36,313 nucleotides of DNA, taken from contig JAHEYG010000027.1 in NCBI GenBank assembly GCA_023251725.1, forward strand, positions 1 to 36,313, read 5' to 3'. A model generated the notes under the pieces. The model was not told the DNA's origin and did not search any database. It saw only the letters and a program-made list of their open reading frames with translations. The position numbers and the translations under genes are program-made. Source of the stretch: Sphingobacteriaceae bacterium. Its GTDB lineage: Bacteria > Bacteroidota > Bacteroidia > B-17B0 > Aurantibacillaceae. Of this stretch, positions 1 through 36,313 are shown piece by piece (positions within the stretch are counted from its first letter, which is position 1; every line of letters starts with the position of its first letter).

Positions 1-476
1 ATGGCGTGGTAAAATCCGGAGAGGATGGTAAATTTCTTTATATTAGTTACGATATGATTGTTCCTTTTTTAGTGGAAGCCGTTAAACAATTAAAATCACA
101 AAACGATACTTTAAAACAACTTGTAAATAATTGCTGTAAAAGCAATAGCGGTAATCATAACGGTCAGGGAGGAAGGTTAACGAATTACAATTTTTCTGAG
201 AACAATACTTCGAGTGAATCATTTCTAATGCAAAACACTCCTAACCCGTTTAGCAGAGAAACAACCATCAAATATTTTATAGCCGAAAAAGAGGCTGTTT
301 CTTCAATGTTAATTTTCGATATGAACGGTAAACTTTTAAGAACCTTTAAATTAAATGGGTTCGGTAACGGTACAATGATTATCAATAGCAACGATTTTCA
401 GCCCGGAATGTATTTTTACAGCCTCATTATTAACAGCAAGGAAATTGACACGAAAAAAATGATTTTAACTGAATAA
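1..476 (+). CDS. 3' end of a secreted protein: S74-type chaperone tail plus T9SS sorting domain (5' truncated)
   Basis: The frame is open to the left edge, so the GTG at position 6 is not a real start and the gene begins outside the window. The first visible residues (VVKSGEDGKFLYISYDMIVPFLVEAVK, shown here in part: YDMIVPFLVEAVKQLK) match the end of the intramolecular chaperone (peptidase S74) domain of tail-fibre-like proteins, including its closing coiled-coil start. An Asn/Ser-rich linker follows, then a type A T9SS C-terminal domain (NPFSRETTIKY, GMYFYSLI, KKMILTE). Such proteins are exported through the Sec and T9SS routes and end on the surface or outside. Function of the missing N-terminal part is unknown. 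The S74 call rests on about 30 residues and is moderate; the sorting domain is clear. Confidence 0.7.
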   Translation, partial: GVVKSGEDGKFLYISYDMIVPFLVEAVKQLKSQNDTLKQLVNNCCKSNSGNHNGQGGRLTNYNFSENNTSSESFLMQNTPNPFSRETTIKYFIAEKEAVSSMLIFDMNGKLLRTFKLNGFGNGTMIINSNDFQPGMYFYSLIINSKEIDTKKMILTE

Positions 477-507
477 TTTGATTATTAAAAAAAATTTACT
501 ATCTTTA
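477..507 (+). promoter_or_regulatory. Bacteroidota promoter for the GH16 gene
   Basis: TTTG at 477-480, a spacer of exactly 19 bases, then TATCTTTA at 500-507, one base from the -7 consensus TAnnTTTG. The -33 element begins one base after the preceding stop codon. The -7 box ends only two bases before the ATG at 510, so the message should have almost no leader. Confidence 0.6.
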
Positions 508-509
508 AT

Positions 510-1817
510 ATGAAGAATTTTAAATATATTTTATTTGCATTGGTTTTAAAAGCAAATATTTTTAATTGCAAAGCGCAATTACCACCAAGCGATCCTGCTT
601 ATGCGATTACTTTTGGCGATGATTTTAACGACACTACCGGTTATTTTGGGAATAACATTGACACTAGTAAATGGTTAACGCGTCCGCCTTGGAATATTGG
701 TTCGCCTAAAGTAACACTCCAATATAAAGATGCCGCAAACATTACAAAATATGATACATTAGAAGTTCCCGGCTACGACCTTTTTTATCCGAAAGACACA
801 AATAACATTCATGTGATTCCGGGTACTCCTGGAGTTTGCAGATTAATAACAAGAAAAGGTTCTTATGCAAGTCAGTATTGGGATTTTGGTACACCGCCTT
901 ACTTCTTTAATCACTCATTCAAATATTCTAAAGGAGCCCTTTGCTCAAAACGTTTATTAAGGTATGGTTTTTATGAAATAAAATTCCGTTTACCTGCTTT
1001 GCCTCCACCCGATACGGCGCATAGTTTTATGCCGACTTGTTGGCTTTATGAACAGAATTATCCCCGTGCTCCTATACCCGCGGGTCATAATGAAATTGAT
1101 ATTTTTGAAATTGATATGTCTGAGCCAAATCGTTATGACTATACAAGTAGTTTGTATTACTCTAATAAATCAACTGTGAATGATACACTTGATATCGCCG
1201 ATCATCAAACTAAAATAGCGAATGTAAGTCCAAATTTGTGGCATACAGGTTCAGTATTTTGGGATCAGGACTCAATTGCATTTTTCTATGATGGTTTTAA
1301 GACCCGCGTTGAAAAAAATGTTGTATTTGGACCAACGAACAATTATAGTTGGCACGGAGACAGTTTGTGGCCTATGCGTACTTTTATTGAATCATATACT
1401 CCAAATGGTTTAATGTATCAGTTCTATCATCAAGTTGCCGGATTACCCCATCCTCAAAGAGCCGATACTGCTCAAATGCAATTTCCTTTCGTTTACGAAA
1501 TTGATTATTATAATGTTTGGCAATTAAAAACTGACTGTAGCAATAACAAAATCTATCTAAACACCACAACCGCAACTTTTAATAGCCAACTTTATAAAAG
1601 TTTAACCATTGGGGGTATAGGCGGCAATTGCGATTTTACAGGAAGCGGAAAAGCATCTGCTCTCGGGGTTGATTATGTCTTGTTAGATGAAGGCACTGCT
1701 GTTGGAACTAGTACTGAGTTTTACGCAAATATTTTAAAGTGTCCAGAAAATGCTAATATATATGTAAATAAAATTGAACCGGCTCCTCCGGGAATAATGA
1801 AACCAAATCCTAAATAA
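510..1817 (+). CDS. Secreted glycoside hydrolase family 16 (beta-glucanase-like)
   Basis: 435 residues. An N-terminal signal peptide (cleavage likely after KA at about residue 22) precedes a concanavalin-like GH16 fold. The family's catalytic motif ExDxxE is present as EIDIFE, with Glu195 the expected nucleophile, Asp197 the helper and Glu200 the acid/base. The approach strands (SKRLLRYGFYEIKFRLP) and the closing strand (YEIDYYNVWQL, near residue 335) are typical. GH16 enzymes cut beta-1,3/1,4-glucans, agar, carrageenan or similar polymers; the substrate cannot be set from this sequence. About 85 extra C-terminal residues (from residue 350) form a Gly/Asn-rich module resembling the strand-rich spacers of Bacteroidota surface proteins. 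No T9SS sorting domain is present. The stop overlaps the next ATG (TAATG), suggesting coupled translation with the following T9SS protein. Confidence 0.82.
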   Translation: MKNFKYILFALVLKANIFNCKAQLPPSDPAYAITFGDDFNDTTGYFGNNIDTSKWLTRPPWNIGSPKVTLQYKDAANITKYDTLEVPGYDLFYPKDTNNIHVIPGTPGVCRLITRKGSYASQYWDFGTPPYFFNHSFKYSKGALCSKRLLRYGFYEIKFRLPALPPPDTAHSFMPTCWLYEQNYPRAPIPAGHNEIDIFEIDMSEPNRYDYTSSLYYSNKSTVNDTLDIADHQTKIANVSPNLWHTGSVFWDQDSIAFFYDGFKTRVEKNVVFGPTNNYSWHGDSLWPMRTFIESYTPNGLMYQFYHQVAGLPHPQRADTAQMQFPFVYEIDYYNVWQLKTDCSNNKIYLNTTTATFNSQLYKSLTIGGIGGNCDFTGSGKASALGVDYVLLDEGTAVGTSTEFYANILKCPENANIYVNKIEPAPPGIMKPNPK

Positions 1818-2494
1818 TGAAAAAAATAACTTTAATATTACTTTTTTCATTTTCGATTTCTAATCTGATTAGTCAAGTTGCGTTTGATAACCGGAATTGG
1901 GTTATTGGTAGGTATTATGGTAACTTAACTAGGATAAACATTTCTTATTCTACTACCGCGAATTGTCCTGTAGGGATGGATATTATTAAAATGGTAAGTG
2001 ACACCTTGCATTTATATATTCAGGACAGCACATGTTGGAATCCTTATTGGTCTACAATTTTTAATATGAGTACCGTTTTAAATGTTTCTAACGACAGCAC
2101 TTTAAGATATTTAAATACTGTTTATGGTAAGCTATATAGTACCGACAGTTTACATTTAGATTTTTATGTTACTGGTATGATTATTTATAAATATTCTTAC
2201 AGAATGAAAAAAGTGAAAAGTTATTGGATCGCAGCTAGTGTTAATGAATTAAAAAACATTGAGAATAATATTTTAATTTATCCCAACCCTTGTAGCGAAA
2301 AATTATTTGTAAAAAATATTGCCAATGCTGAAATAAAAAAATATTCACTTTTAAGTATTGAAGGCAGGGAAATTAATTTAAAGAAAATTAGTAAAGAAGA
2401 ATTTGATGTAAGCGATTTGCCTGCGGGTTTGTATTTTTTGCAATTGCAAACTAAAGAGGGAGTTTTAACAAAGAAAATTGTTGTTAGCCGGTAA
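1817..2494 (+). CDS. Small secreted protein with T9SS type A sorting domain
   Basis: 225 residues. A signal peptide (MKKITLILLFSFSISNLISQ) is followed by about 120 residues rich in Tyr, Thr and Ser with alternating hydrophobic positions, suggesting a small beta-strand domain that I do not recognise. The last 80 residues are a T9SS type A sorting domain (IYPNPCSEKLFV, LPAGLYFLQL, KKIVVSR). It starts one base inside the GH16 stop codon, so the two proteins are made from one message. An attractive but untested idea is that it anchors the GH16 enzyme, which has no sorting domain of its own, at the cell surface. Its stop lies two bases from the converging peptidase gene. Confidence 0.78.
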   Translation: MKKITLILLFSFSISNLISQVAFDNRNWVIGRYYGNLTRINISYSTTANCPVGMDIIKMVSDTLHLYIQDSTCWNPYWSTIFNMSTVLNVSNDSTLRYLNTVYGKLYSTDSLHLDFYVTGMIIYKYSYRMKKVKSYWIAASVNELKNIENNILIYPNPCSEKLFVKNIANAEIKKYSLLSIEGREINLKKISKEEFDVSDLPAGLYFLQLQTKEGVLTKKIVVSR

Positions 2495-2496
2495 CC

Positions 2497-4656
2497 CTAC
2501 TTCAAAATCTTCATCTCATTTAAAAGATAACCTGCTCCGGCAAATTTATCGATGATAAAAAGTGTGTAGCGAACATCCAAAACAATATTGCGGCACTGAT
2601 TAGGATTATACATTACATCGCTCATCGTTCCTTCCCAATTACGATCAAAATTAGTACCAATGAGTTCGCCCTTGCCATTTAAAACCGGCGAACCGCTGTT
2701 TCCTCCAGTTGTATGATTGCTTCCCGTAAAAGCAATATGCAATTTTCCGTTCTTATCAGCGTAAGCGCCGTAATCTTTTTTAGCATACAATTCTTTTAGT
2801 TTAGGAAACACAACAAACTCATCGCTTTTAACATTTTCTTTTTCCATTAAACCATCAATCGTTGTAAAATAATCGTAATGAACTCCATCGCGCGGCTCGT
2901 AATCATTTACTTTACCATAAGCCACACGCAAGGTTGAATTAGCATCTGGATAGAATTTTTTATCTTTAATTAATTCGCGCATGGCTTTTACATATTCTTT
3001 TTGCAAATCATTAATTTGTAATTCATCATAATTGGCTTGCGGAGAAACAGAAGTTTGATAATATTTTGAAACCGAATACGTCATTTGATAATACGCGTCC
3101 GACTCATAGGTTTTATAATTTTTTTCAAAGTCATCGAACATTACCTTCGCTTTGTCGTTATCAATAAAGCTTGAAGAAGAATATAAATATTTCGCCACTT
3201 GCTCTCCATTATTATTATTAGCAGTAAGTAGCGAATCTAAATAACGCGGGCGCGCCAATTTATCCACACCCTCCACATAAGCATTGAGCATAGCGATGCA
3301 AAGTTTATAATCGGTTTCCTTATTCATATTTTTAAACGGAATGGATTTTCTAAGATCCGCCAGCATTTTATCGAATTTATTTTCTTTACCGGCTTCTTTC
3401 TTTTTTACTTCGGCAAACAATCCAATAAAATTTTGAGTAAAGCGCACGCCGTCAATTCCCAATAAACACTCGTTGTAATAATCCATTTGCTTACTTAATA
3501 CCGAATACTCGCTATATAATTTCTTAAACTGATTAAACATATCCCTGTATTTTTCTTTCTTACCAGGAAAAGCAGAAGCCAATTCTAAAAACTTTTGTTC
3601 AAATACTTGTTTCTTTTCAACCGCATTGTATTTTTTTAATCCAATCATTTCTCCACTCCACTTCTTATAGTAATTTGCCACTCCCGCGTAAGCGTTGGCA
3701 TAAGCTAAACGCAAGGCTGTACTTTTTTTCATGTCTTCTTCCAATATAGATAATCTTTTTGCACGCAACGCTACTCTTCGCGGATTGGTTTCGTTTATCA
3801 ACATTTCTACAGCGTAAGAAGTTAAATATTCTTGTGTCCTTCCCGGGAAACCGTAAACCATTGTAAAATCACCTTTCTCATACCCTTTTAATGAAATAGG
3901 AATAGAATGTTTTGGTTTGTACGGAACATTATCCACCGAATAATCGGCCGGCTTATTATCTTTACCGGCATAAATCCGAAACAAAGAAAAATCGGCATTG
4001 TGTCGCGGCCACACCCAATTATCAGTCTCGCCCCCAAATTTACCTATGGAAGAAGGCGGTGCACCAACTAATCTTATATCGCGAAAAGTTTCGGTAACAA
4101 ATAAATAATATTCGTTGCCATAAAAAAACGGACGGATAAACGCACCATAATTCGTTCCCAGCATCGCTTCAGCTTCGAGCATTTTTATATTTCCTTTTAT
4201 AGCAGAGTCGCGCTGCACTTCCGAATAAGTTGCTTTTAAATTACCAAGAACTTTGGTTGTAACTTCGTCGATTCGATTGATAAAAGTAACCGTTAAACTT
4301 GGTGTATAAATTTCTTCGTTAGGTGCCATCGCCCAGAAACCGTTAGTTAAATAATCGTGTTCAACGGTACTGTGCATGGTGATAGAAGAATACCCACAAT
4401 GGTGATTGGTAAGAATTAATCCTTTTTCAGAAATTATTTCGGCAGTACATCCTCCGCCAAATTGTACAATGGCATCTTTTAAACTGGATTTATTTACACT
4501 ATAAATTTGTTCGGCCGTTAATTTGCATCCGTTTTTTTGCATGTCTTTAATATTTAAAGCCTGAAGCATTTGCGGAAGCCACATACCTTCATCGGCGATA
4601 CAAAAAATAGTTAGTACGGAAAAGTGAATAGTTAAGAGTATTTTTTTGATTAACAT
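2497..4656 (-). CDS. S46 family dipeptidyl peptidase, DPP11-like (acidic P1)
   Basis: 719 residues with an N-terminal signal peptide. S46 peptidases remove dipeptides from peptide N-termini in the periplasm of Bacteroidota that feed on protein. The catalytic triad is visible: His85 in TNHHCGY, Asp222 in WPRHNADFSLF and Ser654 in GGNSGSPV. Length and residue numbers closely follow Porphyromonas DPP7/DPP11 (His85, Asp227, Ser655). The S1 pocket residue lies 18 after the catalytic Ser; in the family Gly there marks DPP7 (hydrophobic P1) and Arg marks DPP11 (Asp/Glu P1). Here it is Arg672 (in FDRNWEGT), so cleavage after Asp/Glu is predicted. The gene stands alone, transcribed leftward, preceded by a repeat array; I see no clear promoter. 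Confidence 0.9.
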   Translation of the reverse strand: MLIKKILLTIHFSVLTIFCIADEGMWLPQMLQALNIKDMQKNGCKLTAEQIYSVNKSSLKDAIVQFGGGCTAEIISEKGLILTNHHCGYSSITMHSTVEHDYLTNGFWAMAPNEEIYTPSLTVTFINRIDEVTTKVLGNLKATYSEVQRDSAIKGNIKMLEAEAMLGTNYGAFIRPFFYGNEYYLFVTETFRDIRLVGAPPSSIGKFGGETDNWVWPRHNADFSLFRIYAGKDNKPADYSVDNVPYKPKHSIPISLKGYEKGDFTMVYGFPGRTQEYLTSYAVEMLINETNPRRVALRAKRLSILEEDMKKSTALRLAYANAYAGVANYYKKWSGEMIGLKKYNAVEKKQVFEQKFLELASAFPGKKEKYRDMFNQFKKLYSEYSVLSKQMDYYNECLLGIDGVRFTQNFIGLFAEVKKKEAGKENKFDKMLADLRKSIPFKNMNKETDYKLCIAMLNAYVEGVDKLARPRYLDSLLTANNNNGEQVAKYLYSSSSFIDNDKAKVMFDDFEKNYKTYESDAYYQMTYSVSKYYQTSVSPQANYDELQINDLQKEYVKAMRELIKDKKFYPDANSTLRVAYGKVNDYEPRDGVHYDYFTTIDGLMEKENVKSDEFVVFPKLKELYAKKDYGAYADKNGKLHIAFTGSNHTTGGNSGSPVLNGKGELIGTNFDRNWEGTMSDVMYNPNQCRNIVLDVRYTLFIIDKFAGAGYLLNEMKILK

Positions 4657-4672
4657 GTTATGGATTGTTTAT

Positions 4673-4833
4673 TTCTGGTTACTTATTACTGGTTACTGCC
4701 TACTGCCTACTGAATACTGAATACTGAATACTGAATACTGAATACTGATTACTGCCTACTGAATACTGATTACTGCCTACTGTTTACTGCCTACTGTTTG
4801 CTGCCTACTGTTTACTGCCTACTGTTTACCGGT
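4673..4833. repeat. Degenerate heptamer array, 23 units, core TACTG + NN
   Basis: From 4687 to 4833 there are 21 successive 7-base units in unbroken phase, almost all TACTG followed by a variable pair (GT, CC, AA, AT or TT). Variants are TGCTGCC at 4799-4805 and TACCGGT at 4827-4833. Two more weakly matching units (TTCTGGT, TACTTAT) extend it to 4673. Five adjacent TACTGAA copies lie at 4708-4742. The array fills most of the 219-base gap between the end of the MFS gene and the start of the peptidase gene. No spacer-repeat alternation exists, so it is not CRISPR. Whether it acts in transcription ending, recombination or DNA binding is unknown. Confidence 0.95.
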
Positions 4834-4875
4834 TTCTTGTTTCTTGTTCTGTATTTATTATTTTTTGATTGCGCT

Positions 4876-6072
4876 TTAAACTTGCTTAATCTTTTTTGCG
4901 ATAACTAAAGTAAGCAATGTTGCGCATATAGCAATATATCCTACTATTGGGTAATTTTGAAGTTCGCCTTTATCGTTATTCGTGATAATAAATCCACCCA
5001 CGAGGGTTATTATTCCCAACGTAAATTGCTGTAAAGCGGCATTTAGTCCCATAAAACTGCCCCGGTATTGTGGCAAAACTGCAGAGGTCACAATGGCCTG
5101 AACGGGAATCATTCTTCCGCCGGATCCTACAAAAAATAGCGAACTCGCAATATAAAAAAACAATAAATTATGTGTTTCCAAATTGGTAATTAAATACAAG
5201 GGCACAATTGCCACGCAACTTAATACCACAAAAATTTTATACCTACCGAAACGATCAGCCAATTTTCCAATAAGCGGTGAACTTACTACCGAAAGCAAAC
5301 CACCAATTAAATACATTAAAGGCACATCGTTTTTTAAAGAAAATTTTAAATTATTTACTGTGTAATCGGTGATGTACGGAATGATTGCCATGTGTGCAAT
5401 GATCATTACTATTGGCAAAGAAAGTGCGATTCGCATGTTTCCATTGGTAAAAATAGCTTTATAAAAACCGACGGCGCTGTTTTTACTCTGTTTGTTTATA
5501 TGTGAAGTTACATTGGGAACAAAAAGAATCAGACAAACCAAAATAATAAATCCTAATGCGCAAATAACAAAAAAAGGCATTTGCCAGTTAAACGCATTTG
5601 CAATTACTAATCCCAATGGAATTCCGATGATAGAAGCCATAGCAAATCCCACCATTACAATTCCCATTGCCTGCGCACGGCGTTCATTAGGAATAATATC
5701 GCCAACAATCGCTAAAATTACCGAACCGCAAACACCACCGAATAAACCGGTAAAAATTCGGGAGATAAGTAAAATATTATATGTGGGAGAAATGGCGCAA
5801 AAAAAAGTTCCCAAAATAAAACCAATATATAAAATAATTAATATTTTTTTTCGATCGAATTTATCGGCCCAAAAAGTTGAAAAAAAAGCTGAACAGCCTG
5901 CCGCTAATCCAAAGGAAGAAACTAACCATCCGAAATGTCTCGTATCAATATCAAAAACATTTTTGAAGGTGGGCGCCAATGGCATCATAATCATTCCGTC
6001 GAGTATATTCGAGAATTGTACGAAAGCGAGCGTAAGTAAAATAAGTAATTCTTTACGGCTCATAAGACTCAT
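4876..6072 (-). CDS. MFS transporter (DHA1-like drug/metabolite efflux)
   Basis: 398 residues with about 12 membrane segments. The loop after TM2 carries an MFS motif A variant ([11 protein letters not shown]) and the second half repeats it as [13 protein letters not shown]. The length and the even two-half layout fit the proton-driven DHA1/AraJ-like group. The substrate cannot be inferred. The first ATG (6072) lies 20 bases inside the upstream PIN toxin gene; a second ATG at residue 4 (6063) still overlaps. It therefore probably shares a message with the toxin-antitoxin pair, which is unusual and may simply reflect insertion of that pair upstream. Confidence 0.8.
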
Positions 6073-6529
6073 TTGTTTCTTTAAGCAAATTATTTAATAA
6101 ATCATCAGAAAGTCTGAAATTTGTACTTCTAATTTTTTCAATAATTGGTTTAATGGCCGAAATCAAACCGATTTGTTTTGCTTTCAGAATTAATCCTAAG
6201 GTTCCGGTAAAATCCAGATGCAATAACTCCGCCAGTTTTCTTGCCTTTAGATCATCTAATATTAAAAGCGAATTTTTATTGTTTAAACATAAAATCAAAG
6301 CACTTGCTTCGCCTTTATCAATATCTTTTTCCAGTACTTTAAAATAAGGAGTTTCATCAACTTCAATAACTGCAATCCAAGGAGGCAAAGGCTTGTTGAA
6401 TTCTTTTGCGATAATTGAAGTAGTGCAAACGTTATTAGAAATTTTTTTTAAAAATTCTAATTCGTTAATGTTATCCAATAAAATAAAACAGCTTGTATCG
6501 GCAATGATAAGATTATAATTTTGAAGCAT
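6053..6529 (-). CDS. PIN-domain toxin (DUF3368-like ribonuclease)
   Basis: 158 residues. PIN ribonucleases use a cluster of acidic residues to bind metal; here Asp11 (IIADTSCF), Glu43 (IAKEF), Glu74 (DKGEASAL) and Asp92/Asp93 (LILDDLKA) sit at the expected spacing. The DKGEASA and DDLKAR motifs point to the DUF3368 branch, which is typically paired with UPF0175 antitoxins, exactly as seen here: the antitoxin gene lies just upstream and overlaps it by 17 bases. The 3' end overlaps the MFS gene. Likely role is an RNA-cutting toxin kept silent by its partner. Confidence 0.8.
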   Translation of the reverse strand: MLQNYNLIIADTSCFILLDNINELEFLKKISNNVCTTSIIAKEFNKPLPPWIAVIEVDETPYFKVLEKDIDKGEASALILCLNNKNSLLILDDLKARKLAELLHLDFTGTLGLILKAKQIGLISAIKPIIEKIRSTNFRLSDDLLNNLLKETNESYEP

Positions 6530-6740
6530 CTCTTTTTACATCAGAAAAATTGTAATTAATGAAAGACACATTATAGTCTGAAAGCATTGCTGTAAAAGTG
6601 ACTTTTGTATGCCCCGCCATTTCGGCCGCTTGCCCGAGGGAAAGTTTACCGGCTTCATACAATTTTGCGCTTAAGAATTTCAACACATCTTTACTTTCCA
6701 AAGATAATTCATCAGGAATATTTAATATCAATTGACGCAT
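6513..6740 (-). CDS. UPF0175 family antitoxin
   Basis: 75 residues from the ATG at 6740 (MRQLILNIPDEL). The central helix-turn-helix-like stretch (AKLYEAGKLSLGQAAEMAG) is the hallmark of UPF0175 proteins, small DNA-binding antitoxins. A TTG two codons upstream (6746) lies inside the -7 box and cannot be the start. The C-terminus (YNVSFINYNFSDVKRD) probably contacts the toxin. It is the first gene of antitoxin-PIN-MFS and likely represses its own promoter, although no clear operator is seen. Confidence 0.8.
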   Translation of the reverse strand: MRQLILNIPDELSLESKDVLKFLSAKLYEAGKLSLGQAAEMAGHTKVTFTAMLSDYNVSFINYNFSDVKRDASKL

Positions 6741-6743
6741 ATA

Positions 6744-6751
6744 CAAATATA
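6744..6751 (-). promoter_or_regulatory. -7 box of the UPF0175/PIN promoter
   Basis: The bottom strand reads TATATTTG, an exact TAnnTTTG match, three bases before the ATG at 6740. No good -33 TTTG is found at the usual spacing, so this is a moderate call. Confidence 0.45.
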
Positions 6752-6757
6752 CAAATT

Positions 6758-8068
6758 TTATTTTATTCCTGCCATTTTTTTAGCATCCGTTTTAATTGCA
6801 GAATCCAATGAGATTTGCATATCATTTGATCTTTGCGTTGCCTTTTTTAATAATCCCGACTTCTCGCGAATTTGTTTGGCATACGACTGAATTAATTTAT
6901 TATTTTCGATGCGCGCATAAAATGTATTGGGAGAAGTATACATCTCATAAACATCCTGAATAAAAGTATTTCCAAAAGCTCCCAAATTCCCGTCGGAATA
7001 CAACAACATCACAATTTTATTTTGTTCAATAGCTTCTTTTAAATTTAATTGCCACACTTCAACTTTTTCGGTTTCACTCGGATTCGGAATTATTTTATTG
7101 TAATAATACCAGAATTGTCCGCCCGCGAAACAAGCTTGCGCTACTCCCATATAAACCGGTCCGTACCAATACGAATCGGAAATAGTTAACACGCGTGTTT
7201 GATTTTTAATGGAGTCTTGTTCAAACATTATTTCGGGATAAGCGAGTTTCATGTTTTGTTCGGGATTGGAATATAAATTCATACTCTTTAATGCATCGGC
7301 ATCGCGACTTCGTGAAGTATCTACCACATCAATTTTATTCCAAACAATATCGGGCATATCGCAATGATGTAATTTTTCCATGTAATGAATTATTGTATCA
7401 ACCGAAATGCACTCACCGTAATTACTCCAATGGTGCCCGAATTTAGGAAACAAAGCGTATGGCGTTGTCGATTTTAATTGATTGAAATAAGAATACAAAT
7501 CGAGATAATTAATTCCTAAATTTTTACATTGGGAGGAAAATCCCGCGTAATTAGTTGTTGTAACAGGATGTTTGTATTTATCTTCGATTTGTTCGGTGCA
7601 ATATTCGCCTTTGCCAGGCGCGAAGACCAACATTAAATCAATCCCTTTTTTCTTTAAGGTATCCTGAATTACTTTTGTTTTTTGCATTAAGCTTTTAATT
7701 TTTTCTTCACCAATATAATCATCACCAAAGGCCGAAAAAATATAGCTTTCGCTAAAAATGTAATTATCTTTCCCAATAACAAAACCATTTACCCTAATTT
7801 GATTGAACGCCTGATAATAAAACTGATTGTTTAAACGCACACACAATTCTTTAAATGCCCAATGATCGTTATTATAATCATCCATCTCATTTTGATAATT
7901 TCCAGCTAACCAATCATCACTTTTTAATTCTGGTTTCTTTTCAGTAATTACAATCCCAATTAAATTGGGCTTATTTTCTTTTTGCATAAAAGATAATAGC
8001 AAAGGAAAACTAATCGCTACAAAAGCAAAAATCACACTGGAATTAACTATTTTATTTTTCGCTGCCAT
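6758..8068 (-). CDS. AlgX/AlgJ-like SGNH-fold protein (polysaccharide O-acetylation partner)
   Basis: 436 residues with one N-terminal membrane segment (residues 10-28), the rest outside the cytoplasm. SGNH-type features are a Ser in TISDSYWYGP and a His in FGHHWSNYGE, plus the DHWAF motif typical of the AlgX/AlgJ/DHHW family. These proteins move acetyl groups onto extracellular polysaccharides, or help to, using acetyl passed across the membrane by an MBOAT partner. The partner gene lies directly upstream and its stop overlaps this start by one base (8068), so the pair is translationally coupled. The polymer modified is unknown; no polysaccharide synthase is nearby. Confidence 0.78.
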   Translation of the reverse strand: MAAKNKIVNSSVIFAFVAISFPLLLSFMQKENKPNLIGIVITEKKPELKSDDWLAGNYQNEMDDYNNDHWAFKELCVRLNNQFYYQAFNQIRVNGFVIGKDNYIFSESYIFSAFGDDYIGEEKIKSLMQKTKVIQDTLKKKGIDLMLVFAPGKGEYCTEQIEDKYKHPVTTTNYAGFSSQCKNLGINYLDLYSYFNQLKSTTPYALFPKFGHHWSNYGECISVDTIIHYMEKLHHCDMPDIVWNKIDVVDTSRSRDADALKSMNLYSNPEQNMKLAYPEIMFEQDSIKNQTRVLTISDSYWYGPVYMGVAQACFAGGQFWYYYNKIIPNPSETEKVEVWQLNLKEAIEQNKIVMLLYSDGNLGAFGNTFIQDVYEMYTSPNTFYARIENNKLIQSYAKQIREKSGLLKKATQRSNDMQISLDSAIKTDAKKMAGIK

Positions 8069-9480
8069 TAAAATCTGAAATAAATAAAAGGATTAAAATC
8101 TAAAGCCGAAATATAACTTAAAGAAATATAAAATAAACTTATGCAGGTTACTAATAAAACAGTACGACTTTGCTTTGTAAAAATTTCGCCATACGCTTTT
8201 TGCTGAATGGCTTTTGTTGCAGGAATAAATGCAAAAAATGAAAATATTATTGCCAACGAACAAGAAAACCAGAAATCGTTATTCAAAGCAAATTTACCAT
8301 CGAAGAAATTAAAGCTGTACATTTTTTTTATGACCGTAAAAGCAAAATCAATATTTTCGTTGCGGAATAAAACCCAGGCCGTAACTACAATTAAAAAAGT
8401 GATGGCAGTTGAAATTAGTTTTCCCATCTTCTCAAAAACTTTTCCTAAAAACAATCTTTCCATTACTAAAAACAATCCCTGTACCGCACCCCACAAAATA
8501 AAATTCCACGCCGCGCCATGCCACAAACCCGAAAGCAAAAACACAATAATTAAATTGCGGTACAATTTTGCGTTAGAAACTTTATTTCCTCCCAAAGGAA
8601 TGTATAAATAATTTTTCATCCACGCCCCCAATGTAATGTGCCAGCGGCGCCAGAATTCGGTAATAGAATTTGATAGGTACGGATTATTAAAATTCTCAGG
8701 CAACCTGAATCCCATAATTTTTGCCAAACCAATAGCCATATCGCTATATCCGCTAAAATCGAAATAAATTTGAAACGTATAGGCAATCGATCCCACCCAA
8801 GCCGCAGCCGCATCAATTTGTGTTGGATCCAATTTAAAAACCGCGTCGGCCTGCATTCCCAAAGTATTGGCAATAATTACTTTTTTAGCCAAACCAAAAC
8901 AAAAAATAAAAAATCCGCTTAGTTTAACATCCGCCGTATAATTTTTTTCGCGATGGGTAATTTGATCGGCTATATCGTGGTAACGAACAATAGGACCGGC
9001 AATTAATTTTGGAAATAAAATAATGTAAGTTTGATAAGACCAGAAATTTTTCAAGGGTTTGTGAATTCCTCTGAAAACATCTACCACATAAGTAATACTT
9101 TCAAAGGTGTAAAACGAAATTCCGATGGGCAATAAAACTTTTGTCCATTTAATATCCGAACCAAAAAGTGAATTAATATTGTCAATAAAAAAATTACAAT
9201 ACTTAAAATAAAACAACAATCCCACATTTAAACAGAGCGATAAAACCAAAAAACGCATTTTAGACCCTTTTGTTTTTGCTTCGTACATAGCTTTCACCAA
9301 AAAGAAATCCAAAAATGTAGTTCCAAGTATAACGAATATAAATTTTGGTCCGCCCCAGGCGTAAAAAACAATACTGAAAATTAAAATGCAGGCGTTTTTA
9401 AATTTATTGGGAGTTAGATGATAGGCCAGTAAAAATACAGGAAGAAAATATATTAAAAATGTAATACTGCTAAAAACCAT
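8068..9480 (-). CDS. MBOAT O-acyltransferase (AlgI-like)
   Basis: 470 residues and about 11-12 membrane segments. Typical MBOAT motifs are present: YFDFSGYSDMA, EFWRRWHITLG with its conserved His, and the catalytic His321 in LSGLWHGAAWNF (His322 in AlgI). The enzyme is expected to pass acetyl from acetyl-CoA across the inner membrane to the SGNH partner encoded just downstream. Length and motif spacing match AlgI/PatA/DltB relatives, and the AlgX-like neighbour favours polysaccharide rather than teichoic acid or peptide acylation. A -7 box lies 28 bases upstream of the ATG. Confidence 0.88.
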   Translation of the reverse strand: MVFSSITFLIYFLPVFLLAYHLTPNKFKNACILIFSIVFYAWGGPKFIFVILGTTFLDFFLVKAMYEAKTKGSKMRFLVLSLCLNVGLLFYFKYCNFFIDNINSLFGSDIKWTKVLLPIGISFYTFESITYVVDVFRGIHKPLKNFWSYQTYIILFPKLIAGPIVRYHDIADQITHREKNYTADVKLSGFFIFCFGLAKKVIIANTLGMQADAVFKLDPTQIDAAAAWVGSIAYTFQIYFDFSGYSDMAIGLAKIMGFRLPENFNNPYLSNSITEFWRRWHITLGAWMKNYLYIPLGGNKVSNAKLYRNLIIVFLLSGLWHGAAWNFILWGAVQGLFLVMERLFLGKVFEKMGKLISTAITFLIVVTAWVLFRNENIDFAFTVIKKMYSFNFFDGKFALNNDFWFSCSLAIIFSFFAFIPATKAIQQKAYGEIFTKQSRTVLLVTCISLFYISLSYISALDFNPFIYFRF

Positions 9481-9507
9481 TAGTATTCTTGCTAATTAAA
9501 GAAAGAA

Positions 9508-9515
9508 CAAATTTA
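9508..9515 (-). promoter_or_regulatory. -7 box for the MBOAT-SGNH unit
   Basis: The bottom strand reads TAAATTTG, an exact TAnnTTTG match, 27 bases before the MBOAT ATG. The -33 region has no TTTG at 19 bases, only a poor TTTC-like match. It suggests the pair is transcribed separately from ftsE. Confidence 0.4.
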
Positions 9516-9550
9516 ACCCATTTATTAGAATGAAAAATTTTTTATTATGC

Positions 9551-10234
9551 TTAATGGCTGTCAGATAAAGTCCCATTCTCGCAGGTAAGCGTACGCGATT
9601 TAAATTTATTATACACCAGCAAATCGTGCGTGGCAAACAACACTGAACGACCCGATTCGCTTATTTCTTTTAAAAGCTTTAAAATTTCTTCGGAAGTTTC
9701 AGGATCGAGATTTCCTGTTGGCTCATCGGCTAAAATTAATTCGGGTTCGTTTACGAGTGCGCGGGCAATGCTGATACGCTGCTGCTCGCCACCCGATAGC
9801 TCATGAGGCATACTTTGCTCTTTATTTTCTAATCCCACTTTTTTAAGAACCTCCTGTGTACGCGATTTTATTTTTTCCTCCTCTTTCCAACCGGTTGCTT
9901 TCATTACAAATTTTAAATTGTCGTAAATAGTTCTGTCGCCCAATAATTGAAAATCCTGAAAAACAATTCCCAGTTTCCGTCGTAAATACGGAATATCTTT
10001 ACTTTTTAAATCTTTTAACGAATAGCCCGCTATAGCGCCGCTGCCTTGTTTCAGCGCCAAATCGGCATAAATTGTTTTTAGTAAACTGCTTTTGCCACTT
10101 CCTGTTTTTCCCAATAAATAAACAAACTCTCCTTTGTTAATTTCGAGGTTTAAATTACTTATTACCGGACGCTCATCCTGGTAAATAACCGCATTGCTAA
10201 ATTTTATTACAGCGCTCATTAATTTTATATTCAC
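9551..10234 (-). CDS. ftsE: Cell-division ABC ATPase FtsE
   Basis: 227 residues of ABC ATPase: Walker A GKTGSGKSS with Lys48, Q-loop FQDFQLL (a typical FtsE form), signature LSGGEQQR, Walker B LILADEPTGNLD and H-loop ATHD. The YDNLKFVMKATGW stretch is common in FtsE of Bacteroidota. FtsE with FtsX activates cell-wall hydrolases at the division site. No ftsX lies next to it, which is common in this phylum. The start could be the ATG at 10234 or the one five codons later at 10219; homologues usually begin close to the second. LolD is the main alternative, but the Q-loop and YDNL region favour FtsE. Confidence 0.85.
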   Translation of the reverse strand: MNIKLMSAVIKFSNAVIYQDERPVISNLNLEINKGEFVYLLGKTGSGKSSLLKTIYADLALKQGSGAIAGYSLKDLKSKDIPYLRRKLGIVFQDFQLLGDRTIYDNLKFVMKATGWKEEEKIKSRTQEVLKKVGLENKEQSMPHELSGGEQQRISIARALVNEPELILADEPTGNLDPETSEEILKLLKEISESGRSVLFATHDLLVYNKFKSRTLTCENGTLSDSH

Positions 10235-10382
10235 GCTAATTTACGATTAATGTAACTTTTGGAAGGAAAAGCGTTATTTCAATATCAACACCATCGGGTT
10301 AATAACTGAAGCCGTTGCTTAGAAAGACTCTATAAACCAAAGTTAACTTTATTGCATATTTCTATTTGATTTTTTTTTGAAT

Positions 10383-13300
10383 ATGACGCTAAAAAAATAT
10401 AGTGCTATAATTTTATTTGCAAGTGTTGCATTTGTAATGAAAGCGCAAAAAACGATAGCTTATCTTGATAAGGATGCCTTTTACAAACAGGGGCTCGATA
10501 TGTTTGATAAAAAACAATTTGTTACCGCGCAAAAAAGTTTTTCAGATTTTCTTACTTTAAATTCCAGTCCTACAATTTTAAAAACCGATGCCGAATATTA
10601 TGCGGCGGCTTGTGCCATTGAATTATTTCATAAAGATGGTGAATACCGTATGAGGGAGTTCATTACAAATCATGGTGAGAGTCAGAAATTAAACAGTGCT
10701 AATTTTTATTTAGGGAAATCGAGTTTCCGTAAAAAGAAATACGATGAAGTGATAAAAAATTTAGAGAAGGTGGATATTTATTTGCTTTCGAAGGAAGATT
10801 TGGCAGAGTTGTATTTTAAGAGAGGATATAGTTATTTAGAAAATAAAAATCAGGAAAAAGCCCGCCCGGATGAAGATCCGTTCGGACGGGCAAAAGCCGA
10901 TTTTTATGAAATTAAAGATGTAGATAATAAATATGCGCACCCGGCCAATTATTATTATTCGCACATAGCGTACATCGAAAAAAATTACGAAACCGCTTTG
11001 CAGGGATTTACACGTTTAATAAATAACGAAACTTTTGGAACCGTAGTGCCCTATTACATCACACAAATTTATTTCGTGCAAGGCAAATTTGCTCAAGTAG
11101 TGAAGGACGCTCCTGCTTTACTTAACGATACTTCTCATATACAGAAAGCCGGAGAAATTAATCGCATGATAGGCGAATCGTATTACAATTTAAAAGATTA
11201 TAAAAATGCTTTAGATTATTTAAAGAAAACCGAATTGGCCTCGGGGTTAAATACAGAAGGAAATTATGCCATTGCTTATTGCTATTACAAATTAAACGAT
11301 TACATAAATGCGATAATTAATTTTGAAAAAACAGTTGAAGGTCGCGATTCAATGGCACAAAACAGCTGGTACCACTTAGCCGATTGTTATGTTAAAACTA
11401 ACGCTAAACCACGGGCACGTACCGCCTATTATAATTCTTACAAATATAATTTCGATAAAAAAATTGCAGAAGATGCTTTGTACAGTTTTGCTAAACTCGC
11501 TTACGAATTGGATTTTAGTCCGTACAACGAAGCGGTAAAGGCATTTTCGAAATATCTGAAAGAATATCCCGATTCTCCCCGTAAGGATGAAGCATATCAG
11601 TTTTTAATTAACGTTTATTCCACCACAAAAAATTATGAGAAAGCAATTGTGAGCATTGAAAGTTTGGAGAGTCAGGATCCGGCCATAAAAGCCACTTACC
11701 AACGGTTAATTTATTTTAAGGGGGTCGAATGTTTTAATAATAACGATTACGATAACGCCGAAAAACAATTTAAGAAAGCAATTACTGTTAATGCCGATAA
11801 AAATTATAATGCCATTGCCACTTATTGGCTGGGAGAAATTTCTTATCAGCGTAAAGATTATTCAACGGCTATCGAAATTTGGAAAGGATTTCAGTTGATG
11901 CCAAGCACCATTCATCTGCCCGAATACGATTTGGTGAATTACAATATGGGATATGCTTATTTTCAGAGAAAAGAAAAAGAAGATTACTCCAATTCTAATA
12001 TTGCTTTCAGAAAATATTTACTTACAAAAGAAAATACCGATATTTTAAAAACAGCCGATGCCAACGTGCGTGCCGCCGATTGTTATTTTATGACGGCGAA
12101 TATGAAAAATGGTTTTTACTCGCAAGCCGCCGACCTATACGAAACCGCTATTGCTATTAATAAAGTGGATGTAGATTATTCTTACTATCAAAAAGCGTTG
12201 TGTAACGGTTTATTAAAAAATAATAATGAAAAAATAAATGATTTAAAATTTATTGAAACTAATTTTCCACGCTCTAATTATTTAAGCGCTGCCATTTACG
12301 AAATGGCCGAAACTTACAGTAAAGATTTGAACGATGGTGATAATGCGATTACGTATTACGAAAAATTATTAAAAAATTACCCGAACTCTTCTTTTGCTAA
12401 TCAGGCCCTGGCGGGAATGGGATTGGTGTTTTACAATCGTAAACAAGACGATAAAGCTTTCGAGTATTTTAATCAGATTGTGCAAAAAGACACCAAAAGC
12501 GATGATGCGCGTGAAGTGCTGCCGATGATTAAAAAAATATTTGAAGCTAAAGGAAACATTGATGCCATGGAAAAATATTTCGCCTCCGTAGGAAATCCGT
12601 TATCGGTAAATCAAATTGAAAATTCGTTATACGAATCGGCTAAAGATGCTTACTACAATAAAAAAGATTGCGAAAACGCCCTCCCAAAATTAGAAAGTTA
12701 CATTACTAAACTTCCCGATGGAAAATACATTACCGAAGTACAGTTTTGTTATGGGGAGTGTAATTACAGTAAAAATAATTTTGAGAAAGCGCTGCCTGCT
12801 TATTTATTTGTGATTAGCAAAGCCCGCGGCATTTACAGCGAAGTATCTTATTCAAAAGCATCGTATTTATTATTTAAGGATAAAAAATATACAGAAGCGC
12901 TTCCTGTTTATTTACAAATGCAGGAAATTTCTGAAACTCCCGCCAATAAATTAAATTCTAAAATTGGAGCCATGCGCTGCGCTTTTTATTTAAATCAGTT
13001 CGAAACCGCGTTAACCGAGTGTAAAAAAGTTTTAGAAAATGATAAATTAAGTCCGCAGCAAAACAGCGAGGCAAAATACATGAAAGCCCGAAGTTTATTT
13101 GAAACTCAACGCTACGATGATGCCATGACCGAATTTAAATCGATAGCCAAAACCGCCAAAAATAATACCGGCGCCGAAGCATTTTATTACGAGGCCAAAA
13201 TACATTTCATTAAACAAGAATATAAAGAAGTGGAGAAAACAATAAATGCTCTTATCAGTTACGAATATACCAACGACGATTGGAACACACAGGGCATGCT

Positions 13301-13592
13301 GCTCATTGCCGATAGTTATCTTAAGAAAGGCGGGGATAAAGATGCTGAAGTGATTTTACAAAGCATTATCGAAGGAAAACCAAAACAACAATTTATTGAT
13401 GAGGCGAATAAACGTTTGGATGAAATTAAACAAAAACAAAACGGACGATTAAATGAAGTGCAAAGCAGTTCGCCCGAATTAAAAGTTGAATTTAAAACAA
13501 ACAACAACGAAACTAAACTGTTTCAACAAAAAACCGATAGTTTAAATACAAGTGTTCCAATTAATAATGTTCAACCCCTAAAACCCCAATAA
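10383..13592 (+). CDS. Large periplasmic TPR-repeat protein
   Basis: 1069 residues from ATG 10383 (a TTG six bases upstream is less likely). A signal peptide ending in MKAQ precedes about 20-25 tetratricopeptide units, recognisable by repeated motifs such as YYLGK..F..K.YDEVI and AIYEMAETY. The C-terminus is a Gln/Asn-rich tail. TPR proteins of this size followed by a small membrane protein and an outer-membrane barrel recur in Bacteroidota and probably act as a periplasmic scaffold for envelope assembly; the exact task is unknown. Residues 161-170 (RPDEDPFGRA) interrupt a repeat and come from a GC-rich palindrome, described separately. Its stop is one base before the next ATG. Divergent from ftsE with 148 bases between; no convincing promoter seen. 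Confidence 0.85.
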   Translation: MTLKKYSAIILFASVAFVMKAQKTIAYLDKDAFYKQGLDMFDKKQFVTAQKSFSDFLTLNSSPTILKTDAEYYAAACAIELFHKDGEYRMREFITNHGESQKLNSANFYLGKSSFRKKKYDEVIKNLEKVDIYLLSKEDLAELYFKRGYSYLENKNQEKARPDEDPFGRAKADFYEIKDVDNKYAHPANYYYSHIAYIEKNYETALQGFTRLINNETFGTVVPYYITQIYFVQGKFAQVVKDAPALLNDTSHIQKAGEINRMIGESYYNLKDYKNALDYLKKTELASGLNTEGNYAIAYCYYKLNDYINAIINFEKTVEGRDSMAQNSWYHLADCYVKTNAKPRARTAYYNSYKYNFDKKIAEDALYSFAKLAYELDFSPYNEAVKAFSKYLKEYPDSPRKDEAYQFLINVYSTTKNYEKAIVSIESLESQDPAIKATYQRLIYFKGVECFNNNDYDNAEKQFKKAITVNADKNYNAIATYWLGEISYQRKDYSTAIEIWKGFQLMPSTIHLPEYDLVNYNMGYAYFQRKEKEDYSNSNIAFRKYLLTKENTDILKTADANVRAADCYFMTANMKNGFYSQAADLYETAIAINKVDVDYSYYQKALCNGLLKNNNEKINDLKFIETNFPRSNYLSAAIYEMAETYSKDLNDGDNAITYYEKLLKNYPNSSFANQALAGMGLVFYNRKQDDKAFEYFNQIVQKDTKSDDAREVLPMIKKIFEAKGNIDAMEKYFASVGNPLSVNQIENSLYESAKDAYYNKKDCENALPKLESYITKLPDGKYITEVQFCYGECNYSKNNFEKALPAYLFVISKARGIYSEVSYSKASYLLFKDKKYTEALPVYLQMQEISETPANKLNSKIGAMRCAFYLNQFETALTECKKVLENDKLSPQQNSEAKYMKARSLFETQRYDDAMTEFKSIAKTAKNNTGAEAFYYEAKIHFIKQEYKEVEKTINALISYEYTNDDWNTQGMLLIADSYLKKGGDKDAEVILQSIIEGKPKQQFIDEANKRLDEIKQKQNGRLNEVQSSSPELKVEFKTNNNETKLFQQKTDSLNTSVPINNVQPLKPQ
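10860..10891. repeat. In-frame GC-rich palindromic insertion inside the TPR gene
   Basis: A 32-base element folds as a double hairpin. The outer stem is GCCCG (10860-10864) with CGGGC (10887-10891). The inner stem is CGGAT (10867-10871) with ATCCG (10876-10880), closing a GAAG loop. About 70% of its bases are G or C in a gene that is near one third. The 7-mer AAAAGCC occurs at both edges (10856-10862 and 10892-10898), 36 bases apart, like a target duplication. The reading frame is kept, adding about 10-12 residues. This resembles the palindromic elements found inside Rickettsia genes. It could also be a chance GC-rich segment. Confidence 0.7.
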
Positions 13593-13593
13593 T

Positions 13594-13761
13594 ATGCTAA
13601 ACAATTTCAAACTCTCAGCAAATGACTGGTCGCAAAACCAATCAGAATCTTTTTTATCGTTTGAAGAAAAACGACAATTAGAAAGAAAACGAATGTTACG
13701 GATGCAATGGCTTTTTATTTCACTGTTTGTACTCGGTTATCTTATTTCAACCATCGCTTAA
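13594..13761 (+). CDS. 55-aa single-pass membrane protein
   Basis: A small gene that starts one base after the TPR stop codon. The protein has a polar N-terminal half with charged helix (FEEKRQLERKRMLRMQW) followed by one membrane segment (LFISLFVLGYLISTIA), giving an N-in/C-out topology by the positive-inside rule. Its tight packing between the TPR gene and the barrel gene argues that it is real and works with them, perhaps as an inner-membrane anchor. I do not recognise a family. Its first 22 residues resemble the first 22 codons of the next open frame at 11 positions without a gap. Confidence 0.72.
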   Translation: MLNNFKLSANDWSQNQSESFLSFEEKRQLERKRMLRMQWLFISLFVLGYLISTIA

Positions 13762-13813
13762 TTATATTGAATGAATAAACATCTACTTTAAGAAAAGTTA
13801 AAATATAAAATAA

Positions 13814-15586
13814 ATGCTCAACTGTTTTAAATCAACAGCAATTACTAACGATTGTCTGCAACCGAATTCATTTTTATCGGTGCAAGGAAGCCGTGTGTTT
13901 CCTGCCAAAGGTTTTTTTCTTTTATTAATTGTGCTTGCCTCTTATACCTCTTTAAAAGCACAAACAAATTTAAACGATTTAAATTTTAAAGCGGAGAGCG
14001 AATTTCAGCCAACAATAAAAGACGCCGTTAAGTTTTCTTACTTGCCCGAAATAAAAGATACTGTAAAACACATTAATAATATTCAATATGGTATCAATTC
14101 CACTCCTATTTTTCCCAAGTACCAAATCACGCCTATCAATCCTGCAAAAATGCAGAATGAACCGCTCACAAAATTATATCACGCGCTTATAAAGGCCGGA
14201 TATGGTCCCATTTACGGGATGCCTTACGCCGAAGTGTGGTACAACAGCACCCGCTCCCGCGAAATAGCTTATGGCGGACATTACAAACATTTTTCCTCCA
14301 ACACGCATTTAGAAAATTATGGCTATGGTGGTTTCAACGATAATGAAGCAGAAATTTTTGCCAAAAAGTTTTATAAAAAACATACACTCAGTGGCGAATT
14401 TAATTACAAACGAAACGTTGTTCATTTTTATGGCTTTGATACCATCATCAATAAAATAACTGACAAAAATTTTACAAAACAATGTTTTCAGTTGTTTGAA
14501 CCTAAACTTCAGTTGCAAAGTCATTATACCGACAGCAGTAAAATAAATCACCACATACAATTATCTTATTATAATTTTACAGATCTGTATAATTTAACTG
14601 ATACTTATTACGCTGCTGAAAATAATGTTAAGCTCAACACTCAACTCAACACATTTATTAAAAAAGAAAATTTACACGTTAATATTTTGGGAGACTATTA
14701 CAGTCACAACCGACCGAAAGATACCATTAACGATTTTATTCTTACTCTTAATCCTTATTTTGAAGCGAACGGAAAAAAATGGCACGCTGATATTGGATTG
14801 GGCGCCTTTATGGATATTTTTGGTAAAAGCACCAAATTTTATTTTTATCCCCAGTTAAATATTCATTATAATGTTTACGAAAACATGATTATTCCTTATG
14901 CCGGTATTTCAGGGGGATTAACAAAAAATAGTTCTAGAAGCTTAACCAATGAAAATCCGTTTATTGACCCGCAAGTAAATTATGCTAACACGGATAATAA
15001 ATATAAAGTGTTTGGTGGTTTAAGAGGTAATTTAAGTTCAAATACCAGTTACGATGCTAATGTGAGTTACGGGCAGTACGACAGCTTACATTATTTTGTA
15101 ATTGATTATAGTGATGCCGCCCAATTGTATAATAAGTTTAAAGTAATTTACGATAATACCACTTTATTAAAAGTAAGCGGGCAAGTAAAATACCAATACA
15201 AAGAAAAAATTCATTTCATTGCTAAAGGAAATTATTATTTGTACACACCTAAAAATTTAACGCAGGCCTATCATAAACCCAATTTTGATTTAACTTTTTC
15301 GGCCATTTACAATTTAAGGAGCAAAATAATTATTAGGGGCGATGTATTTGTAATTGGCGATCAATGGGCTTTAACTCAGGTAAAAGATAACAATACTTAT
15401 GTTTTGCAACCCAAATTATTAAATAGTATGGTGGATGTAAATTTAGGAATTGAATACCGGTACAGTAAAATGCTAAGCCTATTTGTAAATTGTAATAACA
15501 TTGCCAACTTACGGTATTATCGTTGGGAGAGATATCCTACACAACGTTTTAATATTATGTTTGGAGTTACTTTTGTACCTTTTTAA
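13814..15586 (+). CDS. Outer-membrane beta-barrel protein (TonB-receptor-like)
   Basis: 590 codons as an open frame. A signal peptide core (GFFLLLIVLASYTSLKAQ) begins near residue 33, preceded by an unusually long n-region. A GTG at 13895 (residue 28) would give an ordinary signal peptide and is a credible true start, because residues 1-22 resemble the N-terminus of the 55-aa protein upstream and may be a leftover duplicate. The mature part has many alternating amphipathic strands and ends in Phe (FNIMFGVTFVPF), as barrels assembled by the BAM complex do. No plug domain is seen, so classical TonB-dependent uptake is doubtful. It is the third gene of TPR-small membrane protein-barrel, suggesting an envelope-spanning assembly. 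Confidence 0.8.
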   Translation: MLNCFKSTAITNDCLQPNSFLSVQGSRVFPAKGFFLLLIVLASYTSLKAQTNLNDLNFKAESEFQPTIKDAVKFSYLPEIKDTVKHINNIQYGINSTPIFPKYQITPINPAKMQNEPLTKLYHALIKAGYGPIYGMPYAEVWYNSTRSREIAYGGHYKHFSSNTHLENYGYGGFNDNEAEIFAKKFYKKHTLSGEFNYKRNVVHFYGFDTIINKITDKNFTKQCFQLFEPKLQLQSHYTDSSKINHHIQLSYYNFTDLYNLTDTYYAAENNVKLNTQLNTFIKKENLHVNILGDYYSHNRPKDTINDFILTLNPYFEANGKKWHADIGLGAFMDIFGKSTKFYFYPQLNIHYNVYENMIIPYAGISGGLTKNSSRSLTNENPFIDPQVNYANTDNKYKVFGGLRGNLSSNTSYDANVSYGQYDSLHYFVIDYSDAAQLYNKFKVIYDNTTLLKVSGQVKYQYKEKIHFIAKGNYYLYTPKNLTQAYHKPNFDLTFSAIYNLRSKIIIRGDVFVIGDQWALTQVKDNNTYVLQPKLLNSMVDVNLGIEYRYSKMLSLFVNCNNIANLRYYRWERYPTQRFNIMFGVTFVPF

Positions 15587-15740
15587 TTTCTGAAATCAAA
15601 TACTTTTTTTTTAGTTTTATTTTTAAAGTTTTTGGCGACTTTTCTCTTTAAATCTGTCCCAATGAGCGAAACGCCACTTTTGTTACGTGAAATAGCGTTA
15701 ATATTGATTGAGTAACCACTAATTAAATGTTAAAAAAGGG

Positions 15741-15748
15741 TATTTTTG
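15741..15748 (+). promoter_or_regulatory. -7 box upstream of the 144-aa secreted protein gene
   Basis: TATTTTTG, an exact TAnnTTTG match, 27 bases before the ATG at 15776. The -33 region lacks a good TTTG. The 188 bases between the barrel stop and the ATG hold nothing else that I recognise. Confidence 0.4.
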
Positions 15749-15775
15749 ATTAGTGAATAACTATTGTCTTTAAAA

Positions 15776-16210
15776 ATGGTGGATAAATCCAAATTATTAT
15801 TTTTACTTGCGTTTTCAGTCGCTTCATTATTATCCTTTTCACAATCGAGTTTATCTAAAACCAACGAAGAAAAAATAAGTCTTCTTTCTGAAATTACTTT
15901 AGATGCAGTTAAGGTTGAAAAATTTAAAAAATATTTCGAGTTTAAATACAGCGGTTATCCGGGAGGTTTCGAGGCTTGGAAAGCTGCTAATAAGTTACTT
16001 TACGTTCAGGAAATGTGGTATTACACCGAATCGTTTTATATTAAACGTGATTCTCTTGCAACAGGAATCACAATGAATGAAGCAGGAATTGTAATTGGTA
16101 GGTTCGAAAGTTACAGGCAACTAAATACCGAAGCGGTGGTAGTTTTACCCGGTTATAAAGATGTGATTGTTTTGTTACCGGAAGATAAATTAATTTATAA
16201 ACCAAAATAA
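15776..16210 (+). CDS. Small secreted protein of unknown function
   Basis: 144 residues from the ATG (MVDKSKLLFLLAFSV). A TTG four codons upstream is also open but gives no better signal peptide. The signal peptide (residues 1-23, ending SLLSFSQ) is followed by a mixed helical/strand domain containing YSGYPGGFEAWKAANKLLYVQEMWYY, whose centre (GGFEAWKAAN) looks like a conserved turn-helix. No cysteines, no metal motif and no sorting domain are present, so it is probably periplasmic. It lies 20 bases before the GEVED protein gene and is probably cotranscribed with it. I do not recognise the family. Confidence 0.65.
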   Translation: MVDKSKLLFLLAFSVASLLSFSQSSLSKTNEEKISLLSEITLDAVKVEKFKKYFEFKYSGYPGGFEAWKAANKLLYVQEMWYYTESFYIKRDSLATGITMNEAGIVIGRFESYRQLNTEAVVVLPGYKDVIVLLPEDKLIYKPK

Positions 16211-16230
16211 ATAAAGTATTTTTTTGAATA

Positions 16231-17421
16231 ATGGTTGTAGCAAGAAATAAAATAACTTATTTACATTTTGCCGCTTTAATGTTGGCTTCCTCAGGTTTAT
16301 TTTCTCAGGCAGGTGTTGGCCCCGCACCATATTGCATGCCGGCGTATTCCAATACTCCTTGCAATCAGCCGAATCCTTCTAACAACGCTGCCAATTTTAT
16401 TAATGATTTTAATGACAGCTTTAGCACATCAGGTGGCGCAACTAATATTACTAATAATAATACCGGTTGCAACGCTCAAGTCTTAGTGGGAGCCACGGAA
16501 GATTATTTTTTTGTTGCCTGTCCTAAATTTTTAAAAGTTAATCCTGGGCAGGTGATTACTTGTAATTTTTTATCAGGAATAATTTTTGATCAGGGATTTG
16601 CGGTTTTTGTTGACTGGAATCAGGATAATATTTTTGCTCCTGCCGAATTAGTTTGCGGTACACCCGGCGTTCCATTAGCGGCCACTCCTGCCTCAGCCAA
16701 CTTTACCGTTCCAGGTGCACAAGCAGCAGGCACTTACAGAATGCGTTTGAGATGTGCTTATTTTACTCCCGGTACTTCAATTGACCCCTGTCTGATTTAT
16801 GGATTCGGAGAAACAGAAGATTATAAACTTGTTGTTGGTGGGGGCGGTTGTCCGGTTTTACCAATTGAAATGACTTCATTTGAATGCAACTGGAAAAACA
16901 ACGCGGCTGAATTAAAATGGACTACTGCCACCGAGATTAATTCTGATTACTTTTTAATTGAAAAAAGTTATGATGGTGAGAAATTTGAAGCTATTGGAAT
17001 GGTAACAGCAATGGGAAACAGTTTTTTTACCAAAACTTATACTATTTTAGATAATAATATAAAAAGAAAAGGAACTACTTATTATCGACTACAAGAATAT
17101 GACAAAGGTAACAACGAGGCAAAATTTTCAAAAATAATTTCCTTAACAGGAAATATTTCTGCCGGTACAAGTTTCGAGTTATATCCAAATCCTGCTTCAT
17201 CCGAAATGAAAATACTTATGCCCGAAAACTTATTCGGAAAATCAGTAACGATTGGGACCTATGATACTTTCGGAAGAAAAATATTGAGTACCGAAACTTT
17301 TGTGAGCAGTGAAAATAGTTCGGTTAATTTAAACATCAGCGAACTAAGTAAGGGTACTTATTTTATTATGGTGAATGATAATTCAGGAACTATTCTGAAA
17401 AAAAATCTGATAAAAGAATAA
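16231..17421 (+). CDS. GEVED-domain secreted protein with T9SS sorting domain
   Basis: 396 residues. After a signal peptide (residues 1-26) comes a Cys-containing region (YCMPAYSNTPCNQP) and a GEVED domain, recognised by VFVDWNQDNIF, GTYRMRLRC and YGFGETEDYKL (to about residue 210). A linker domain (LPIEMTSFECNW...) common in this phylum before sorting domains, resembling a fibronectin-like fold, precedes the type A T9SS domain (ELYPNPASSEMKI, LSKGTYFIMV, KKNLIKE). GEVED domains are found in adhesins and secreted enzymes; no catalytic residues are visible here. Surface adhesion or matrix binding is the likeliest role. Confidence 0.83.
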   Translation: MVVARNKITYLHFAALMLASSGLFSQAGVGPAPYCMPAYSNTPCNQPNPSNNAANFINDFNDSFSTSGGATNITNNNTGCNAQVLVGATEDYFFVACPKFLKVNPGQVITCNFLSGIIFDQGFAVFVDWNQDNIFAPAELVCGTPGVPLAATPASANFTVPGAQAAGTYRMRLRCAYFTPGTSIDPCLIYGFGETEDYKLVVGGGGCPVLPIEMTSFECNWKNNAAELKWTTATEINSDYFLIEKSYDGEKFEAIGMVTAMGNSFFTKTYTILDNNIKRKGTTYYRLQEYDKGNNEAKFSKIISLTGNISAGTSFELYPNPASSEMKILMPENLFGKSVTIGTYDTFGRKILSTETFVSSENSSVNLNISELSKGTYFIMVNDNSGTILKKNLIKE

Positions 17422-17426
17422 TCTAC

Positions 17427-17780
17427 TTATAATTTCAAACTTTCTGAAGGGTCCCAAAACAATTTTTTAAACTCCACTACTCTATCTTTCTTAACTTTTA
17501 TTTTTTCTTTTTCCAATAATTCTTGCATTTGAAATGGGTTGGCGAAATGATGTTTACCGGTTAATTCGCCATTACGGTTTACCACCCGGTGTGCGGGCAC
17601 TTTCTTTTTTTGGGAATGAGAAGCGTTCATGGCGTATCCTACGATGCGGGAAGAACCGGCGCTTCCTAAATATTTTGCAATGGCCCCATAACTCGTAATT
17701 CTTCCTTTTGGGATTAAGCGCACCACTTGAAATACCGAATCAAAAAAATCATTTAACTTATTTTGCTGTTCACGTCTCAT
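17427..17780 (-). CDS. Alkyltransferase-like protein (ATL), acceptor Cys replaced by Ala
   Basis: 117 residues with the fold of the O6-methylguanine methyltransferase C-terminal domain: IPKGRITSYGAIA (Tyr31), the Arg-finger helix SSRIVGYAMN (Arg45), and the active-site loop. In true methyltransferases that loop reads PCHR; here it is PAHRVVN with Ala63 in place of the acceptor Cys. Family members without the Cys bind O6-alkylguanine, flip it out and hand the lesion to nucleotide-excision repair. The role here is inferred from that. The gene is downstream of the PIN/RHH pair with three bases between, so it may share their message. Confidence 0.85.
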   Translation of the reverse strand: MRREQQNKLNDFFDSVFQVVRLIPKGRITSYGAIAKYLGSAGSSRIVGYAMNASHSQKKKVPAHRVVNRNGELTGKHHFANPFQMQELLEKEKIKVKKDRVVEFKKLFWDPSESLKL

Positions 17781-17782
17781 TT

Positions 17783-18202
17783 TTATTTCTTAAGGTATTT
17801 CTCAAAATACGATTTACAATTTAAAACTTCTATTTCAGAAAAATAAAAGTCTTTCACATCTTCCGTAATAATGCATTTGCATCCGCTTTCCAGTGCCGAA
17901 TAATATTCGAGTCCGTCTTCTAAATCATTTACTTTTTTATTTTTTACAGCATCATTAATTGTTTTAGCGTTTACGTTTGTAAAACCAAGATGCTCACTCA
18001 AAATTCCGATTTTATTTTTCGCTTCCTTTCTGCCGCTTTTTTTCTCACTAAAATAAAAAGCAATAGCAATACAAATTGGGGAGGTAAGTAATTTATAATT
18101 TGAAAATTCCGGCAAACTTAAAATTCTTGAACTATAGGGAAAAACCGGATACTCCTTATTTAAAACCGAAACTAAAACATTGGCGTCTAAAAAAACTTTC
18201 AT
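17783..18202 (-). CDS. PIN-domain toxin (VapC-like)
   Basis: 139 residues. The family's acidic residues are visible: Asp6 in VFLDANVL, the Asp93/Glu95/Asp96 cluster in VNDLEDGLEYYSA, and Asp115 or Asp118 in ITEDVKDFY. The last two motifs are the classic VapC ending and indicate an Mg-dependent ribonuclease. The start overlaps the antitoxin stop by four bases (ATGA), the usual toxin-antitoxin coupling. The RNA target is unknown. Confidence 0.82.
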   Translation of the reverse strand: MKVFLDANVLVSVLNKEYPVFPYSSRILSLPEFSNYKLLTSPICIAIAFYFSEKKSGRKEAKNKIGILSEHLGFTNVNAKTINDAVKNKKVNDLEDGLEYYSALESGCKCIITEDVKDFYFSEIEVLNCKSYFEKYLKK

Positions 18203-18456
18203 TTACTTTTTTCGAAAAAATCCTTTTTTAACTGTTTGCGGCTTTTTGGTTTATGGTTATATACAGATTGGCCTTCCGCTACTTCATTAACCCAATCGGC
18301 TATGGGCATATCTTCGAGAGTTTTATAATTGTTAGACGTAATTTTATCCAATAAAACTTCCATCAGGCGGGATAAGCTGATATTTTGTTTATCAGCGTAA
18401 GCTTTTGCCTTTTTTATAATACTTTCGTCGAATGATAAGGTGATTTTTGCGTCCAT
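18199..18456 (-). CDS. Ribbon-helix-helix antitoxin (DUF6364-like)
   Basis: 85 residues. The N-terminus (MDAKITLSFDESIIKKAKAYADK, seen in part as KITLSFDESIIKKAK) is a ribbon-helix-helix DNA-binding fold: one strand, then helices around ISLSRLMEVLLDKI. The basic, extended C-terminus (KPKSRKQLKKDFFEK) would wrap the toxin. It heads the pair and overlaps the toxin gene by four bases. Self-repression is supported by the palindrome between its promoter elements. Confidence 0.82.
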   Translation of the reverse strand: MDAKITLSFDESIIKKAKAYADKQNISLSRLMEVLLDKITSNNYKTLEDMPIADWVNEVAEGQSVYNHKPKSRKQLKKDFFEKSK

Positions 18457-18467
18457 GATTAAAATTA

Positions 18468-18506
18468 TTATACGACAAATATAAATAACTTATACGTATA
18501 AACAAA
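18468..18506 (-). promoter_or_regulatory. Promoter and probable operator of the RHH/PIN pair
   Basis: On the bottom strand TTTG (18506-18503), a 19-base spacer and TATATTTG (18483-18476) form a textbook Bacteroidota promoter 19 bases before the ATG. A perfect 12-base palindrome, TTATACGTATAA, at 18490-18501 sits between the two elements. The half-site TTATACG recurs at 18468-18474, exactly 22 bases (two helix turns) away and just downstream of the -7 box. This is the arrangement expected for a ribbon-helix-helix repressor that binds in tandem. Confidence 0.65.
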
Positions 18507-18508
18507 TT

Positions 18509-19498
18509 TTATTCTACCATTAAATTACACCCTCTCATATCGCTATTATCGAAACGACCCATTAACTCAAAAATTTGATCGCTATTTAATCTTCCCAAAT
18601 CCTGAGTGGCAATAAACGAACACGAATTAATATTAGCGAGGTCAATAATATTTAATCCGCCTGTTTTACCTTGCTTTGCTATACTTATTGGATCTTCAAT
18701 ATCACGTACTAAAACTTTCATCCAGGGTGGACAAGCAAATAAACCGTTTCCTTTTGAATATGCCTGTGATAGGAGTTCTGTCATTCCGTATTCGCTATGA
18801 ATCAAGGAGACATTTAATTTTTCTTTAAGAAAGGGGTGTAATTCTTCCTTCAACAATTCTTTTCGTTTTCCCTTCATCCCGCCGGTTTCCATTACAATAA
18901 AATTATCGCTGAGTTCTACTCCCTCCTCTGCTAAATCCAACAGGGCATAAGTCACGCCAATTAAAATAGTTTTTTGATTGGATTTTTTTAATTCACTTAA
19001 AACAGATTTTACCTTTGGGTAATCGTTAATGAAAAACCCACTTTTATTGTTGTTGGAAAGTTTAATCAGCTTATCGAACATATAAACCAAAGAAGAACCT
19101 TTTCTCTCTAAATAATCAGGAAGCAAAGCAATTATCGCATATTCATTCGGATTCCCATAAAAATATTCGAACCCCTTTAAAAAACTTTTTTCATACACCG
19201 AAATATTGCTCACAATATGTCTCGAAGGAATTTGAGAAGTAGTAGAACTGCTTGTAAAAATTACATCACTGCTTTTCCTGTATCCGCAAATAACTTCCTG
19301 CGATTTAAAAAATTCAATGGGCAAAAAAGGAATTTCAGTATAATGCTTTATTTCATTACTATTTATACTAAATTGATTAACAAAGGCGTTATATACTTTG
19401 TTATTGAGCAATTGATAATGAAATATCTGTAAAGCCAAATTGTTAAAATCCTCTTCCGACTTTACCGAAAATAATTTATCTGAGTCAATTACTCGCAT
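18509..19498 (-). CDS. LuxE-like acyl-protein synthetase family enzyme
   Basis: 329 residues, related to the LuxE branch of adenylate-forming enzymes. The nucleotide-binding loop is TSSSTTSQIPSRH (near residues 82-94), followed by an ETGGMKGKRKE segment and an SEYGMTEL motif like the A5 motif (Y-G-x-T-E) of the ANL superfamily. Such enzymes activate a carboxylic acid with ATP and load it on a protein or CoA. There is no luxCD or luciferase nearby, so light production is excluded. In Bacteroidota similar genes appear near surface-glycan or amino-sugar genes, but here it is alone, facing away from a lipoprotein gene. Substrate unknown. Confidence 0.72.
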   Translation of the reverse strand: MRVIDSDKLFSVKSEEDFNNLALQIFHYQLLNNKVYNAFVNQFSINSNEIKHYTEIPFLPIEFFKSQEVICGYRKSSDVIFTSSSTTSQIPSRHIVSNISVYEKSFLKGFEYFYGNPNEYAIIALLPDYLERKGSSLVYMFDKLIKLSNNNKSGFFINDYPKVKSVLSELKKSNQKTILIGVTYALLDLAEEGVELSDNFIVMETGGMKGKRKELLKEELHPFLKEKLNVSLIHSEYGMTELLSQAYSKGNGLFACPPWMKVLVRDIEDPISIAKQGKTGGLNIIDLANINSCSFIATQDLGRLNSDQIFELMGRFDNSDMRGCNLMVE

Positions 19499-19503
19499 AA
19501 TTG

Positions 19504-19511
19504 CAAAATTA
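19504..19511 (-). promoter_or_regulatory. -7 box for the LuxE-like gene
   Basis: The bottom strand reads TAATTTTG, an exact TAnnTTTG match, five bases before the ATG at 19498. A TTG at 19531-19529 lies 17 bases further up. On the top strand a weaker TAATTTTA at 19516-19523 could serve the lipoprotein gene, which would make the ATG at 19511 unusable as its start. Confidence 0.5.
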
Positions 19512-19534
19512 TGCTTAATTTTAAGCTACAATAC

Positions 19535-20023
19535 ATGAATAGCAAATTTAAATACTTATTTCTTTTAGCAGCTCTGCTTTTTATTTACAATGCCTGCGTT
19601 AAAAAGAAAACCTATTCCCAAAACCCGGAAATAGAATACAAAACGTTTACCCCGTATTTATACCCCAACGGCGATTCGGCCATTATGGTTATAGGATTTG
19701 CTGATGGTAATGGCGATATTGGAAAAGATGTTGGAGACACAACTTTAAATTTATTTATGACTTATTATTATAAAGATTCGATTACACAAAAATACATGGC
19801 CTATTACGATCCTTTTTTTAGCGATACCGTTAGAAATGGATATACCATTCGTAAACCCAATGATTCTTATAATGGAAAACCAATCAGCGGCGAAGTATCA
19901 GTTCGAATTAATAAATACAGGCACAGCAAAAAAATTAAAGACTTAAAATATATTATTTATATGTTTGATAATGCCGGAAACAAAAGCAATATACTAAGTA
20001 CACCGGTTTTAATTGTGCCTTAA
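19535..20023 (+). CDS. Putative lipoprotein with DxDGDIG-type motif
   Basis: 162 residues from the ATG at 19535 (MNSKFKYLFLL); an ATG at 19511 gives eight more residues but overlaps a possible promoter. The N-terminus has a hydrophobic stretch ending in IYNACVKKK, where the Cys would be lipidated, though the lipobox is weak. The FADGNGDIG segment resembles the DxDGDIG motif of a family of about 160-200-residue Bacteroidota lipoproteins with an Ig-like fold. No enzymatic residues are seen. It lies 29 bases before the STAS-like gene and may share its message. Confidence 0.65.
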   Translation: MNSKFKYLFLLAALLFIYNACVKKKTYSQNPEIEYKTFTPYLYPNGDSAIMVIGFADGNGDIGKDVGDTTLNLFMTYYYKDSITQKYMAYYDPFFSDTVRNGYTIRKPNDSYNGKPISGEVSVRINKYRHSKKIKDLKYIIYMFDNAGNKSNILSTPVLIVP

Positions 20024-20052
20024 ATACTAATAATTCTGCCGCAAAAAAAATA

Positions 20053-20442
20053 ATGACTAAAGAATCCCCCGAACTTGAAATCAGTCACTCGCAACTTTCG
20101 TTAAACTCCAACGGAATAATAGAAATTAAATGCGCTGCTAATTTCGAATACGATGTGAAACATATCAACGAAAATTATGCAGAAATAAAACGGCTTTCTA
20201 AAAGCAAAAAAGCTTTAGTTTTAAATTTAGTGGGAAGTCATTCAGGAATTACCAAAGAGGCTCGTGAATATGTGGCTTCCGGTCCACACAAAGATTTTAT
20301 TAAGGCAGAAGCTTTTGTTTTGCATTCGGTGGCTCATAAAATTTTAGCCAACTTTTATAATAAAATAAGCAAACCAATTGTACAGGTAGGGTTTTTTAAA
20401 AATAAAGCGGATGCAGAGAAATGGTTATTAAGTTTGGAATAA
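20053..20442 (+). CDS. Small STAS/SpoIIAA-like protein
   Basis: 129 residues, cytosolic. The pattern of alternating strands and helices, with KALVLNLVGSHSGITKEAREYVAS in the middle (core ALVLNLVGSHSGITK) and a final AEKWLLSLE helix, fits the small STAS/SpoIIAA-like proteins seen in Bacteroidota. These bind partner proteins or lipids; no phosphorylation site or partner gene is evident here. The family assignment is from overall pattern and is modest. It converges with the dehydrogenase gene with five bases between stops. Confidence 0.5.
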   Translation: MTKESPELEISHSQLSLNSNGIIEIKCAANFEYDVKHINENYAEIKRLSKSKKALVLNLVGSHSGITKEAREYVASGPHKDFIKAEAFVLHSVAHKILANFYNKISKPIVQVGFFKNKADAEKWLLSLE

Positions 20443-20466
20443 ATTCTTCATTCTGCATTCTTCATT
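20443..20466. repeat. Short heptamer array ATTCT + KC at convergent gene ends
   Basis: Three 7-base units, ATTCTTC, ATTCTGC, ATTCTTC, at 20443-20463, then ATT. It fills the gap between two convergent stop codons and encodes the last residues of the dehydrogenase (KNAE). The pentamer-plus-two design is like the long array at 4673-4833. Confidence 0.6.
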
Positions 20467-21398
20467 AAGTAAACCATCTTTTCAGCAATAATTTTACTCA
20501 TTTTGTAATTCGATTCGTGCGTCCATCCCGCAATGTGCGGACTCAAAACTACTTTATCACATTTACTTAAAAACTGCATAGGCGCTGGCAGCGATTTAAT
20601 ATCAATTGCTTCAAATGAAGTGGACTCATATTCTAAAACATCGAGACAAGCACCCAATACTTTTCCCCTTTTAAGCGACTCCACTAAATCAAAAGTATTT
20701 AAACATTTCCCGCGCGAAGTATTAATGACGTAAATATTTTTCTCGAAATTACCAATGAAAGAATCGTTTATTATGTAATGTGTTTCTTGATTGTATGGAA
20801 TGTGCAAACTTAAAATATCACATTCACTAAAAATTTCTTCAAGTGAAGATTCTTTCACAAAATTATTCCCGTAATCTTTTTTATATTTATCGTAAACCAA
20901 AATTTTGCAATTAAACCCCTGTAAACGTTGAGCGAAAGCAGAACCCATGTTTCCGTAACCAATTATTCCTATTGTTTTGCTTTCAATTTCTACACCGCGG
21001 TTTTCGGCACGCATCCAAATTCCTTTTCGAACTTCTTCGTCGGCCTTTTTTAAATTATTAAATAACATCAGTAACATTCCAACCGCGTGCTCTGCAACTG
21101 CATCGCGATTGCCCTCCGGAGCATGAACACATTTAATACCTTTACTTTCAGCGTAACTTACATCAATATTTTCCATACCCGCCCCTACTCTTCCAATACA
21201 TTTTAAATTTTTAGCCGAATCAATTATTTCTTTAGTGATTTTAAATTTACTTCTGATAACAATACCATCATACACGGGAATTAACTTTATCAATTCATCC
21301 GCCGGTTTATCCCAAAATAAATCGCAGTGAAATCCGGCAGCCAGTAAAGTTTCGTGAAGTACCTTGTGATTAGAATCTATCAATAAAATTTTTACCAT
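20448..21398 (-). CDS. D-2-hydroxyacid dehydrogenase (phosphoglycerate dehydrogenase-like)
   Basis: 316 residues. The NAD-binding Rossmann motif is GYGNMGSAF. The catalytic Arg lies in INTSRGKC and the His in LSPHIAGWT; the RVGAGMENID and PEGNRDAVAEH segments are those of the SerA group. There is no C-terminal ACT domain, as in short forms of 3-phosphoglycerate dehydrogenase. Likely reaction: oxidation of 3-phosphoglycerate for serine, or reduction of another 2-ketoacid; serC is not nearby to decide. The C-terminal few residues are encoded by the heptamer repeat. Confidence 0.82.
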   Translation of the reverse strand: MVKILLIDSNHKVLHETLLAAGFHCDLFWDKPADELIKLIPVYDGIVIRSKFKITKEIIDSAKNLKCIGRVGAGMENIDVSYAESKGIKCVHAPEGNRDAVAEHAVGMLLMLFNNLKKADEEVRKGIWMRAENRGVEIESKTIGIIGYGNMGSAFAQRLQGFNCKILVYDKYKKDYGNNFVKESSLEEIFSECDILSLHIPYNQETHYIINDSFIGNFEKNIYVINTSRGKCLNTFDLVESLKRGKVLGACLDVLEYESTSFEAIDIKSLPAPMQFLSKCDKVVLSPHIAGWTHESNYKMSKIIAEKMVYLMKNAE

Positions 21399-21402
21399 GT
21401 TG

Positions 21403-21433
21403 TAAAATTAATTTTCTCGCTCTCAAAAACAAA
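21403..21433 (-). promoter_or_regulatory. Promoter for the 2-hydroxyacid dehydrogenase
   Basis: Bottom strand: TTTG (21433-21430), 19 bases, TAATTTTA (21410-21403), then four bases to the ATG. One mismatch in the -7 box. Another case with almost no leader. Confidence 0.55.
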
Positions 21434-21654
21434 TTTCTTAAATTCTCTAAAAAATTATTAGAATTTATTCAAAGCATTGTTCATAAATAAACTCATCCTC
21501 AATGTACACTCTTTTCCTTATTATAAACTAACTTTATGTTGACACTCAATCTATTAAAAAAAAAACAAAGATTAACAAATTAAAACAAATCATAGTCCTC
21601 ACAAAATCATTTTTCAATCATAGTAAATATTTGCACATTTGCCTCCCCTAAATT
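21434..21654. other. Intergenic region upstream of dnaB
   Basis: AT-rich, with no open frame or hairpin that I trust. Two one-mismatch -7 boxes (AATATTTG ending at 21633 and CACATTTG ending at 21641) probably serve dnaB. Confidence 0.4.
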
Positions 21655-23223
21655 ATGGACCAAGATAATCAAAATAAAACCCGAAAACGCGTATTCACCA
21701 ATACAGGCACACCGGTAAACGAAATTGGAAAATTGCCGCCACAGGCAGTTGAATTAGAAGAAGCTGTATTGGGCGCTATGCTTTTAGAAAAAGAAGCCCT
21801 AAGTACAGTCATAGATATTTTATCGCCCGAAAGTTTTTACAAAGAACAAAACGGAAAAGTGTTTGCTGCTATAATTTCATTATTCAATCGTTCTGAACCC
21901 GTAGATATTTTAACCGTAACACAAGAATTAAAACGCAGTGGCGAATTAGAATTTGTGGGAGGTTCGTATTATGTTTCTGCTTTAACAAACCGCATAGCTT
22001 CTTCTGCCAACATCGAATTTCATGCTCGCATTGTGGCACAAAAATATTTACAGCGCGAATTAATTCGCATTGGTACCGAAACCATTAAAACCGCTTACGA
22101 AGACGGTACTGATGTGTTTGAATTATTAGACCTCACCACAAAAAATATTTTTGAAATTTTAGATTCGAACGTCCGCAAACAGCACGATAAAATGAGTACG
22201 CTCATTGCCCGCGCCATTGAAGAAATTGAAGTGGCTGCAAATACCGCCGATGGATTACTGGGCGTACCATCCGGATTTACGGCATTAGATCGTATTACAG
22301 GCGGCTGGCAAAAATCAGATTTAATGGTTTTAGCATCGCGCCCGGGTATGGGAAAAACTGCTTTTGTAATTACCATGGCTAAAAATGCTGCCGTTGATTT
22401 TAATAAACCGGTTGCTATTTTTTCGTTAGAGATGTCTTCTATTCAATTGGTAAAACGTTTAATATCGAGTGAAACAGAAATTGCGCAGGATAAAATTTTA
22501 AAAGGAAATTTAGACAATCACGAATTTGTTCAACTGAACGAACGTATTAAAAAATTATCTACAGCACCTTTATTCATCGACGATACACCTGCTCTATCTA
22601 TTTTTGAATTGCGCGCCAAAGCCCGCCGTTTAAAAGAAAATCAAAAAGTTGAATTAATAATTATTGATTATTTACAGTTAATGAGCGGTGGCCCGGATGG
22701 AAAAGGAAACCGTGAACAGGAAATTTCTACTATTTCGCGCGGATTAAAAAGTTTAGCGAAAGAATTAGAAATTCCAATTATTGCATTATCACAATTATCC
22801 CGTCAGGTAGAAAATCGTCCGGGCGGAAGTAAACGTCCGCAACTAAGCGATCTTCGTGAGTCGGGCGCCATTGAGCAGGATGCTGATATGGTAATGTTTA
22901 TTTACCGGCCCGAATATTATGGTTTGGAAGTTGACGAAAACAACGAACCCACTCGCGGAAAAGCCGAAATTATTATTGCAAAAAACCGTCACGGCGCATT
23001 AGAAACTGTTAAACTGCGGTTTATTGGTCATTATGCAAAATTTGCAGATTTAGATTATGGTGATGGAAACGACATCGCTCACACTTCAAAATCATTAGAA
23101 CAAAACGATAACTTTTTAGCCGGTACCAAAACCGTTCAATCTAAAAACTGGGATAATGTAGAGGAGAATAATACTGATATTGTTAAGCGAAACGATATTG
23201 AGGATATTAATGATGAATTTTAG
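21655..23223 (+). CDS. dnaB: Replicative DNA helicase DnaB
   Basis: 522 residues. The N-terminal domain (about residues 20-125) binds primase; the C-terminal RecA-like motor has Walker A ASRPGMGKTAF with Lys234, Walker B LIIIDYLQLM, and the DnaB signature QLSDLRESGAIEQDADMV. The hexamer unwinds DNA at the replication fork in the cytoplasm. The ATPase domain is uninterrupted, so there is no intein, a frequent insertion site in DnaB. The acidic C-terminal tail (EENNTDIVKRNDIEDINDEF) is lineage-specific. A tandem repeat begins eight bases after the stop. Confidence 0.96.
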   Translation: MDQDNQNKTRKRVFTNTGTPVNEIGKLPPQAVELEEAVLGAMLLEKEALSTVIDILSPESFYKEQNGKVFAAIISLFNRSEPVDILTVTQELKRSGELEFVGGSYYVSALTNRIASSANIEFHARIVAQKYLQRELIRIGTETIKTAYEDGTDVFELLDLTTKNIFEILDSNVRKQHDKMSTLIARAIEEIEVAANTADGLLGVPSGFTALDRITGGWQKSDLMVLASRPGMGKTAFVITMAKNAAVDFNKPVAIFSLEMSSIQLVKRLISSETEIAQDKILKGNLDNHEFVQLNERIKKLSTAPLFIDDTPALSIFELRAKARRLKENQKVELIIIDYLQLMSGGPDGKGNREQEISTISRGLKSLAKELEIPIIALSQLSRQVENRPGGSKRPQLSDLRESGAIEQDADMVMFIYRPEYYGLEVDENNEPTRGKAEIIIAKNRHGALETVKLRFIGHYAKFADLDYGDGNDIAHTSKSLEQNDNFLAGTKTVQSKNWDNVEENNTDIVKRNDIEDINDEF

Positions 23224-23230
23224 GAAAAAA

Positions 23231-23397
23231 GGTTAATCGTTATAAGGTTATAAGGTTATAAGGTTATAAGGTTATAAGGTTATAAGGTTATAAGGTTATA
23301 AGGTTATAAAGTATAATTTAAATTTAAAAATATTGCGTAAAAAAAAATAACCAATAACAGATAACGATTAACCTTATAACAAATAACGGATAACCCC
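23231..23397. repeat. Large imperfect inverted repeat of GTTAT words between dnaB and rocD
   Basis: The left arm carries GGTTAATCGTTAT (23231-23243) and the right arm its exact reverse complement, ATAACGATTAACC (23361-23373). Beyond that, the left arm repeats GTTATAAG while the right arm, read on the bottom strand, repeats GTTAT with changing pairs (CC, TT, TC, CT, TG). The arms are separated by about 50 AT-rich bases. The whole could form a long imperfect hairpin in RNA after dnaB. It is not followed by a clean T run, so a standard terminator is doubtful. Confidence 0.75.
23239..23310 (+). repeat. Tandem array, nine copies of GTTATAAG
   Basis: Eight perfect 8-base units, GTTATAAG, run head to tail from 23239 to 23302, with a ninth (GTTATAAA) to 23310. 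It starts 15 bases after the dnaB stop. Unlike the 4673 array the units here are almost identical, which suggests recent slippage; copy number may vary between strains. Confidence 0.95.
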
Positions 23398-23435
23398 CCA
23401 CCCAAATTTCCCTCTGAAATATCATCTTTTTTTCT

Positions 23436-23443
23436 TATCTTTG
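23436..23443 (+). promoter_or_regulatory. -7 box for rocD
   Basis: TATCTTTG, an exact TAnnTTTG match, 27 bases before the rocD ATG. At the 19-base spacing the -33 element is TCTG (23413-23416), one mismatch from TTTG. Confidence 0.55.
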
Positions 23444-23470
23444 TCTTAATAATTAAGAAATATTATTACA

Positions 23471-24703
23471 ATGATTACGGAGATGCAAAAAACAAAAAGT
23501 CAAATTTTAATTGAACTCGAAGAAAAATACGGGGCGCATAATTATCATCCTATTCCTGTTGTTTTAGAACGTGGCGAAGGTGTTTTTGTGTGGGACGTTG
23601 ACGGTAAAAAGTATTACGATTTTTTATCGGCCTACAGCGCCGTTAATCAGGGACATTGTCACCCAAAAATAACCAAAACATTAATTGAGCAATCACAAAA
23701 ATTAGCATTAACATCGCGTGCTTTTCATAATAATGTATTGGGCGAATACGAAAAATTTATTACCGGTTTATTTGGTTACGATAAGGTTTTACCAATGAAT
23801 ACCGGTGCCGAAGGCGTTGAAACTGCTCTTAAATTAGCCCGCAAATGGGGTTACGAAAAAAAAGGCGTTGCCGAAAATAATGCAAAAATTATTGTATGCG
23901 AAGGTAATTTTCACGGCCGCACCATTAGTATTATTTCAATGAGTACCGATTCGGAATCAAAAGGAAATTTTGGTCCGTATACTCCAGGTTATTTAACTAT
24001 ACCATATAATAACAGTGTGGCATTAGCCGAATTATTAAAAGATAAAAATGTTGTTGGCTTTTTAGTGGAGCCAATTCAGGGTGAAGCCGGTGTTGTTGTA
24101 CCGGATGAAGGTTATTTAAGAACCTGTTTCGAAATGTGTAAAGCCGCCAATGTTTTATTTATTGCCGACGAAATTCAAACAGGCATTGCGCGCACCGGTA
24201 AAATGCTGGCGTGTGAACACGAAGATGTAAAACCCGATATTTTAATTTTAGGAAAAGCGCTGAGCGGCGGAATGTATCCTGTATCAGCTGTTTTAGCAAA
24301 TGATGAAATTATGCTTTGTATTAAACCCGGTCAGCACGGTTCAACTTACGGCGGAAATCCTGTTGGATGTAAAGTAGCCATTACTGCCTTAAATGTTGTG
24401 TTGGAAGAAAACTTAGCGCAAAATTCAGCGGAGCTTGGAAAATTATTAATGAACGAATTAAAATCTATTAAATCCGATTTAATTACTGAGGTAAGGGGAA
24501 AAGGTTTATTTGTAGCAATGGTTATTAAAGAAAAGAAAGGCAAAACTGCATTGGATGTTTGTTTAAAAATGGCCGAAAACGGATTATTGGCCAAACCAAC
24601 TCATGGTGATATTATTAGATTTGCGCCGCCACTTATAATTACTAAAGAGCAGCTTTTAGATTGCGTTTCCATTATTAAAAAAACACTGGCAGAGTTTAAT
24701 TAG
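23471..24703 (+). CDS. rocD: Ornithine--oxo-acid aminotransferase
   Basis: 410 residues, the usual length. A class III PLP-dependent aminotransferase with the PLP Lys262 in [11 protein letters not shown], the Asp of the cofactor ring site in IADEIQTG, and the ornithine-type N-terminus ([18 protein letters not shown]). It converts ornithine and 2-oxoglutarate to glutamate semialdehyde and glutamate, linking arginine/ornithine breakdown with proline. The ATG at 23471 and another four codons later are both possible. It has its own promoter and does not appear tied to the carbon cluster that follows. Confidence 0.93.
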
Positions 24704-24751
24704 TCTACGAAAACAGTTAATTCATCTTAATTGTTAAATTTTAATACTTTT

Positions 24752-24786
24752 TTTGTTGATTTAAGTGCATTTAGTTTTTACATTTG
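24752..24786 (+). promoter_or_regulatory. Promoter of the dab operon
   Basis: TACATTTG (24779-24786) is an exact -7 match. TTTG at 24752-24755 is 23 bases upstream; TTGA at 24756-24759 gives the 19-base spacing. The -7 box ends four bases before the GTG and ten before the ATG of orf1, so orf1 should be read from a message with almost no leader. I see no comparable promoter in the 120 bases before dabA, which suggests orf1 to sulP1 are one unit. Confidence 0.55.
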
Positions 24787-24790
24787 AACC

Positions 24791-25144
24791 GTGAAAATGA
24801 CTAAGCCCGCATATTTTTCTCTTGGATTTCTATTTCTCTTTGTTACGTCCTTTTCAACGAATACTTTTATTTCTTTTAACAGTTCCATTAAACAAATCAT
24901 CCATATTACAATAGCCAAAGAATTAAATTCTGACTCCACTTCCGCCGCTGCTTCAGAAGATTTAGTGTTTGAAGAAACCGAAAATGACGGCGAAGATGCC
25001 CTTGACCCTATTCAGACTTATTTACCTGCCTTTTTAAATTTTGATGTATTTATTCAAAAAATAAATATTCATTTTTCTGAATTTATTGACCTTCACAAAA
25101 AATTAAACTCCATATTCTTAAGCATCCGCGTTATAAGAATCTGA
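24791..25144 (+). CDS. orf1: small exported acidic protein before dabA
   Basis: 117 codons from GTG 24791, or 115 from the ATG two codons later (24797). No family recognised. The protein has an N-terminal hydrophobic segment (YFSLGFLFLFVTSF) like a signal peptide or anchor, then an acidic linker (SEDLVFEETENDGEDALD, about residues 55-72) and a C-terminal part of amphipathic, Phe/Ile/His-rich sequence ending in LSIRVIRI. No cysteine, no lipobox. The same three-part plan occurs in orf2 and orf3 of this cluster, and orf2 ends in ISLHVFRI. Its place as first gene before dabA-dabB suggests a role in inorganic-carbon uptake: an accessory subunit, sensor or assembly factor. That role is inference from position. 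Confidence 0.7.
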   Translation: MKMTKPAYFSLGFLFLFVTSFSTNTFISFNSSIKQIIHITIAKELNSDSTSAAASEDLVFEETENDGEDALDPIQTYLPAFLNFDVFIQKINIHFSEFIDLHKKLNSIFLSIRVIRI

Positions 25145-25264
25145 TTTTTTGGGGTCGCTTGTTTCACAACGCGGTGTTATATTCTTTTTTATTTTTTCAA
25201 AAATCAAATTCCTATTTTATTTTAATTGCATTAATACAATTTATTAAAAAATTGTAGCATTCAA

Positions 25265-27847
25265 ATGAAAACAGAAACATCAGTTTCATCTAAAAACGAA
25301 ATTCTTCACGAGATGAAAGATCCCACATCTTCTTTCAACGAACATGATGTTATTCATAATTTAAAACATTACTTGCCTACACAAGCAGCTCTGCGAGATT
25401 TTATTCATCACAATTCGTTACACGCATTTCAAAACTTAAAATTTTACGATGCTATATTTAAGGCATCTAAAATGTTCGGGTATCAGGTAACTTTGCAATT
25501 AAACGAATTCAGAACCCTTTATAAAAACGGAAGAATTAGAAAAGATGTTTTAGAAAAAGTAATTTGTGATAAAAAAGGTCTGGAGCAAGTTGAAAAATGG
25601 AAAGTGAATTTAATTTCAAAGGACTACGACTGCACTAATGCTCCACGCGTAGGTGTTTTGCGTTCGAATTGGAAAACTCAATGTAAATTAGATTTAGATT
25701 CATTAGTACAGCCTTTATTATTCAGAATTCTTAGCAATTATTTAGATCAGGGCATTTCACTTTGGAAATTTCCGGTGGGAAATAAAAGTTTCCTTGATTC
25801 TATAAAAGAATTAGAAAAAAATAGTTACATAAGTTTTTTCAAAACAAAACGGGCCAAACAACTTTTGTTAAGCGGTGATTGCCAAATTAAATCGCTTCTT
25901 AAAATTGTTGTAGGAGATGAAAAATATTTCGAACAATATTTATTTGATCAGCAATTTGCCCATCAGGGCTGGTCGGGCATTACCTCCGCTATTGAAGATA
26001 TGCCCCAAACTTTGATGGATACAAAAAATATTACGCTTCGCGATTTAATTATTTTTGAACTTATTTTGGAAATTGACGCTCTTGATTTTAATCTCCCAAA
26101 AAACTGGCAGCCTCTCAGTAATTTTGTAAGTACAGAACCTATTGATTTATTTGATAAAGTCCCCACCAATGAAATTAACGAAGTGTTTACCCTATGGCAA
26201 AATGCTTTTGAGTGGAGTTATTACGATGGTGTAATTACCGGAATTGCACTTGGAAAAAAGCAGCCTCAAAAAAATATTCCCAAAAAAAGTTTTCAAGCTT
26301 TGTTTTGCATCGATGAACGCGAATGTTCTATCCGCCGCCATACTGAAACCAGCGATGCCAATTGCGAAACTTTTGGAACGCCAGGATTTTTTACCGTTGA
26401 ATTTTATTTTATGCCCGATGGAGGAAAGTTTTATGATAAACTTTGTCCGGCCCCCGTTACTCCAAAATATTTGATAAAAGAATTTAACGCAAAAGAAAAA
26501 CGCGGACATGAAACCCTCTATTCGCATTTATCTCATACTTTTTTTATTGGTTACTTCGTTACATTAACTCTGGGCTTTTGGGCAGCCGTAAGATTATTTC
26601 TGAATTTATTTAAACCGGCTATGAGTCCCGCCATTTCTAATGCGTTTACGCATATGGATAATGATTCGCAGCTGCTCATCGAAAATAAAAATCTCAAAGA
26701 TCGCGAAAATGGTTTGCAAATTGGATTTACCATTGAGGAAATGGCGGCCCGAGTAGAAAGTCTTTTAAGAAGTATTGGATTGCTTAAAGATTTTGCTCCT
26801 ATTGTATATGTTATTGGTCACGGATCGAGCAGTGCTAACAATCCGCATCACGGTGCACACGATTGCGGAGCCTGCAGCGGCCGGCCGGGTTCTGTAAATG
26901 CAAAAGTGTTTGCATTTATGGCCAATCATAATAAGGTACGCCAAGTATTAAGCGCAAAAGGAATTGTTATTCCAAATGAAACACAGTTTATAGGCGGATT
27001 ACACGATACGGCCGCTGACCAAATAAAATTTTATGATACAAAAATACTTTCCGAAAAAAATAAAGAACAACACACTAAAAATGCTGTTGCTTTTGAAAAC
27101 GCCTTAGATCTTAATGCAAAAGAACGCTCGCGAAGATTTGCATCCATTAACACAAAATTAAGTTTGAAAAAAGTACGCGAAGAAATTCGTAAAAGATCGG
27201 TTTCATTATTTGAACCTCGACCTGAACTGGGGCACGGCACTAACAGTTTATGCATTATTGCCGGCAGAAATTTAACCAAAGGTTTATTTTTAGACCGACG
27301 CGCCTTTCTTAATTCTTACAATTATGAAACCGATCCTGATGGAAAAATATTAACAGGAATAATGAAACCTGTTGGTCCGGTTTGCGGTGGTATTAATTTA
27401 GAATACTATTTTTCGAGAGTTGATAATCACAAATTCGGTGCGGGAACAAAACTACCACATAATGTTGTTGGATTATTTGGTGTGGCTAATAGTAGCGACG
27501 GTGATTTACGACCCGGCTTACCTGTGCAGATGATTGAACCGCACGACCCGGTTCGCTTGCTTGTAGTGATTGAACATTTTCCGGAAATAGTTTTAAAAGT
27601 TATTCAGTTTATGCCCGAAATGTACGAGTGGTATATTAACGAGTGGATTCATTTGATGGTAGTGAATCCTGAAACCAATAAATTTTATTATTTTAAAGAA
27701 GGACAATTTGCAGAATACGCTCCGCTTCCGGTTCAAATTGATTCCTTAATTGACTTTAATGTTTTGATGGATTCGGCTTTGGAAATGGAAACCAATCATA
27801 TTGAAGATGCCACTCACGAAAATTTACCTGTTTTTATTTTGAAATAA
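25265..27847 (+). CDS. dabA: DabA: DUF2309 carbonic-anhydrase-like subunit of the DAB carbon pump
   Basis: 860 residues. DabA is a zinc protein with a beta-carbonic-anhydrase-like site that, with the membrane subunit DabB, is thought to hydrate CO2 to bicarbonate in one direction, powered by the cation gradient. All four key positions known from Halothiobacillus DabA2 (Cys351, Asp353, His524, Cys539) are matched here: Cys348 and Asp350 in LFCIDERE, His519 in VIGHGSSS and Cys534 in HDCGACSG, with the same 2- and 15-residue spacings. The second half keeps the DUF2309 hallmarks FEPRPELGHGTNS, PVGPVCGGINLEYY and GLPVQMIEPHDP. It is cytoplasmic and membrane-bound through DabB. dabA precedes dabB here; in several known operons dabB comes first. 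The gap to dabB is three bases. Confidence 0.94.
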   Translation: MKTETSVSSKNEILHEMKDPTSSFNEHDVIHNLKHYLPTQAALRDFIHHNSLHAFQNLKFYDAIFKASKMFGYQVTLQLNEFRTLYKNGRIRKDVLEKVICDKKGLEQVEKWKVNLISKDYDCTNAPRVGVLRSNWKTQCKLDLDSLVQPLLFRILSNYLDQGISLWKFPVGNKSFLDSIKELEKNSYISFFKTKRAKQLLLSGDCQIKSLLKIVVGDEKYFEQYLFDQQFAHQGWSGITSAIEDMPQTLMDTKNITLRDLIIFELILEIDALDFNLPKNWQPLSNFVSTEPIDLFDKVPTNEINEVFTLWQNAFEWSYYDGVITGIALGKKQPQKNIPKKSFQALFCIDERECSIRRHTETSDANCETFGTPGFFTVEFYFMPDGGKFYDKLCPAPVTPKYLIKEFNAKEKRGHETLYSHLSHTFFIGYFVTLTLGFWAAVRLFLNLFKPAMSPAISNAFTHMDNDSQLLIENKNLKDRENGLQIGFTIEEMAARVESLLRSIGLLKDFAPIVYVIGHGSSSANNPHHGAHDCGACSGRPGSVNAKVFAFMANHNKVRQVLSAKGIVIPNETQFIGGLHDTAADQIKFYDTKILSEKNKEQHTKNAVAFENALDLNAKERSRRFASINTKLSLKKVREEIRKRSVSLFEPRPELGHGTNSLCIIAGRNLTKGLFLDRRAFLNSYNYETDPDGKILTGIMKPVGPVCGGINLEYYFSRVDNHKFGAGTKLPHNVVGLFGVANSSDGDLRPGLPVQMIEPHDPVRLLVVIEHFPEIVLKVIQFMPEMYEWYINEWIHLMVVNPETNKFYYFKEGQFAEYAPLPVQIDSLIDFNVLMDSALEMETNHIEDATHENLPVFILK

Positions 27848-27850
27848 ATT

Positions 27851-29719
27851 ATGTCAACACTCCTTCAAATATTTATTCTTATTCCCTTAGCAGGTTTTTT
27901 GGTTAGCTTGTTTTTACCCCGCAAAAAAGAAAGAGTTATTTCAGCATTTGCAATTTCCATTATTGGATTCAATCTTCTTGTTTTTATAATTTTTACTGTT
28001 TATTGGTTGATGCATGATCATCCTATGCTGAACGAAAAAAAAATTTGTCTTTTTAAATCTTCCGATTTCGAATTTTTTATTGACTTTTATTTTGATAAAA
28101 TTACATTGGTGTTTGCCGGTGTTGGTGGCGTTCTGGCTTTTCTGGTTTCCATCTTCAGCAAATATTACATGCATCGCGAAGAAGGATTTAAACGTTTTTT
28201 TAATACCATTCTTTTATTTTACACCGGTTACAACCTTGCAGTTTTTTCTGGTAATTTTGAAACCCTTTTTATGGGATGGGAAATTATAGGTATTGCTTCT
28301 TTTTTATTGATTACTTTTTATCGCGACCGTTATTTACCGGTAAAAAACGGGTTAAAAACGGTTTTTGTTTATCGCATAGGTGATGTGTGTTTTATATTAG
28401 CGATGTGGATGTGTCACCACTTGTTTCATGAAAACATTTCATTCATAAAATTATACAGTTCTCAATTATTTAGTTCCGAACTTACAGGAAATTATTTTAC
28501 TGGCATTTGCATCGGAATATTGTTTTTAATTGCCGCAGCGGTTAAATCTGCACAGTTACCCTTCTCATCTTGGTTGCCAAGAGCAATGGAAGGTCCGACT
28601 ACATCGAGCGCTATTTTTTACGGTTCGTTATCTGTTCATCTGGGAGTTTTTCTTTTATTGAGAACATTTCCTTTATGGGAAAACATGTTGCTGATTAAAA
28701 TATTAATTATTATTGTCGGACTAAAAACAAGTTTAATTGCTGCAAGTATTTCCAGAGTTCAGTCAACCGTTAAAACGCAAATTGCTTATTCATCCATTGG
28801 ACAAATCGGAATTATTTTTATTGAATTGGCGTGTGGATTTCATACCTTAGCATTAATTCATTTTGCAGGAAACGCTTTTTTAAGAACCTATCAACTTTTG
28901 GTTTCACCATCGGTGTTAAATTATTTAATTCATCATCAAATTTATTATTTTGAACCTCATAAGTATGATGAATCTGATTCATTTCTTAAAAAAATTAAAT
29001 ACTCATTTTATATTTTGTGCGTAAAAGAATGGAATCTCGATTTTTATTTATTCCGTTTTTTATGGGAACCTTTTAAATGGATTGGAAAAAAGTTTTCTTT
29101 TTTGAAAGGGAAACTATTTATCGCTTCCTTTATTGGGATTTATTTATTGGGATTAATGTGTTATTTTATGCAAGAAAACATTCCTCCAATTATAATTGAA
29201 TTTTTACCGGGCCTTTTTTCTTGCTTGGCTCTCATTTTAGTCTTAAAAGCATTTACCGAACGAGGAGAAGCAATTGATGCCTGGCGACTAATTGTATCGG
29301 CACAGTTTTTTGTTGCCCTAACTATTGTGGTTAATGAATTACCTGATTTAATTAAAATTTTATTTTTTATGAGCGGTATTATCCTCTCGGCCATTACAGG
29401 TGCTATCATTTTAACCAAAATAAAATCTAAGGAAAATAATATTGACTTAAATTGTTTTCATGGAAATACCTACGAACATCCCAAATTTGGATTTGTTTTT
29501 CTGCTCGCTTGCCTAGGACTTATCGGTTTTCCAATAACTCCCGCCTTTGTAGGAATTGATTTATTGTTCAGTCAAATTCATTTAAATCAGGTTCTTATTT
29601 TAACTTTTATTTCACTCACATTTGTTTTTACCGGAATTTCGGCTTTAAGAATTTATGCACGGGTATTTATGGGACAACATAAAAAAACATATCATCCAAT
29701 GGCTTACAAATCATCTTAA
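27851..29719 (+). CDS. dabB: DabB: NuoL/MrpA-like membrane subunit of the DAB carbon pump
   Basis: 622 residues, about 14-16 membrane segments, of the proton-translocating antiporter family (Proton_antipo_M). The ion-path residues of NuoL-type subunits are present: Glu144 in FMGWEIIGIASF and Lys232 in AAVKSAQLPFSSWLPRAMEGPT. A lone gene of this family next to DUF2309, with no other complex I or Mrp genes, identifies DabB rather than NuoL. It would couple H+ or Na+ entry to CO2 hydration by DabA. The next small gene begins two bases after the stop. Confidence 0.92.
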   Translation: MSTLLQIFILIPLAGFLVSLFLPRKKERVISAFAISIIGFNLLVFIIFTVYWLMHDHPMLNEKKICLFKSSDFEFFIDFYFDKITLVFAGVGGVLAFLVSIFSKYYMHREEGFKRFFNTILLFYTGYNLAVFSGNFETLFMGWEIIGIASFLLITFYRDRYLPVKNGLKTVFVYRIGDVCFILAMWMCHHLFHENISFIKLYSSQLFSSELTGNYFTGICIGILFLIAAAVKSAQLPFSSWLPRAMEGPTTSSAIFYGSLSVHLGVFLLLRTFPLWENMLLIKILIIIVGLKTSLIAASISRVQSTVKTQIAYSSIGQIGIIFIELACGFHTLALIHFAGNAFLRTYQLLVSPSVLNYLIHHQIYYFEPHKYDESDSFLKKIKYSFYILCVKEWNLDFYLFRFLWEPFKWIGKKFSFLKGKLFIASFIGIYLLGLMCYFMQENIPPIIIEFLPGLFSCLALILVLKAFTERGEAIDAWRLIVSAQFFVALTIVVNELPDLIKILFFMSGIILSAITGAIILTKIKSKENNIDLNCFHGNTYEHPKFGFVFLLACLGLIGFPITPAFVGIDLLFSQIHLNQVLILTFISLTFVFTGISALRIYARVFMGQHKKTYHPMAYKSS

Positions 29720-29721
29720 CA

Positions 29722-30063
29722 ATGAAAATGGTTTTTAAAAAAATAATCAGTTTCATTCTCTTGCTCTGCTTTACTTTTTGTACAGTAAGCGTATTTGCAT
29801 TTAATTCTCAGTCACTTATTAAGAAAAATCAATGCCTTAGTCCATTGAAGACAAAAACAACCGATTTTTCGATGTATGCTGAATTAGAAGAAGAAGATGA
29901 TGATTCTGATACTGATACCGACATAACGTTTACTAATTTATTTTTTGAAAGCATTTCTCGTTCTCATGATTTTATTTTAATGCATCAGCTTAACGAAAAT
30001 CATTATTTAAAATCACAAACTACACTTCCAATATACATTTCGCTTCACGTTTTTAGAATATAG
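29722..30063 (+). CDS. orf2: small exported acidic protein between dabB and sulP1
   Basis: 113 residues, starting two bases after the dabB stop, so certainly cotranscribed. An N-terminal signal-like segment (FKKIISFILLLCFTFCTVSVFA, core IISFILLLCFTFC) likely cleaves after VFA. A strongly acidic run follows (AELEEEDDDSDTDTDITF, about residues 53-70) and then a His/Phe-rich C-terminal part ending in ISLHVFRI. The acidic run matches that of orf3 (EEDNDSD) and the last residues match orf1 (LSIRVIRI). Two Cys lie inside the hydrophobic segment and do not form a lipobox. Family not recognised; a role in carbon or anion uptake is inferred from position only. Confidence 0.75.
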   Translation: MKMVFKKIISFILLLCFTFCTVSVFAFNSQSLIKKNQCLSPLKTKTTDFSMYAELEEEDDDSDTDTDITFTNLFFESISRSHDFILMHQLNENHYLKSQTTLPIYISLHVFRI

Positions 30064-30117
30064 GAAAATTATTTTTTTATTTTCTTATAATTTTTTAAAA
30101 TTTCTAAAAACGAAATC

Positions 30118-31728
30118 ATGTCAACACATAAATTTATTCCCGCCGATGGCCTCGAAGGCCTCAAACAAAATTTTCGTAAAGATGCCTTAGCAGGGTTTCT
30201 TGTATTTTTATTAGCATTGCCATTAAGTTTAGGCATTGCTAAGGCTTCTGATTTCCCACCCATTTTCGGATTAGTAACTGCCATCATTGGTGGCGTTGTA
30301 GTAAGTTTTTTTTCGGGCTCACGTTTAACTATTAAAGGTCCGGCCGCCGGTTTAATTGTAATTGCAGCCGGTTCGGTTCACGAATTTGGCGGCGGCGATA
30401 TTGGCTGGCATTTAACTTTGGGCGCGGTTGTATTGGCCGGAATAATTCAAATTTTATTTGGTGTTTTAAAATTAGGAAAGCTTGCCGATTTTTTTCCTGG
30501 CGCTGCCATTCACGGAATGTTAGCCGCTATTGGAATAATAATTATGTCGAAGCAAATTCATAATTTAATGGGAATAGATCCCGTCCATTTAAAAGGCAAA
30601 GAACCTTTAGAATTATTGGCTATGATTCCAGATAGTTTGGTTCACGAAAATGCACACATTACCGAAATCGGAATGGCTTGTTTACTGATATTGATATTAT
30701 TTAGTTTTATAAAAAATCAACATATCAAAAAAATTCCCGCACCATTGGTAGTTTTGGCAGTGGCCATTCCTTTGGGATATGTATTGCACATTAAAACAGA
30801 GGGCGCTGTACATAATTTTGCGATGGTTAAAGTGGGGAGCTTATTTGATTCTTTTAAAAACGGATTAATTAATGCAGATTTCAGCGGAGTAAGTTCTCAT
30901 ATGGGAGTTTTTATTGAATATGTTATTTTGTTTTCTCTAATCGGAACTATAGAATCGTTACTCACTGCAAAAGCCATCGACAATATTGATCCTTACAAAC
31001 GCAAATCCGATTTTAATAAAGATATGGTTGCTGTTGGAATAGGAAATACCTTTTCGGGATTATTAGGCGGCTTGCCCATGATTAGCGAAGTAGCACGTAG
31101 TTCAGCAAATGTAGGTAACGGTGCGCAAACACGGTGGGCCAATTTTTTTCACGGATTGTTTTTATTAATTGCAGTATTAGTTGCAGTTCCTGTAATTGAA
31201 TTAATTCCGAATGCAGCCTTAGCCTCAATGCTTCTTTTTGTAGGATTTAAATTAGCGCATCCCAAAGAATTTCTTCATATGTGGCACATTGGCAAGGAAC
31301 AGTTTTTTGTGTTTTGTTTAACTGTGGTAGTAACGCTCTCTACCGATTTATTAATCGGCGTAGGAACAGGTATTGCTGCCGAATTAATTATTAATTTGAT
31401 TAATGGAGCTTCCCTTAAAAATTTATTTTCAAGTAAAACAACGGTTAATCAACAAGGACAAGAAGATTACCATGTGCAATTAAACAGCGAGGCGGTGTTT
31501 AGTAACTTAATGACTCTTAAAAAAACTTTGTACTCTTTACCCGATTCAAAAAAAGTTCACATCGATGTTTCGCAAGCTTCAGTGGTTGATCATACCACTA
31601 TTTTAGCACTAAATCAGTTTAAAGACGATTACGAATTAAAAAACGGGAATGTGGCCATTAAAGGATTTGAACATCACCGTCAATTATCGTCGGCACCTAC
31701 TTCGACACGAATTTTAAAAAAAAACTAA
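30118..31728 (+). CDS. SulP family anion permease 1 (probable bicarbonate transporter) with STAS-like end
   Basis: 536 residues. The SulP core has about 14 membrane segments; conserved pieces are ALPLSLGIAKA, the GPAAGL turn in SRLTIKGPAAGLIV, and GLPMISEVARSSANV (about residues 318-332). A STAS-like cytosolic domain fills about residues 450-536 (VHIDVSQASVVDHTTILAL). SulP proteins carry sulfate, bicarbonate or other anions, usually with Na+ or H+. Proximity to dabAB and a carbonic anhydrase favours bicarbonate (as in BicA), but sulfate or dicarboxylate cannot be excluded. It lies 54 bases after orf2, with no promoter of its own seen. Confidence 0.87.
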   Translation: MSTHKFIPADGLEGLKQNFRKDALAGFLVFLLALPLSLGIAKASDFPPIFGLVTAIIGGVVVSFFSGSRLTIKGPAAGLIVIAAGSVHEFGGGDIGWHLTLGAVVLAGIIQILFGVLKLGKLADFFPGAAIHGMLAAIGIIIMSKQIHNLMGIDPVHLKGKEPLELLAMIPDSLVHENAHITEIGMACLLILILFSFIKNQHIKKIPAPLVVLAVAIPLGYVLHIKTEGAVHNFAMVKVGSLFDSFKNGLINADFSGVSSHMGVFIEYVILFSLIGTIESLLTAKAIDNIDPYKRKSDFNKDMVAVGIGNTFSGLLGGLPMISEVARSSANVGNGAQTRWANFFHGLFLLIAVLVAVPVIELIPNAALASMLLFVGFKLAHPKEFLHMWHIGKEQFFVFCLTVVVTLSTDLLIGVGTGIAAELIINLINGASLKNLFSSKTTVNQQGQEDYHVQLNSEAVFSNLMTLKKTLYSLPDSKKVHIDVSQASVVDHTTILALNQFKDDYELKNGNVAIKGFEHHRQLSSAPTSTRILKKN

Positions 31729-31925
31729 AAATATTTTAGTCTCTTACGGTAGCGTAACAATTAGGCAATTGGCCTTTCATAGTTTTCTTATTCTTAAAAT
31801 AGTTAGAGTTTCAGTAAGGCTTTTATAAATATTGAATTAAAACTATTATTTGGAGAGGAAAAATCAGAAGGCAAATTACATAAACGCATTTAGTTAATAG
31901 GTTTAGCCTAAAAAAAACCCTAAGT
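31729..31925. other. Intergenic region after sulP1
   Basis: Two small hairpins follow the sulP1 stop: TTACG/CGTAA with a GTAG loop (about 31744-31757), and AGGC/GCCT with a five-base loop (about 31763-31775) followed by a T-rich stretch. Together they could end transcription, but both stems are short. The remainder is AT-rich with no open frame that I trust. Confidence 0.35.
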
Positions 31926-31955
31926 TTTGTTTTTTCAAAAAAATTTCTAAATTTG
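31926..31955 (+). promoter_or_regulatory. Promoter of the orf3-sulP2-carbonic anhydrase unit
   Basis: TTTG at 31926-31929, 18 bases, then TAAATTTG at 31948-31955, an exact -7 match. The box ends five bases before the TTG start of orf3. It marks a second transcription unit within the cluster. Confidence 0.6.
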
Positions 31956-31960
31956 TATAG

Positions 31961-32278
31961 TTGAAGACAAAATTTCATATAGTTTCATTCATATTGCTTC
32001 TGGCAATGCTTTTTTCGCTTACTCAATACATTTATATTACAAAAGAAAACGCTTCCCAAAAAATTGAATTGGCCAAAAAAGCTGTTGAAGGGGAAGAAGA
32101 TAATGATTCTGACGAAATCGATTATGATACTGACTTAGATGATTTTTTGAATTCAGATTTTAATTTTATTTGTACTACACTTCTTAATACTTCCAATCAA
32201 TTTTTAAATTCTAAAAGAGTACACAAATACCATATTATAGGTATTAACACTCCTCCTCCCGAATTATTTTTCGCTTAG
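31961..32278 (+). CDS. orf3: small exported acidic protein before sulP2
   Basis: 105 codons from a TTG start; no other start would keep the signal-like N-terminus (HIVSFILLLAMLFSLTQYIY). An acidic run follows (AVEGEEDNDSDEIDYDTDLD, core GEEDNDSDEIDYDTD, about residues 42-57), then a C-terminal part with KYHIIGINTPPPELFFA. Aligned on KYHIIGI it matches the C-terminal SIRVIRI of orf1 and SLHVFRI of orf2 and extends ten residues further. One Cys lies in the C-terminal half. It has its own promoter and precedes sulP2 by about 100 bases. Family not recognised. Confidence 0.68.
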   Translation: MKTKFHIVSFILLLAMLFSLTQYIYITKENASQKIELAKKAVEGEEDNDSDEIDYDTDLDDFLNSDFNFICTTLLNTSNQFLNSKRVHKYHIIGINTPPPELFFA

Positions 32279-32379
32279 ATCAGAACACGAAATTATTGCT
32301 TTGTTTTTTTTTTAGAACATCTTCGTTTCTGGTTACATCCCTATTAACCTTTTTTAATTTTATACTTTGATAAATTATT

Positions 32380-33957
32380 ATGAACAATAAAAATAATATC
32401 AATAAAATATTTAATTCCTCCACTTTAAAATACGATTTAAAAGCGGGTCTGGTGGTTTTTTTAGTGGCGCTACCACTTTGTTTAGGAATTGCGCTGGCGC
32501 AAAATGCTCCTTTATTTTCAGGAATTATTTCCGGAATAATTGGTGGAATTGTGGTGGCATCAGTGAGCGGTTCTAAATTATCCGTGAGTGGCCCTGCCGC
32601 AGGTTTAACCAGTATTGTTTTGGTTTCGGTTGTTTCGCTAGGTTCTTATGAAGCATTTTTATTATCGGTTTGCATTGCCGGTTTACTTCAAATTATAATG
32701 GGAATTGCGCGTGCCGGAATTATCGGATACTATTTTCCTTCGTCTGTAATAAAGGGGATGTTAAGCGCTATAGGAATTATTTTGATTATGAAACAAATTC
32801 CGCATTTATTGGGCGATGATAAAGATCCGGAAGGTGATGAGGCATTTTTTCAGGTAGATAAAGAAAATACTTTTTCAGAAATTCTTCAGATGTTTGATGC
32901 GCCGCATTTTGGGTCTGTTATTATTGCCGCTGCTTCTATTTTTATTTTAATTTTCTGGCAATCAAAAACCGTTACTAAAAATAAAATTCTAAGTAAAATA
33001 CCATCCGCCTTATTAGTGGTAGTGGTAGCCATTTTACTTGATTTAATGTTTCACACCTTTTCTTTATCATTAGAAGTAAAAGACGAACACCTGGTTAAAA
33101 TTCCTGTTTTTACAAGTTTGGATAATTTTTTCAACTCCTTAATTCATCCCGATTTTTCGGCTTGGCAAAATCCAAAAATTTATGAAGTGGCGTTTACCAT
33201 TGCAGCAGTGGCAAGTTTAGAAACCCTTCTTTCATTGGAAGCCATAGATAAATTAGATCCCGATAATAATATTTCTCCAACCAATCGCGAATTAATTGCG
33301 CAAGGTGTAGGAAATTTATGCGCCGGAATGATTGGCGGACTTCCCATCACATCTGTAATAGTTAGGAGTTCTGCTAATGTAAGTTCAGGAGCTAAAACAC
33401 AATTGTCCTCTATCTTTCACGGCATTTTATTTATGGTGGCCATTTTTTTACTTCCCAATTTATTGCAATTAATTCCACTTTCGTGTTTAGCCGCCATATT
33501 AATTGTTACCGGATATAAATTGGCAAGACCGAGTTTAATAAAAAATATTTATAAGCAAGGTATCGATCAGTTTTTACCTTTTATTGTTACAGTAATAGTA
33601 ATGCTTTTGTCGGATTTATTAAAAGGTGTAGCCGTGGGAATAATTATTGCCATTTTCTTTATTCTTAAACAAAACTATAAATCGCCATTTAAATTAATAA
33701 GAGAGGAGATTGAAGGTAAACTTCACATTTATTTAAAACTAGCGCAAAATGTAACTTTCATTAATAAAGGGAAATTTATTGAAGTTTTTAAAAGCATTCC
33801 TGCAGGTGCGGTTGTTTTTATTGATGGTGGAAGAACTACTTTTATAGATAAAGATGTTTTAGAATTGATAAGCGCATTTAAACAAGCTTCTAAAAACCAT
33901 CATATAGAAGTGAATCTTGAAGAAATTCAGGAAGTGCAGGTATTAAGTAATCATTAA
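32380..33957 (+). CDS. SulP family anion permease 2 (probable bicarbonate transporter)
   Basis: 525 residues, a paralogue of the first SulP with the same landmarks: ALPLCLGIALAQ, SKLSVSGPAAGLTS, and GLPITSVIVRSSANV (about residues 321-335). A shortened STAS-like domain occupies the last 80 residues (IPAGAVVFIDGGRTTFIDKD). An acidic loop (GDDKDPEGDEAFF) follows the fifth or sixth membrane segment. It stands 19 bases before the carbonic anhydrase gene, the two surely on one message; SulP-carbonic anhydrase pairs and fusions are known and support bicarbonate as substrate. Two SulP copies in one cluster may differ in affinity or anion. Confidence 0.88.
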   Translation: MNNKNNINKIFNSSTLKYDLKAGLVVFLVALPLCLGIALAQNAPLFSGIISGIIGGIVVASVSGSKLSVSGPAAGLTSIVLVSVVSLGSYEAFLLSVCIAGLLQIIMGIARAGIIGYYFPSSVIKGMLSAIGIILIMKQIPHLLGDDKDPEGDEAFFQVDKENTFSEILQMFDAPHFGSVIIAAASIFILIFWQSKTVTKNKILSKIPSALLVVVVAILLDLMFHTFSLSLEVKDEHLVKIPVFTSLDNFFNSLIHPDFSAWQNPKIYEVAFTIAAVASLETLLSLEAIDKLDPDNNISPTNRELIAQGVGNLCAGMIGGLPITSVIVRSSANVSSGAKTQLSSIFHGILFMVAIFLLPNLLQLIPLSCLAAILIVTGYKLARPSLIKNIYKQGIDQFLPFIVTVIVMLLSDLLKGVAVGIIIAIFFILKQNYKSPFKLIREEIEGKLHIYLKLAQNVTFINKGKFIEVFKSIPAGAVVFIDGGRTTFIDKDVLELISAFKQASKNHHIEVNLEEIQEVQVLSNH

Positions 33958-33976
33958 AAAAAATAAAACTACAGTC

Positions 33977-34615
33977 ATGGATAAAAGTTATAAGAGATTA
34001 ATTGATGGCAATAAAAAGTTTGCCCTGGAAAAAAGATTTGATGATCCTGAATATTTTAAAAAATTATCCCTCGGACAAACGCCCGATTATTTATGGATTG
34101 GATGTAGTGATAGCCGAGTTCCGGCCAATGAAGTTACAGGTACCGAAAGCGGAGAAATTTTTGTGCATAGAAATGTAGCCAATCTTGTTGTGCATACCGA
34201 TATGAATTTATTGACCGTGCTAGAATATGCGGTAAAGAATTTAAAAATAAAACACATAATTGTTTGCGGACATTATGGATGCGGAGGAATAAGAGCAGCT
34301 ATGAGTAACAGTTCATTCGGTTTTGTAGATAACTGGCTCCGAAATATAAAAGATGTTTATAATAAAAACCATCAAGAACTTTCGCTTTTAGGCGATGATG
34401 ATAAACGTGCCGACCGGCTAACTGAATTAAACGTAATTGAACAGGTAAGAAATTTAGCAAAAACCACTATTGTTCAGCAAGCGTGGAAAGAAAGACCTTT
34501 ACATTTACATGGCTGGGTTTATGGTATCAATAGCGGATTAATAACCGATTTAAAAGTGATACATGATGGAAGTGAAGATATAGAAGAAATTTATCGCTTT
34601 AAAACTCCCGAATAA
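33977..34615 (+). CDS. Beta-class carbonic anhydrase
   Basis: 212 residues. Zinc ligands Cys43, His99 and Cys102 (GCSDSRVP and VCGHYGCGG) and the Asp45-Arg47 dyad are all present. Length and motif spacing are those of cytosolic Can/CynT-like enzymes. It has no signal peptide, so it acts in the cytoplasm, turning imported bicarbonate to CO2 or the reverse. It ends the orf3-sulP2-CA unit. With a DAB pump in the same cell an active cytosolic enzyme could leak CO2, so its expression may be tuned differently; this is inference. Confidence 0.95.
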   Translation: MDKSYKRLIDGNKKFALEKRFDDPEYFKKLSLGQTPDYLWIGCSDSRVPANEVTGTESGEIFVHRNVANLVVHTDMNLLTVLEYAVKNLKIKHIIVCGHYGCGGIRAAMSNSSFGFVDNWLRNIKDVYNKNHQELSLLGDDDKRADRLTELNVIEQVRNLAKTTIVQQAWKERPLHLHGWVYGINSGLITDLKVIHDGSEDIEEIYRFKTPE

Positions 34616-34640
34616 TCCTTAAATAGCCACTATTATTTAG

Positions 34641-34648
34641 TAAATTTG
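34641..34648 (+). promoter_or_regulatory. -7 box for the 3-hydroxybutyrate dehydrogenase gene
   Basis: TAAATTTG, an exact TAnnTTTG match, 16 bases before the ATG at 34665. No TTTG at the -33 distance. It suggests that this gene is not part of the carbon cluster. Confidence 0.45.
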
Positions 34649-34664
34649 TTTTTATTTCTATAAA

Positions 34665-35435
34665 ATGAAAACAGCATTAATTACAGGAAGCACCAGCGGT
34701 ATTGGTTTAGGAATTGCACGTGAATTCGCGAAAACAAAACAATACAATATTATTTTTAATGGTTTAGAAACTAACGGGCAGGAAATTGCCGATTCTATTG
34801 CGAAAGAATTTGGAATTGCAATTATGTTTTCGCCAGCCAACATGTTAAAACCCGAAGAGCTTCGTAAAATGGTGAGCGATGCTAATGCAAAATTTGGAAG
34901 CATTGATGTTTTAATAAATAATGCCGGCATACAATTTGTTTCGGCTGTTGAAGATTTTCCGGATGAAAAATGGAATGCGATTATCGCCATTAATTTAACT
35001 TCGGCGTTTTATTTAACTAAAGCCGTTTGGAAAGGCATGAAAGAAAAAAAATTCGGCCGCATTATTAATATTGCCTCAGCTCACGGTCTGGTGGCCTCCG
35101 AATTTAAAAGTGCTTACGTTGCAAGCAAACACGGCATTGTTGGTTTTACAAAAACAATTGCGTTGGAAGGCGCGCCGTTTAATATTAATTGTAATGCTAT
35201 TTGTCCGGGCTATGTTAAAACACCGTTAGTAGAAAAACAAATTGCCGATCAGGCTAAAACGCATAATATTCCGGAGAGCGAAGTGGTAAGTAAAATTATG
35301 TTAGCCAAACAAGCGGTAAAAGAATTTGTACCCGTTGAAACATTAGGGCAATTAGCAGTTTTATTAGCAAGCGATGGCGCAACAACCATTACAGGAACCG
35401 CCATACCGGTTGATGGCGGATGGAATGCACAGTAA
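34665..35435 (+). CDS. D-3-hydroxybutyrate dehydrogenase (SDR family)
   Basis: 256 residues, the usual length. Short-chain dehydrogenase with the NAD loop TGSTSGIG (residues 7-14), NNAG (85-88) and the catalytic Ser138, Tyr151 and Lys155 (IASAHGLVAS, YVASK), the Ser-Tyr gap of 13 being that of 3-hydroxybutyrate dehydrogenases. The C-terminus (GTAIPVDGGWNAQ) is also characteristic. It interconverts 3-hydroxybutyrate and acetoacetate in the cytoplasm. Other SDR substrates are possible but less likely. Its stop is followed at once by a GGATT repeat. Confidence 0.85.
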   Translation: MKTALITGSTSGIGLGIAREFAKTKQYNIIFNGLETNGQEIADSIAKEFGIAIMFSPANMLKPEELRKMVSDANAKFGSIDVLINNAGIQFVSAVEDFPDEKWNAIIAINLTSAFYLTKAVWKGMKEKKFGRIINIASAHGLVASEFKSAYVASKHGIVGFTKTIALEGAPFNINCNAICPGYVKTPLVEKQIADQAKTHNIPESEVVSKIMLAKQAVKEFVPVETLGQLAVLLASDGATTITGTAIPVDGGWNAQ

Positions 35436-35462
35436 GGATTAGGATTAAAGGATTATAGGATT
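35436..35462 (+). repeat. Short GGATT array between the dehydrogenase and the ABC gene
   Basis: Four GGATT words start at 35436, 35442, 35450 and 35458, spaced 6, 8 and 8 bases with A/T fill. It begins directly after the stop codon and ends five bases before the next ATG. Confidence 0.6.
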
Positions 35463-35467
35463 TATTT

Positions 35468-36313
35468 ATGCGCTTACTTTTCCAATACATAAAAAATTAT
35501 AAAGCACTTCTATTTTTGGCGCTTTTTTTAGCGGCTTTAAATCAGTGTTTTTCACTTTGCGATTCAATTATCATTGGTAAATTATTAAATAAATGTGGCG
35601 TTCATGTGGCCGATTATAATGGCGAAGTAAATCTGTTTTTAAAAGATCTTTTATTTTTTGTGGGACTTTCCATCAGCGCCGCAATGATTTCTCGCATCGC
35701 TAAAAACTTTCAGGATTATTTTACCAATATTATTATTCAAAAAACCGGTGCGCAAATGTATACCGACGGAATTAAAAAAGCTTTAGAATTACCCTATCAG
35801 GATTTTGAAGATCAGCGGAGCGGCGAAACTTTAGGAAAATTAATTAAAGTAAGAAGCGATTCCGAAAAATTTATTACACTTTTTATTTCTTTGGTGTTTC
35901 AATCATTAATTGGAATAATTTTTGTAATGATTTACTCCATCAACATTCATTGGGTATTGGGACCTTTGTTTTTATTTACAGTTCCAATTGTTGGATTGAT
36001 TAGTTCGTTTTTGGGAAAGAAAATAAAATCTATTTCTAAAAAAATATTGGGAGAAACAACTGCTTTGGCAGGCGCAACCACCGAATCGTTAAGAAATATT
36101 GAACTCGTAAAAAGTTTGGGTTTAACTAATCAGGAAATAAACCGTTTAAACACCACCACTTTAAAAATATTAGGATTAGAATTAAAAAAAGTACGTTTCA
36201 TTCGCAGTTTAAGTTTTATTCAGGGAACAACTGTGCATTTAATGCGCACCTGTTTAATTTTTAGTTTGTATTATTTTGTTTTTAAAAATATTATTGAACC
36301 GGGCGATTTAATT
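35468..36313 (+). CDS. ABC exporter, transmembrane half (3' truncated by the window end)
   Basis: Open from the ATG at 35468 to the last base (282 codons, no stop). The visible part is a type I exporter membrane domain: about five membrane segments, an LPYQDFEDQRSGETLGKL segment (the F-x-x-x-x-x-G-x-L pattern common before the second helix pair) and an ALAGATTESLRNIELVKSLGL coupling helix region typical of the MsbA/LmrA group. The ATPase domain should follow outside the window. The substrate is unknown; lipid or drug export are common for the group. It is 32 bases after the dehydrogenase stop. Confidence 0.85.
   Translation, partial: MRLLFQYIKNYKALLFLALFLAALNQCFSLCDSIIIGKLLNKCGVHVADYNGEVNLFLKDLLFFVGLSISAAMISRIAKNFQDYFTNIIIQKTGAQMYTDGIKKALELPYQDFEDQRSGETLGKLIKVRSDSEKFITLFISLVFQSLIGIIFVMIYSINIHWVLGPLFLFTVPIVGLISSFLGKKIKSISKKILGETTALAGATTESLRNIELVKSLGLTNQEINRLNTTTLKILGLELKKVRFIRSLSFIQGTTVHLMRTCLIFSLYYFVFKNIIEPGDLI

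Follow-up and report, generated by a model that had tools for sequence, protein, structure and literature searches.

In-frame insertions of a short, dispersed palindromic element in protein genes of a Sphingobacteriaceae bacterium and related genomes

Palindromic DNA that lodges in frame in unrelated genes and adds a peptide to their products is known from Rickettsia and Wolbachia, and the portions available of the two sources describe the Rickettsia palindromic elements (RPEs) as about 150 bp long and falling into ten families (PMC10969869, PMC4224334). A second group of relevance is formed by the REP sequences, of which both the GTAG- and the CGTC-tagged kinds have some copies inside ORFs; the CGTC-tagged superfamily is defined by a tag that reads CGTC, TGTC or CCTC, includes RPE-4 and RPE-6 of R. 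conorii and counts Bacteroidetes among its five phyla (PMC3733652, in the text available). REPs are otherwise treated as seldom overlapping coding regions (PMC12306157, available in part). The excerpted text of PMC6006769 credits subclass 2.6 of the Bacteroidetes Y1 transposases with 'atypical secondary structures' and mentions REPs of subclass 2.4 that lie, as in-frame inserts, within the genes of their own transposases. Protein-coding palindromes are usually told as a peculiarity of the intracellular Rickettsiales, and here we describe a compact family of them in a different group.

The starting point is a gene for a TPR-repeat protein of 1069 aa (10383..13592, plus strand; TPR families in Pfam and NCBIfam) in the window, by which we mean the whole stretch of 36,313 nucleotides that was analysed. 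It hosts a hairpin element which, like the RPEs, has been inserted in frame in several genes, namely those for the TPR protein, superoxide dismutase, isoaspartyl peptidase, kynurenine monooxygenase and a phosphatase, and which unlike the RPEs (about 150 bp in the text available) measures mostly 27–36 bp and resides in a host taken to belong to another phylum. The analogy to RPEs drawn by a previous sequence-only reading of this DNA was right, but membership of that family is unsupported, given a unit of about 30 bp against about 150 bp and an NCBIfam search of seven proteins with inserts in which no RPE family appeared among the matches listed (the best 25 families for two of the proteins).

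The closest described size class is that of the REPs, some of which lie inside ORFs (PMC3733652, in part). As set out in the textual description of the CGTC-tagged REPs in that source, rather than in its consensus figure, the likenesses are a size of 20–40 bp, a four-base hairpin loop (in the 30-bp form of the element) and the lack of a dedicated transposase linked to the element. Next to the core hairpin, at 10885-10888, the minus strand carries a CG(T/C)C tag, and across the family this tag is CGTC in the main form and CGCC in a variant form, the latter not being among the variants named in the available text (PMC3733652). The same description gives the CGTC-tagged REPs a stem of 8–9 bp starting with A-T pairs and a CCA tail, whereas the nine-pair stem of the element begins with C-G (or T-A) and then G-C, has two mismatches inside, and is followed on the minus strand by a GG tail; moreover, in several genomes the element is a separate unit inserted into an apparent CGTC-type repeat. 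With the GTAG REPs and their RAYT (TnpA-REP) transposases it shares the scattering of short hairpins in genomes (PMC6006769, excerpted text), and it differs from them in that none of 18 element copies listed has a GT[AG]G foot and in that the sampled RAYT-like genes are flanked by other hairpins or by none, never by the element. The element does not appear to belong to the RPE family, nor to the GTAG and CGTC REPs as defined. MITEs are usually longer than the element unit; the element resembles them in being small, non-autonomous and palindromic, and departs from them in that comparison of the empty sites, in isoaspartyl peptidase and superoxide dismutase, shows no target-site duplication. Among the matches listed by searches of openly accessible main texts, for the sequence itself and for in-gene palindromes in these bacteria, none described the family.

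A precise insertion in the TPR-repeat gene

The palindrome of 32 nt, GCCCGCCCGGATGAAGATCCGTTCGGACGGGC (GCCCG...CGGGC; 10860..10891, plus strand), has a GC fraction of 0.72 against 0.34 in the remaining gene, in agreement with the GC-rich palindrome in an AT-rich gene that had been reported from the sequence. Its outermost G and C probably belong to the host sequence, and the element as inserted comprises the 30 bp CCCGCCCGGATGAAGATCCGTTCGGACGGG (10861..10890, plus strand), which encode ARPDEDPFGR (residues 160-169); these boundaries were set by analogy with the precise empty sites in two other genes. The codon use of the element is not uniformly odd, with GAT and GAA being common choices and CGC, CGG, CCG and TTC minority codons. 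When folded as RNA, a 51-nt stretch around the palindrome reaches -22.3 kcal/mol (z -3.98), and as DNA a 41-nt stretch reaches -10.8 kcal/mol (z -3.25), with 0 of 200 shuffles as good in either case.

The core hairpin (10863..10884, minus strand) is drawn from co-varying pairs in 17 rows of the family, and consists of the pairs 10863:10884 (C-G or T-A across the family) and 10864:10883 together with 10867-10871 paired with 10876-10880 around a four-base loop. An initial structure did not exceed its shuffle control, as 58 of 500 shuffles reached its covariation score. Within the stem, pair 4:25 is split between C-G (11 of the 17 rows) and T-A (6), and pair 10:19 is G-C in 10, A-T in 5 and unpaired in 2; these two pairs were noticed after the control and may reflect a single subfamily split, so that the covariation is suggestive only.

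Orthologues of the TPR gene were found in all 60 genomes searched, and among the 30 loci returned, 29 (our own included) cover the site. ARPDEDPFGR is present in the window genome only and is missing from all 28 other aligned orthologues, six of them from the same genus, most of which read an uninterrupted ...EKAKADxYEIKD... or a near variant. The predicted in-frame gain of some 10–12 residues thus proves to be exactly ten, and deletion of the 30 bases does give back EKAKADFYEI. The AAAAGCC direct repeat flanking the palindrome exists as reported (left copy 10856..10862, right copy 10892..10898, both plus strand), but it is not an insertion footprint. Insert-free relatives already read ...GAAAAAGC(C/A)AAAGC... 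(Lys-Ala-Lys-Ala), so the left copy is mostly ancestral sequence, the right copy is ancestral, and there is no target-site duplication; a duplication of AAAAGCC, or of GC, was dropped as an explanation after the empty sites had been read. Positions 10861-10890 are a precise 30-bp insertion. The peptide would extend a loop near the turn between two TPR helices, a placement that relies on TPR spacing since an AlphaFold2 prediction of the first 340 residues alone was uninformative (mean pLDDT 33).

A dispersed family and its host proteins

Among 87 genomes of the taxonomic family, five contain places within three mismatches of the 32-nt palindrome, seven in all, and a looser pattern finds 19 places in 10 of the 87 where the reversed control pattern finds none. 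Of 395 genomes sampled from the class, 36 have a match to a covariance model at E<=1e-3; in a phylum-wide sample the model matches, at E<=1e-6, 1 of 395, namely the window genome itself. The family extends over several taxonomic families of what we take to be the Bacteroidia. The element is rare, and most carrier genomes have few copies. By covariance model the window genome (75% complete, 132 contigs) has three copies, each within an open reading frame, in the genes for the TPR protein, an Fe/Mn superoxide dismutase (L106) and SecDF (L107), the last in a variable region of the protein; exact and near-exact searches of this genome (<=3 mismatches) return a single copy. The idea that the palindrome might belong to a dispersed family is accordingly upheld by these three copies and by others in related genomes, and neither of the findings named beforehand as speaking against it, a lone copy in the genome or orthologues with the same residues, was made.

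We read 84 distinct copies, a set that takes in part of the covariance-model places in the class, with weaker matches and opposite-strand duplicates left out; L058 (G082), one of the 19 looser-pattern places, whose centre is unlike the others and which adjoins an apparent tRNA gene, was left out of both the model and the 84. Copies are mostly 27, 28, 29, 30 or 36 bp long, with ends CC(C/T)G...CGGG and a variable centre, and 83 of the 84 fall within 27–37 bp, the remaining one measuring 48. This longer form (L118, from G084, 1612-1661) has its central part expanded, to 48 bp in all. Further afield, an exact 21-mer match in Paludisphaera among the named genomes and a single 88% match to Verrucosispora in the plasmid search were both taken as chance; viral contigs (searched with the exact pattern) and phages gave no element match, and Rfam gave two matches only, both far below gathering scores.

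In the superoxide dismutase of the window genome the 27-bp form adds nine residues, ARPDEPFGR, which face a gap of precisely that length in the solved homologue 3kky. Among 30 aligned dismutase loci the peptide occurs in the window genome only (0 of the 29 others), one of the others (L177) having four extra residues beside the insert site. At this same site the dismutase of a genome of the same genus (L160, G001) carries a different insert of similar length, SSAPGDQSGIP, which may be a decayed copy, a second element or a coincidence. The isoaspartyl peptidase insert is found in 2 of 30 loci (G078 and G086) in the 30-bp form, as ARPDENPFGR or ARPDENPFGQ, just before the start of the beta chains in solved homologues, and is missing from the 28 other loci of the same genus, some of which have a few unrelated residues there. 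SiaA-like phosphatases of two species (G068, G076) contain ARLNGFSFGQ, the element being read from the opposite strand, so that GGEK-ARLNGFSFGQ-GKKFKYK stands against the uninterrupted GGEK-GKKFKYK of the homologue L144. Further hosts are a kynurenine 3-monooxygenase, a leucyl-tRNA synthetase, a pseudouridine synthase, a family 9 glycosyltransferase and two proteins with secretion-system C-terminal sorting domains, and in genome G449 what we take, by our own reading of the sequences, to be alanyl- and valyl-tRNA synthetases, NuoL and a DUF255 protein. The sorting domains, together with the previous sequence-only reading, are the grounds on which the genomes are taken to be Bacteroidota. A common peptide, Ala-Arg-Pro-Asp-Glu-x-Pro-Phe-Gly-Arg in the main frame, recurs in the unrelated TPR protein, dismutase (there one residue shorter) and isoaspartyl peptidase. 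For annotation this is a warning that about ten foreign residues can sit within conserved enzymes.

The mode of insertion is clearest at isoaspartyl peptidase, where L233 has the empty site GATAAGG^AAAAAAAATTC as against GATAAGG[30 bp]AAAAAAAATTC when filled; the sites in the dismutase and TPR genes are consistent with this pattern. Insertion is blunt, of 27 or 30 bp with ends CCCG...CGGG, and leaves no target duplication. Of the 84 copies, 59 have a G as their left-hand neighbour and 71 have a G or a C on the right. Such clean empty sites make the movement of a 30-bp hairpin without target duplication testable, as they do the rate at which frame-keeping insertions survive in housekeeping genes and the possible conversion of inserts into new protein segments.

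Copies counted as genic were those inside an ORF of 200 codons or more, with no fewer than 30 codons to either side of the copy. By this definition 24 of the 84 copies are genic (one of the ORFs, L128 with 211 codons, is probably spurious), with lengths of 30 (15 copies), 27 (7) and 36 bp (2), so that all 24 are multiples of three; outside long ORFs this holds for 36 of 60 copies and fails for 24. Fisher's test of the difference gives p 5.6e-5, an optimistic value because the copies are not all independent, with orthologous pairs among them and several that share one host repeat in G449. Since a gene disrupted by an insert might escape such a count, the ORFs were called again with the element removed: 24 sites again lay in a long ORF, and in 0 of 84 was a long ORF broken by the element. 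All five stop-free frames of the element are used in proteins, and the sixth is used once (L113), with its usual TGA changed.

Mobility and competing explanations

Of 18 genomes tested, 16 have Y1 transposase genes, and none of 36 Y1 loci is flanked by the element, one stretch having a copy at a distance of about 2.7 kb; two genomes with element copies, G069 and G448, gave no PF01797 match. The RAYT-like Y1 genes L189, L194, L196 and L199 are flanked by other hairpin families, that at L199 being a GTAG...CTAC double-foot hairpin.

Some copies are nested in other repeats. Outside genes, a single position within a second repeat, GAGATTGC^TTCG or nearly so and then CGCAATGACG, is occupied by copies in G069, G130 and G259. 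This repeat looks like one of the CGTC type, and the copies in it (L047, L125, L126, L128, L108 and L133, from three genomes) represent either a composite element or a preferred target. In G449, five of the seven copies are at the apex of a CTCTCC...GGAGAG hairpin repeat. Overall 6 of 83 copies have such an apex location at a stem score of at least 8, against a permuted mean of 0.86, an excess due mainly to the one host repeat of G449. This host repeat is itself in frame (L099-L104), with peptides like LTPALSP...GEGEG, and the valyl-tRNA synthetase-like protein seems to have more repeat-like segments, e.g. SNSPEGGGQAPSDSPEGGE.

We consider it probable that the element is a selfish, non-autonomous, REP-like hairpin family of what we take to be the Bacteroidia, tolerated in proteins if the frame is kept. 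A GC-rich hairpin of the 30-bp class would spread as REP-like DNA, copied or moved in trans as single-stranded DNA, with an HUH/Y1 nuclease as the first candidate enzyme; this trans-acting single-strand handling is suggested by its size, its hairpin, its dispersal and the absence of a target duplication, which together suit an element of the REP kind. Selection would then remove frame-breaking insertions, and the translated peptide would be tolerated as a loop extension. A further-reaching version, which we put forward tentatively, is that of a distinct and recently active family of protein-seeding palindromes in Bacteroidia, about 30 bp long with five of six frames open, which an unlinked single-strand nuclease inserts bluntly and by which the loops of housekeeping proteins, aminoacyl-tRNA synthetases included, have been extended again and again outside the Rickettsiales.

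The main competitor dispenses with a transposase altogether and has replication errors, by template switching or hairpin fill-in, copy a distant palindrome into a new site. It would account for the lack of a linked transposase, for centre lengths that vary over 27–36 bp as slippage would give, and for the copies at the apex of another hairpin; we nevertheless judge it unlikely, given the constant ends and the blunt insertion at unrelated sites in conserved genes, where template switching is expected to leave ragged or duplicated edges, and given that the nested cases mostly involve one host repeat. Domestication, in which inserts are kept because the peptide or an mRNA hairpin is useful to the host gene, draws on the inserts common to two species at one site in isoaspartyl peptidase and to G068 and G076 in the phosphatase. 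The host proteins, however, are unrelated, five element reading frames are in use, the shared copy in G086 has lost palindrome letters, and the TPR and dismutase inserts occur in no other aligned locus, all of which makes it improbable.

Less credible still is the proposal that intergenic copies serve for the most part as transcription terminators or as hairpins at mRNA ends, the genic ones being rare accidents of that signal: the T run that follows the window copy on the minus strand, and the 60 of 84 copies outside long ORFs, count in its favour, but terminators are not expected in frame at precise insertion sites in conserved genes, nor at a single position within a second repeat in each of three genomes. 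An assembly or binning artefact, a natural worry with a draft of 132 contigs and 75% completeness, is very hard to reconcile with one insertion at one site in two separate species, a reading frame kept every time and a family present in many genomes, and we give it hardly any weight. Ordinary divergence of a TPR loop, palindromic by chance, might be entertained in that loops between TPR helices do vary; it is refuted by the recurrence of the same 32 letters with 1–3 mismatches in other genomes (and the empty reversed control of the looser pattern) and by the absence of the residues in all 28 orthologues, and its probability is negligible. The REP-like selfish hairpin is thus the reading that we prefer.

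Elsewhere in the window, a GC-rich stretch at 26858 was set aside, as it folds no better than shuffles and is ordinary coding sequence. The window also contains tandem repeats with 7-base TACTGAA-like and 8-base GTTATAAG units, at 4643-4852 and 23223-23320.

Follow-up and report, generated by a model that had tools for sequence, protein, structure and literature searches.

Three small ORFs that precede the transporter genes of a carbon-uptake cluster are most probably regulatory leaders (uORFs) that stall their own ribosome, and not parts of the transporters. They are present in the window (the whole 36,313-nt stretch of DNA analysed) at the positions originally predicted, and Pfam searches confirmed their placement before dabA-dabB, sulP1 and sulP2-CA, which is kept in other genomes. 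As judged from sequence comparison, all three are genuine ORFs that are conserved and subject to coding selection (pN/pS ~0.46 among orf1 relatives and ~0.44 among orf3 relatives). The features are as follows.

24756..24786, + strand: predicted Bacteroidota sigma-A promoter of orf1 (TTG 24756-24758, 20 nt, TACATTTG 24779-24786)
24791..25144, + strand: orf1, 117 aa (115 aa if begun at ATG 24797), class-1 leader heading the orf1-dabA-dabB-orf2-sulP1 unit
24971..24997, + strand: orf1 acidic patch EETENDGED, centre ~54 residues from the C-terminus
25109..25145, + strand: orf1 C-terminal module SIFLSIRVIRI, stop UGA and next U
25265..27847, + strand: dabA, downstream of orf1 (Pfam PF10070, 6.5e-211)
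27851..29719, + strand: dabB, NuoL-like (Pfam PF00361/PF00662)
29722..30063, + strand: orf2, class-2 internal leader, 113 aa, beginning 2 nt past the dabB stop
29881..29922, + strand: orf2 acidic patch, ELEEEDDDSDTDTD
30048..30112, + strand: orf2 spacer RNA hairpin (3' arms 30079-30089 and 30102-30112)
30118..31728, + strand: sulP1, downstream of orf2 (Pfam PF00916)
31927..31955, + strand: predicted sigma-A promoter of orf3 (TTG 31927-31929, 18 nt, TAAATTTG 31948-31955)
31961..32278, + strand: orf3, class-3 leader, 105 aa, UUG start, heading sulP2-CA
32087..32143, + strand: orf3 acidic patch, EGEEDNDSDEIDYDTDLDD (class median 53 residues from the C-terminus)
32252..32260, + strand: PPP codons of orf3, in TPPPELFFA, proposed elongation-arrest site
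32380..33957, + strand: sulP2, downstream of orf3 (Pfam PF00916)
33977..34615, + strand: beta-carbonic anhydrase, last in the orf3 unit (Pfam PF00484)

The Bacteroidota sigma-A consensus has its box at -12 to -5 (PMC9723704). From the promoter boxes, transcription is predicted to start at about 24791 ahead of orf1, whose start codon is probably ATG 24797 or GTG 24791, and at about 31960 ahead of orf3. The TAnnTTTG box lies directly upstream of the leader in 22/26 class-1 relatives (7.7% of random stretches) and in 20/31 class-3 relatives; class 2 has no such box directly ahead of it. Each of the two predicted transcripts opens with a leader and the first contains another further in, so the steps of uptake may be separately settable.

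An orf1-type HMM built without the window's sequences found orf1 at 9.5e-19 and orf2 at 4.8e-10, but scored orf3-type leaders not above decoys (2/32; orf3 itself 0.007). The original prediction of three related proteins thus holds for orf1 and orf2, which sequence comparison indicates are homologous; homology of orf3 to them was rejected, and it appears to be a separate family with the same plan. Pfam and NCBIfam searches with orf1-3 gave no match of value. DUF2946 (PF11162) matched none of them at E ≤ 1 and none of 33 related leaders at 0.01, the HYC_CC_PP model NF047658 left all three unmatched, and the aligned classes have no conserved Cys/His motif (orf1 has no Cys at all). Structure prediction gave no folded domain for the leaders and at most one helix with confidence, so a reading as folded proteins was dropped.

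The two features first noticed in the shared plan, an N-terminal hydrophobic segment and a D/E-rich stretch, are found in all three ORFs and in their relatives. The segment (KD > 1.6), a putative export signal, is present in 66/70 leaders, and from its end to the C-terminus there is a median of 81-93 residues, against an arrest-peptide criterion of > 30. The clustering of acidic residues exceeds that of shuffled sequences (mean maximum 5.8-6.2 against 3.3-3.9 D/E per 10 residues), and in 36 of 38 class-1/2 leaders the patch lies 50-58 residues from the C-terminus (null 11%). Across leaders, conservation covers the N-terminal segment, the acidic patch (~54 residues before the end) and the very last C-terminal residues.

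Class-1 leaders end in P-[IL]-[YF]-[IL]-x5-R-I followed by UGA-U, while orf2 ends in PIYISLHVFRI with stop UAG. The stop codon is UGA in 23/26 class-1 leaders against 44/415 in the background (p = 7e-18) and class 2 shuns UAA (p = 8e-6). Because the sequences compared are related and do not count as independent events, p-values here and below overstate the case. The class-1 UGA is always UGA-U, yet the codons of the neighbouring conserved residues vary. Entropy is 0.8-1.3 bits at positions -1, -2 and -8 to -11 compared with about 3-4 upstream, in classes whose members were partly gathered by this C-terminal motif; profile hits and the neighbourhood listing agree. No frame has a conserved extension past the class-1 UGA, and readthrough and frameshifting there were accordingly rejected. 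Some relatives (HSWK types) continue past the module, so the stop is not in every case part of it.

Class 3 ends differently, in TPPPK. The end of orf3 had been quoted as YHIIGI, but the protein continues to NTPPPELFFA, and it is the PPP that is invariant in 29 aligned relatives; it stands 2-5 residues ahead of the stop in 32/32, with all four Pro codons in use. Stop-codon usage in class 3 is at background, and this class is expected to stall ahead of the stop. Conserved residues next to a non-random stop codon have no explanation in the function of a protein, but fit a regulatory leader that is read by its own ribosome.

Neighbourhoods were surveyed in 87 genomes of the window's order. A small exported ORF stood at the head of 17/20 readable dabA-first blocks (it is absent from L065, L067 and L097), of 13/13 sulP1-first blocks and of about 31 sulP2/CA blocks, and was present in 13 of 13 wide dabB-sulP1 gaps. 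Comparable leaders stand ahead of dabA in other Bacteroidota families; one dabA-first block outside the order (L266) has none. A class-1 profile search beyond the order gave weak hits only, relatives there being too diverged, and they were located by neighbourhood instead. Leader and following gene are on the same strand, separated by 51-162 nt (5th-95th percentile; median 74). In most blocks the leader is at the operon head (the orf2 type is internal), and it accompanies that head, whichever gene is first, rather than following one partner. The same families also precede genes for RND pumps, outer-membrane efflux proteins (OEP) and TonB receptors; OprB-like and TerC genes are further downstream genes, and secA, secDF and yidC are not among them. 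Since the same class precedes dabA, sulP1, OprB-like and OEP genes, strict one-transporter pairing fails. That the small ORFs are genetically linked to DAB and SulP/CA blocks in a conserved way is upheld, as is predicted export of the small proteins, and homologues do lie near dab and sulP in other genomes; specificity for DAB/SulP was rejected because the same families are also found beside these other envelope genes.

The spacers carry constraints of their own, in that co-varying hairpins reach the next start codon. In each of the three classes, pairing between the arms of one hairpin is better than between swapped arms (p < 5e-5), control spacers likewise showing a small own-pair excess. 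In the window, the orf2 hairpin (-17.0 kcal/mol, z = -5.0) was matched in stability by 0/200 shuffles. Its outer 5' arm (30048-30058) lies within the VFRI codons, its inner 5' arm (30059-30069) includes the UAG stop and its last 3' arm ends 5 nt upstream of the sulP1 AUG. The orf1 and orf3 spacers of the window are barely more stable than their shuffles (z -1.3 and -1.2). When the arm was masked to mimic a stalled ribosome, the start region opened more than in shuffles (p = 0.006, 0.04 and 0.0007; control 0.075), with no gain in the window's own orf1 and orf3 spacers. No known RNA family was found in the window, and no intrinsic terminator in its three spacers.

From these computed features we infer a stall, the direction of its effect and its signal. 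The N-terminal segment would take the leader to the Sec translocon during its synthesis, and the conserved C-terminal module would stall the ribosome at the end, at the UGA/UAG stop in orf1 and orf2 and at PPP in orf3. At the stall the acidic patch would be ~54 residues from the peptidyl-transferase centre, within or just beyond the SecY channel, where a pull from outside would shorten the stall; if the pull failed, the ribosome would stay. The pull could come from the membrane potential through its action on acidic residues, from translocation, or from proton or cation binding. An envelope-facing sensor, one of the roles first proposed, is supported as possible. The stalled ribosome would mask the 5' arm of the hairpin and free the start region of the gene that follows, and dabA-dabB, sulP1 or sulP2-CA would be made.

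Several known leaders work along such lines. CutF of Rhodobacter capsulatus and CutF-like proteins are small Sec-exported leaders in which a proline-rich C-terminus slows translation, a hairpin covers the start of the next gene and the sensor motif is in the mature part; many members occur in Bacteroidota ahead of OEP, RND and TonB genes (PMC9973294). Orf1-3 share the small exported leader, the hairpin and a putative sensor in the mature part, but have an acidic patch where CutF has a Cys/His metal motif, and the genes they would control are those for DAB, SulP and carbonic anhydrase. A CutF/CruR-like proline motif ≤ 15 residues from the C-terminus is present in the orf3 class (PPP) and absent from the orf1 and orf2 classes; orf1 and orf2 have no proline pair near their ends. 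CruR (DUF2946) of Bordetella pertussis heads a transporter operon and has its sensor 45 residues from a C-terminal arrest motif (PMC9426467), an arrangement like that of orf1-3; unlike them it has a RAPP motif and a copper-binding CXXC, its signal peptide is dispensable and it acts through Rho. Arrest at stop codons is known in Bacteroidota (PMC10987492), where the exported uORFs of secA and secDF also have a conserved C-terminus and arrest in vitro at a stop codon or PPP; their motifs are NSP, NAP and LPPP, in contrast to PIYIxxxxFRI or TPPPK beside dab and sulP. SecM, VemP and MifM resemble the proposal in nascent-chain arrest, read-out of translocon pull and regulation of the next gene, but regulate protein-export factors through other arrest motifs. 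Potential-driven pull on acidic residues releases SecM arrest, as did non-acidic stretches (PMC6028853). On the best reading, what is new relative to CutF, CruR and SecM is the targets, the stop-coupled motif and the acidic sensor.

A role as small subunits or assembly factors was among those first suggested, but a partner specific to DAB or SulP is not supported, and it is improbable that the small proteins act on these transporters as finished envelope proteins, be it as subunit, assembly factor or inhibitor. Their conserved occurrence beside dab and sulP and purifying selection would suit such a role, and a small hypothetical transmembrane protein lies alongside DAB1 in Halothiobacillus, but DAB2, whose structure is solved, is a heterodimer with DabA and DabB as its two subunits (PMC13144422). 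Moreover, an ORF with a single confidently predicted helix that precedes whichever gene is first, RND pumps and TonB receptors included, is poorly suited to it, and the stop-codon and spacer-RNA constraints would be left unexplained. A conserved protein C-terminus can also be a sorting signal. That these are ordinary small exported or secreted proteins with a C-terminal sorting or protease signal is nevertheless very unlikely, as UGA-U, avoidance of UAA, the hairpins and placement in cis would have no explanation.

Two further explanations are versions of the stalling leader. The stalled or released ribosome might act on transcription, choosing between termination (Rho or hairpin) and read-through, as has been proposed for CruR, which acts through Rho; this is compatible with control of initiation but rather unlikely. 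By eye, class-1 spacers often have another short hairpin with T-rich sequence after it, and the window's orf1 hairpin stops short of the dabA start; the lack of an intrinsic terminator in the window's spacers speaks against it, and class-2 and class-3 hairpins, which end at the next start codon, better match initiation control. Somewhat less doubtful is that the leaders monitor the general state of export (Sec, SRP or membrane potential), with carbon genes as one of many outputs. The acidic patch is positioned where a potential-driven pull on the nascent chain acts, and the same leader types precede unrelated transporters, but the middles of the classes differ, suggesting separate inputs, and the Cys/His motifs of HYC_CC_PP have a fixed distance of their own.

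The copper-type HYC_CC_PP proteins (NF047658) occur in the same order of genomes and have the C-terminal module (NPLYLKHRVLLI) of the orf1 type, with UGA-U at the stop in 13/14, but in place of the acidic patch they carry an HYC motif and a CC motif, the latter 73-75 residues before the C-terminus; a literature search found no paper naming the family. Tentatively, Bacteroidota may have a modular set of exported arrest leaders in which one stop-coupled module (P-[IL]-[YF]-[IL]...R-I, UGA-U) is combined with different sensors. HYC_CC_PP would sense copper through Cys/His, and the carbon-uptake leaders would sense membrane potential, pH or cations through an acidic patch at the translocon; the energization of the membrane or the chemistry of the periplasm would then directly set synthesis of CO2/bicarbonate uptake systems via the nascent chain. 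An arrest module would then be common to the carbon-uptake leaders and this widespread, unexplained family. A literature search found no arrest-type leader for carbon uptake, such leaders being known for copper and protein-export genes. If the proposal is right, bicarbonate/CO2 uptake in Bacteroidota would be under nascent-chain control of a kind described to date in metal homeostasis and protein export, and the leaders would offer a concrete case of a candidate natural sensor in which the nascent chain uses acidic residues in the translocon. For annotation, many small 'hypothetical exported proteins' ahead of transporters may be regulators that never accumulate. A leader of this kind is present in Lacihabitans sp. 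LS3-19 (L294), a named strain, which makes the idea testable.

The three small frames of the original prediction are present in the window sequence, and Pfam matches identify their neighbours:
orf1, 24791-25144, before dabA (PF10070) and dabB (PF00361/PF00662)
orf2, 29722-30063, before sulP1, one of two SulP permeases (PF00916)
orf3, 31961-32278, before sulP2, the other SulP permease (PF00916), and a beta-carbonic anhydrase (CA, PF00484)

No family explaining orf1-3 was found in Pfam or NCBIfam searches, and a pN/pS of ~0.44-0.46 among their relatives reveals purifying selection. The three had been described as related proteins; orf1 and orf2 are homologous, but orf3 belongs to another family with the plan alone in common, and its quoted end was wrong, the protein continuing to TPPPELFFA. 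A DUF7793 domain protein of unknown function is encoded at 20053-20442, near dnaB.

Judged from sequence, orf1-3 and their relatives (classes 1, 2 and 3, respectively) are exported leaders of the putative arrest type. Their placement before DAB and SulP blocks is conserved in other genomes, as predicted. Among 87 genomes of the window's order, DabA was matched in 39 and SulP in 74; 60 loci were taken and all small ORFs upstream of dabA, sulP1 and sulP2 were listed, then classed. By hand tally, a leader lay ahead of 17 of 20 readable dabA-first blocks (exceptions L065, L067 and L097), all 13 readable sulP1-first blocks and ~31 sulP2/CA blocks, where it ends in PPPK/E and precedes CA in CA-first blocks. 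A leader occupied each of the 13 dabB-sulP1 gaps that measured at least 390 nt and none of the five gaps of at most 40 nt. Class 1 precedes dabA in some genomes and sulP1 in others, whichever gene heads the operon. The dabA gene was in two frames in L080, L095 and L100 (frameshift or assembly error), and a Band_7/SPFH lipoprotein-like gene (L191:6715-7503, L183:7530-8318) repeatedly adjoined CA or leader-headed clusters.

DabA was found in 30 of 395 sampled Bacteroidota genomes. Where the DAB type was a closer one (48-64% identity, with dabA ahead of dabB), 9/10 loci had an exported small ORF at the head, L266 being the exception; endings included PLYILFHSWQHYI, SLYLTQRSLRI (UGA), PLYDLFCNWKFHLS, PLYILHHSWKHFVLPLPRA and KPPRYTA. 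No leader was seen near the distant type (25-33%, usually dabB before dabA) in this sample. All seven readable loci of the closer type in named genomes (Chitinophagaceae MAGs, Lacihabitans sp. LS3-19, Cytophagales, Saprospiraceae and Crocinitomix) were headed by a leader. The class-1 profile itself was confined to the window's order. A Cytophagales MAG (L295) has tandem leader-like ORFs before dabA (2034-2378 and 3038-3382).

The sigma-A box TAnnTTTG (PMC9723704) lies directly upstream of 22/26 class-1, 20/31 class-3 and 2/11 class-2 leaders (7.7% in random stretches). As it precedes classes 1 and 3 and rarely class 2, the window is predicted to form two transcripts, a leader first in each, with an internal leader before sulP1. 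UUG or GUG starts are common a few bases past the box (for example, 31961), which suggests nearly leaderless mRNAs.

With residues numbered back from the stop, entropy in the 38 class-1/2 leaders drops from 3-4 bits upstream to 0.8-1.3 bits at -1, -2 and -8 to -11, and in class 3 PPP is invariant 2-5 residues ahead of the stop, although this C-terminal conservation is partly built in because membership was partly decided by C-terminal motif. Selection took no account of stop codon, patch position, spacer RNA or promoter boxes. An acidic patch 50-58 residues from the end occurs in 36/38 class-1/2 leaders (null 11%) and 20/32 of class 3 (null 13%). The class-1 stop is UGA in 23/26, with U next each time (44/415 long ORFs have UGA; p = 7e-18), and class 2 avoids UAA (1/11, p = 8e-6), p-values that are inflated by shared descent. 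Codons of the adjoining conserved class-1 residues vary freely. Class-3 stops are at background level, a useful internal control since its proposed arrest would precede the stop. Recoding at the class-1 stop is unlikely, as none of the frames continues past it with conserved sequence.

The class-1 module also ends the 14 HYC_CC_PP (NF047658) genes read, with UGA-U in 13, and this family as a whole may consist of arrest leaders of the copper type. Spacing in these proteins (L300-L304, L310, L312, L315-L317, L321, L324, L325, L327) is rigid, the last CC lying 73-75 residues from the end.

Spacers between leader and next gene have a median length of 74 nt, with 5th and 95th percentiles of 51 and 162 nt, and fold more stably than shuffles (mean z -1.77 over 69 spacers). 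In all three classes, pairing of the leader-end arm is stronger with the partner that lies ahead of the next AUG in the same spacer than with partners taken from other species (-8.98 vs -6.57 kcal/mol in class 1, -10.15 vs -5.46 in class 2, -11.06 vs -7.09 in class 3; 0/20000 permutations as low in each); the difference in control spacers was 0.95 kcal/mol. When the arm was masked to mimic a stalled ribosome, computed accessibility of the start region rose above that of shuffles in each class. In the window, the orf2 hairpin (z = -5.0) holds the VFRI codons and UAG stop in its 5' arms, and its 3' arm ends 5 nt ahead of the sulP1 AUG. The orf1 and orf3 spacers show no such hairpin or masking effect, a real weakness of the model for the window itself.

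The leader would stall the ribosome at its own end, and pull on the acidic patch would release the stall. Known systems together support such a leader: CutF, which senses copper as a nascent Sec-exported chain and governs the next gene through its C-terminal proline motif and a spacer hairpin (PMC9973294); CruR, with its sensor motif 45 residues from the C-terminal arrest motif (PMC9426467); in vitro stalling at PPP and, by Bacteroidota arrest peptides, at stop codons (PMC10987492); and SecM, whose arrest is released when membrane potential drags acidic residues through SecYEG, depending on distance from the arrest site, other residues also being effective (review PMC6028853). We infer that stalling would raise, not lower, downstream expression, and infer likewise the identity of the releasing signal. 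The original prediction had also considered small transporter subunits, for which the conserved placement might speak; a structural subunit is unlikely, since the solved DAB2 complex comprises DabA and DabB only (PMC13144422) and AlphaFold2 was confident of the N-terminal helix alone. With arrest putative, what is new for exported leaders of this type is the carbon-uptake targets, the proposed acidic sensor and the stop-coupled module common to HYC_CC_PP.

Profiles of two leader families also match before CusB/HlyD and AcrB-type genes in the same genomes, and before genes for outer-membrane efflux proteins, an OprB-like porin, TonB-dependent receptors and, once, TerC. Two matches are HYC_CC_PP proteins, followed by genes for a P-type ATPase and a DUF3347 protein. 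The leader at L207:4907-5293 ends in IQIPPPKKVRA, 71 nt upstream of a TerC-family gene. A distinct family of ~123 aa (L209-L213; PLAVIxEDVLAHT...NSPPPKA) lies 145-200 nt upstream of TonB-dependent-receptor-like genes, of which one (L213) was checked against Pfam. An OprB-like porin gene (L183:6175-7518) follows a class-1 leader, and the sulP1-dabA interval of some clusters holds a porin-sized gene with no Pfam match (L071:9331-10704), perhaps an outer-membrane component of the uptake system.
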